Assembly: GCA_947172415.1 (NCBI GenBank)
Contig: OX359192.1
Span: 7,390,401-7,454,400, forward strand
From: Chondrosia reniformis
Lineage: Eukaryota; Porifera; Demospongiae; Chondrillida; Chondrillidae
Length of the DNA: 64,000 nucleotides
Direction of reading: 5' to 3'
The notes under the pieces were generated by a model. The model was given only the letters and a program-made list of their open reading frames with translations. It was not told the origin of the DNA and searched no databases. Position 1 is the stretch's first letter, and every line of letters starts with the position of its first letter. Below, in pieces: positions 1 through 64,000 of the stretch. The position numbers were made by a program, and so were the translations under genes.

Positions 1-3000
1 TAAGAAAGCTAAAGGAGTAGCGATTGGAAACCTGGTTAGTGCAAGATGACACCTAGTAACTACAGTGTACATACATGTAGGTGCATTTACATATGTTAGA
101 CATTAGAGAGTTTTTGGGACAAGTATGCTGAAAAGAAAAATCAATATTATAGTAACAGTACAAAGAATACTGACCAGAATGACCTAGCCTTATTTGCATA
201 TGATGCTACATGGCTTGCAGCTAAAGCACTCCATAAAACTGATCAAATGGAAACCATCAGTCTAGAGACGTTTTCTTCAGTATTTTCAGATAACAGTAAT
301 AGAGAGTTTGGAAAAGCAATATACAGTAATGCATTGAATACATCATTTCCTGGATTAACGGTAAGAATTATATATGCATTGCATTTTGTGTACAACAGGC
401 ATCATTCTTTATTTACATACAGCCTTTATCCATGTGGGTAATTAATGTACTTTGTAATGACAAAATCCTATAGCTTGTTACAAACATTTGCACAGTATAT
501 GTTTGTAAACAATTTGCTATATATATATGTAATAATAGACTTAACATATTACACACATCACCATGAAAGAATATTCTTTTTCAAAGTAGCCATTGCTACA
601 CATATGTGTTTAATTGAATATTATCACAAAATTGGTTGAGCCATAGACAGCTGTTTAATCCTTATTATGATGGAATTTTCATTGCCCTCCTCAGGGGACA
701 TGAGTGGGTAGGGGTAATATCCAGAGTTCAATGATTAATAGAAATAGATAGAAATAACAATTATGTTGGACAAATCAATATGAAATAATGTTATTCAGTG
801 TAGTCAATGCCAAGACTCCTATACTCCTTTAGGGAAATTTTAAGCTACAAGAGAATGGAGATAGATTACCAGAGACATTACAGTTTTTTATTTACAGAAG
901 AAACACAAGTAATAAAGGTACATTATATATAATAGCAATTTATAAAGTATATATATACATACATATGTAACTAATATACACACACATATATATATACATC
1001 ACAATACAGTGAAACCATGCCTACCTATATATATATATATATATAGAAGACACTTCTGAATATGGCCATCTCATGATCCACCAATCCCTATTTACATAAT
1101 TATCTACTTGCTAAAATGAACTTCTGTGTTAATATATCAATGTATAAAACATCTTTTAAAATCTCTTGATAATAAGTTTCATACCCCATAAATGACCATT
1201 CTTAATTCCATAAATGTATATCAATGTATGAAACATCTTTTAAAATCTCGTTTCATACCCCATAAATGACCATTCTTGATATGAGTATATGTAGCAAGCC
1301 GGAGACAGGTGGTGCTGTAGCATAACAGTTATAATCTCAGGTTTAATATGGCATGAAATCTATTTGAAACTTCTTGAACAGTCAGGTTTTAAAAGGTGCT
1401 CAAGTAATTAAATTTCACAGGTTTTAAATTTTAACAGTTCCCTTTCCTTCTTATTTTATACATACTTTCATACCTTTTGAAACCTGCCAAAGGAACTTAA
1501 AATAGGTTTCATTCCCTCTGAAACCTGTGATTTGATCCTGTGACATTTCTTTTGGTGTCATTTATATTATAATTACCTGTATACATAATATAAATCTTTA
1601 ATCAAACCCCTGAATGGTGGCAGCTCATGCAATGTCAGGATGTGTCCTGTGTGCATACGTACATGGGGTTAAAATTTTGTTATTTGGCTTAGGAGATCTA
1701 ATAAGAACACATTTTGGTGATTTTATTAATGGTATTCTATCCGCATTTCCTGATCAAGCTCATCATGTTTTTCCAGGTAAGAAAGAACATTGTACACGTT
1801 GAGCAAAATGCATGTATATACATATGTACATACTGAAATATATATATGCTTTCCTTCAATCTTCAATTAAGATGGGATCCCTAAAACGTTTGAGTATGAA
1901 TATATAGCTCACTCTCTCTTTGGCATATATTGCTTTCTTGCTGTGGCTGGAGTAGCATTTGCAGTAGCTTGTCTTATTTTCAATTTAGTCTTTAGAAAGA
2001 AAGCGTGAGTTTATAATTTATTTTTCATAAACCTGTGCATCTATAAATCACAAAATGAAATATAAATATATTTTCTACTTTTTGTAGGATCATACATCTG
2101 TCTGGTCCTAGCATGAATGTGGTCTTCATTATTGGAATCATTGCTCTTTACCTGCTAGTGATATTGTTTGGTATTGATGATGGATTGGTTTCCTTTACGG
2201 CAGCCAGTGGCCTCTGTCAGTTTAGGATCTGGGTTGCAGTGTTGGCCTTTTCACTTATCTATGGAGCTATACTGTCCAAGACATTTCGCATCTATTACGT
2301 CTTGCGTAAAGCCAGAAGGGGAAAGCCAAGTAAAAGTCAAAAGGTATAGTGCATTGAAACTTTTTGTGAAGGCACATTGAGACTAGGCAAAAGGTCACAC
2401 TGACTGAGTTTATGCAATTATTGATCTCAGGATTTGAAACTTTGAGAACATTTGAATCAGGAATCAGGAGTATTACTCTTATTTATGGAAATGATATTGT
2501 ATACTGTCACATAGTGACAGATGTAATACATATATCAGTATCATACCAGTGCAGTACATACCTAAACTATTATTTTATCTCCATGACCAGACAATTCAAG
2601 AGTGGCATATGTTCATTTTGATTGGTGTTTTATTGGCCATTGATGTGGTATACCTCCTTATTGTGACAGCAGTACCAGAAGCAATCCTGAGACTGGAAAC
2701 ACAATTAATACCAACTGTAGTGAGTATTATGATATTCCCGGCCCCTTGGGAGATGTAATGTAGTGTTGTTTAATACATTGAAAAGCTAACTGTACCCTAT
2801 CTTCAAGGGAGAAATGAAGACCAACTGCATGGGTCACAAATGTTGAGAACTAAGCCTTAACATTTTAATCAACTCTATTTCTATATGTATGTTCCAAAGA
2901 ATAAAAATATAATAGTTAAAAATGCATAAAAACATGCTATTAATTTAAAACATTATTTCAAATATATTATACACGTACAAAATATTGAAACTAATATATG

Positions 3001-4224
3001 GACAATGTTATTAGGAATATCTATGTTTAATTATGCATGTATTGCAATAACATCTATGTAGCAAACAATTGTCTCACTTATTCAGAATGGAGAACTTCCA
3101 TCAAAGTACAGTACCTGCACATCTACTGGCAGTAGCATCTGGATACCCATCCTTCTTGTATATAAAGGAGTGGAACTCATTTTTAGTCTCTTTTTTGCAT
3201 TTGAAACACGTAAAATTAGAGTGAAAGAATTGAATGACTCAAAAATGATTGTCTTTTCAGTGTACTCCATTGTGTTAGCTGTGATAGCTATAACTCCAAT
3301 CATGTTTCTCTTGAGTGACAAAGTTAACATTGTGTATGGAATAGTAGGTGCTGTGTGTTTGAGCACTTGTACAGCACTTCTTGGCTTCAATTTTATACCA
3401 AAAGTAAGTATTCAGTATTTAGCAGACACTTATGTTAGAATTCTATATACACATTTTTGCATTCTATAGTTTTTACTGCAAACACTACAGTTAGTGACCA
3501 TATATATACGAATATACACTTCTGTCATTGTTTATACACATAATGTACAGTACCAAAAGTTTTGACCTTCAGTTATAATAACCTTTGTTGCAGATGGTAC
3601 ATTTAGTTAAAGATCCTAGTGGAGAAAGAAGTCTAGATTTTGGTAACATTATTGATAAATGGACCAGCAAACAAACTGCAAAGAGAACTTCTAATCCAGA
3701 TAATTTCACTTCTAGAATGCCAGTAAGTTTGTACATATAACAGAATACCTATGTGCTAACATCAATTTGGTATATATACGTATATAGACCTGGAGTGAAG
3801 ATGGAGGGGCAAGATTAAGCAATGCCTCAGGGGCTGGAAAAGTAGACTTTGGTGTGTGTGCTCTAGAAACATGACTGCATGAGATACCACTTTTCATACA
3901 TTGCATCTGCAATGTATAAAACGTTTCTCCATAATTCACCATTATATTCATGCACAAGCAATAGTTAGCCCAGAGCTAAAAAATCACTATCAATCAAGAA
4001 GAGTCCCTTCCTTATACACATATATTAATGCTGTGCGGAATCTATCAATCAATCCATCCATACATCCATTATACGCTTCATTAAATGTGAGTATATACGT
4101 ATGTACATTAGAGGATTCTTTAGACAGAAAGGGAAGCACGGATTCATTGGCTGCTGAAGCAATGAAGACTAAGAGTCTAGCTCCAATTCCTGAAGCTCAA
4201 GAAGTAAATGTAGCATCATTGTAA
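1..4224 (+). CDS. Receptor A: GABA-B-like class C GPCR, 5' end outside window
   Basis: Exons read: 1-34 (end of exon 6), 100-360, 833-917, 1693-1776, 1872-2004, 2088-2343, 2591-2719, 3086-3403, 3594-3722, 3788-3851 and 4112-4224 (stop TAA). All junctions are GT-AG and phases match the complete copies. What remains is the end of the Venus-flytrap domain, all seven membrane helices (exons 10-13) and the tail. Family hallmarks seen are FAFETRK followed by LNDSK in exon 13, close to the AWETRN...LNDSK of vertebrate GABA-B subunits, and GIDDGL then SKTFRIY in exon 11. Known role of the family: surface receptor for a small amino-acid-like ligand, signalling through Gi/o; the ligand here is unknown. 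A second terminal exon pair lies at 4299-4575. In exons 6-7 and their introns A is closest to C. No in-frame stop was seen in the part present. Confidence 0.85.
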
Positions 4225-4298
4225 CTTTATATGTGGCAGCTTTACAACTATGTATGTATATACGTATGTATTTTTAACATTTGCATATACATACCTAG

Positions 4299-4575
4299 AC
4301 CTTGAATGAAGATGGTGATCATGAGGTAAAATATATCAATGTTTCAGGGTCTGGAAAAGGAGACTTAGGTTTGTGTGTTTGTAGATTGATTTCTTACCAT
4401 ATACCATGCATACATGAATTGCTATTTTCCATCTTTCTATCTATCTTGATTTATTACTCTTCTATATGAAGCAGATCAATTAGAGGCTTCTTTAGATAAA
4501 ACAGGAAGTGGTGACTCAGTGGTTACTGAAGCTACAGTTCCTGAAATTCAAGAAGTAAAGGAAAAGTCTTTGTAA
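4299..4575 (+). CDS. Receptor A: second (alternative) terminal exon pair
   Basis: Exon 15' is 4299-4368 and exon 16' is 4484-4575 (stop TAA). They repeat the organisation of exons 15 and 16 (3788-3851, 4112-4224): same splice phases (0 in, 1 out, then stop), the same SGSGKGDL-like and SLDKTGSGDS-like peptides, and intact AG acceptors. Compared with the copies in B, C and D, exon 15' is 6 nt longer and exon 16' lacks 21 nt; both differences keep the frame. Splicing exon 14 to 15' instead of 15 would give a different C-terminus ending EKSL. Use of these exons is inferred, not shown. Confidence 0.6.
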
Positions 4576-6213
4576 TTAAGACAGTGTGCAGTGTTTTAAT
4601 TAAGTGAAAAAATAATAATATGAAATTCTCTTGCACAGTATATCATTTTCTTTGACAACTTGTTTTATGCATGTTCTACATATTATTTACTGAATGTAAT
4701 TTACCATTAAATACACACTTTCAAAGAAAAGTAAAACTAATTATTGCTATATAGAGGAAATTACATTCTTTAGGAGGAATGTTTCTGTGTTGGTGATGCA
4801 TGGTGGTGTCAAAAAAGTGCACCAAATAATTTATGAAGGTTAAAAATGATTTAGTTAATGATTGGGTACAGTGTTGATTAGTGTGTAATGATGTCATCCC
4901 AAACAGCATCTAGGTGTGCATCCCCTGGTCCAATTTCACACATGGTGTGATCTTGATGTGGATTGCCTCCTTAACCTTCCTTCTTTTTTTTGCTCCCTAT
5001 GAAGAACCGTGGCCTTGTTCCAGCCTATGTTGTGGAAAGTGGTATGTGCATGTGCTGTTAGATCCAACAGATGTATATATGAATATGGACCAAAGCATAT
5101 CACTGGACCCCATAGACATCCAACCATCAATTAACACTCACAATTGATTTTTCATCTGGTGCATTTTTCACAATTCAACTAATGTCACCCTCTTGTTCTA
5201 AATATGAAACCAACTGAGCATATATAATTATCTAATTAAACATGTTGCTGTGATCCAAGTTAATTAGGCACATGCATGAAGGGTCAGTGGAGCAGAAATC
5301 TCAAGGAAGAGTCTGGTTGGAAGGGATGTGTCATGCATTTCCTTAGCTTCAAAGGATAACCATATAGAGTTTTTGGAATATATTAATCTCCCTCTCTTTC
5401 TCTCTCTCTCTATATATATATGTGTGTGTGTGTGTGTTCCAATATGTAACCGGTTTAGAATCATCCCGTAGCATAACCAGGCGTCTTTATATTCATGATC
5501 ATGTTATTAATAACATTAATACGCATTGTTTGATTCAGACTATATGGAAACAGAGAAAATGCATATATGCCAAGAATTATGCAGAGAATGAATTACATGT
5601 TTTTTACTTAAGCATTTTCTTTTATAAACATAATATATATATTTCAATATTCTTGCATGTAAAATGATGGCACTGTGTTTTTAAAATTAGTACTGCATCA
5701 TATAAAATGCTACAGTGTAACATTTTATATGCACTTCAAGTAACAAACTACTGCTCATTTTTACAAAAAATAAATATTGTACATGTCATATGCAGATACC
5801 GGTTTGCCATGATATGGTGATCAAGTTTTTTTCATGGTAACTTGGTCATCATATTAAACTATAAAATAAATATATGAATACTATTCATATAATTTAATTG
5901 AGTCCTTTTCCCATTATATACACAACCGGTCAATGGTCAGCAACGGTACGGAACATATAATATATATACTACATTCATTTCACAGTTAAAACATATATAA
6001 GGAATAAAATCTATATAGTCATTGACAGATCGAACTTTTGATAAGGATATGTACAATGGTTTCATTATATAATTAGATTCATAGACTCTGTTAGGTTTCT
6101 TTCCTACACAGGACACTACAAATTCCCATTTCCTTTTCGACAGGCCATTGAGCTTACAGAAAGCCCCACTTTCATAGCTCAGTAAAACAACATAATTTCA
6201 AGTCACTTTTGAA
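4576..6213. other. Intergenic A-B with 5' flank of B
   Basis: No gene seen. The segment to about 5410 aligns by eye with the flanks upstream of C, D and E. A CT/TA/TG microsatellite lies at about 5395-5438. The stretch of about 600 bp after it (to about 6060) is absent upstream of C, D and E, so it is an insertion here or a loss there; I saw no clear terminal repeats in it. The last 145 bp before the ATG are strongly conserved in front of B, C, D and E and probably hold the promoter or 5' leader. Confidence 0.5.
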
Positions 6214-9200
6214 ATGCCTGGGAGCGTGTGTCTTCTGTTAGTACTACTTACTTTATCCTCAGTCAGCTGCCTGAAAAACTGTAAAAGTTGCGGAAGAGAT
6301 ACTTCGATGCTTAACTTGATGGTTCAGATTTCACAGAGCGAAAGAGATTTGACCAGCTTCATCATCGCGCTGGAGGTAGCTCTGGATAGAATTAACAATA
6401 ACTGCACCATACTACCTTGCTATCATTTAAGTCATTCGGAAATTATCGATCCTAAGGTAAGTTATAGATGAAGTATTATAGATTGACTATAGGCATTAAG
6501 ATTATATGTTTACAATACATGATCAGTCATTAATGGTCGCTTCCATCAAGCCCACGTTATTTACGTACCTAAAGTGTATATGTATAAATTTATAGATGTG
6601 TCTATACCTTTCTCTTAATTATAGTGTTCAGATAGTCCGGCTGTCCTTGGATTCATAGAACAAGTTTCTAATAATTCTAAAGACATTCTTGCAATTCTAG
6701 GAGGATGTTCTGTATCAGTCCAGCCAGTCGCCAGCTTAGCTCACTATTGGAATCTTGTGCAAGTATATACGTATAATAAACTATATAAACAATCCAAATT
6801 AACACCAAGGCATGCTCTATGCATCTAAAGGGCCTATAGGGAGCTAAACCTATAATGAGAATTTTGGACCAGTGTGGAAAGATACATGCATGTATAGGTA
6901 TATATATTTACCTTAACGCTTTCTCTGTATATGCTCCTTCTTCTGTTAGAAATACTTCATTCCTCTATATAAACTATATATATATTAACTGAATTCCCAA
7001 ACATATTGAGTAGTTTACTTATAATCCTTAACTGCTGCTTATTGTTTAAATTTGCAATCTTTAAGGCGATCTGTATTCAATTTAGCTCTGGAATATGCTA
7101 AAATATGTATTCATGAAGTACAGCACTTCAGTTTGTTACAGAAGGAAGTTTTCAATATTCATTACAATTTTCTGTTTGAAACCATTATTTTAGAAACCAT
7201 AAAGAATAATTAATAGTTTGTAATCAGACCTCTAAGACTTAAGCTTTGCATGTATGTACGTACATACAATCTTTGATCTTGTATAGATTCTCTATAAGTT
7301 TTATTCCTTAATTAATTCATTCCTTCACTTATAGGCTGATTTTAAATGTTTATATTTCTTCAATTCAGTATATATACACATAATTCGCATATTACATTGA
7401 AAATATTTTCAGTCTAATAACTACAGGCTGTTTCTATGTATGCATGCAGCATCTGATCTACACTATGTATAGTGATGCTTGGGAATTTGTTATTTAATTA
7501 GTTTTCCTGGAATGTGTCCTTATACGTATATAGAGATGATTATTTAACGTTATACATTGATTGTTTAGATTGCTATTGAGGCGTCTTCCCCTCGGTTATC
7601 AAACACAAGGGAATATCCCTTGTTTCTAAGGGCAGTCCCTCCAGATCACAACATTACACCTGGAATAGTGGGACTAATGAATTACTATGGATGGGAACAT
7701 ATCGCAATAATCTCACAAGAGGAAGACCTTTTCACATTTGTAAGTTCTAAATATAAGTAGATTATTAGACATATTGTAATTTAACTTACCCCATATATTA
7801 AGTATTTTGCATACGTACATACCTAATAGTATATGCAGGCATAGAATTGCATGGTATTTCCTCTGTACTTCATATACACAATTTCATAGATATTCATCTA
7901 TAATACTTGTACATATATAGTTAAAATAACTTCTGAATTGCTGAATACCTGTAGAAATATTTACTTTCAATTAAACGACTTACAATTAATATATATATAT
8001 GTTTAAACTAGACAAGAGATGCATTATCAGAAGATTTGAAAAGAAACAATTTACAAGTTATACATTCTGTCAGCTTTCCAACCAATCAAAATCCACAAGG
8101 AGTTGTAAACAGCCTTCAGGTATATACGTAAAGAATGCTCATATATACACAATTTTTTGTAGATACATATATACATATACCTTTATGTAAACCACTATTT
8201 TGTACTTAAATATATATACATACAGGCATCAAGTGGTCGGGTGATTTTTCTAAACTGCTATGAAACCTATGCTATAGAAATCTTATGTCAGGTACTATAC
8301 TGAAGCTGCATGGATTTAGTGTAGTTAGTGTTCTGTGTTCTTTATTCGAATTGATGGTCATATAATATATGTATACATTAGAATAATATACTGTATAACT
8401 GTATGAAATTAGTTGAACTAGTAACACTTTGTCCATGTATAGGCTGAGTCCTTAGGAATGACACCTCCAAATTATGCATGGATAACATTTGGGTGGTATG
8501 TTGACAATTTCTGAGAACAGACACCCGACTCCAGTGGGAAAGCGTACACTCCATTTTCTTGCACCAGAGAACAGAGACAATCAATAGTCAATCAAATGAT
8601 ACTCATTAACCACTACCCAAGATATGACAAGAAAGCTAAAGGAGTAGCGATAGGAAACCTGGTTAGTGCAAGATGACACCTAGTAACTACAGTGTACATA
8701 CACATAGTTCAATAGGTAAATTATATGTATTTACATAATATGTTAGACATTAGAGAGTTTTTGGGACAAGTATGCTGAAAAGCGAAATAAAAGTTTCAGT
8801 AACATTACAAAGAACACTGACCAGAATGACCTAGCCTTATTTGCATATGATGCTACATGGCTTGCAGCTAAAGCGCTCCATAAAACTGATGAAATGAATA
8901 ACATCAGTCTAGAGATGTTTTCTCCAGGATTGGCAAATAACAGTAATAGAGAGTTTGGAAAAGCAGTATACAGTAATGCATTGAATACATCATTTCCTGG
9001 ATTAACGGTATAAGAATTATAAATGCATTGCATTTTGTGTACAACATGCATCATTCCTTATTTACATATATATACAGCCTTTATCCATGTGGGTAATTAA
9101 TGTACTTTGTAATGACAAAATCCTATAGCTTGTTACAAACATATGCACAGTATATGTTTGTAAACAATTTGCTATATATATACGTATGTCATAATAGACT

Positions 9201-12200
9201 TAACATATTACACACATCACCATGAAAGAATATTCTTTTTCAAAGTAGCCATTGCTACATATATGTGTTTAATTGTATATTATCACAAAATTGGTTGAGC
9301 CATAAGCCAGCTGTTTAATCCTTATTATGATGGAATTTTCATTCCCCTCCTCAGGGGACATGGGTGGGTAGGGGTAATATCCAGAGTTCAATGATTAATA
9401 GAAATAGATAGAAATAACAATTATGTTGGGCAAATCAATATGAAATAATGTTATTCAGTGTAGTCAATGCCAAGACTCCTATACTCCTTTAGGGAAATTT
9501 TAAGCTACAAGAGAATGGAGATAGATTACCAGAGACATTACAGTTTTTAATTTACAGAAGAAACACAAGTAATAAAGGTACATTATACTGTATATAATAG
9601 CAATTTATAAAGTATATATATACGTATGTACCTAATATACATGCACATATACGCATACAGTGAAACCATGCCTACCTATACGTATATATATATAAGACAC
9701 TTCTGAATATGGTCATCTCATGAACCACCAATCCCCTATTTACATAATTATCTACTTGCTAAAATGAACTTCTGTGTTAATATATCTATGTATAAAACAT
9801 CTTTTAAAATCTCTTGATAATAAGTTTCATACCCCATAAATGACCATTCTTAATTCCAAAAATATAAGAGCATATATATTTAGCAAGCTGGAGACAGGTG
9901 GTGCTGTAGCATAACAGTATATAATCTCAGGTTTAATATGGCATGAAATCTATTTGAAACTTCTTGAACAGCCAGGTTTCAAAGGGTGCTCAAGTAATTA
10001 AATTTCACAGGTTTTAAATTTTAACAGTCCCCTTTCCTTCTTATTTTATACATACTTTCATACCTTTTGAAACCTGCCAAAGGAACTTCAAATCCCTAGC
10101 TCTGAAGCCTGAGATTTGATCCTATGACATTTCTTTTGGTATCATTTATATTATAATTACCTGTATACATAATATAAATCTTTAATCAAACCCCTGAATG
10201 GTGGCAGCTACATATCAGGATGTGTCCTGTGTGCATATGTACATGGGGTTAAAATTTTGTTATTTGTGTTAGGAGATCTTATAAGAACACATTTTGGTGA
10301 TTTTATTAATGGTATTCTATCCGTATTTCCTGATCAAGCTCATCATGTTTTTCCAGGTAAGAGAGAACACTGTACATGTTTACATACTGAAATATATATA
10401 TGCTTTCCTTCAATCTTCAATTAAGATGGGGTCCCTAAAACGTTTGAGTATGAATATATAGCTCACTCTCTCTTTGGCATATATTGCTTTCTTGCTGTGG
10501 TTGGAGTAGTGTTTGCAGTAGCTTGTCTTATTTTCAATTTAGTCTTTAGAAAGAAAGCGTGAGTTTATAATTTATTTTTCATAAACTTGTGCATGCACAT
10601 GCATAGAAATTAACATCTATAAATCACAAAATGAAACACAAATATATTTTCTATATTTTTGTAGGATCATACATCTGTCTGGTCCTAGCACGAATGTGGT
10701 CTTCATTATTGGAATCATTGCTCTATACCTGCTAGTGATATTGTTTGGTATTGATGATGGATTGGTTTCCTTTACGGCAGCCAGTGGTCTCTGTCAGTTT
10801 AGGATCTGGGTTGCAGTGTTGGCCTTTTCACTTATCTATGGAGCTATACTGTCCAAGACATTTCGCATCTATTACATCTTGCGTAAAGCCAGAAGGGGAA
10901 AGCCAAGTAAAAGTCAAAAGGTATAGTGCATTGAAACTTTTTGTGAAGGCACATTAGGACTAGGCAAAAGGTCACACTGACTGAGTTTATGCAATTATTG
11001 ATCTCAGGATTTGAAACTTTGAATCAGGAATCAGGAGCATTATTCTTATTTATGGAAATGATATTGTATACTGTCGCATAGTGACACATGTAATACATAT
11101 ATCAGTATCATACCAGTGCAGTACATACCTAAACTATTATTTTATCTCCTTGACCAGACAATTCAAGAGTGGCATATGTTCATTTTGATTGGTGTTTTAT
11201 TGGCCATTGATGTGGTATACCTTATTATTGTGACAGCAATACCAGAAGCAATCCTGAGACTGGAAACACAATTAATACCAACTGTAGTGAGTATTATGAT
11301 ATTCCCGGACATTTGGGATATGTAATGCCGGAATGTAGTGTTGTTTAATACATTGAAAAGCTAACTGTACCCTATCTTCAAGGGGGAAATGAAGACCAAC
11401 TGCATGGGTCACAAATGTTGAGAACTAAGCCTTAACATTTTAATCAACTCTATTTCTATATGTATGTTCCAAAGAATAAAAATATAATTATTTAAAGTGC
11501 ATAAAAACATGCTATTAATTTAAAACAGTATTTCAAATATATTGCTTTAAATAATATGTATACACGTACAAAATATTGAAACTAATATATGGACAATGTT
11601 ATTAGGAATATCTATGTTTAATTATGCATGTATTGCAATAACATCTATGTAGCAAACAATTGTCTCACTTATACAGAATGGAGAACTTCCATCAAAGTAC
11701 AGTGCCTGCACATCTACTGGCAGTAACATCTGGATACCCATCCTCCTTGCATATAAAGGAGTGGAACTCATTTTTAGTCTCTTTTTTGCATTTGAAACAC
11801 GTAAAATTAGAGTGAAAGAATTGAATGACTCAAAAATGATTGTCTTTTCAGTGTACTCCATTGTGTTAGCTGTGATAGCTATAACTCCAATCATGTTTCT
11901 CTTGAGTGACAAAGTTAACATTGTGTATGGAATAGTAGGTGCTGTGTGTTTGAGCACTGGTACAGCACTTCTTGGCTTCAATTTTATACCAAAGGTAAGT
12001 AATCAGTATTTAGCAGACACTTATGTTAGAATTCTATATACACATTTTTGCATTCTATAGTTTACTGCAAACACTGCAGTTAATAACCATATATATACGA
12101 ATATACACTTCTGTCATTGTTTATACACATAATGTACAGTACCAAAAGTTCTGACCTTCAGTTATAATAACCTTTGTTGCAGATGGTACATTTAGTTAAA

Positions 12201-12813
12201 GATCCTAGTGGAGAAAGAAGTCTAGATTTTGGTAACATTATTGATAAATGGACCAGCAAACAAACTGCAAAGAGAACTTCTAATCCAGATAATTTCACTT
12301 CTAGAATGCCAGTAAGTTTGTACATATAACAGAATACCTATGTACTAATATCAATTTGGTATATATACGTATATAGACCTGGAGTGAAGATGGAGGGGCA
12401 AGATTAAGCAATGCCTCAGGGGCTGGAAAAGTAGACTATGGTGTGTGTGCACTAGAAACATGACTGCATGAGATACCACTTTTCATACATTGCATCTGCA
12501 ATGTATAAAACGTTTCTCCATAATTCACCATTATATTCATGCACAAGCAGTAGTTAGCCCAGAGCTAAAAAGTCACTATCAATCAAGAAGAGTCCCTTCC
12601 TTATACACATATATTAATGCTGTGCGGAATCTATCAATCAATCCATCCATACATCCATTATACGCTTCATTAAATGTGAGTATATACGTATGTACATTAG
12701 AGGATTCTTTAGACAGAAAGGGAAGCACGGATTCATTGGCTGCTGAAGCAATGAAGACTAAGAGTCTAGCTCCAATTCCTGAAGCTCAAGAAGTAAATGT
12801 AGCATCATTGTAA
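6214..12813 (+). pseudogene. Receptor B: GABA-B-like GPCR, full exon set with one in-frame TGA
   Basis: Exons: 6214-6456, 6625-6762, 7569-7739, 8012-8119, 8226-8291, 8443-8661, 8747-9007, 9493-9577, 10273-10356, 10426-10558, 10665-10920, 11158-11286, 11677-11994, 12183-12311, 12377-12440, 12701-12813. Spliced length is 2517 nt (838 codons plus stop). Signal peptide MPGSVCLLLVLLTLSSVSC, Venus-flytrap domain to about residue 458, helices 1-7 between about 465 and 735, then a tail of about 100 residues. Exon 6 reads TTC TGA GAA at 8509-8517 where A-type relatives C, D and E have TGG (Trp), so the ligand domain would stop at about residue 265. Everything downstream is open, and exon 6 is 219 nt, so skipping it would keep the frame. 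Either a young pseudogene, a polymorphic null allele, or a gene rescued by skipping. Intron 5 is about 170 nt shorter than in C. Confidence 0.82.
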
Positions 12814-12879
12814 CTTTTGCTTTGCAACTCCTGTATGTATATACGTATGTATTTTTAACATTTGCATATACATACCTAG

Positions 12880-13169
12880 ACCTTGAATGGAGATGGTGAG
12901 GTAAAATATATCAATGTTTCAGGGTCTGGAAAAGGAGACTTAGGTTTGTGTTTGTAGATTGATTTCTTACCATATACAATGCATACATGAATTGCTATTT
13001 TCCATCTTTCTATCTATCTTGATTTATTACTCTTCTATATGAAGCAGATCAATTAGAGGCTTCTTTAGATAAAACAGGAAGTGGTGACTCAGTGGCTACT
13101 GAAGCAGAAAATACTAAGAGCCTAGCTACAGTTCCTGAAATTCAAGAAGTAAAGGAAAAGTCTTTGTAG
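12880..13169 (+). CDS. Receptor B: alternative terminal exon pair
   Basis: Exon 15' is 12880-12943 (64 nt) and exon 16' is 13057-13169 (113 nt, stop TAG). Lengths and phases are exactly those of exons 15 and 16 (12377-12440, 12701-12813). The peptide begins TLNGDGEVKY and ends IQEVKEKSL, against TWSEDGGARL and VNVASL for the first pair. It is preserved in frame in A, B, C and D, which argues for use, but no transcript evidence is available here. Confidence 0.6.
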
Positions 13170-14170
13170 TTAAGACAGTGTGCAGTGTTTTAATTAAGTG
13201 AAAAATAATAATATGAAATTCTCTTGCACAGTATACCATTTTGTTTGACAACTTGTTTTATGCATGAAAAATCTAAGAAATAAGAAACCAACTGAGCATA
13301 TATAATTATGTTATGTTCTACATATTATTTACTGAATGTACTTTACCATTAAATACACACTTTCAAAGAAAAGTAAAACTAATTATTGCTATATAGAGGA
13401 AATTACATTCTTTAGGAGGAATGTTTCTGTGTTGGTGATGCATGGTGGTGTCAAAAAAGTGCACCAAATAATTTATGAAGGTTAAAAATGATTTAGTTAA
13501 TGATTGGGTACAGTGTTGATTAGTGTGTAATGATGTCATCCCAAACAGCATCTAGGTGTGCATCCCTTGGTCCAATTTCACACATGGTGTGATCTTGATG
13601 TGGATTGCCTCCTTAACCTTCCTTCTTTTTTGTTTTGCTCCCTGTGAAGAACCGTGGCCTTGTCCCAGTCTATGTTGTGGAATGTGGTATGTGTATATGA
13701 ACATGGACCAAAGCATATCACTGGACCCCATAGACATCCAACCATCAATTAACACTCACAATTGATTTTTTTCATCTGGTGCATTTTTCACAATTCAACT
13801 AATGTCACTCTCTTGTTCTAAATAAGAAACCAACTGAGCATATATAATTATCTATGTTGCTGTGATCCAAGTTAATTATGTGCACATGAAGGGTGGTATA
13901 TCTAGAAACAGCTATCTGGACCAGTGGAGCAGAAATCTCAAGGGATGTGTCATGCATTTCCTTAGCTTCAAAGATAACCATATAGAGTTTTTGGAATATA
14001 TTAATCTCCCTCTCTTTCTCTCTCTATAATTAGATTCATAGACTCTGTTAAGTTTCTTTCTTACACAGGATACTCCAAATTCCTATTTCCTTTTCGACAG
14101 GCCATTGAGTTTACAGAAAGCCCCACTTTCATAGCTCAGTAAAACAACATAATTTCAAGTCACTTTTGAA
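13170..14170. other. Intergenic B-C and conserved 5' flank of C
   Basis: No gene seen. A segment of about 28 bp (AAGAAACCAACTGAGCATAT and on) occurs twice, near 13278 and near 13826. At about 13885-13925 there is a degenerate relative of the hammerhead-bearing unit found in D, G and I (GAAGGGTGG...AGAAACAGCTATCTGGACCAGTGG). A CT-rich run and a block shared with B, D and E precede the ATG. Confidence 0.5.
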
Positions 14171-17100
14171 ATGCCTGGGAGCGTGTGTCTTCTGTTAGTA
14201 CTACTTACTTTATCATCAGTCAGCTGCCTGAAAAACTGTAGTAGTTGCGAAGGAGATACTTCGATTCTTAACTTGATGGTTCAGATTTCACAGAGCGAAA
14301 GAGATTTGACCAGCTTTATCATCGCGCTGGAGGTAGCTCTGGATAGAATTAACAATAACTGCACCATACTACCTTGCTATCATTTAAGTCATTCGAAAAT
14401 TATTGATCCTATGGTAAGTTATAGATGAAGTATTATAGATTGACTATAGGCATTAAGATTATATGTTTACAATACATGATCAGTCATTAATGGTTGCTTC
14501 CATCAAGCCCACGTTATTGATGATATATACGTACCTAAAGTGTATACGTATGTATAAATTTACTAAGCATATAGATGTGTCTATACCTTTCTCCTAATTA
14601 TAGTGTTCAGATAATCCGGCTGTCCTTGGATTCATAGAACAAGTTTCTAATAATTCTAAAGACATTCTTGCAATTCTAGGAGGATGTTCTGTATCAGTCC
14701 AGCCAGTCGCCAGTTTAGCTCACTATTGGAATCTTGTACAAGTATATACGTGTAATAAACTATATAAACAATCCAAATTAACACCAAGGCATGCTCTATG
14801 CATCTAAAGGGCCTATAGGAAGCTAAACCTATAGTGAGAATTTTGGACCAGTGTGGAAAGATACATGCATGTATAGGTATATATATTTACCTTAACGCTT
14901 TCTCTGTATATGCTCCTTCTTCTGTTAGAAAAGAATATGGCTTTTTAAAATACTTCATTCCTCTATATAAACTATATATTAACTGAATTCCCAAACATAT
15001 TGAGTAGTTTACTTATAATCCTTAACTGCTGCTTATTGTTTAAATTTGCAATCTTTAAGGTGATCTGTATTCAATTTAGCTCTGGGATTATGCTAAAATA
15101 TGTATTCATGAAGTACAGCACTTCAGTTAGTTACAGAAGGAAGTTTTCAATATTCATTACAATTTTCTGTTTGAAACCATTATTTTAGAAACCATATAGA
15201 ATAATTAATAGTTTGTAATCAGACCTCTAAGACTTAAGCTTTGCATGTATGTACATATATACAATCTTTGATCTTGTATAGATTCTCCATAAGTTTTATT
15301 CCTTAATTAATTCATTCCTTCACTTATAGGCTGATTTTAAATGTTTATATTTCTTCAATTCAGTATATATACACATAATTCGCATATTACATTGAAAATG
15401 TTTTCAGTCTAATCACTACATGCTGTTTCTATGTATGCATGCAGCATCTGATCTCCACTATGTATAGTGATGCTTGGGAATTTTTATTTAATTAGTTTTC
15501 ATGGAATGTGTCCTAATATGTATATAGAGATGATTATTTAACGTTATACATTGATTGTTTAGATTGCTATTGAGGCGTCTTCCCCTCGGTTATCAAACAC
15601 AAGGGAATATCCCTTGTTTCTAAGGGCAGTCCCTCCAGATGCCAACATTACACCTGGAATAGTGGGACTAATGAATTACTATGGATGGGAACATATCGCA
15701 ATAATCTCACAAGAGGAAGACCTTTTCACATTTGTAAGTTCTTAATATAAGTAGATTATATATTAGACATATTGTAGTTTAACTTACCCCATATATTAAG
15801 TATTTTGCATACGTACATACCTAATAGTATATATGCAGGCATAGAATTGCATGGTATTTCCTCTGTACTTCATATACACAATTTCATAGATATTCATCTA
15901 TAATACTTGTACATATATAGTTAAAATAACTTCAGAATTGCTGAATACCTGTAGAAATATTTACTTTCAATTAAACGACTTACAATTAATATATATATAT
16001 ATGTTTAAACTAGACAAGAGATGCATTATCAGAAGATTTGAAAAGAAACAATTTACAAGTGATACATTCTGTCAGCTTTCCAACCAATCAAAATCCACAA
16101 GGAGTTGTAAACAGCCTTCAGGTATATACGTAAAGAATGCTCATATATACACAATTTTTTGTAGATATGTATATACATATACCTTTATTTAAACCAATAT
16201 TTTGTACTTAAATATATATACATACAGGCATCAAGTGGTCGGGTGATTTTTCTAAACTGCTATGAAACCTATGCGATAGAAATCTTATGTCAGGTAATAT
16301 ACTGAAGCTGCATGGATTTAGTGTAGTTAGTGTTCTGTGTTCTTTATTCGAATTGATGGTCATATAATATATGTATACTGCCTTTGCCTACTACATAATT
16401 ATTATATTAATATTAATGTTTTATGTAATGAATTATTTAGTCACTACAAGTACTATGCTAAATATATGTCCTTCTGAAGTGTGATCTAGCTGGTCAATAA
16501 GGATTGTCTCAAAGGTTGTATGCACATTATATAACTAATAATATATTTATACATTAGAAGAATACACTGTATAACTGTATGAAATTAGTTGAACTAGTAA
16601 CACTTTGTCCACAGGCTGAGTCCTTAGGAATGACATCTCCAAATTATGCCTGGATAACATTTGGGTGGTATGTTGACAATTTCTGGGAACAGACACCCAA
16701 CTCCAGTGGGAAAGCATACACTCCATTTTCTTGCACCAGAGAACAGAGACAATCAATAGTCAATCAAATGATACTCATTAACCACTACCCAAGATATGAT
16801 AAGAAAGCTAAAGGAGTAGCGATTGGAAACCTGGTTAGTGCAAGATGACACCTAGTAACTACAGTGTACATACATGTAGGTGCATTTACATATGTTAGAC
16901 ATTAGAGAGTTTTTGGGACAAGTATGCTGAAAAGAAAAATCAATATTATAGTAACAGTACAAAGAATACTGACCAGAATGACCTAGCCTTATTTGCATAT
17001 GATGCTACATGGCTTGCAGCTAAAGCACTCCATAAAACTGATCAAATGGAAACCATCAGTCTAGAGACGTTTTCTTCAGGATTTTCAGATAACAGTAATA

Positions 17101-20100
17101 GAGAGTTTGGAAAAGCAATATACAGTAATGCATTGAATACATCATTTCCTGGATTAACGGTAAGAATTATATATGCATTGCATTTTGTGTACAACAGGCA
17201 TCATTCTTTATTTACATACAGCCTTTATCCATGTGGGTAATTAATGTACTTTGTAATGACAAAATCCTATAGCTTGTTACAAACATTTGCACAGTATATG
17301 TTTGTAAACAATTTGCTATATATATATGTAATAATAGACTTAACATATTACACACATCACCATGAAAGAATATTCTTTTTCAAAGTAGCCATTGCTACAC
17401 ATATGTGTTTAATTGAATATTATCACAAAATTGGTTGAGCCATAGACAGCTGTTTAATCCTTATTATGATGGAATTTTCATTGCCCTCCTCAGGGGACAT
17501 GAGTGGGTAGGGGTAATATCCAGAGTTCAATGATTAATAGAAATAGATAGAAATAACAATTATGTTGGACAAATCAATATGAAATAATGTTATTCAGTGT
17601 AGTCAATGCCAAGACTCCTATACTCCTTTAGGGAAATTTTAAGCTACAAGAGAATGGAGATAGATTACCAGAGACATTACAGTTTTTTATTTACAGAAGA
17701 AACACAAGTAATAAAGGTACATTTATATAATAGCAATTTATAAAGTATATATATACATACGTATGTACCTAATATACACACACATATATACATCACAATA
17801 TAGTGAAACTATGCCTACCTATATTTATATATATAAGACCCTTCTGAATATGGCCATCTCATGAACCACCAATCCCCTATTTACATAATTATCTACTTGC
17901 TAAAATTAACTTCTGTGTTAAAACAGTGGAACCTCCATTAACGGACACCTCCCACACACTTGCGATAAAACGGACACTTTCGCAGGTCCCGTTCGAACGA
18001 TATCTGTTAATCTCTGTACAAAAAACCTCTAAAAACGGACACCTCTCTAACCCGTAAAGCGGACAACAAAATACTCCCCATTTGACCAACACAATACAAA
18101 AGAACCCCTGATAACGGACACTGCAGACGCTTGCGCTATTTTCTCGGACACTTGATTAGCACCAGTTTATTAAGAAAAAATTGCTATTCTATTTCTACGG
18201 CATGATAAGTTCTCGGAGTCTATCAATGTAGTCTTGTGTGCCATAAAATCTATATTTGCAAGGGATCTCCATGCCATATCCTGCGCCACAATTAACAGCA
18301 GCTCCAATAACTTCAACCGCGGCTTTATTAGTGCTTCTTTTCAGAAAGTGATCAGACGGTGCAATTGTGCGCAGTATGACTCTATCTATAAACTTAAACT
18401 TAAAACAAAAGCCTCTGAATAAAGGACACCCTCCATATAATGGACATATGGCTCTGTCCCGATGGCGTCCGTCTTAGAGAGGTTCCACTGTATATCAATG
18501 TATGAAACATCTTTTAAAATCTCGTTTCATACCCCATAAATGACCATTCTTGATATGAGTATATGTAGCAAGCCGGAGACAGGTGGTGTTGTAGCATAAC
18601 AGTATATAATCTCAGGTTTAATATGGCATGAAATCTATTTGAAACTTCTTGAACAGTCAGGTTTCAAAGGGTGCTCGAGTATTTAAATTTCACAGGTTTT
18701 AAATTTTAACAGTCCCTTTTCCTTCTTATTTATACATACTTTCATACCTTTTGAAACCTGCCAAAGGAACTTAAAATAGGTTTCATTCCCTCTGAAACCT
18801 GTGATTTGATCCTGTGACATTTCTTTTGGTGTCATTTATATTATAATTACCTGAGTACATAATATAAATCTTTAATCAAACCCCTGAATGGTGGCAGCTC
18901 CATATCAGGATGTGTCCTGTGTGCATACGTACATGGGGTTAAAATTTTGTTATTTGTGTTAGGAGATCTAATAAGAACACATTTTGGTGATTTTATTAAT
19001 GGTATTCTATCCGTATTTCCTGATCAAGCTCATCATGTTTTTCCAGGTAAGAAAGAACATTGTACACGTTGAGCAAAATGCATGTATATACATATGTACA
19101 TACTGAAATATATATATGCTTTCCTTCAATCTTCAATTAAGATGGGATCCCTAAAACGTTTGAGTATGAATATATAGCTCACTCTCTCTTTGGCATATAT
19201 TGCTTTCTTGCTGTGGCTGGAGTAGCATTTGCAGTAGCTTGTCTTATTTTCAATTTAGTCTTTAGAAAGAAAGCGTGAGTTTATAATTTGTTTTTCATAA
19301 ACCTGTGAATGCACATACATAGAAATTTAAATACGTAACATCTATAAATCACAAAATGAAATATAAATATATTTTCTATTTTTTGTAGGATCATACATCT
19401 GTCTGGTCCTAGCATGAATGTGGTCTTCATTATTGGAATCATTGCTCTTTACCTGCTAGTGATATTGTTTGGTATTGATGATGGATTGGTTTCCTTTACG
19501 GCAGCCAGTGGCCTCTGTCAGTTTAGGATCTGGGTTGCAGTGTTGGCCTTTTCACTTATCTATGGAGCCATACTGTCCAAGACATTTCGCATCTATTACA
19601 TCTTGCGTAAAGCCAGAAAGGGAAAGCCAAGTAAAAGTCAAAAGGTATAGTGCATTGAAACTTTTTGCAAAGGCACATTGGGACTAGGCAAAAGGTCACA
19701 CTGACTGAGTTTATGCAATTATTGAACTCAGGATTTGAAACTTTGAATCAGGAATCAGGCATTATTCTTATTTATGGAAATGATATTGTATACTGTCACA
19801 TAGTGACACATGTAATACATAAATCAGTATCATACCAGTGCAGTACATACCTAAACTATTATTTTATCTCCTTAACCAGACAATTCAAGAGTGGCATATG
19901 TTCATTTTGATTGGTGTTTTATTGGCCATTGATGTGGTATACCTTATTATTGTGACAGCAGTACCAGAAGCAATCCTGAGACTGGAAACACAATTAATAC
20001 CAACTGTAGTGAGTATTATGATATTCCCGGGCCCTTAGGAGATGTAATGTAGTGTTGTTTAATACATTGAAAAGCTAACTGTACCCTATCTTCAAGGGGG

Positions 20101-21525
20101 AAATGAAGACCAACTGCATGGGTCACAAATGTTGAGAACTAAGCCTTAACATTTTAATCAACTCTATTTCTATATGTATGTTCCAAAGAATAAAAATATG
20201 TTAAAAATGTATAAAAACATGCTATTAATTTAAAAACATTATTTCAAATATATTGCTTTAAATAATATGTATACACGTACAAAATATTGAAACTAATATA
20301 TGGACAATGTTATTAGGAATATCTATGCTTAATTATGCATGTATTGCAATAACATCTATGTAGCAAACAATTGTCTCACTTATTCAGAATGGAGAACTTC
20401 CATCAAAGTACAGTGCCTGCACATCTACTGGCAGTAGCATCTGGATACCCATCCTTCTTGTATATAAAGGAGTGGAACTCATTTTTAGTCTCTTTTTTGC
20501 ATTTGAAACACGTAAAATTAGAGTGAAAGAATTGAATGACTCAAAAATGATTGTCTTTTCAGTGTACTCCATTGTGTTAGCTGTGATAGCTATAATTCCA
20601 ATCATGTTTCTCTTGAGTGACAAAGTTAACATTGTGTATGGAATAGTAGGTGCTGTGTGTTTGAGCACTGGTACAGCACTTCTTGGCTTCAATTTTATAC
20701 CAAAAGTAAGTATTCAGTATTCAGCGACACTTATGTTAGAATTCTATATACACATTTTTGCATTCTATTGTTTTTACTGCAAACACTGCAGTTAGTGACC
20801 ATATATATACGAATATACACTTCTGTCATTGTTTATACACATAATGTACAGTACCAAAAGTTTTGACCTTCAGTTATAATAACCTTTGTTGCAGATGGTA
20901 CATTTAGTTAAAGATCCTAGTGGAGAAAGAAGTCTAGATTTTGGTAACATTATTGATAAATGGACCAGCAAACAAACTGCAAAGAGAACTTCTAATCCAG
21001 ATAACTTCACTTCTAGAATGCCAGTAGGTTTGTACATATAACAGAATACCTATGTGCTAACATCAATTTGGTATATATACGTATATAGACCTGGAGTGAA
21101 GATGGAGGGGCAAGATTAAGCAATGCCTCAGGGGCTGGAAAAGTAGACTATGGTGTGTGTGCTCTAGAAACATGACTGCATGAGATACCACTTTTCATAC
21201 ATTGCATCTGCAATGTATGAAATGTTTCTCCATAATTCACCATTATATTCATGCACAAGCAATAGTTAGCCCAGAGCTAAAAAGTCACTATCAATCAAGA
21301 AGAGTCCCTTCCTTATACACATATATTAATGCTGTGCGGAATCTATCAATCAATCCATCCATACATCCATTATACGCTTCATTAAATGTGAGTATATACG
21401 TATGTACATTAGAGGATTCTTTAGACAGAAAGGGAAGCACGGATTCATTGGCTGCTGAAGCAATGAAGACTAAGAGTCTAGCTCCAATTCCTGAAGCTCA
21501 AGAAGTAAATGTAGCATCATTGTAA
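14171..21525 (+). CDS. Receptor C: GABA-B-like class C GPCR, intact
   Basis: Exons: 14171-14413, 14604-14741, 15563-15733, 16014-16121, 16228-16293, 16615-16833, 16899-17159, 17632-17716, 18963-19046, 19142-19274, 19389-19644, 19880-20008, 20388-20705, 20895-21023, 21089-21152, 21413-21525. Spliced length 2517 nt, 838 aa, no internal stop seen. Start chosen at MPGSVCLLLV, which gives a clean signal peptide; the mature part opens with two Cys (LKNCSSCEGD). Residues to about 458 form the Venus-flytrap domain (ALEVALDRIN, ILGGCSVS, GWEHIAIISQEED are typical of the fold). There is no cysteine-rich domain, as in GABA-B receptors and unlike mGluRs. Helices: TM1 in exon 10, TM2-3 in exon 11, TM4 in exon 12, TM5-7 in exon 13. 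Intron 8 carries the short-TIR element at 17924-18490. Ligand and partner unknown. Confidence 0.9.
17924..18490. mobile_element. Non-autonomous pogo/Tigger-like DNA element (567 bp) in intron 8 of C
   Basis: It begins CAGTGGAACCTC and ends GAGGTTCCACTG, a perfect 12-bp terminal inverted repeat. Internally it repeats the word CGGACAC many times near both ends, as pogo/Tigger-type elements of invertebrates often do. It is absent from A, B, D and E at the same intron position. TA flanks are suggestive (TA follows it; TTAAAA precedes it) but no clean target duplication is seen. It holds no full transposase; a minus-strand open frame at 18195-18422 is reported separately. The family is judged from the termini only. 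Confidence 0.7.
18195..18422 (-). other. Open frame inside the pogo-like element, unrecognised
   Basis: On the minus strand a frame without stops runs for about 75 codons and ends in TAG at 18195-18197. It has no obvious start; the first Met is internal. The peptide (for example KAAVEVIGAAVNCGAGYGME, then YRFYGTQDYIDRLRELIMP) has a balanced, protein-like composition that differs from the AT-rich surroundings. It could be the tail of a transposase-linked gene or a captured host exon. I do not recognise it. Confidence 0.3.
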
Positions 21526-21591
21526 CTTTTGCTTTGCAACTCCTGTATGTATATACGTATGTATTTTTAACATTTGCATATACATACCTAG

Positions 21592-21883
21592 ACCTTGAAT
21601 GAAGATGGTGAGGTAAAATATATCAATGTTTCAGGGTCTGGAAAAGGAGACTTAGGTTTGTGTGTTTATAGATTGATTTCTTACCATATACCATGCATAC
21701 ATGAATTGCTATTTTCCATCTTTCTATCTGTCTTGAATTATTACTCTTCTATATGAAGCAGATCAATTAGAGGCTTCTTTAGATAAAACAGGAAGTGGTG
21801 ACTCAGTGGTTACTGAAGCAGAAAATACTAAGAGCCTAGCTACAGTTCCTGAAATTCAAGAAGTAAAGGAAAAGTCTTTGTAG
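21592..21883 (+). CDS. Receptor C: alternative terminal exon pair
   Basis: Exon 15' is 21592-21655 and exon 16' is 21771-21883 (stop TAG), with the same lengths and phases as exons 15 and 16 at 21089-21152 and 21413-21525. Reading frame and splice signals are intact. It would replace the VNVASL C-terminus with one ending KEKSL. Confidence 0.6.
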
Positions 21884-22861
21884 TTAAGACAGTGTGCAGT
21901 GTTTTAATTAAGTGAAAAATAATAATATGAAATTCTCTTGCACAGTATACCATTTTGTTTGACAACTTGTTTTATGCATGTTCTACATATTATTTACTGA
22001 ATGTAATTTACCATTAAACACACACTTTCAAAGAAAAGTAAAACTAATTAGTGCTATATAGAGGAAATTATACTCTTTAGGAGGAACGTTTCTGTGTTGG
22101 TGATGCATGGTGATGTCAAAAAAGTGCACCAAATAATTTATGAAGGTTAAAAATGATTTAGTTAATGAATGGGTACAGTGTTGATTAGTGTGTAATAATG
22201 TCATCTCAAACAACATCTAGGTGTGCATCCCCTGGTCCAATTTCACGCATGGTGTGATATTGATGTGGATTGCTTCCTTAACCTTCCTCCTTTTTTTGTT
22301 TTGTTCCCTGTGAAGAACCGTGGCCTTGTCCCAGTCTATGTACGTTGTGGAATGTGGTATGTGTATATGAACATGGACCAAACCATATCACTGGACCCCA
22401 TAGACATCCAACCATCAATTAACACTCACTATTGATTTTTTTCATCTGGTGCCTTTTTCACAATTCAACTAATGTCACTCTCTTGTTCTAAATAAGAAAC
22501 CAACTGAGCATATATAATTATCTATGTTGCTGTGATCCAAGTTAATTATGTGCACATGAAGGGTGGTATATCTAGAAACAGCTATCTGGACCAGTGGAGC
22601 AGAAATCTCAAGGAAGATTCTGGTTGGAAGGGATGTGTCATGCATTTCCTTAGCTTCAAAGATAACCATATAGAGTTTTTGGAATATATTAATCTCCCTC
22701 TCTTTCTCTCTCTATAATTAGATTCATAGACTCTGTTAAGTTTCTTTCCTACACAGGATACTCCAAATTCTATTTCCTTTTCGACAGGCCATTGAGCTTA
22801 CAGAAAGCCCCACTAGCTTTCATAGCTCAGTAAAACAAAATAATTTCAAGTCACTTTTGAA
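21884..22861. other. Intergenic C-D and conserved 5' flank of D
   Basis: No gene seen. It is homologous along its length to the B-C and D-E spacers, with small indels. A degenerate hammerhead-unit relative lies at about 22555-22600. The last 145 bp before the start codon match the flanks of B, C and E. Confidence 0.5.
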
Positions 22862-25800
22862 ATGCCTGGGAGCGTGTGTCTTCTGTTAGTACTACTTACT
22901 TTATCCTCAGTCAGCTGCCTGAAAAACTGTCAAAGTTGCGAAAGAGATACTTCGATGCTTAACTTGATGGTTCAGATTTCACAGAGCGAAAGAGATTTGA
23001 CCAGCTTCATCATCGCGCTGGAGGTAGCTCTGGATAGAATTAACAATAACTGCACCATACTACCTTGCTATCATTTAAGTCATTCGGAAATTATTGATCC
23101 TAAGGTAAGTTATAGATGAAGTATTATAGATTGACTATAGGCATTAAGATTATATGTTTACAATACATGATCAGTCATTAATGGTCGCTTCCATCAAGCA
23201 CACGTTATTGATGATATATACGTACCTAAAGTGTATACGTATGTATAAATTTACTAAGTATATAGATGTGTCTATACCTTTCTCCTAATTATAGTGTTCA
23301 GATAATCCGGCTGTCCTTGGATTCATAGAACAAGTTTCTAATAATTCTAAAGACATTCTTGCAATTCTAGGAGGATGTTCTGTATCAGTCCAGCCAGTCG
23401 CCAGTTTAGCTCACTATTGGAATCTTGTACAAGTATATACGTATAATAAACTATATAAACAATCCAAATTAACACCAAGGCATGCTCTGTGCATCTAAAG
23501 GGCCTATAGGAAGCTAAACCTATAGTGAGAATTTTGGACCAGTGTGGAAAGATACATGCATGTATAGGTATATACATTTACCTTAACGCTTTCTCTGTAT
23601 ATGCTCCTTCTTCTGTTAGAAAAGAATATGGCTTTTTAAAATACTTCATTACTCTATATAAACTATATATTAACTGCAATTCCCAAACATATTGAGTAGT
23701 TTACTTATAATCCTTAACTGGTGCTTATTGTTTAAATTTACAATCTTTAAGGCGATCTGTATTCAATTTAGCTCTGGAATATGCTAAAATATGTATTCAA
23801 TTTAGCTCTGGAATATGCTAAAATATGTATTCATGAAGTACAGCACTTCAGTTTGTTACAGAAGGAAGTTTTCAATAATCATTACAATTTTCTGTTTGAA
23901 ACCATTATTTAAAAACCATATAGAATAATTAATAGTTTGTAATCAGACCTCTAAGACTTAAGCTTTGCATGTATGTACATACAATCTTTGATCTTGTATA
24001 GATTATCTATAAGTTTAATTCCTTAATTAATTCATTCCTTCACTTATCGGCTGATGTTTATATTTCTTCAATTCAGTATATATACACATTATTCGCATAT
24101 TACATTGAAAATGTTTTCAGTCTAATAACTACATGCTGTTTCTGTATGTATGTGTATGCATGCAGCATCTGATCTACACTATGTATAGTGATGCTTGGGA
24201 ATTTGTTATTTAATTAGTTTTCCTGGAATGTGTCCTAATATGTATATAGAGATGATTATTTAATGTTATACATTGATTGTTTAGATTGCTATTGAGGCGT
24301 CTTCCCCTCGGTTATCAAACACAAGGGAATATCCCTTGTTTCTAAGGGCAGTCCCTCCAGATGACAACATTAAACCTGGAATAGTGGGACTAATGAATTA
24401 CTATGGATGGGAACATATCGCAATAATCTCACAAGAGGAAGACCTTTTCACATTTGTAAGTTCTTAATATAAGTAGATTATTAGACATTGTAGTTTAACT
24501 TACCCCATATATTAAGTGTTTTGCATACATACCTAATAGTATATGCAGGTATAGAATTGCATGGTATTTCCTCTGTACTTCATATTGAAAGTTTGAACTA
24601 TATTTGGCTGGTTTATTCACTGTGTCCACCCATTCAAATTATGCATATGTGTAGCTATATGTACATACGTATATATACAATTTTATAGATATTCATCTAT
24701 AATACTTGCACATATATATATATACAGTGAAAGTTACAATATACTAAGGTAATCACATATACAGTACAAGTTACAATATATATATAGTTTGAATAAATGA
24801 CAATTAATATTTGACAAAGTGGCTATTACTATCCTTCCTTGTCTTCCAAAGTGCAGCCCACTTAGTCTTTTAATTTAATGGATACATATATATAAATTAT
24901 AAAAGTATGCCATTAAATATTATATATGTATATACATATATATGCCTCTCTCATATTTATATTCATATATATATATATATATGATTACCTTAGTATATTG
25001 TAACTTGTACTGTATATATATACCAGCTTGCGCAATCGTAACTTTGAATTCTTCATTATATCTTGATTATTTTGCTCATTTAATTAAGCAAAACTTCGCC
25101 AGACGTTTCTTATACACATGTACCATGATATATGTTGATTTCACAGTTATCGGACAAACTGAAAATTTTTATCAATATAACACATGGTTTGCATATAAAT
25201 TTCCCATAGGTTTTCTATAGTCCTATGGCCTTTTATATGCAAACTTTGTCCTCCGTTTTCTAAGAAACGGAGGCCTAAATCAAAAATCCCTTAATTTAAA
25301 ATGAGTTTTATACCCTAAACTTTATGATGATATGCCTATTTTGTTTCTAGGTCCTTTCTTGGAGCCATATGAATTATTTAATTATTTATTTATATTATAT
25401 TATATTATATTATATTATATTAGATTATATTAGATTACCTTAGTATATTGTAACTTGCACTGTATATAATAATTCATATGGCTCCATATGTATACAGTGC
25501 AAGTTACAATCAGCAACGAGGCGGTGACGTTTTTGCAACGTCACAAGATTCACTACGAGAGGTGTTGGTGACGCACAAGAGAAACATCATAATACATCAT
25601 CAGATTGCGCAATCGTAACCTTAAATTCTTCATTATATCTTGATTATTTTGCTCATTTAATTAAGTCAAACTTCGCCAGACGTTTCCTATGCACATGTAC
25701 CATGATATATGTTAGTTTCACAGTTATCTGACAAATTGAATTTAATATAACACATGAAGGATTCACAGAAGATCAAGATAAAGAAAAAGACAAAGACTCC

Positions 25801-28800
25801 CAGGATCACTGATGAAGGGTGGAATTCCCAGAAACGGCTGTCTGACCCAGTGGAGAAGAAGATGAAAGAAGGAAGAAAAGACTCCTGTATCTTCATCTAA
25901 AGCTCTCTTTAGGTTTAGTTCCCCTATAGGCTCTTTTTACAGAATAGGCATATAGCATGTAGGAAAATGGTATCTTAGATTTTTCATGGTTTGAATATAA
26001 ATTTTCCATAGGTTTTCTATAGTCCTATGGCCTTTTATATGCAAACTTTGTCCTCCGTTTTCTAACAAACGGAGGCCTAAATAAGAAATCCCTTAATTTC
26101 AAACGAGTTTTATACCCTATACTTTACGATGATATGCCCATTTTGTTTCTAGATCCTTTCTTGGAGCCATATGAATTATTTAATTACATTATTTATATTA
26201 TATTATATTATCATATTTAGATTACCTTAGTATATTGTAACTTGCACTGTATATATATACATTATTTATTTAAAATAACTTCTGAATTGCTGAATGCCTG
26301 TAGAAATATTAATTTAAAATTAAAATTAATAAAATAAAAATTAATTTAATTAAACGACTTACAATTAATATATATATATATAAACTAGACAAGAGATGCA
26401 TTATCAGAAGATTTGAAAAGAAACAATTTACAAGTGATACATTCTGTCAGCTTTCCAACCAATCAAAATCCACAAGGAGTTATAAACAGCCTTCAGGTAT
26501 ATACGTAAAGAATGCTCATATATACACAATCTTTTGTAGATACGTATATACATATACCTTTATATAAACCACTATTTTGTACTTAAATATATATACATAC
26601 AGGCATCAAGTGGTCGGGTGATTTTTCTAAACTGCTATGAAACCTATGCTATAGAAATCTTATGTCAGGTAATATACTGAAGCTGCATGGATTTAGTGTA
26701 GTTAGTGTTCTGTGTTCTTTATTCAAATTGATGGTCATATAATATATGTATACTGCCTTTGCCTACTACATATAATTATATATATTAATATTAATGTTGT
26801 ATGTAATGAATTATTTAGTAACTGCAAGTACTATGCTAAATATATGTCCTTCTGAAGTGTGATCTAGCTGGTCAATAAGGATTGTCTCAAAGGTTGTATG
26901 CACATTATATAACTAATAATATATGTATACATTAGAAGAATACACTGTATAACTGTATGAATTTAGTTGAACTTGTAACACTTTGTCCACAGGCTGAGTC
27001 CTTAGGAATGACATCTCCAAATTATGCCTGGATAACATTTGGGTGGTATGTTGACAATTTCTGGGAACAGACACCCAACTCCAATGGGAAAGCGTACACT
27101 CCATTTTCTTGCACCAGAGAACAGAGACAATCTATAGTCAATCAAATGATACTCATTAACCACTACCCAAGATATGACAAGAAAGCTAAAGGAGTAGCGA
27201 TTGGAAACCTGGTTAGTGCAAGATGACACCTAGTAACTACAGTGTACATACACATAGTTCAATAGGTAAATTATATGTATTTACATAATATGTTAGACAT
27301 TAGAGAGTTTTTGGGGCAAGTATGCTGAAAAGAAAAATCAATATTATAGTAACAGTACAAAGAATACTGACCAGAATGACCTAGCCTTATTTGCATATGA
27401 TGCTACATGGCTTGCAGCTAAAGCACTCCATAAAACTGATCAAATGAAAACCATCAGTCTAGAGACGTTTTCTCCAGGATTTTCAGATAACAGTAATAGA
27501 GAGTTTGGAAAAGCAATATACAGTAATGCATTGAATACATCATTTCCTGGATTAACGGTAAGAATTATAAATGCATTGCATTTTGTGTACAACAGGCATC
27601 ATTCCTTATTTACATACAGCCTTTATCCATGTGGGTAATTAATGTACTTTGTAATGACAAAATCCTATAGCTTGTTACAAACATATGCACAGTATATATA
27701 CGTTTGTAAACAATTTACTATATACGTATGTAATAATAGACTTAACATATTACACACATCACCATGAAAGAATATTCTTTTTCAAAGTAGCCATATATGT
27801 GTTTAATTGTATATTATCACAAAATTGGTTGAGCCATAGACAGCTGTTTAATCCTTATTATGATGGAATTTTCATTGCCCTCCTCACGGGACATGAGTGG
27901 GTAGGGGTAATATCCAGAGTTCAATGATTGATAGAAATAACAATTATGTTGGACAAATCAATATGAAATAATGTTATTCAGTGTAGTCAATGCCAAGACT
28001 CCTATACTCCTTTAGGGAAATTTTAAGCTACAAGAGAATGGAGATAGATTACCAGAGACATTACAGTTTTTTATTTACAGAAGAAACACAAGTAATAAAG
28101 GTACATTATATATAATAGCAATTTATAAAGTATATATATACATACGTATGTACCTAATATACACACACATACGTATATACATCACAATACAGTGAAAGTA
28201 TGCCTACCTATATACAGTGCAAGTTACAATATACTAAGGTAATCTAAATAAATAAATAATATAATATAATATAATTAAATAATTCATATGGCTCCAAGAA
28301 AGGACCTAGAAACAAAATGGGCATATCATCATAAAGTATAGGGTATAAAACTCGTTTTAAATTAAGGGATTTTTCATTTAGGCCTCTGTTTGTTAGAAAA
28401 CGTAGGACAAAGTCTGCATATAAAATGCCATAGGACTATAGAAAACCTATTGGAAATTTATATGCAAACCATGTGTTATATTAATAAAAAATTTCAATTT
28501 GTCAGATAACTGTGAAATCAACATATATATATCATGGTACATGTGTATAAGAAACGTCTGGCGAAGTGTTGCTTAATTAAATGAGTAAAATAATCAAAAT
28601 ATAATGAAGAATTCAAGGTTACGATTGCGCAATCTGATGATGTATTATGATGTTTCTCTTGTGCGTCACCAACACCTCTCGTATGTCGCTCCGTAAATAT
28701 TTAGTGTAAATTTTAACAGTCCTCTTTCCTTCTTATTTTATACATACTTTCATACCTTTTGAAACCTGCCAAAGGAACTTCAAATCCCTAGCTTCAAACC

Positions 28801-31473
28801 CCTGAATGGTGGCAGCTCATGCAATATCAGGATGTGTCCTGTGTGCATACGTACATGGGATTAAAATTTTGTTATTTGTGTTAGGATCCGGAGATCTAAT
28901 AAGAACACATTTTGGTGATTTTATTAATGGTATTCTATCCGTATTTCCTGATCAAGCTCATCATGTTTTTCCAGGTAAGAGAGAACACTGTACACGTTGA
29001 GCAAAATGGATGTACGTATGTACATACTGAAATATATGTATGCTTTCCTTCAATCTTCAATTAAGATGGGGTCCCTAAAACGTTTGAGTATGAATATATA
29101 GCTCACTCTCTCTTTGGCATATATTGCTTTCTTGCTGTGGTTGGAGTAGCATTTGCAGTAGCTTGTCTTATTTTCAATTTAGTCTTTAGAAAGAAAATGT
29201 GAGTTTATAATTTATTTTTCATAAACTTGTGCATGCACCTGCATAGAAATTCAAATATGTAACATTTATAAATCACAAAATGAAATGGAAATATATTTTC
29301 TATTTTTTTTAGGATCATACATCTGTCTGGTCCTAGCATGAATGTGGTCTTCATTATTGGAATCATTACTCTATACCTGCTAGTAATATTGTTTGGTATT
29401 GATGATGGATTGGTTTCCTTTACGGCAGCCAGTGGTCTCTGTCAGTTTAGGATCTGGGTTGCAGTGTTGGCCTTTTCACTTATCTATGGAGCCATACTGT
29501 CCAAGACATTTCGCATCTATTACGTCTTGCGTAAAGCTAGAAGGGGAAAGCCAAGTACAAGTCAAAAGGTATAGTGCAACTTTTTGTGAAGGCACATTGA
29601 GACTAGGCAAAAGGTCACACTGACTGAGTTTATGCAATTATTGATCTCAGGATTTGAAACTTTGAGAACATTTGAATCAGGAATCAGGAGTATTACTCTT
29701 ATTTATGGAAATGATACTGTATACTGTCGCATAATGACACATGTAATACCTACATACATATATCAGTATCATACCAGTGCAGTACATACCTAAACTATTA
29801 TTTTATCTCCTTGATCAGACAATTCAAGACTGGCATATGTTCATTTTGATTGGTGTTTTATTGGCCATTGATGTGGTATACCTCCTTATTGTGACAGCAG
29901 TACCAGAAGCAATCCTGAGACTGGAAACACAATTAATACCAACTGTAGTGAGTATTATGATATTCCCGGCCCCTTAGGAGATGGAATGTAGTGTTGTTTA
30001 ATACATTGAAAAGCTAACTGTACCCTATCTTCAAGGGGGAAATGAAGACCAACTGCATGGGTCACAAATGTTGAGAACTAAGCCTTAACATTTTAATCAA
30101 CTCTATTTCTATATGTATGTTCCAAAGAATAAAAATATAATAGTTAAAAATGCATAAAAACATGCTATTAATTTAAAACATTATTTCAAATATATTGCTT
30201 TAAATAATATGTATACACGTACAAAATATTGAAACTAATGTATGGAATAATGTTATTAGGAATATCTATGTTTAATTATGCATGTATTGCAATAACATCT
30301 ATGTAGCAAACAATTGTCTCACTTATTCAGAATGGAGAACTTCCATCAAAGTACAGTGTCTGCACATCTACTGGCAGTAGCATCTGGATACCCATCCTTC
30401 TTGCATATAAAGGAGTGGAACTCATTTTTAGTCTCTTTTTTGCATTTGAAACACGTAAAATTAGAGTGAAAGAATTGAATGACTCAAAAATGATTGTCTT
30501 TTCAGTGTACTCCATTGTGTTAGCTGTGATAGCTATAACTCCAATCATGTTTCTCTTGAGTGACAAAGTTAACATTGTGTATGGAATAGTAGGTGCTGTG
30601 TGTTTGAGCACTTGTACAGCACTTCTTGGCTTCAATTTTATACCAAAAGTAAGTATTCAGTATTCAGCAACACTTATGTTAGAATTCTATATACACATTT
30701 TTGCATTCTATTGTTTTTTACTGCAAACACTGCAGTTAGTGACCATATATATACGAATATACACTTCTGTCATTGTTTATACACATAATGTACAGTACCA
30801 AAAGTTTTGACCTTCAGTTATACGTAATAACCTTTGTTGCAGATGGTACATTTAGTTAAAGATCCTAGTGGAGAAAGAAGTCTAGATTTTGGTAACATTA
30901 TTGATAAATGGACCAGCAAACAAACTGCAAAGAGAACTTCTAATCCAGATAATTTCACTTCTAGAATGCCAGTAAGTTTGTACATATAACAGAATACCTA
31001 TGTGCTAACATCAATTTGGTATATATACGTATATAGACCTGGAGTGAAGATGGAGGGGCAAGACTAAGCAATGCCTCAGGGGCTGGAAAAGTAGACTTTG
31101 GTGTGTGTGCTCTAGAAACATGACTGCATGAGATACCACTTTTCATACATTGCATCTGCAATGTATAAAACGTTTCTCCATAATTCACCATTATATTCAT
31201 GCACAAGCAATAGTTAGCCCAGAGCTAAAAAGTCACTATCAATCAAGAAGAGTCCCTTCCTTATACACATATATTAATGCTGTGCGGAATCTATCAATCA
31301 ATCCATCCATACATCCATTATACGCTTCATTAAATGTGAGTATATACGTATGTACATTAGAGGATTCTTTAGACAGAAAGGGAAGCACGGATTCATTGGC
31401 TGCTGAAGCAATGAAGACTAAGAGTCTAGCTCCAATTCCTGAAGTTCAAGAAGTAAATGTAGCATCATTGTAA
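22862..31473 (+). CDS. Receptor D: GABA-B-like class C GPCR, intact, transposon-swollen introns
   Basis: Exons: 22862-23104, 23295-23432, 24285-24455, 26389-26496, 26603-26668, 26993-27211, 27297-27557, 28016-28100, 28885-28974, 29066-29198, 29313-29568, 29819-29947, 30331-30648, 30843-30971, 31037-31100, 31361-31473. Spliced length 2523 nt, 840 aa; exon 9 is 6 nt longer than in C (an extra GlySer before GDLIRTHFG). No internal stop seen. Domain order is as in C. Intron 3 is 1.9 kb against about 0.3 kb in B and C, because of a composite insertion at about 24725-26249. Intron 8 holds an inverted partial copy of the same family. D and E share a tandem duplication in intron 2 and an insertion in intron 3, so they are sisters there, while exon 13 shares a variant with A. 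Confidence 0.9.
24725..25012. mobile_element. Short-TIR element, CAGTGaAAGTTACAAT family, in intron 3 of D
   Basis: A 30-bp terminus at 24725-24754 (CAGTGAAAGTTACAATATAC then TAAGGTAATC) is matched in inverted form at 24983-25012. A second, partial terminus lies at 24762-24777. TA-rich sequence flanks both ends. A reverse-complement copy of 24629-24975, including host intron sequence outside the TIR, occurs in intron 3 of receptor I (about 55091-55434). Confidence 0.6.
25757..25984 (+). mobile_element. About 230-bp unit with candidate hammerhead ribozyme, in D intron 3
   Basis: The unit interrupts a sequence that is continuous in the neighbouring copy (CACATGGTTTGCATATAAAT near 25185). CATG flanks it on both sides (25753-25756 and 25985-25988), a probable 4-bp target duplication. 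The same unit occurs on the minus strand in G (46127-46361) and three times in I. It has no open frame of note. The ribozyme-like core is at 25803-25848. Confidence 0.65.
25803..25848 (+). ncRNA. Candidate type I hammerhead ribozyme core
   Basis: Seen on the + strand: CTGATGA at 25809-25815, GGG/CCC stem II (25817-25819 with 25827-25829) and GAAA at 25831-25834. A two-pair stem III closes with GTC at 25840-25842, so the predicted cleavage site is after 25842. Stem I is GGATCA (25803-25808) with TGACCC (25843-25848), with one A-C mismatch. The A-A apposition at the base of stem II is not canonical, so activity is uncertain. Hammerheads are known in Penelope-like elements and retrozymes of animals. 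Confidence 0.5.
28215..28683. mobile_element. Inverted, truncated copy of the CAGTGCAAGTTACAAT element in intron 8 of D
   Basis: It begins with the 30-bp TIR at 28215-28244 and then runs as the reverse complement of the element at 25495-26249, without the nested unit. It stops near 28683, where homology to the copy in intron 3 ends, and no second TIR is present. The insertion or an associated deletion removed part of the intron that is conserved in A, B and C. Confidence 0.65.
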
Positions 31474-31528
31474 CTTTTGCTTTGCAACTCCTGTATGTAT
31501 ATACGTTTGTATTTATATACATACCTAG

Positions 31529-31818
31529 ACCTTGAATGGAGATGGTGAGGTAAAATATATCAATGTTTCAGGGTCTGGAAAAGGAGACTTAGGTTTGTGT
31601 TTGTAGATTGATTTCTTACCATACACCATGCATACATGAATTGCTATTTTCCATCTTTCTATCTATCTTGATTTATTACTCTTCTATATGAAGCAGATCA
31701 ATTAGATTCTTCTTTAGATAAAACAGGAAGCAGTGACTCAGTGGCTACTGAAGCAGAAAATACTAAGAGCCTAGCTACAGTTCCTGAAATTCAAGAAGTA
31801 AAGGAAAAGTCTTTGTAG
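31529..31818 (+). CDS. Receptor D: alternative terminal exon pair
   Basis: Exon 15' is 31529-31592 and exon 16' is 31706-31818 (stop TAG), with phases and lengths as in B and C. The only notable coding change is DSSLDKTGSSDS where B and C have EASLDKTGSGDS. The frame is intact. Confidence 0.6.
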
Positions 31819-32779
31819 TTAAGACAGTGTGCAGTGTTTTAATTAAGTGAAAAATAATAATATGAAATTCTCTTGCACAGTATACCATTTTGTTTGACAA
31901 CTTGTTTTATGCATGTTCTACATATTATTTACTGAATGTACTTTACCATTAAATACACACTTTCAAAGAAAAGTAAAACTAATTACTGCTATATAGAGGA
32001 GATTACATTCTTTAGGAGGAATGTTTCTGTGTTGGTGATGCATGGTGGTGTCAAAAACGTGCACCAAATAATTTATGAAGGTTAAAAATGATTTAGTTAA
32101 TGAGTGTATGTGTAGAGTGTTGATTAGTGGTGTAATGATGTCATCCCAAACAGCCTCTAGGTGTGCATCCCCTGGTCCAATTTCACACATGGTGTGATCT
32201 TGATGTGGATTGCCTCCTTAACCTTCCTTCTTTTTTTGTTTTGCTCCCTGTGAAGAACCGTGGCCTTGTCCCAGTCTATGTACGTTGTGGAATGTGGTAT
32301 GTGTATATGAACATGGACCAAACCATATCACTGGACCCCATAGACATCCAACCATCAATTAACACTCACAATTGATTTTTTTCATCTGGTGCATTTTTCA
32401 CAATTCAACTAATGTCACCCTCTTGTTCTAAATAAGAAACCAACTGAGCATATATAATTATCTATGTTGCTGTGATCCAAGTTAATTATGTGCACATGAA
32501 GGGTGGTATATCTAGAAACAGCTATCTGGACCAGTGGAGCAGAAATCTCAAGGAAGATTCTGGTTGGAAGGGATGTGTCATGCATTTCCTTAGCTTAAAA
32601 GGGAATATATTAATCTCCCTCTCTTTCTCTCTCTATAATTAGATTCATAGACTCTGTTAAGTTTCTTTCCTACACAGGACACTCCAAATTCCCATTTCCT
32701 TTTCGACAGGCCATTGAGCTTACAGAAAGCCCCACTTTCATACCTCAGTAAAACAACATAATTTCAAGTCACTTTTGAA
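31819..32779. other. Intergenic D-E and conserved 5' flank of E
   Basis: No gene seen. It matches the C-D spacer closely, with a short deletion just before the CT-rich run. A degenerate hammerhead-unit relative lies at about 32497-32540. The block before the start codon is shared with B, C and D. Confidence 0.5.
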
Positions 32780-35700
32780 ATGCCTGGGAGCGTGTGTCTT
32801 CTGTTAGTACTACTTACTTTATCATCAGTCAGCTGCTTGAAAAATTGTAGTAGTTGCGGAAGAGACACTTCGATGCTTAACTTGATGGTTCAGATTTCAC
32901 AGAGCGAAAGAGATTTGACCAGCTTCATCATCGCGCTGGAGGTAGCTCTGGATAGAATTAACAATAACTGCACCATACTACCTTGCTATCATTTAAGTCA
33001 TTCGAAAATTTTCGATCCTCAGGTAAATATTTGTACTTTAGGAAGATCTTTAATTATTAACTGAAAAAGTACATGTTAAACTGTATAGGTAAAATGATTA
33101 TCTCTCGATCGATTTATATAGTGTTCAGATAATCCGGCTGTCCTTGGTTTCGTAGAACAAGTTTGTAATAATTCAGAATCTAAAGAGTCTGACATTCTTG
33201 CAATTCTAGGAGGATGTTCTGTATCAGTCCAGCCAGTCGCCAGTTTAGCTCACTATTGGAATCTTGTACAAGTATATGCGTGTAATAAACTATATAAACA
33301 ATCCAAATTAACACCAAGGCATGCTCTATGCATCTAAAGGGCCTATAGGAAGCTAAACCTATAGTGAGAATTTTGGACTAGTGTGGAAAGATACATGCAT
33401 GTATAGGTATATATATTTACCTTAACGCTTTCTCTGTATATGCTCCTTCTTCTGTTAGAAAAGAATATGGCTTTTTAAAATACTTTATTCCTCTATATAA
33501 ACTGTATATTAACTGAATTCCCAAACATATTGAGTAGTTTACTTATAATCCTTAACTGCTGCTTATTGTTTAAATTTACAATCTTTAAGGCGATCTGTAT
33601 TCAATTTAGCTCTGGAATATGCTAAAATATGTATTCAATTTAGCTCTGGAATATGCTAAAATATGTATTCATGAAGTACAGCACTTCAGTTAGTTACAGA
33701 AGGAAGTTTTCAATATTCATTACAATTTTCTGTTTGAAACCATTATTTTAGAAGCCATAAAGAATAATTAATAGTTTGTAATCAGACCTCTAAGACTTAA
33801 GCTTTGCATGTATGTACATACAATCTTTGATCTTGTATAGATTATCTATAAGTTTAATTCCTTAATTAATTCATTCCTTCACTTATAGGCTGATTTTAAA
33901 TGTTTATATTTCTTCAATTCAGTATATATACACATAATTCGCATATTACATTGAAAATGTTTTCAGTCTAATAACTACATACTGTTTCTGTATGTATGTG
34001 TATGCATGCAGCATCTGATCTACACTATGTATAGTGATGCTTGGGAATTTGTTATTTAATCAGTTTTCCTGGAATGTGTCCTTATACGTATATAGAGATG
34101 ATTATTTAACGTTATACATGGCCTTATATAGAGATCATTATACATTGATTGTTTAGATTGCTATTGAGGCGTCTTCCCCTCGGTTATCAAACACAAGGGA
34201 ATATCCCTTGTTTCTAAGGGCAGTCCCTCCAGATGACAACATTACACCTGGAATAGTGGGAATAATGAATTACTATGGATGGGAACATATCGCAATAATC
34301 TCACAAGAGGAAGACCTTTTCACATTTGTAAGTTCTTAATATAAGTAGATCATTAGACATTGTAGTTTAACTTACCGCATATATTAAGTGTTTTACATAC
34401 ATACCTAATAGTATATGCAGGCATAGAATTGCATGGTACGTATTTCCTCTGTACTGCATATTGAAAGTTTGAACTATATTTGGCTGGTTTATTCACTGTG
34501 CCCATTATTAGGAATTACCCCATTCAAATTATGCATATGTGTAGCTATATGTACATACATATATACACAATTTTATAGATATATATTCATCTATAATACT
34601 TGCACATATATACATTATTTATTTAAAATAACTTCTGAATTGTTGAATGTCTGTAGAAATATTTACTTAAAATTAATTTAATTAAATGACTTATATATAT
34701 GTATAAACTAGACAAGAGATGCATTATCAGAAGATTTGAAAAGAAACAATTTACAAGTTGTACATTCTGTCAGCTTTCCAACCAATCAAAATCCACAAGG
34801 AGTTGTAAACAGCCTTCAGGTATACACGTAAAGAATGCTCATATATACACAAGACTTGTAGATACGTATATACGTATACTTTTATATAAACCACTATTTT
34901 GTACTTAAATATATATACATACAGGCATCAAGTGGTCGGGTGATTTTTCTAAACTGCTATGAAACCTATGCTATAGAAATCTTATGTCAGGTACTATACT
35001 GAAGCTGCATGGATTTAGTGTAGTCAGTGTTCTGTGTTCTTTATTCAAATTGATGGTCATATAATATGTGTATACTGCCTTTGCCTACTACATAATTATT
35101 ATATTTTGTATGTAATGAATTATTTAGTCACTGCAAGTACTATGCTAAATATAAGGTTGTATGTACATTATATAACTAATAATACATTAAAAGAATACCA
35201 CTGTATAACTGTATGAAATTAGTTGAACTAGTAACACTTTGTCCACAGGCTGAGTCCTTAGGAATGACATCTCCAAATTATGCCTGGATAACATTTGGGT
35301 GGTATGTTGACAATTTCTGGGAACAGACACCCAACTCCAGTGGGAAAGCGTACACTCCATTTTCTTGCACCAGAGAACAGAGACAATCTATAGTCAATCA
35401 AATGATACTCATTAACCACTACCCAAGATATGACAAGAAAGCTAAAGGAGTAGCGATTGGAAACCTGGTTAGTGCAAGATGACACCTAGTAACTACAGTG
35501 TACATACACATAGTTCAATAGGTAAATTATATGTATTTACATAATATGTTAGACATTAGAGAGTTTTTGGGGCAAGTATGCTGAAAAGAAAAATCAATAT
35601 TACAGTACAAAGAATACTGACCAGAATGACCTAGCCTTATTTGCATATGATGCTACATGGCTTGCAGCTAAAGCACTCCATAAAACTGATCAAATGAAAA

Positions 35701-38700
35701 ACATCAGTCTAGAGACGTTTTCTCCAGGATTTTCAGATAACAGTAATAGAGACATTGATAAAGCAATATACAGTAATGCATTGAATACATCATTTCCTGG
35801 ATTAACAGTAAGAAATATTGTGTACAACAGTACTTTAGTTTTTAATACAATAGTTAATTATTTGAGCATGAACAGCAGCAACAGCATAAAATCTTAGTAG
35901 TATTGAAAAATATGTTTGTTTGCAGTTATTCAACTGATCACCTGGGAATCAAACAAATAATCTATTTCAATATCTGGGAACCAAACAAATAATCTGTTTC
36001 AATATCTGAGAACCAAACAAATAATCTATTTCAATATCTGGGAACCAAACAAATAATCTGTTTCAATATCTGGGAACCAAACAAATAATCTGTTTCAATA
36101 TCTGGGAACCAAACAAATAATCTGTTTCAATATCTGGGAACCAAACAAATAATCTATTTCAATGTTAAAGATTTTACGCTATTCTGCAAGCTTGCATTAT
36201 CAATGAACCTCTATAATATTATATGTATGAATAATTACAATTCATATTATTATACGTACATATATGCGACCAACAGAATATACAGTTTAAGCAATTAGTA
36301 CTATAAGTACGTATGTATATATACACAAGATATTTTACATTTAGGGAAATTTTAAACTTCAAGACAATGGAGATAGATTACCAGAAAAGTTACAGCTTTT
36401 TATATACAGGAGAGACACAGGTAACAAAGATATATACAAAGTATATATACATGAAATAACTGTTACAGAAAAATGATATATATATATAATACATAAACTT
36501 CATATAGACCTTTTTCTATTTTCATAGAATGAATGCCATCATATGGTTTATGATATATAATTTTCTGTCCGTGTTAGGAGGCCTAAGTAGAACATATTTT
36601 GGTGATTTTAATGGCACTCTATCCGTATTTTCTGATGAAGCTCATCATGTTTTTCCAGGTAAGAGAGAACACTGTACATTGAAGTAACATGTACGTATGT
36701 ATCAATATGTATATAATACTGACAAAAATATATATGCTTTCTTTAAAGATGGTGTTCCTAAGACGTTTGAGTATGAATATATAGCTCACTCTCTCTTTGG
36801 CATATATTGCTTTCTTGCTGTGACTGGAGTAGTGTTTGCAGTAGCTTGTCTTATTTTCAATTTAGTTTTAAGAAAGAAAATGTGAGTTTGCATGTACGTA
36901 CTTTATGGGCATCAGTGAATCATAAAATTATAAACAAAAGCTTATTTAATATTACTTATGTATTTGTAGGATCATACATCTGTCTGGTCCTAGCATGAAT
37001 GTGGTCTTCATTATTGGAATCATTGCTCTATACCTGCTAGTGATACTGTTTGGTATTGATGATGGATTGGTTTCCTTTGAGGTAGCCAGTGTTCTCTGTC
37101 AGTTTAGGATCTGGGTTGCAGTGTTGGCCTTTTCACTTATCTATGGAGCCATACTGTCCAAGACATTTCGCATCTATTACATCTTGCGTAAAGCCAGAAG
37201 GGGAAAAACAAATCAAAGTCAAGGGGTACAATAAATTGTTGTCACAACATTCAAAACATCACTACCTTTCGTATCTATATACACATTAATTGCTCTCAAG
37301 GCTAAAAGTATTTAGAGTATTAATTTTTACACTGACTGAGTGTAGGTAATCCCAGCATATTATATTCATGAGATGTTGTGTTGTTATTTGTATGTATACG
37401 TATGTACGTATATAAAACTGAATTTATAATTTATATATCTATATTTTCTATATATGTATGTATGTGTAATTTTATAATACATTTATGTGTATTATCATTT
37501 CCTTAACCATACAGACAATTCAAGAGTGGCACATGTTCATATTGGTTGGTATTTTATTGACCATTGATATGGTATTTCTAGCCATTGTAACAGCTGTACC
37601 AGAAGCAATACATAAACTGGAAACTAGATCAATGCCAATATTAGTAAGCCTATATAGCCATTACATCCTTCTTTATCCTTTTAGAATTTAATGTAACACA
37701 TAGCATTGTCTTACTTACTCAGAATGGGGAACTTCCATGTATGTATGTATCTACTATACACGCATATCCTTTAGACAGGAGAATTGCCTGCAAAGTACAG
37801 TATATGTACATCCCCTACCAGTAACATCTGGATACCCATCCTCCTTGTATATAAAGGAGTGGAGCTCATTTTCAGTCTCTTCTTTGCATTTGAAACACGT
37901 AAAATTAGAGTGAAAGAATTGAATGACTCAAAAATGATTGTCTTTTCAGTGTACTCCATTGTGTTAGCTGTGATAGCTATAACTCCAATCATGTTTCTCT
38001 TGAGTGACAAAGTTAACATTGTGTATGGAATAGTAGGTGCTGTGTGTTTGAGCACTGGTACAGCACTTCTTGGCTTCAATTTTATACCAAAAGTAAGTAT
38101 TTAGCAGACATTTTTGAGTTCTATTATATTTTTTCTTTCTATATAGTTTTTATTGCAAACACTGCAGTCTTTATATTTTTATACAATATTAAAAGTAGTA
38201 ATCGATCAGCTATATATGTTCTAGATGGTACATTTAGTTAAAAATCCCGGTGGAGATAGAAGCCTAGATTTTAGTAACATTGTTGACAAGTGGACCAGCA
38301 AACAATCTACAAGAAAAGTTTCAAGTCATTGTCAAGATAACCTCACACCTGCAAATCAACTGACAGTAAGTCATTACACATTCAATTCCAATAACAACTG
38401 TTTTTATTTATTCATTTATACCAATTGGTTCTATTATGCAACCGAATGGTAACAGTATTATTTTTATTATTGAAAATATGAAGTGTAAATGACTGTAAGT
38501 ATAATTATACTTATGTTTGTATATGTAACAATAAATTGTATTCTATATAGAACTGCAGTGAGGATGGAGAGTCAAAATTTAGCAAATTGACTGCTTCAGG
38601 GGCTGGAAAAGGAGACTCAGCTGCAGGTGTGTGCTAATGCTGAATTTGTATGCCACACAATATCAACATAAATGTGTTTACATCTATCCTTAATCTTAGA

Positions 38701-38806
38701 GGAATCTTTAGATAAAAAAGAAAGCACTGAGTCAGTGGCTGCTGAACCAGAGAAAACTAAAAGTCTAGCTCCAATTCCTGAAGTTCAAGATGTAGCATCA
38801 TTGTAA
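32780..38806 (+). CDS. Receptor E: GABA-B-like class C GPCR, intact, divergent 3' half
   Basis: Exons: 32780-33022, 33122-33271, 34157-34327, 34712-34819, 34925-34990, 35249-35467, 35553-35807, 36345-36420, 36578-36658, 36749-36881, 36970-37225, 37515-37643, 37775-38092, 38225-38365, 38551-38626, 38700-38806. Spliced length 2529 nt, 842 aa, no stop seen. From intron 7 on, introns and several exons differ clearly from A-D, yet exon 13 is almost identical to theirs, pointing to conversion or strong constraint. Exon 8 uses an earlier GT than A-D (9 nt shorter). Exon 2 has 12 extra nt (Glu/Ser-rich). There is a single terminal exon pair: the alternative pair of A-D is absent. Intron 7 carries a 32-bp minisatellite; intron 12 holds a relic of the exon 13 start. 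Confidence 0.9.
35942..36165. repeat. 32-bp minisatellite, 7 units, intron 7 of E
   Basis: Seven head-to-tail units of 32 bp, consensus CTGGGAACCAAACAAATAAT followed by CTGTTTCAATAT. Units differ at one or two positions (GAACC/GAATC, CTGTTT/CTATTT). It is not present in the other receptor copies. Confidence 0.9.
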
Positions 38807-39460
38807 CTTTATAGCATTCAGTGTGCAGAGTGTTTTAAATGAAAATGTGAAAAAGAAAAATAATTAAACATTATACATAACAGTTTGTAAACTGATCTGG
38901 CAAACTTGCTTTATGTGTGTCCCTTATATACAGTTATTAAACTATATCAATACATTCATGAATAAATGTCTATTTTCTCACTATGCATATTAAATGTTAG
39001 AGTTTGATGTATGCTTTGTGCTTTGTGCTTTGTGCTACAAGTAAATGAAATATATATATGAAATATGCTGTCAGCAGTTAAATAGGAGAGGAAGACTGCT
39101 TTTACAGTATCGAGTTCCTGTGCAACATAATTATTTATTACAAATTCTAAACCCTAATGTTTAGGCTACACTCCTAAAAGCGTTATCATGCAATATAAGC
39201 TTCTTGAAAGATTATAGAATATATGCCATTAATTAATCATGACACGGCATGGCAGATTCAGTGTCTTCTCACGCATCTACGGGTAGTGTGATGGGGCCAG
39301 GGCAAGAAATGGGCGATCATTATTGCCGAACCAGCCAGTGTTCAAATCTTTTCTTACCGTTCTTTGATATGATATAAATCAATCAAGCATATACTGGTAA
39401 ATCGATTCCTGTTTGGAGTTGTAGTCTATATAGAAGTCGTTGGAATAGTGAAATCGAAGG
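38807..39460. other. Intergenic E-F
   Basis: No gene seen. It holds a TGCTTTG-type 7-bp repeat (three units near 39014-39036) and an AATAAA-type signal near 38961, a plausible poly(A) signal for E. The whole spacer recurs at about 46740-47386, in front of H, with small indels. Confidence 0.5.
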
Positions 39461-42400
39461 ATGAAGAGCATTATCTCCTTAGTGGTTGTGACATTACTGA
39501 TATGTTTGGTTTCGTTAAGCTTTAGTGAAACCTACAATTGTACAGGAAAGACGAATTTGAATCTGATTGTTGTTCAAACACCTCCTGTCGGAGAAGATAA
39601 AATCCTGTACTCAAAAGGCTATATTCCCGCTCTGGAGATTGCACTAAATGAAATCAACAATAATGAGGACATATTGCAATCTTTTTGTATTAATTTGGAG
39701 CCAATCATTATGTCTGAAGTAAGAATACATGGTAATTTTATATCGTATATTTTCTATATATGTGTGTAATAAAATTCTGGACTAAGGAATAAGTTAATTG
39801 CACTGTGCTGTGCAAAGGCTGTGGTGATCAGTAAATAATCACTGGAAATGTATTACACCAAATCAGCCAAGTGACCGCAGTCTAATCTTGGCTTGGGGGC
39901 TGAAGAAAGTCCTATTAAATTGGTAACCATGATCGCCTCACAGCCATTCAAGATACAATGACATTCTCTTGCCTTATATTTAAGGCCATAGGCTCTAAAT
40001 GTAGATTAAAGGTGTCCAAGTTAAGAGTTTTTTTGCATAGGGATAGAGAATGTCATGGGACAAGATTGTCCAATAAATATCTTTTAGTCAAGCCACTGTA
40101 TAGAAACCAATCATGTATGCAGACAAAATATTATGTCATTTCCTTCATAACACCATGTTGCAGTGTTCCGCTAATAAAGCAGCTAGTGACTTTGTAGGAA
40201 AAGTAATAGCTGTCAACAACTCAGGGGTTACAAAGGAATGTTCTAAAGCAGATGGTATTGTAACACTTATAGGAGGTTGTTCTCTGGCTGCTCAGTCAGT
40301 GGCATATTTGTCTCAGAATTTGAATCTTGTACAGGTAATGGAAAATCGTAGTTTGCTTCACAAACATTTGACTGATTAGTTGTAGTTAGCAATTTGTTTC
40401 ACTAGTATTTACCTTCTAATACCTATTCCACAAATATATAGGTTGGAATAGATGCCACTTCACCAAGATTGTCTGACTCAACAGAATTCTTTAACTTTGT
40501 GACACTCATACCATCAGATGATGTAATTGTTCAAGGGATTGTTGAAATGATGAAGTATTTTGGATGGGACAGCATAGCAATTATTACACAGGAAGAAGAT
40601 ATCTTTGCTTATGTATGTATAGTATCTTTGAATGTTGTTTATAATCTACAATCATCAATTAACTACGTTATCATTTGCTTATATATGCAGACTAGAAATG
40701 CTTTGGTTGATGAATTAGCAAAGAACAATTTGGGTGAAGTTCAAGCTAGTTTTTCTTCAAATCACAGCCCACAGGATGCCCTTAAAAAAATATTGGTAAC
40801 AGATTTACATAAGTTGTTTTGCAAAGTATATGCATGTACATATATATATATATCTAGTCTATAAGTATCCTTCATAATTGATGTATGCATATATATCAGA
40901 ACACAGGGAGCCGCATAATTTTTATAAACTGCTATCAACACTATGCCCGTGAAATCTTATATCAGGTACAATAGCTGCATCATATTATTATGTACGTATG
41001 TATTATACTACAATCAAGTATTAAACAGTGCAAGTTTCGATCCCTATATATATCTTGTAATAATTGTGAATTTCTATAGTACATATGTATATACAAACTG
41101 CAAAAATTGCCTGTATATTATGCAAATTGTCGTGATTAATCAAATACATAATTCATAAATTATTAAAGATTTAATTATTTAAACTTAAATACCTGTCTAT
41201 GGTGTGAACACACAGTATAAGTTACAATATATCATATTAATCAAAAGTAAATATTTACATATGTCAGGGATCAAAACTGGGAATGCTGCCCTCTAAAGGA
41301 TATGCATTGATTAGTTCTGCATGGTACAGCTACAATTTTTGGTGTGAATCCTTCACAAAAAGAGAGAAATATAATTGCAGTGACAATGAGTATCGACTTG
41401 CTGTAAACCATCTAATCCTCATTAATCAGCTTCCACACCTAGAACCTGAAAAGAAAACAGAGTTTGGAAATTTGGTTCGTTAACTATAGAATTAGTTATA
41501 ATAACCATGTCTTGCTTTTAACCTATCAGTTAAGAACACTGTAACCATTATCCCTTGTTCTAAATCTATCTTTGCTAGACCTTTCAACAGTTCATGCAGC
41601 AGTATAAGGAAGTTTCAAATACAACAGATCCATATGAAAGTGATCTAAGATATTTAGCACTTGCATATGATTGAATGTGGCTTATTGCATTGGCTTTGAA
41701 TAAAACTGACATGCAAATAAATATCACAAACAGTTTCCAAATGAACTCTAGTGATGCTGCAAATAAAACCTTTAACAATATGCTGAATATTCAATTCATG
41801 GGCTTATCTGTGAGCATATGAGATATACATGTATTGTGAGTGTATGTATATACACATAATTAATACAGGGCAATGTTAGCTTTTCAGCCACTGGTAATAG
41901 AACTCCTGAAACGTTACGATTCCTTCAGTATAGAAGTAAGTTCTTAAAATTCTGACTGTCTCAGTATATTATGAAGTCTTATTCTTTTACAAAAGACTTA
42001 ACCAGAGTACATTTTGGTAATTACAACTATGGAATTCGAAGCGGAGTTAACAAACAAGGATTTAGTATATTTCCTAATGAATCTCATGACACTATTTTTC
42101 CAAGTAAGTATACAGAGTATAAAGACATCCTTTACTTATGTATATCTACACTACATGTGCACTATATAGTATATATACAGATGTACATACATATACAAGT
42201 GATATATTTATTTTTGCTTCATTATAGATGGTGTTCCGGTCACATTTCAGACTAATCGTATTCAAAAACCACTCTTTATTGTTTATTCAATTCTCTCAGT
42301 ATTGGGTATTTGTTATACTGGATTGTGTCTTGCATTTAACATAACCTTTAGAAAAAGGCAGTTAGTTAATCAATTATATATATATATTTAACCTCTCAGT

Positions 42401-43903
42401 ATGTGAATTATCTTTACTGCTTTAAACAGGATTGTAAGGGTTTCTGGTCCTTTTCTGAATATTATTCTCCTCTGTGGCATTGCAATGATGTATATTTTGG
42501 TAATTTTACTCGGAATGGATGATAAGTTGATACCTTTTGAATCTGCAAGTCACCTCTGTCAAGTTAAAGTTTGGATTGCTACGCTGACTTTTACATTGGT
42601 GTATGGGACAATTTTGTCTAAGTTATCTAGGATATTCTTCATACTCCAACATGCTAAGAATGGAACTCTAACCAAGAGCCAAAAGGTAAATTACATGTAT
42701 GAATAAAATGTAAATAACTTGTACAGATTAACATGTGGCACGTACATGTATATGTTACATACTTACCTGTATTTGACATTTCATATATATAGGTGGTACG
42801 AGAGACCCATATGTTTGTACTAGTTGGAATTCTGTTGGCTGTTGATGTATTGTTTATGTCCGTGGTAACTGCAACCCACTTAGGACCACTTAAACTTGAA
42901 GAAAAAACAAAACAACACAAAGTGGTACATACATTATTGAAATAAGTATATAAATATGAAAATTCTAATCTAATTCCAATCTAATCTAATTGACATTTAA
43001 TTTACATTTATACATTCATGAGTAGTGCCTTATATCAGTTTTAATTTTATCCTTAGCTATCCTTATATTATTAAGATTTAATGATGATAATAATTTATAT
43101 TGGAAATTGCATTTATATTATAATTATATCAACTACTTGCTAATATTAACAGGATGGGGAGCTACCAATCAAATATACTATTTGTACTTCAAAAGAAAGT
43201 GAAATATGGATTCCAATATTGATAGCATACAAGAGTATTGTAGTATTTATCAGCCTAGTATTTGCCTTTGAAATACGCAAGGTGAAAATCAAGGAGATAA
43301 AAGAGTCTAGAATGGTCACCTTTTCAGTGTATACCATTATTGTGACCGTCACCAGCACACTGCCAGTATTGTATTTGCTACCTGAAGAAAAAACTGTCAC
43401 ATTTGCCATTGTGGGAGCTTTATGCTTGATTTTAGCCACCGTCTTGCTAACAGTAAACTTCCTACCAAAAGTACGTAACTGATAAATATGTGTCATGGTT
43501 ATGCATGATACTGCTATACATAGAAGATAAACACTGTGAATTTCAAATTATAGTTCAGCCAACAGATGCTAAGAGATTTAGTAGTCTGTACTAATATGCA
43601 CATACATAGTATACATTTACACTGTATATTTGTATACGTTATGAAAAATAACATTCCTATGCCTGTTATATATTGCAAATGCACATGTGTAATTATATAC
43701 TTCTGTGTAACACACATTTACAATAAGCTTTTAATCACTATTCATGTATAGTTATTATATGACTACAACCTTTTTGTTTCCAGATGAAGCTGATAATTGG
43801 GAAAGCAATTAGGGAAAGTGACTTGGGGACCCAAGTAGCTGCTCGTACTTGGACTTTTCATAATTCAAGAAGTCAAAATTCAGTGGAGATGTCACCAAGA
43901 TAA
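39461..43903 (+). pseudogene. Receptor F: subfamily-2 GABA-B-like GPCR with one in-frame TGA
   Basis: Exons: 39461-39718, 40164-40334, 40442-40612, 40691-40795, 40900-40965, 41268-41474, 41579-41809, 41869-41935, 41996-42103, 42228-42360, 42430-42685, 42793-42921, 43153-43470, 43784-43903. Signal peptide MKSIISLVVVTLLICLVSLS, then a Venus-flytrap domain, seven helices (LVILLGMDDKLIP, FAFEIRKVKIKEI) and a 40-residue tail in one exon. Exon 7 reads GAT TGA ATG at 41669-41677 where H has TCA, so the protein would end at about residue 357, before the membrane part. No other damage was seen. F and H differ at few positions over nearly 8 kb, so the stop is recent; exon 7 is a multiple of three and could be skipped in frame. 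Confidence 0.82.
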
Positions 43904-45094
43904 ACTAATCCTAAGCTCTAGTTTTTGTGCATAACTTCACCTACTCTTGGCACATGCACACCAGCTGGTATATAACCACTTTTCTGTATTAAACCTTTAA
44001 AAATGTTTATTCCTGCATTTCATTATGTATTACACATCATTCAGCATTTTATATATGTAAAAGAGCGTTGAAAATGTGCAGTCTCAAATATACCAAGTTT
44101 ACCCATCTTTGCTTGCAAATCCTGTAAGTGCAGGACAGCTGGTCTTGACTAGTGTTATTTAGCTGCAATCATAATATAGTTTTGGTTATAAAAGATTGTC
44201 CATACATACGTACATATGTACGTATGTATGGACAAATCAAATACATGATGCAGCTGCAGCTGTATATATATATATGTCACAATACTTTAAATAAAAAGAT
44301 TTAAGTCAGAAGTACATTTATGAATGATTAAGGGTATAGCAACGCTTGTAACAGTAACTAGCATGCAGTATCTGGAAAAGTAAAACATAAGATAGTGATA
44401 ATGTCATCAGGCTAACCATACAGAAGTGGCATACTGAAAATAACCATGCAGATCACTTCACTGTACAGGTACAGCATCCGTTATCGTGTGATGCACATAA
44501 ACATGCTGAGTCAATGTGAAGATTTGTATATGTGTATACCACACATTCTATCAATGCAATAACGTGTGACAATTTCCCTAGTTCAGATATGAGCCTGTTT
44601 ATTAGCAATATATAGTCAAGATTAGGAAGAGAAAATGATTTTGGAATTGGGTCTTTTTAGCTAGCTTTTTAACTACTTGCTTTTGGTGTAGTAGGCATTA
44701 AATCATATTTCCAGAGTTCTATGCATAAATGGCCAGAAATAGTTTTGTTGTTTTTGAAAAGGCCAGCCATATATTTTGGGCCAACTTAGACATTATGTTT
44801 TATTTATTAAAAAAACAGTGGTATTGGTTAGTACTCTTTACAGTGAGAGGATGGGACGAATTAAACACATACATACACATGGGTACTGTAAACTTATGTG
44901 TTACATTTTATAATCATATATACAAGTAATTTGTAGCTGTCAGACTACCAGGCACCAAACAGAAATGTTAATGATATTCATACTAATAAGTGTATTCATA
45001 AGCAGATCAAGTTGCAGTGTATGCAACTTCCTCCAGCCTTTTTGTCTTTTAACTGCTAAAGGATCTTTAAATAGCCAGTTTTACTATTTAGAGT
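43904..45094. other. Intergenic F-G
   Basis: No gene seen. It contains a perfect 40-bp palindrome at 44196-44235 and AT-rich sequence. It is nearly identical to 51816-53009 between H and I. Confidence 0.5.
44196..44235. repeat. Perfect 40-bp palindrome
   Basis: The left arm TTGTCCATACATACGTACAT is followed directly by its reverse complement ATGTACGTATGTATGGACAA with no spacer. The copy between H and I (52106-52151) has longer arms, 23 bp each, with one mismatch. Confidence 0.9.
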
Positions 45095-46739
45095 ATGAAA
45101 GAAGTTACAGGGCTGCTAGCCCTCACAGTTTTGCTTTTAGTGATCCCTGGATTTGGATATTCCCAAAAGATTTGTGATGAGTGCAGGGGAAACTGGACAA
45201 CTCTAAATCTGATGGTTTTGGTCTCTCAGACCAGACCAACAGATCTGTCCACCTACATTCCGGGTATGAAAGTGGCTTTAGATGCTATCAATAGTGACTG
45301 CTCTATATTGCCCTGCTACTATATATTTGAATCATACTGAACTTATTGATCCACAGGTAAGGTACTGGAAGGATATGTAGTTAACTGTGCACTCTGTTTA
45401 ATGGGTCAATAACTTTGCTTTTAGTGTTCAGATATTCCAGGTGTGAGGGGCTTCATTGAACATGTGACCAATCCTTCACTTAATGAGATCATGATAATTG
45501 GGGCTGATTGCTCAGTTTCTACTCAACCAGTTGCCAGCCTTTCCCCTTTTTGGAATCTTGTACAGGTAATATGATATGTATGTAGTACAACAGCATATTG
45601 GTTGATGATGTTTATCTTGTTTGTTTTCTTTCTAAACCCTCACTTATACATATTCAATGTCATAGATATGTCACTGGGTGTACTAACACATCTTTTTTTT
45701 CCCCAGATATCAACAGTTTCCACTTCACCTAGATTATCAATTGAAAAGGAATTTCCTTATTTTTTGCGGCTTGTTGGTCCAGACAGTTCAATAAACCCAG
45801 GTTTAGTTGAGTTGATGACATATTTCAAATGGGAACACTTAGCAATAATTACCCAAGAAGAAGATATCTTTACTTTTGTAAGGAAGATAAGTAGAAAATC
45901 AGAGCAGGGAGCTTGTTGTGGCCCATAGTGATTCCATGGGTGCAATGTATAGTACATGCGTATGACTGCCTATCCTTCTATTACAAGGAGTATTAGAGAG
46001 AATATTATGTACATATAAAGAAGTATTACACTCCTCTTTGTAATTCTAGAATGCTACTTCAAACACATTATTTTAACTGGTATACATAAACATACATGTA
46101 TATACGTACGTAGGTACATTTTCATGAAAAATCAAAAGATACCATTTTCCTATAGCTACATGCTGTATGCCTATTCTGTAAAAGAGCCTATAGGGGAACT
46201 AAACCTGAAGAGAGCTTTGGATACAGGAGTCTTTTCTTCTTTCTTTTCTCTTCTTTCATCTTCTCCACTGGGTCAGACAGCCGTTTCTGGGAATTCCACC
46301 CTTCATCAGTGATCCTGGGAGTCTTTGTCTTTTTCTTTATCTTGATCTTCTGTGAATCCTTGGCATATCATGCATATCTTGATAAACAACAAATGCTTAC
46401 ACCCACTTTAATGGAGTTCTTAATATATATAGACAAGAAATGATTTACTGAGTGCCCATATTATATTCCTCAATGCCTATCATGAATATGGTCTGGAAAT
46501 CTTATGTCAGGTAATCTGTTATTGTAGCAAACCTATCTGTTCTTTATATTATCTATATATATGTATTAACCTTTTAGTTTGTATGCCACACAATATCAAC
46601 ATATATGTGTTTACATCTATCCTTAATCTTAGAGGAATCTTTAGATAAAAAAGAAAGCACCGAGTCAGTGGCTGCTGAACCAGAGAAAACTAAAAGTCTA
46701 GCTCCAATTCCTGAAGTTCAAGATGTAGCATCATTGTAA
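45095..46739 (+). pseudogene. Receptor G: broken 5' half of a subfamily-3 receptor fused to the last exon of E
   Basis: Exon 1 45095-45356, exon 2 45425-45565, exon 3 45707-45877 and a fused exon 4/5 at 46433-46510 match gene I. Exon 1 has a 4-nt insertion near its end (TATATATTTG against TATTTG in I), which shifts the frame. A deletion of about 270 bp joined the start of exon 4 to exon 5, in frame by itself (TRNDLLSAHIIFLNAYHEYG). Past about 46577 the sequence switches to intron 15 of E, followed by a copy of its last exon (46633-46739), whose phase does not match exon 5. There are no exons 6-14, hence no membrane domain. G is a breakpoint relic of the 7.9-kb tandem duplication. A soluble ligand-domain fragment is conceivable only if the frameshift is bypassed. 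Confidence 0.85.
46127..46361 (-). mobile_element. Hammerhead-bearing unit in intron 3 of G
   Basis: The same unit as in D (25757-25984), in the opposite orientation relative to the host gene. The candidate ribozyme core lies at 46270-46315 on the minus strand: CTGATGA, GGG/CCC stem II, GAAAC, GTC. Stem I has one mismatch. No coding capacity. Confidence 0.65.
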
Positions 46740-47386
46740 CTTTATAGCATTCAGTGTGCAGAGTGTTTTAAATGAAAATGTGAAAAAGAAAAATAATTAA
46801 ACATTATACATAACAATTTGCAAACTGATCTGGCAAACTTGCTTTATGTGTGTCCCTTATATACAGTTATCAATACATTCATGAATAAATGTCTATTTTC
46901 TCACTATGCATATTAAATGTTAGAGTTTGATGTATGCTTTGTGCTTTGTGCTTTGTGCTACAAGTAAATGAAATATATATATGAAATATGCTGTCAGCAG
47001 TTAAATAGGAGAGGAAGACTGCTTTTACAGTATCGACTTCCTGATGGAACCAGAATGCAACAGAATTATTTATTACAAATTCTAAACCCTAATGTTTAGG
47101 CTACACTCCTAAAAGCGTTATCATGCAATATAAGCTTCTTGAAAGATTATATATAGAATATATGCCATTAATTAATCATGACACGGCATGGCAGACTCAG
47201 TGTCTTCTCAAGCATCTACGGGTAGCGTGATGAAGCCAGGGGCAAGAAATTATTGCCGAACCAGCCAAGCGTCCGTATCTTTTCTTACCGCTCTTTGATA
47301 TAAATCATGCAAGCATATAATGATAAATCGGTTCCTGTTTGGAGTTGTAATCTATATAGACGTCGTTGGAATAGTGAAATCGAAGG
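46740..47386. other. Intergenic between the E-type exon relic and H
   Basis: No gene seen. It is a second copy of the E-F spacer (38807-39460), carried along by the tandem duplication, including the TGCTTTG repeat. Several small indels separate the two copies. Confidence 0.55.
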
Positions 47387-50300
47387 ATGAAGAGCATTAT
47401 CTGCTTAGTGGTTGTGACATTACTGATATGTTTGGTTTCGTTAAGCTTTAGTGAAGCCTACAATTGCACTGGAAAGACGAATTTGAATCTGATTGTTGTT
47501 CAAACACCTCCTGTTGGAGAAGATAAAATCATGCACTCAAAAGGCTATACCCCCGCTCTGGAGATTGCACTAAATGAAATCAACAATAATGAGGACATAT
47601 TGCAATCTTTTTGTATTAATTTGGAGCCAATCATTATGTCTGAAGTAAGAATTCATGGTAATTTTATATAGTATATTTTCTATATATATGTGTAATAAAA
47701 TTCTGGACTAAGTTAATTGCACTGTGCTGTGCAAAGGCTGTGGTGATAAGTAAATAATCACTGGAAATGTATTACACCAAATCAGCCAAGTGACCGCAGT
47801 CTAGTCTTGGCTGAGGGGAGAGGGGGCGAACAAAGTCCTATTAAATAATTGGTAACCATGATCGCCTCGCAGCCATCCAAGATCCTCTTGCCTTAAGGCC
47901 ATAGGCTCTAAATGTAGATTAAAGGTGTCAAAAGTATATAATTAAGATTTTTTGCATAGGGATAGAGACTATAAATTCAAGTGTTTTGGGACTAATGTAA
48001 TAAATAAATATCTTTTAGTTAAGCTACTGTATAGAAATCAATCATGTATGCAGAATATTTTATGTCACTTCCTTCATAACACCATGTTGCAGTGTTCCGC
48101 TAATAAAGCAGCTAGTGACTTTGTAGGAAAAGTAATAACTGTCAACAACTCAGGGGTTACAAAGGAATGTTCTAAAGCAGATGGTATTGTAACGCTTATA
48201 GGAGGTTGTTCTCTGGCTGCTCAGTCAGTGGCATATTTATCTCAGAATTTGAATCTTGTACAGGTAATGCAAAACAGTAGCTTCACAAACATTTGACTGA
48301 TTAGTTGTAGTTAGTAATTTGTTTCACAAGTACTTACCTTCTAATACCTATTCCACAAATATATAGGTTGGAATAGATGCCACTTCACCAAGATTGTCTG
48401 ACTCAACAGAATTCTTTAACTTTGTGACACTCATACCATCAGATGATGTAATTGTTCAAGGGATTGTTGAAATGATGAAGTATTTTGGATGGGACAGCAT
48501 AGCAATTATTACACAGGAAGAAGATATCTTTGCTTATGTATGTATAGTATCTTTGAATGTTGTTTATAATCTATAATCATCAATTAACTACGTTATCATT
48601 TGCTTATATATGCAGACTAGAAATGCTTTGGTTGATGAATTAGCAAAGAACAATTTGGGTGAAGTTCAAGCTAGTTTTTCTTCAAATCACAGCCCACAGG
48701 ATGCCCTTAAAAAAATATTGGTAACAGATTTACATAAGTTGTTTTGCAAAGTATATGCATGTACATATATATATATATCTAGTCTATAAGTATCCTTCAT
48801 AATTGATGTATGCATATATATCAGAACACAGGGAGCCGCATAATTTTTATAAACTGCTATCAACACTATGCCCGTGAAATCTTATATCAGGTACAATAGC
48901 TGCATCATATTATTATGTACGTATGTATTATACTACAATCAAGTATTAAACAGTGCAAGTTTCGATCCCTATATATATCTTGTAATAATTGTGAATTTCT
49001 ATAGTACATATGTATATACAAACTTCAAAAATTGCCTGCATATTATGCAAATTGTCGTGATTAATCAAATACATAATTCATAAATTATTAAAGATTTAAT
49101 TATTTAAACTTAAATACCTGTCTATGGTGTGAACATACAAATATATACAGTATAAGTTACAATATATCATATTAATCAAAAGTATATATTTACATATGTC
49201 AGGGTTCAAAACTGGGAATGCTCCCCTCTAAAGGATATGCATTGATTAGTTTTGCATGGTACAGCTACAATTTTTGGTGTGAATCCTTCACAAAAAGAGA
49301 GAAATATAATTGCAGTGACAATGAGTATCAACTTGCTGTAAACCATCTAATTCTCATTAATCAGCTTCCACACCTAGAACCTGAAAAGAAAACAGAGTTT
49401 GGAAATTTGGTTCGTTAACTATAGAATTAGTTAACCATGTCTTGCTTTTAACCTATCAGTTAAGAACACTGTAACCAGTATCCCTTGTTCTAAATCTATC
49501 TTTGCTATATAGACCTTTCAACAGTTCATGCAGCAGTATAAGGAAGTTTCAAATACAACAGATCCATACGAAAGTGATCTAAGATATTTAGCACTTGCAT
49601 ATGATTCAATGTGGCTTATTGCATTGGCTTTGAATGAAACTGACATGCAAGGAAATATCATAAACAGTTTCCAAATGAACTCTAGTGATGCTGCAAATAA
49701 AACCTTTAACAATATGCTGAATATTCAATTCATGGGCTTATCTGTGAGCATATGAGATACATGTATTGTGAGTGTATGTATATACGTACACATAATCAAT
49801 ACAGGGCAACGTTAGTTTTTCAGCCACTGGTAATAGAACTCCTGAAATGTTACGATTCGTTCAGTATAGAAGTAAGTTCTTAAAATCTGACACTCTCAGT
49901 ATATTATGAAGTCTTATTCTTTTATAAAAGACTTAACCAGAGTACATTTTGGTAATTACAACTATGGAATTCGAAGCGGAGTTAACAAACAAGGATTTAG
50001 TATATTTCCTAATGAATCTCATGACACTATTTTTCCAAGTAAGTATACAGAGTATAAAGACATCCTTTACTTATGTATATCTACACTACATGTGCACTAT
50101 ACAGATGTACATACATATACAAGTGATATATTTATTTTTGCTTCATTACAGATGGTGTTCCGGTCACATTTCAGACTAATCGCATTCAAAAACCACTCTT
50201 TATTGTTTATTCAATTCTCTCAGTATTGGGTATTTGTTATACTGGATTGTGTCTTGCATTTAACATAACCTTTAGAAAAAGGCAGTTAGTTAATCAATTA

Positions 50301-51815
50301 TATGTATATTTAACCTTTCAGTATGTGAATTATCTTTACTACTTTAAACAGGATTGTAAGGGTTTCTGGTCCTTTTCTGAATATTTTTCTCCTCTGTGGC
50401 ATTGCAATGATGTATATTTTGGTAATTTTACTCGGAATGGATGATAAGTTGATACCTTTTGAATCTGCAAGTCACCTCTGTCAAGTTAAAATTTGGATTG
50501 CTACGCTGACTTTTACATTGGTGTATGGGACAATTTTGTCTAAGTTATCTAGGATATTCTTCATACTCCAACATGCTAAGAATGGAACTCTAACCAAGAG
50601 CCAAAAGGTAAATTACATGTGTGAATATAATGTAAATAACTTGTACAGATTAACATGTGGTACGTACATGTATATGTTACATACCTACCTGTATTTGACA
50701 TTTCACATATATAGGTGGTACGAGAGACCCATATGTTTGTGCTAATTGGAATTCTGTTGGCTGTTGATGTATTGTTTATGTCCGTGGTAACTGCAACCCA
50801 CTTAGGACCACTTAAACTTGAGGAAAAAACAAAACAACACAAAGTGGTACATACATTATTGAAATAAGTATATAAAAATGAAAATTCTAATCTAATTCCA
50901 ATCTAATCTAACTGACATTTAATTTACATTTATACATTCATGAGTAGTGCCTTATATCAGTTTTAATTTTATCCTTATATTATTAAGATTTAATGATGAT
51001 AATAATTTATATTGGAAATTTCTTTTATATTATAATTATATCAACTACTTGCTAATATTAACAGGATGGGGAGCTACCAATCAAATATACTATTTGTACT
51101 TCAAAAGAAAGTGAAATATGGATTCCAATATTGATAGCATACAAGAGTATTGTAGTATTTATCAGCCTAGTATTTGCCTTTGAAATACGCAAGGTGAAAA
51201 TCAAGGAGATAAAAGAGTCTAGAATGGTCACCTTTTCAGTGTATACCATTATTGTGACCGTCACCAGCACACTGCCAGTATTGTATTTGCTACCTGAAGA
51301 AAAAACTGTCACATTTGCTATTGTGGGAGCTTTATGCTTGATTTTAGCCACCGTCTTGCTAACAGTAAACTTCCTACCAAAAGTACGTAACTGATAAATA
51401 TGTGTCATGGTTATGCATGATAATGCTATACATAGAAGATAAACACTGTGAATTTCAAATTATAGTTCAGCCAACAGATGCTAAGAGATTTAGTAGTCTG
51501 TACTAATATGCACATACATAGTATGCATTTACACTGTATATTTGTATACGTTATGAAAAATAACATTCCTATGCCTGTTATATATTGCAAATGCACATGT
51601 ATAATTATATACTTCTGTGTAACACACATTTACAATAAGCTTTTAATCACTATTCATGTATAGTTATTATATGACTACAACCTTTTTGTTTCCAGATGAA
51701 GCTGATAATTGGGAAAGCAATTAGGGAAAGTGACTTGGGGACCCAAGTAGCTGTTCGTACTTGGAATTTTCGTAATTCAAGAAGTCAAAATTCAGTGGAG
51801 ATGTCACCAAGATAA
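47387..51815 (+). CDS. Receptor H: subfamily-2 GABA-B-like GPCR, intact twin of F
   Basis: Exons: 47387-47644, 48093-48263, 48367-48537, 48616-48720, 48825-48890, 49203-49409, 49513-49743, 49805-49871, 49931-50038, 50152-50284, 50352-50607, 50715-50843, 51065-51382, 51696-51815. Spliced length 2340 nt, 779 aa, no stop seen. Exon 10 is ended at the GT before TAGTTAATC, which restores the 133-nt length found in all other copies. Domains: signal peptide, Venus-flytrap domain in exons 1-9, TM1 in exon 10, TM2-3 in exon 11, TM4 in exon 12, TM5-7 in exon 13, and a short tail ending VEMSPR. Exon 13 has FAFEIRKVKIKEIKESR where subfamily 1 has FAFETRK...LNDSK. Probably a functional receptor; ligand unknown. 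Confidence 0.9.
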
Positions 51816-53009
51816 ACTAATCCTAAGCTCTAGTTTTTGTGCATAGCTTCACCTACTCTTGGCACATGCACACCAGCTGGTATATAACCACTTTTCTGTA
51901 TTAAACCTTTAAAAATGTTTATTCCTGCATTTCATTATGTATTACACATCATTCAGCATTTTATATATGTAAAAGAGCGTTGAAAATGTGCAGTCTCAAA
52001 TATACCAAGTTTACCCATCTTTGCTGGCAAATCCTGTAAGTGTAGGACAGCTGGTCTTGACTAGTGGTATTTAGCTGCAATCATAATATAGTTTTGGTTA
52101 TAAAAGATTTGTCCATGCATACGTACATATGTACGTATGTATGGACAAATCAAATACATGATGCAGCTGCAGCTGTATATATATATATATGTCACAATAC
52201 TTTAAATAAAAAGATTTAAGTCAGAAGTACATTTATGAATGATTAAGGGTATAGCAACACTTGTAACAGTAACTAGCATGCAGTATCTGGAAAAGTAAAA
52301 CATAAGATAGTGATAATGTCATCAGGCTAACCATACAGAAGTGGCATACTGAAAATAACCATGCAGATCACTTCACTGTACAGGTACAGCATCTGTTATC
52401 ATGTGATGCACATAAACATGCTGAGTCAATGTGAAGATTAATATTTTTTTGTATATGTGTATACCACACATTCTATCAATGCAATAACGTGTGACAATTT
52501 CCCTAGTTCAGATATGAGCCTATTTATTAGCAATATATAGTCAAGGTTAGGAAGAGAAAATGATTTTGGAATTGGGTCTTTATAGCTAGCTTTTTAACTA
52601 CTTGCTTTTGGTGTAGTAGGCATTAAATCATATTTCCAGAGTTCTATGCATAAATGGCCAGAAATAGTTTTGTTGTTTTTGAAAAGGCCAGCCATATATT
52701 TTGGGCCAACTTAGACATTATGTTTATTTATTTAAAAAAACAGTGGTACTCTTTACAGTGAGAGGATGGGACGAATTAAACACATACATACACATGGGTA
52801 CTGTAATCTTATGTGTTACATTTTATAATCATATATACAAGTAATCTGTAGCTGTCAGACTACCAGGCACCAAACAGAAATGTTAATGATATTCATACTA
52901 ATAAGTGTATTCATAAGCAGATCAAGTTGCAGTGTATGCAACTTCCTTTAGCCTTTTTGTCTTTTAACAGCTAAAGGATCTTTAAATAGCCAGTTTTACT
53001 ATTTAGAGT
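51816..53009. other. Intergenic H-I
   Basis: No gene seen. It is the duplicate of 43904-45094, with the same near-palindrome (46 bp at 52106-52151, one mismatch). The conserved sequence just before 53010 is a likely leader or promoter for I. Confidence 0.5.
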
Positions 53010-56000
53010 ATGAAAGAAGTTACAGGGCTGCTAGCCCTCACAGTTTTGCTTTTAGTGATCCCTGGATTTGGATATTCCCAAAAGATTTGTGATGAGTGTA
53101 GGGGAAACTGGACAACACTAAATCTGATGGTTTTGGTCTCTCAGACCAGACCAACAGATCTGTCCACCTACATTCCAGGTATGAAAGTGGCTTTAGATGC
53201 TATCAATAGTGACTGCTCTATATTGCCCTGCTACTATTTGAATCATACTGAACTTATTGATCCACAGGTAAGGTACTGGAAGGATACGTATGTAGTTAAC
53301 TGTGCACTCTGTTTAATGGGCCAATAACTTTGTTTTTAGTGTTCAGATATTCCAGGTGTGAGAGGCTTCATTGAACATGTGACCAATCCTTCACTTAATG
53401 AGATCATGATAATTGGGGCTGATTGCTCAGTTTCTACTCAACCAGTTGCCAGCCTTTCCCCTTTTTGGAATCTTGTACAGGTAATATGATATGTATGTAG
53501 TACAACAGCATATTGGTTGATGATGTTTATCTTGTTTGTTTTCTTTCTTAACCCTCACTTATACATATTCAATGTCATAGATATGTCACTGGATGTACTA
53601 ACACATCTTTATTTTTCCCAGATATCAACAGTTTCCACTTCACCTAGATTATCAATTGAAAAGGAATTTCCTTATTTTTTGCGGCTTGTTGGTCCAGACA
53701 GTTCAATAAACCCAGGTTTAGTTGAGTTGATGACATATTTCAAATGGGAACACTTAGCAATAATTACCCAAGAAGAAGATATCTTTACTTTTGTAAGGAA
53801 GATAAGTAGAAAATCAGAGCAGGGAGCTTGTTGTGGCCCATAGTGATTCCATGGGTGCAATGTATAGTACATGCGTATGACTGCCTATCCTTCTATTACA
53901 AGGAGTATTAGAGAGAATATTATGTACATATAAAGAAGTATTACACTTCTCTTTTTAATTCTAGAATGCTACTTCAAACACATTATTTTAACTGGTATAC
54001 ATAAACATACATGTATATACGTACGTAGGTGCATTTTCATGAAAAATCTAAGATACCATTTTCCTATAGCTACATGCTATATGCCTATTCTGTAAAAGAG
54101 CCTATAGGGGAACTAAACCTGAAGAGAGCTTTGGATACAGGAATCTTTTCTTCCTTCTTTTCCCTTCTTTCATCTTCTTCTCCACTGGATCAGACAGACG
54201 TTTCTGGGAATTCCACCCTTCATCAGTGATCCTGGGAGTCTTTGTCTTTTTCTTTATCTTGATCTTCTGTGAATCCTCCATGAAAAATCTAAGATACCAT
54301 TTTCCTACATGCTATATGCCTATTCTGTAAAAAGAGCCTATAGGGGAACTAAACCTAAAGAGAGCTTTAGATGAAGATACAGTAGTCTTTTCTTCCTTCT
54401 TTTCCCTTCTTTCATCTTCTTCTCCCCTGGGTCAGACAGCCGTTTCTGGGAATTCCACCCTTCATCAGTGATCCTGGGAGTCTTTGTCTTTTTTCTTTAT
54501 CTTGATCTTCTGTGAATCCTTGGCTCACTATGCTAAATCTAGGGGCCTTATATACACTATTTTGGCGCCAAAAGTTAAATAAGGTGTTAACTAAGACACA
54601 TGATGAAATTTAATTTTATGAAAGGAATGTAGGTCCAATTAACTTTTATGAATTAATTATAAATCTATTAGTAATCTTGCTTGTACAGGTAAAACAGACT
54701 CAGCATAACTATAGACACAAGTAGGACATATTACGTAAGTCTACCCTTAGGTCTTCTAGTAGTAACATTTCTTTGGAGGTGGGGTAACACAATATGGGGT
54801 AACACAAGACAGTCCTTAAGCATACTAGCTACTTTTTGCTTATACTTGATTCTAACTAGAGGCTGCCGGGATAGGAAGGTTTTAAAGGTTGATTTTAGCT
54901 TAAAGTATTTGTAACCCTGCTTAATAAGCCTACTAGCCTGAAAACTGGAGAAGTCACTACATATTCTAGAATACCTAATTAGTTGTGAAATAAAGACACC
55001 ATAGGCTGGGGTATTAGGAATATTACTATCTAAATGGGGGAAATTTACTATATCAAAGTTAAAGTCCTCTCGCTTATCATATACTTTGGGTATGAATATA
55101 AATATGAGAGAGGCATATATATGTATATACATATATAATATTTAATGGCATACTTTTATAATTTATATATATGTACATTAGTATCCATTAAATTAAAAGA
55201 CTAAGTGGGCTGCACTTTGGAAGATAAGGAAGGATAGTAATAGCCACTTTGTCAAATATTAATTGTCATTTATTAAAACTATATATATATTGTAATTTGT
55301 ACTGTATATGTGATTACCTTAGTATATTGTAACTTTCACTGTATATATATATATGTGCAAGTATTATAGATGAATATCTATAAAATTGTGTATATATGTA
55401 TGTACATATAGCTACACATATGCATAATTTGAATGGGTACGTAGGTACATTTTCATGAAAAATCTAAGATACCATTTTCCTATAGCTACATGCTATATGC
55501 CTATTCTGTAAAAGAGCCTATAGGGGAACTAAACCTGAAGAGAGCTTTGGATACAGGAGTCTTTTCTTCTTTCTTTTCCCTTCTTTCATCTTCTTCTCCA
55601 CTGGATCAGACAGACGTTTCTGGGAATTCCACCCTTCATCAGTGATCCTGGGAGTCTTTGTCTTTTTCTCTATCTTGATCTTCTGTGAATCCTTGGCATA
55701 TCATGCATATCTTGATAAACAACAAATGCTTACACCCACTTTAATGGAGTTCTTAATATATATAGACAAGAAATGATTTACTGAAATATTTAGAGGAACA
55801 AGGTTTGCATGGAATTCACTCAAGTAGCTTTCCAACTGGTGGCAATCCTCAGGATACTGTTCTTAATTTAAAGGTACAGTATGGTATGTGTATAATGTGT
55901 TTTCTATCCATGTGTTAAACAAGTGCACATTCCATAAATTACAGACAAACACATATGTATGCTAAAACATAACATTGGAAGTAGTATAATTTCATTTCTG

Positions 56001-59000
56001 AAATGTTTGATTTTTTACGGTTAATTGACTGCTATATGTCCCACTGTAGAGATCTAGTGGCCGTATTATATTTCTCAATGCCTATCATGAATATGGTCTG
56101 GAAATCTTATGTCAGGTAATCTGTTATTGTAGCAAACCTATCTGTTCTTTATATTATCTATATGTATTAACCTTTTTATTGCAGCAAAAACATGTAATAG
56201 ATATGCCTTAGATCTCTTATTGCAGTTATATACACTGGTTATGGAATTTAACACCTCAGCGGTGTATATATATATGCACTAGCTTGTAGATATCCATATT
56301 TACTGAATTACATATTAAGCAGAGTGAATAAACTAGGATTAAGAGCCGATCTTAAAACTTTAATGGCATCATCATGTAACTCTGGATAATTATCTATTTA
56401 TATGTATGTGCAGGAGTATAATTGCCTAACTGAGCAGAATATTTCTAACAAATGATTTTATGACATGTTTTGAAAAACACAGATTGAGTTTAGACTAAAA
56501 CCTGATGAGCTTGTGATAGGTTAAACACTGCTTAATAAGTTATTTGACATATTTATTTGATTAGCTTAATTAAAGAACTTTTATGTTAAAAGGAATTTGT
56601 CTGTCAATATCCTTTTTTCTTTTACATATACATACAGTAGTACGTATATCTTAAATATATAGTGTATCATATTTAAATTTACTATATTTGTCCATATAAC
56701 ATATGTATATTTATAGGCAGCCACACTGGGAATGACATCACCTGAATATGCTTGGATAACATATGGCTGGTATCTTAATGATTTTTGGAAGAAAAATAAA
56801 TTTGCTACCAGAAGCAACTATGAGCCATTTACTGATTGTACTGTACAACAGATTATGTCGATAGTAGATAAAATGATTCTTATTGATCATTATCCAAGGT
56901 ATGATAAGACGTTGCAGAAAACTGCTGTTGGGAATCTGGTGAGCTTTTAGAAGACCTAAATTTTCAGTTTTGAGAGGAATGTCAATACATGTATACATCA
57001 AATTTGTTAATGTAGACACTCAGTCAGTACTGGAATAAATATCAAGAACAGCAAAATATCACTGGCCTATTCCCAGGGGAGGGTCGACCTGACCAAAAGG
57101 AAGACTCTGTTTACTTGTATGATGCTGTTTGGGTAACTGCAAAAGCTCTGCACCAGACAGATGTGGAGCTTAGAGCTAGCTCTTCCATTCGACTGGAAGA
57201 CTTTTGGACTAGCAACTTAAACACAGCCAATATGTTGAAAAAAATGATTTATGCAAATGCTCTTAATACTACCTTTTATGGACTTTCTGTGAGCTATTCC
57301 TTGTATGAATGAATGAATGCATACCCTTCATTTTTTGTTCTACTTTAATTGATAGGGCGACCTTAGTTTTCTTCAAAATGGAGATCGATTGCCAGAACTA
57401 AGATTTTTTCAGTACAGAAGAAAAGAAAACAGTAGGTTGCAAGTACAGAGTTCTGTAGAACAGGCATTTGATGTTGACTTCACTCTGTATATAATAATGA
57501 AAGCCAATGAATATAAATACAGTACATGTTATTATACTAATATATGTTCAACAAAAGTCCGATATATATACTATTTATTTTCTGATATTTCTTTATCTAA
57601 GTTCTAGAAAGAATTTACTTTGGAAATGGGCTTGATGGGAGCTTAATGATATTTTCAAATGAAACCAATAACATATATCCAGGTAAAGTGATTCCTCTGT
57701 ATCATGGGCTATGTAGATCAGCACAATAATTACACCTGTTTAAATATTTCTATTATTATCTCAATTAAGATGGCATCCCACAGAGCTTTAGAATATCAAC
57801 TATTGGAATTCCCCTTTTTGCTATCTACACTGTAATAGCAATACTTGGAATCCTCTATGGTGCTTTCTGCCTTGTTTTCAATCTTGTTTTTAGGAATAAA
57901 ATGTATGTGAGAAAGGCAATGTACAATATACATATATATAATGGCCACTTTTGTTGTATATACGTACGAGCATGAATATATATGAACATTATAGCATTCT
58001 AAGCCATTCATTTTATCTTCCTTTTTAGGGTTGTAAAGCTATCAAGTCCATACATAAATGCTCTTTTTATTTCTGGTATTATGACATTTTATTTTCTGGT
58101 GATATTGCTCGGACTGGATAGTGGATTAATTCCCGAACAAGATGCCAGCAATCTATGCATGGCCAGAGTATGGATTTCAACTTTAGCCTTTACATTAATC
58201 TATGGATCCATCCTAGCAAAAACATTTCGTGTTTTTTTGGTGTTTCGTAATGCTAGGAGTGGTAAACCTACTCAATCACAACTGGTAGGTATTTCCATAC
58301 AAAAGTAGGACAGTACCCAAATTAACTTTGATAGGCTAATTTCTTAATTTCATTGAGTCGCTGTATTCATCATTCATTTTGCCTCAATGTTGCAGGTTAT
58401 TAAAGAAATTCATATGCTATGCTTTATTGGACTTCTTTTGGGTATTGATCTATTGTATTTGATAATCGTGACAGCTATACCAGTGGCAGTGCTACACCTG
58501 GAGACACGTCCGACATCTTATCCTGTACGTATGTTTAAGTAACTTTTAGCATGCATTAAGATATGCATCAAGATGTACATGTGAATAGGTAAAAAAGTAG
58601 GGAAAGCAATGAGCATGCACATAGTTTGTTTAACAAGTTAATAAATGAATAATTATTTAAAGAAGTCACCAATTTTTCTTCCTTAGTGTGAATCTTATCC
58701 TCATTCATGTTAATTGTGTTTATGTAATTACATATATATTTGATTCATGTATGTAACAATATTGTATACTAATCACAAATTGAGGTTCTTATGTGTTATG
58801 TGTAATAATATCAATCGAATATAATCTGTAGGAGGGTGATTTACCGGCCAAGTATACTGTATGCTACTCACCAGGAAGCAATATATGGATTCCTATTTTG
58901 CTAGCATACAAAGGATTTGAAGTCATATTTGGATTGATATTTGCATTTGAAACACGCAAAATCAAAGTCCAGGAATTAAACGATTCTCGGATGATTGTAT

Positions 59001-59482
59001 TTTCCCTTTATGCCATGGTAGTCGCAGCTCTAACTTTGACACCGATATCATTGCTCTTGAATGACAAGGTGGTTGTTGTCTATGCAGTTCAAGGTGCCAG
59101 TATATTTATTACTCTCACTTTGCTGCTCACTCTCAACTTTGTTCCTAAGGTAAGTAATGCTGTATTTCTGATCTATAAACAGTATTCTACCATTAGAAAA
59201 GCTATATAGTAAGAATATTTTGTGCTGGTAGATGTTTTACATGTATAAGAATCCTAGTGGTGAGGTGAAGATGGATTTTAGCAATATTGTTAAAACATGG
59301 ACGAAAGGAGATCATAATAAAAAATCTGCTAACACAACATCCCTTGCACAGAGTGCTTCTATTGAGCAAACTGTAGAGTCCAAAATTGAAGTAAGATATT
59401 GCATTCAAATTGACCTTGTCAAAATAGCATTTTAATATGGCCTGCTTTCCTTTTACAGCCATCTGAAGGAACGCACATGTAA
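53010..59482 (+). CDS. Receptor I: subfamily-3 GABA-B-like class C GPCR, intact
   Basis: Exons: 53010-53267, 53340-53480, 53622-53792, 55766-55873, 56050-56115, 56717-56938, 57016-57288, 57356-57431, 57608-57682, 57770-57902, 58029-58284, 58396-58524, 58832-59149, 59232-59390, 59459-59482. Spliced length 2409 nt, 802 aa, no stop seen. The signal peptide ends near PGFGYSQ; CDECRGN follows. The Venus-flytrap domain runs to exon 9. Helices lie in exons 10-13, with ILLGLDSGLIP, LAKTFRVF and FAFETRKIKVQELNDSR, the closest in this window to the vertebrate GABA-B signature. The tail is short and ends in an 8-codon last exon (PSEGTHM). Intron 3 is nearly 2 kb because of the retroelement-like cluster at 54042-55694. 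It is the full-length parent of the truncated G. Confidence 0.9.
54187..54232 (-). ncRNA. Candidate hammerhead core, unit 1 in I
   Basis: Minus strand: stem I is GGATCA with TGATCC, six perfect pairs. CTGATGA, a GGG/CCC stem II and GAAAC follow, and a short stem III closes with GTC. Compared with D and G, both loop III (GTCT for GGCT) and the stem I strand (TGATCC for TGACCC) differ, and the latter restores pairing. Confidence 0.5.
54429..54474 (-). ncRNA. Candidate hammerhead core, unit 2 in I
   Basis: Same core on the minus strand, with the TGACCC form of stem I (one mismatch), identical in the core to the copies in D and G. Confidence 0.48.
54731..55132 (-). pseudogene. Reverse-transcriptase C-terminal-like fragment (retroelement fossil)
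   Basis: The open frame contains a peptide with YDKREDFNFDIVNFPHLDSN, then AYGVFISQLIRYSRICSDF. From memory this resembles the region after the polymerase core in many retroelement proteins of cnidarians, molluscs and sponges. The catalytic core is not present in the window, so it is a fragment. The first 15 or so residues of the frame come from unrelated AT-rich sequence. Confidence 0.5.
55603..55648 (-). ncRNA. Candidate hammerhead core, unit 3 in I
   Basis: Same core on the minus strand with the fully paired GGATCA/TGATCC stem I, as in unit 1. Confidence 0.5.
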
Positions 59483-59969
59483 TGGACCGTGATGCTTGTA
59501 CTTTAAAATATAATGTGTGAATATGCAATCCTTATGCTACATTGTTTCATATAGTAGTGTGCTCAAACAATGCCTTTTTGCTTGCAATCAATGACATGCA
59601 TATATCGTTGATCACTACCTCTATATGTCCATAATTTGTCCCAAAATGACTTGCATGTTTCTCTGTTTGGCCACCTACACACTTGCATGGACAACTTATA
59701 TTATTTTCATTTTTTGCATTCTTGATGTTCGCAATGCAAGATACATATAATATTTGTACATTATCGCACAACATGTATGTTTTTAATAGAAGAAGGACTA
59801 TAGTGGTCGGATTAGAAAAGTGGACAATGGCTCCTTGTTTATGTAACCACAGTATTAGCTGAGAAACAACCAACTTTTATAAGCATCTGGCAGAGATAAT
59901 ATCAATCTGCAGAAAGACAAAATATCATGAAACCATATGAATCAATATACTTTCATACAAGACTATATA

Positions 59970-60006
<37 letters not shown>

Positions 60007-60187
60007 TAAAGATGGAATATTAGCTGTTATTATTATTGCACACTGCCATCTCATCCAGCAGCTGGCAGTTGCCACTCAGAAGGGGAACGCGATGTCCATC
60101 ATGTCAACAATGAACTAAACAAATTTATATTATTATTATTATTTATCCATTATCCATTATCCATTGTAAATTTAAATTTTATGTATC

Positions 60188-60224
<37 letters not shown>

Positions 60225-60260
60225 TATATAATAATAATAATACCAGAAACCATGAAGTTT
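59483..60260. repeat. 3' flank of I with AAT microsatellites
   Basis: No convincing gene. (AAT)n runs at about 59969-60005 and 60190-60240, with an ATT run and a triple TTATCCA word between (60140-60165). The boundary to the satellite follows at once. Confidence 0.6.
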
Positions 60261-60271
60261 ATTTGTAATCC

Positions 60272-62650
60272 AATGAAGTCGAGAAGTCTCGATTGACATT
60301 TAGTCACTCCAAATTCACAACCCGATTTTGACCCAATGAAGTCGAGGAGTCTCGACTAACAATTAGTCACTCCAAATTCACAACCCGGGTTTCACCAAAT
60401 GAAGTCGAGAAGTCTCGATTGACATTTAGTCGCTCCAAATTCGCAACCCGAGTTTGACGAAATGAAGTCGAGAAGCCTCGACTGACATTTAGTCGCTCCA
60501 AATTCACAACCCGATTTTGACCCAATGAAGTCGAGAAGTCTCGACTAACATTTAGTCACTCCAAATTCACAACCCGGGTTTCACCAAATGAAGTCGAGAA
60601 GTCTCGATTGACATTTAATCACTCCAAATTCACAACCCGATTTTGACCCAATGAAGTCGAGAAGTCTCGACTAACATTTAGTCGCTCCAAATTAACAACC
60701 CGGATTTCACCAAATGAAGTCGAGAAGTCTCGACTAACATTTAGTCACTCCAAATTCACAACCCGGATTTTACCGAATGAGATCGAGTGGCTTCGATCAA
60801 CAATTAGTCACTCCAAATTCATAACCCGGATTTTACCGAATGAGATCGAGTGGCTTCGATCAACAATTAGTCACTCCAAATTCATAACCCGGATTTTACC
60901 GAATGAGATCGAGTGGCTTCGATCAACAATTAGACACTCCAAATTCATAACCCGAGTTAGACCCAATGAAGTCGAGAAGTTCCGATTGACATTTAGTCAC
61001 TCCAAATTCACAACCCGGATTTTACCGAATGAGATCGAGTGGCTTCGATCAACAATTAGTCACTCCAAATTCACAACCCGGATTTCACCAAATGAAGTCG
61101 AGAAGTCTCGATTGACATTTAGTCACTCCAAATTCACAACCCGGATTTTACCGAATGAGATCGAGTGGCTTCGATGAACAATTAGTCACTCCAAATTCAC
61201 AACCCGGATTTCACCAAATGAAGTCGAGAAGTCTCGATTGACATTTAGTCACTCCAAATTCACAACCCGATTTTGACCCAATGAAGTCGAGAAGTCTCGA
61301 CTAACATTTAGTCGCTCCAAATTAACAACCCGGATTTCACCAAATGAAGTCGAGAAGTCTCGACTAACATTTAGTCACTCCAAATTCACAACCCGGATTT
61401 TACCGAATGAGATCGAGTGGCTTCGATCAACAATTAGTCACTCCAAATTCACAACCCGGATTTCACCAAATGAAGTCGAGAAGTCTCGATTGACATTTAG
61501 TCACTCCAAATTCACAACCCGGATTTTACCGAATGAGATCGAGTGGCTTCGATGAACAATTAGTCACTCCAAATTCACAACCCGGATTTCACCAAATGAA
61601 GTCGAGAAGTCTCGATTGACATTTAGTCACTCCAAATTCACAACCCGATTTTGACCCAATGAAGTCGAGAAGTCTCGACTAACATTTAGTCGCTCCAAAT
61701 TAACAACCCGGATTTCACCAAATGAAGTCGAGAAGTCTCGACTAACATTTAGTCACTCCAAATTCACAACCCGGATTTTACCGAATGAGATCGAGTGGCT
61801 TCGATCAACAATTAGTCACTCCAAATTCACAACCCGGATTTCACCAAATGAAGTCGAGAAGTCTCGATTGACATTTAATCACTCCAAATTCACAACCCGA
61901 TTTTGACCCAATGAAGTCGAGAAGTCTCGACTAACATTTAGTCACTCCAAATTCACAACCCGGATGTCACCAAATGAAGTCGAGAAGTCTCGACTAACAT
62001 TTAGTCACTCCAAATTCACAACCCGGATTTTACCGAATGAGATCGAGTGGCTTCGATCAACAATTAGTCACTCCAAATTCATAACCCGGATTTTACCGAA
62101 TGAGATCGAGTGGCTTCGATCAACAATTAGTCACTCCAAATTCATAACCCGGATTTTACCGAATGAGATCGAGTGGCTTCGATCAACAATTAGAAACTCC
62201 AAATTCATAACCCGAGTTAGACCCAATGAAGTCGAGAAGTTCCGATTGACATTTAGTCTCTCCAAATTCACAACCCGGATTTTACCGAATGAGATCGAGT
62301 GGCTTCGATCAACAATTAGTCACTCCAAATTCACAACCCGGATTTCACCAAATGAAGTCGAGAAGTCTCGATTGACATTTAGTCACTCCAAATTTACAAT
62401 CCCGATTTTACCGAATGAGATCGAGTGGCTTCGATCAACAATTAGTCACTCCAAATTCACAACCCGATTTTGACCCAATGAAGTCGAGAAGTCTCGACTA
62501 ACATTTAGTCACTCCAAATTCACAACCCGGATTTCACCAAATGAAGTCGAGAAGTCTCGATTGACATTTAGTCACTCCAAATTCACAACCCGGATTTTAC
62601 CGAATGAGATCGAGTGGCTTCGATCAACAATTAGTCACTCCAAATTTGTA
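60272..62650. repeat. 63-bp satellite, about 38 units, with higher-order structure
   Basis: Unit of 63 bp, starting AATGAAGTCGAGAAGTCTCG and ending near the next AATGAAG. Two main forms alternate: form 1 with TCGAGAAGTCTCGA (an inverted repeat with 6-bp arms) and form 2 with GATCGAGTGGCTTCGATC. Blocks recur at 378 bp (6 units; 61141 and 61519) and at 1260 bp (20 units; 60781 and 62041), so the array grew by block duplication. As 63 is a multiple of three, some stretches give a repetitive open frame (21-residue repeat SHSKFTTRILPNEIEWLRST), but form 1 variants with GATTTTGACCC break it. This is best read as satellite DNA, not a gene. Confidence 0.9.
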
Positions 62651-63695
62651 ATCCTACCTTTACCGGATTTGATCGAAAATGCTTCGATCCATCACTAGGT
62701 CGCTCCAAATTTCCATGTCGACTTTTGCCGGATATAGGTGACCACTAAATTTTAGTCGACAAGCTCATCCGGAGAAGGCCGAATGACTAAAATTTTATGT
62801 TGACTACAGAAGGGGAACTCCTTCCTTTTCAGTCATTCGAGAAATGTCGGATACAAAAATTTGAAAGTGACCCCCAAATTTCCGATTTTTTTTCGACGTG
62901 TTAATAAATGTGTTAATTACTCAATTATCACAACACTTTTAAAGTAATTGAAAATTGAATCTTGTTAGTTATGAAATTGGCTTCATTTTGAATGGTAATA
63001 GTAGCTGGTAAAGACTTAGTTGGTCTAAATATATCGAGATGCAGTTGAGACTTTTTCCGTCTTCTTGTCACCCCCTTGCGCGCCACTGTGTTCTTGCCTA
63101 CTATAAGGGGGAGCATGGTGAGCGAAATCCTACGGGCCAAATTTACGATTCGAGAAAGTCCGGTGAAGGGCAGTTGGCCTCGTATGAATGCTCCTAAGCC
63201 TTATTGGGGTAATCCGAGAATTGCCGAGTAGTGATACCGAAGTGACTAGTAGTGGCCATGTGACCGAAGGAATGCAATTGCAGATTACACGCAAATTCCA
63301 CAGCTAACGGTTAGGGCTTGGACCAAGCTACAGTTGAATACCTGAAGCTTGGCAAGTTTGTTTCACATGAGATTCGAGTGACCGAAAGTTGGGATGAAAG
63401 TTCCTTGATTTCCAGATTTTCTTGCAGGCTCTCCTTGATTGAAGGGGCCTCGGGCAAAATCGATGAAATCTCAAAAAGCCTGGGAACAGTCGATGGTTGG
63501 CACGATTGGCCTCAGGGCTGAACGAGGGCATACTTTAGTACTGTGTCCCGTGGAGATTCGGCCATAGCCTTCTGTAGCTAGGGCTTGTGGTGAATTTGAA
63601 TGACATTCGAGATTTCACGGAATTTGTTTCACATTCGAGAGAGAAGGCTTTGGCCAGGCAGATCGATTGAATACCAGTGAATGACTGGCATTTTT
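62651..63695. other. Degenerate satellite edge, then unannotated unique-looking DNA
   Basis: The first 100 bp or so hold diverged relatives of the 63-bp unit. Beyond that GC content is visibly higher than in the receptor region, with many TCGA and GATTCGA words. Short open frames (for example 63318-63521) show no recognisable domain. Nothing further can be supported. Confidence 0.4.
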
Positions 63696-64000
63696 CGGTC
63701 TGAAGTTACGATTGTATGAAGGATCGAATCGAATGAGAGTCACTCGAGAATCAATGGCAAGTTTTGAAGCAAAATAGTCATTGGCTTGTGGTGCAATAAT
63801 TGCAATTGCAGTTCTGCCAAGTTTGATCGGTCTAAAGTTACGATTCTATGAAGGATCGAATCGAATGAGAGTCACTCGAGAACCAATGGCAGTTTTGAAG
63901 CAAAATAGTCATTGGCTTGTGGTGCAATAATTGCAATTGCAGTCCTGCCAAGTTTGATCGGTCTAAAGTTACGATTCTATGAAGGATCGAAACGTATGAG
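63696..64000. repeat. 131-132-bp tandem repeat running off the window
   Basis: Units begin CGGTCTGAAGTTACGATT at 63696 and CGGTCTAAAGTTACGATT at 63828 and 63959 (periods 132 and 131 bp); the third is cut by the window end. Each contains GGATCGAATCGAATGAGAGT and CAATAATTGCAATTGCAG. Confidence 0.85.

Follow-up and report, generated by a model that had tools for sequence, protein, structure and literature searches.

The repeat unit and its hammerhead-like motif

The window, by which we mean the whole 64-kb stretch of DNA analysed here, carries pieces of a class C receptor gene on the plus strand (ANF_receptor at 24285-24467 and 27297-27638, 7tm_3 at 29284-29574 and 30307-30810) and several families of repeats. 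A 300-bp stretch occurs five times on the plus strand (at 2038, 10615, 19339, 29263 and 36920, in steps of 7.7-9.9 kb), the fourth copy together with class C receptor pieces, which makes a tandem array of receptor genes likely. The window also contains a 63-bp satellite with a 126-bp higher order (60146-62646) and the start of a 131-bp tandem array (63695-64000).

Five copies of a hammerhead-like motif had been listed for the window in the initial annotation (D, G and three in I, the latter distinguished here by their start positions), and all five were found again at the same coordinates and on the same strands (Table 1). Each consists of CTGATGA, AGGG-TGGAATT-CCCA, GAAAC, a run of four bases, GTC and a stem I partner of six positions, and the core CUGANGA ... 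GAAA ... cut-site triplet is present in all of them. Stem I of D, G and I(54429), GGATCA/TGACCC, has five of six pairs and an A·C mismatch. The pairing of TGATCC with GGATCA, which had been said to restore a perfect stem I, indeed gives six of six pairs in I(54187) and I(55603), where GTCT replaces GGCT ahead of GTC. As also annotated, D has the sense orientation, since it sits between the receptor pieces on the plus strand. The pattern CTGATGAN{4,30}GAAA matched five times in the window as compared to 1.59 ± 1.30 times in shuffled sequences (3 of 100 shuffles reached five), but the five matches count as one event because all are copies of one repeat, and the evidence against chance at the level of the window is modest.

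The motif is frequent in the genome (117.4 Mb in 15 contigs searched). Its exact 34-base form, with A or G allowed at one place, matched 1174 times versus 0 times when reversed, and the loose pattern CTGANGAN{4,20}GAAACN{2,8}GTC gave 2523 matches versus 137 for the backwards pattern. Translation table 4 suits the mitochondrial contig of this genome, with arginine at a conserved cox1 position; Ciona was dropped as the host on this ground, and a sponge is a possible host. For the analyses below, 65 motif matches were listed, comprising 46 of the window family, nine of family B and eight of family C (both described below) and those in L027 and L042. One copy was listed twice (L032 at 2515 is L081 at 415), and hence the 51 rows used for conservation represent 50 copies, the 26 rows of low identity represent 25, and the 45 rows of alignment A2 represent 44. 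Alignment A1 (16 rows) omits L041, and A2 omits L044, L054, L059, L064, L065 and L084.

The motif lies in a repeat unit, for which a length of about 235 bp had been given. The unit itself stood, with lengths of 245 bp in the full element L021 (from GCCAAGGATTC to TTTTTCATG), 232 bp in D and a 242-bp period, according to TRF, in the tandem pair at 54038-54524, the one place in the window where the family forms a tandem pair. Among 53 motif-spanning matches, 22 started at unit positions 1-6, 27 ended at 244-246, and nine continued up into the element by more than 30 bp; these shares describe loci L001-L008 and L043-L084 and are not genome-wide, because the loci were chosen by similarity or by motif. 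Copy D is flanked by AATATAACACATG and GTTTG, with CATG at both of its ends. Since its host repeat is also present without the unit (the empty site in Table 1), D is a clean insertion.

Table 1 Repeat-unit copies and associated features of the window. R1 is a model built from families B and C
Feature	Position	Strand	Basis
Hammerhead-like motif of D, GGATCA/TGACCC	25803..25848	+	15.7 bits with R1
Solo terminal-repeat unit, copy D, 232 bp	25757..25988	+	Unit positions 4-245 at 95.5%
Empty site, inverted paralogue of the host repeat of D, without unit	28180..28720	-	MAFFT, 25501-26260 aligned to the reverse complement of the empty site
Unit copy G; motif 46270-46315	46123..46364	-	Unit positions 1-245 at 90.9%; R1 15.7 bits
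Tandem pair, second unit; motif 54187-54232 (TGATCC form)	54038..54277	-	Unit positions 5-245 at 92.7%; R1 12.4 bits
Tandem pair, first unit, joined to the 3' end of the element; motif 54429-54474	54279..54524	-	Unit positions 1-245 at 99.2%; R1 15.7 bits
3' untranslated part of the element	54525..54733	-	Whole stretch at 99.6% to the element
Truncated element copy; residues 871-997, C-terminal end of the reverse transcriptase frame	54734..55096	-	94.5% to the 997-aa protein by tblastn
Unit copy; motif 55603-55648 (TGATCC form)	55454..55697	-	Unit positions 1-245 at 92.4%; R1 12.4 bits

The Penelope-like carrier element

In two elements, L021 and L023, an intact open frame of 997 amino acids is flanked by the motif on either side, with 3501 and 3533 bp between motifs, and both elements show the organisation of pseudo-LTRs and tandem copies. 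A third copy, L022, is shortened and has an open frame of 627 amino acids and the motif once. The link to Penelope-like elements proposed in the initial annotation was thus borne out, as the unit directly flanks a frame with GIY-YIG and reverse transcriptase in tandem copies. We conclude that a Penelope-like element of high copy number has this unit as its terminal repeat (pseudo-LTR), and that the unit often occurs solo. A SINE or MITE had been considered as the identity of the unit and was dropped, since the unit flanks a Penelope-like frame.

GIY-YIG was found at residues 126-159 of the 997-aa protein with E 2e-4 and 21.9 bits, which is below the Pfam cut-off of 22.6, and at E ≤ 0.1 Pfam listed GIY-YIG alone for the whole protein and no reverse transcriptase. 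The C-terminal 254 amino acids contain YRYIDDLL and matched RVT_1 with 18.3 bits (cut-off 29.6) and RdRP_1 with 19.8 bits (cut-off 23.9), both under the cut-off. When the reverse transcriptase tail alone was compared with Pfam and PDB, no useful match was obtained, nor was one for the 254-aa C-terminal piece against PDB, and no relative of the protein was found in viral contigs. The linker between the two domains contains the single C.C of the protein, CEC at residue 419. The Naiad group is reportedly described by Craig et al. in 2021 as Penelope-like elements with an N-terminal endonuclease and the order GIY-YIG, CxC linker, reverse transcriptase, which we take to be the order of the 997-aa frame. 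By this domain order and the CxC linker we call the element Naiad-like, a safer word than Naiad.

In the window, TATATAAG is located at 54547-54554 on the minus strand, 30 bp ahead of the unit start, and is a putative promoter. With the 3' end of the element as a query (54560-55000, minus strand), 16 of the 40 matches scored, out of 691 candidates, had an identical score and 96% identity to the window copy, which suggests recent spread.

Sister families and the hammerhead model

Among the matches listed on C1:0.52-6.03 Mb, we found two families of motifs with well-paired stems. Family B has the form GCCATA-CTGATGA-GTCC-TAATAA-GGAC-GAAAC-AGCT-GTC-TATGGC and family C the form ACCACA-CTGATGA-GCCC-AAATGA-GGGC-GAAAC-AGCT-GTC-TGTGGT, both with variants. 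Their stem II patterns matched the genome 94 (B) and 143 (C) times, versus 0 and 0 for the backwards patterns, and the 143 matches of C include a third form, family E (L087, L088), whose stem I is palindromic (TCCTAG/CTAGGA), whose stem II is GCCC/GGGC and whose stem III hairpin is longer. Tandem copies are found for family B, at 352-355 bp, and for family C, at 359-363 bp. In L086, a tandem pair of family B with ATG repeats at the unit borders is followed by an inverse piece of the window family's unit. A further hammerhead-like form, CTGATGA-AGACC-TAAG-GGTC-GAAACATTTGGTC, lies on the plus strand of L027 at 3875; it lacks a clear stem I and gave no Rfam match.

The covariance search proposed in the initial annotation separated these families from the window copies, for which it gave one half of the outcome named there as refuting the idea. 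The Rfam model RF00163 (Hammerhead_1) scored above the gathering score in five of the seven sister loci tested (L025, L026, L028, L036 and L038, but not L027 and L042), whereas no hammerhead model passed its threshold anywhere in the 64-kb window, and none was listed for 25700-26000 even at E ≤ 10. The assignment to the hammerhead class therefore holds, as type I by Rfam, for the related motifs of the same genome. In the alignment of B and C (16 rows, 12 distinct), 95.8% of the cells were paired, and the covariation score was 0.326 versus 0.210 for shuffled alignments, a value reached in 0 of 500 shuffles. There was no excess of pairs changed on both sides (3 versus 2.6, 293 of 500 shuffles) or of pair types (8 versus 10.1), and the covariation signal is in substance one difference between the two families at three pairs. 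Judged by their sequences, B and C are Rfam-grade type I hammerheads.

We scored the window with R1. Copies D, G and I(54429) reached 15.7 bits and the two TGATCC copies 12.4 bits, with rough E-values of 0.029 to 0.3. R1 gave a higher score, 23.6 bits, to three decayed relics of family B on the minus strand (638-687, 17437-17486 and 27831-27880), in which stem II, AAACAGCTGTC and the 3' stem I strand are kept and CTGATGA is gone; one other place scored 10.5 bits. The window family shares with B and C the core, the GTC, GAAAC(A/G)GCTGTC and the six-position stem I, and differs from them at the base of stem II. A type I hammerhead expects a paired stem II including its first pair, 10.1-11.1. The A·A at this place, which had been pointed out as a weakness, is present in all five window copies, and the RF00163 type requires a pair there. 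Over 50 distinct copies of the family, we counted 45 with A·A, four with A-U (one via a deletion) and one with A·G, so that the A·A is old in the window family. Neither their scores nor the base of stem II allow the window copies to be counted as members of the RF00163 ribozyme family. A literature search on positions 10.1/11.1 and on sponge hammerheads returned no direct answer.

The alignment of the window family (45 rows, 31 distinct) had 90.6% of the cells paired versus 90.3% after shuffling and a covariation of 0.141 versus 0.132, which 91 of 500 shuffles reached and which is no excess. In copies below 88% identity (25 copies), the motif positions outside the search pattern were conserved to 0.838, compared with 0.829 for the 5' flank and 0.615 and 0.773 for the 3' parts, giving no clear sign of selection on the motif. 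Three old relics of the motif region of the window family lie on the plus strand at 13886-13934, 22556-22604 and 32496-32544 (82% over 49 bp) and are repeated with the receptor gene array.

Monomer folds were predicted as well, and the hammerhead was the best fold for no sequence, B and C included; we discarded this test as uninformative, since sister family B, too, favours another monomer fold. In the older copies, stem III is the palindrome ACAGCTGT, and two motifs can therefore share a stem III of 8 bp. In the predicted dimers, the double hammerhead was the best fold for family C and for one old-form sequence of the window family (GGGTCA...TGGCCC, L058), and for B it was near the best (-31.9 versus -34.7 kcal/mol). 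The young form was predicted to have -18.9 versus -26.5 kcal/mol for its best fold, the TGATCC form -17.3 versus -31.2, L051 -20.3 versus -27.9 and the A-U form L080 -21.1 versus -28.5 kcal/mol. The window copies are therefore among the weaker ones, and the element spread all the same. From these comparisons, they are best classed as degenerate relatives of the type I hammerhead, located in the terminal repeat of a Naiad-like element.

Possible cleavage and comparison with known systems

RNA cut by the motif and copied back might leave insertions that begin at the base after the cut, unit position 90. In an unselected sample (C1 to the end of the listed motif matches), 25 of the 38 listed copies of the unit's 3' side had an adjoining motif match when compared by eye. 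The other 13 comprised nine full-length copies with changes in the motif, one internal deletion, two starts at position 83 and one at position 90, i.e. two of the three truncations were at 83 and not at the cut. Through the genome, we counted copies in which none of the five bases ahead of the start agrees with the unit, and obtained 42 raw starts at position 90 versus six at 76, three at 83, two at 97 and one at 98. Sorted by eye, the 42 rows included six resembling one-base deletions, two resembling one-base insertions, nine from one 25-bp tandem array, five possible stem III deletions and three possible TGATGA-CCC joins; the remaining 17 were clean and had 11 distinct five-letter flanks. 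The same cleaning reduced the controls at 76 and 83 from six to four and from three to two, and left two at 97 and one at 98.

After correction for base composition and for the frequency of the anchors in 50 sampled copies, starts at the cut site were about five times commoner than the pooled controls predict (11 versus 2.3 expected; Poisson P 2.5e-5, conditional binomial 6e-4) and exceeded the strongest control alone (3.9 expected, P 0.002), with the caveats that the rows were cleaned by eye once they had been seen, that the anchors differ, that TG microhomology could help and that equal flanks may be later duplicates. Four of the 11 flanks precede TGACC and seven TGGCC, and since both occur, a single truncated ancestor is unlikely. 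The preference for the old form is a trend only (TGGCC in 7 of 11 versus 5 of 17 in the full-length sample, P 0.12). The excess is a possible trace of cutting in life, and we treat it as a lead.

Our preferred reading, which we hold with some confidence, is that the unit carries a degenerate type I hammerhead of the dimer type in a Naiad-like terminal repeat, that the motif may have cut RNA in some copies, and that the young form is probably slow, protein-dependent or dead. The dimer would form from two motifs that share the 8-bp stem III, whether these lie in tandem on a single RNA or on separate RNAs. The RNA of the element would start at the unit start behind the TATA box and copying at the unit end TTTTTCATG, by likeness to the internal initiation reported for the Anolis element PAc (PMC11167929); initiation in the first unit would then give a solo unit and initiation in the last one a long copy. 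At least in some copies, the motif may have cut the element RNA after GTC, and copying of the cut RNA may have given the insertions beginning at TGACC or TGGCC. In favour of this reading, three pairs are altered on both sides between B and C. The hammerhead was probably active in older relatives and is weak or dead in the window, where the young form, to judge from the predicted folds, has probably lost much of the fold and is slow, dependent on the element protein, or dead. It is rather doubtful, if worth stating, that Naiad-like elements carry a dimer-type hammerhead which works despite the A·A, perhaps helped by protein, and cuts RNA in life, the copied-back cut RNA starting at the cut site.

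The motif could instead be a plain relic, a hammerhead descendant that in the window family has long been without cutting, while the element spreads without it and the cut-site starts reflect microhomology or chance. The A·A in old and young copies alike agrees with this, as does the fact that the poorly folding young form is the near-identical, widespread one; moreover, CATG stands at both ends of D, and three of the 11 distinct cut-site flanks end in CA before TG. However, the TG control at unit position 98 gave a single match, eight flanks remain without the three CA flanks (P(≥8) 0.002 for 2.3 expected), and the double hammerhead is predicted for one old-form sequence just as well as for family C, and we regard a plain relic as unlikely. 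A more distant prospect still is the full original reading, in which the window copies are competent and cut their own RNA, including the host pre-mRNA at D. They have the complete core with GTC, D is sense-oriented between pieces of a receptor gene, and, as the PAc experiments in PMC11167929 are described there, the PAc hammerhead cuts only in the presence of protein, so that a weak fold need not mean inactivity. The copies nevertheless lack an Rfam match in the window, score only 12.4-15.7 bits with R1 and have a poor predicted dimer fold, and the putative cutting of host pre-mRNA by D is no more than possible. The least probable account, which we consider very improbable, makes the solo units retrozymes that spread via circular RNAs from hammerhead-cut tandems with the Naiad-like enzyme as helper. 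It would fit the tandem pair of the window, the tandems of sister families B and C and the size of animal retrozymes, given in the section of PMC7229834 concerned as 170-400 nt, with 220-240 bp in a coral. Yet the ends of the unit are fixed and away from the cut site, they are accounted for by a linear RNA that runs from the TATA box as far as the end of the unit, and no run of about 242 bp was present among the matches listed on C1:0.52-6.03 Mb.

The preferred reading given above can be set beside several known systems. The Naiad group, as reportedly described by Craig et al. in 2021, shares with this element the order of GIY-YIG, CxC linker and reverse transcriptase, the pseudo-LTRs and the tandem copies. 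Naiad-group elements reportedly lack canonical hammerhead motifs. Unlike them, the element described here has a non-canonical hammerhead in its terminal repeat, and the sister families found elsewhere in the genome are canonical; Naiad and hammerhead appeared together in none of the literature matches listed. If Naiad-like elements do carry hammerheads, the ribozyme would have a wider range in this class than existing descriptions give it.

Minimal hammerheads of canonical Penelope-like elements were reportedly described by Cervera and de la Pena in 2014. Those treated in the relevant parts of PMC6155905 and PMC11167929 are likewise of type I, with a very short stem III, and located in the pseudo-LTR. 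In these accounts, the canonical elements have the endonuclease at the other end of the protein, and the A·A at the base of stem II belongs to the present family. In L021, about 250 bp separate the motif from the frame that follows it, whereas it overlaps the start codon in PAc, as outlined in PMC11167929; the same outline states that cleavage of PAc occurred only with protein present and was not needed for insertion in vitro. The dimeric newt-type hammerheads, in the part of PMC6155905 devoted to them, resemble the window family in a stem III that is too short alone and extended in the dimer, but in the window family the dimer action is a prediction from folding.

Animal non-LTR retrozymes, as summarized in PMC7229834, consist of short tandem units with type I hammerheads, and families B and C fit this description well. 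Frame-less hammerhead tandems of 170-400 bp, a retrozyme trait, are found in B and C, while the window family shows one tandem pair in the window and, unlike the retrozymes of that summary, has its unit in common with an element carrying a frame of its own. Penelope-like elements are named in PMC7229834, in the statement by Cervera and de la Pena on this point, as strong candidate movers of animal retrozymes. Here, the hammerheads of retrozyme-like tandems and of a Penelope-like element share the stretch GAAACAGCTGTC within one genome, and the mover idea is therefore testable in one animal. The map of 5' ends, in turn, offers a route to ribozyme activity in life from the genome sequence alone.
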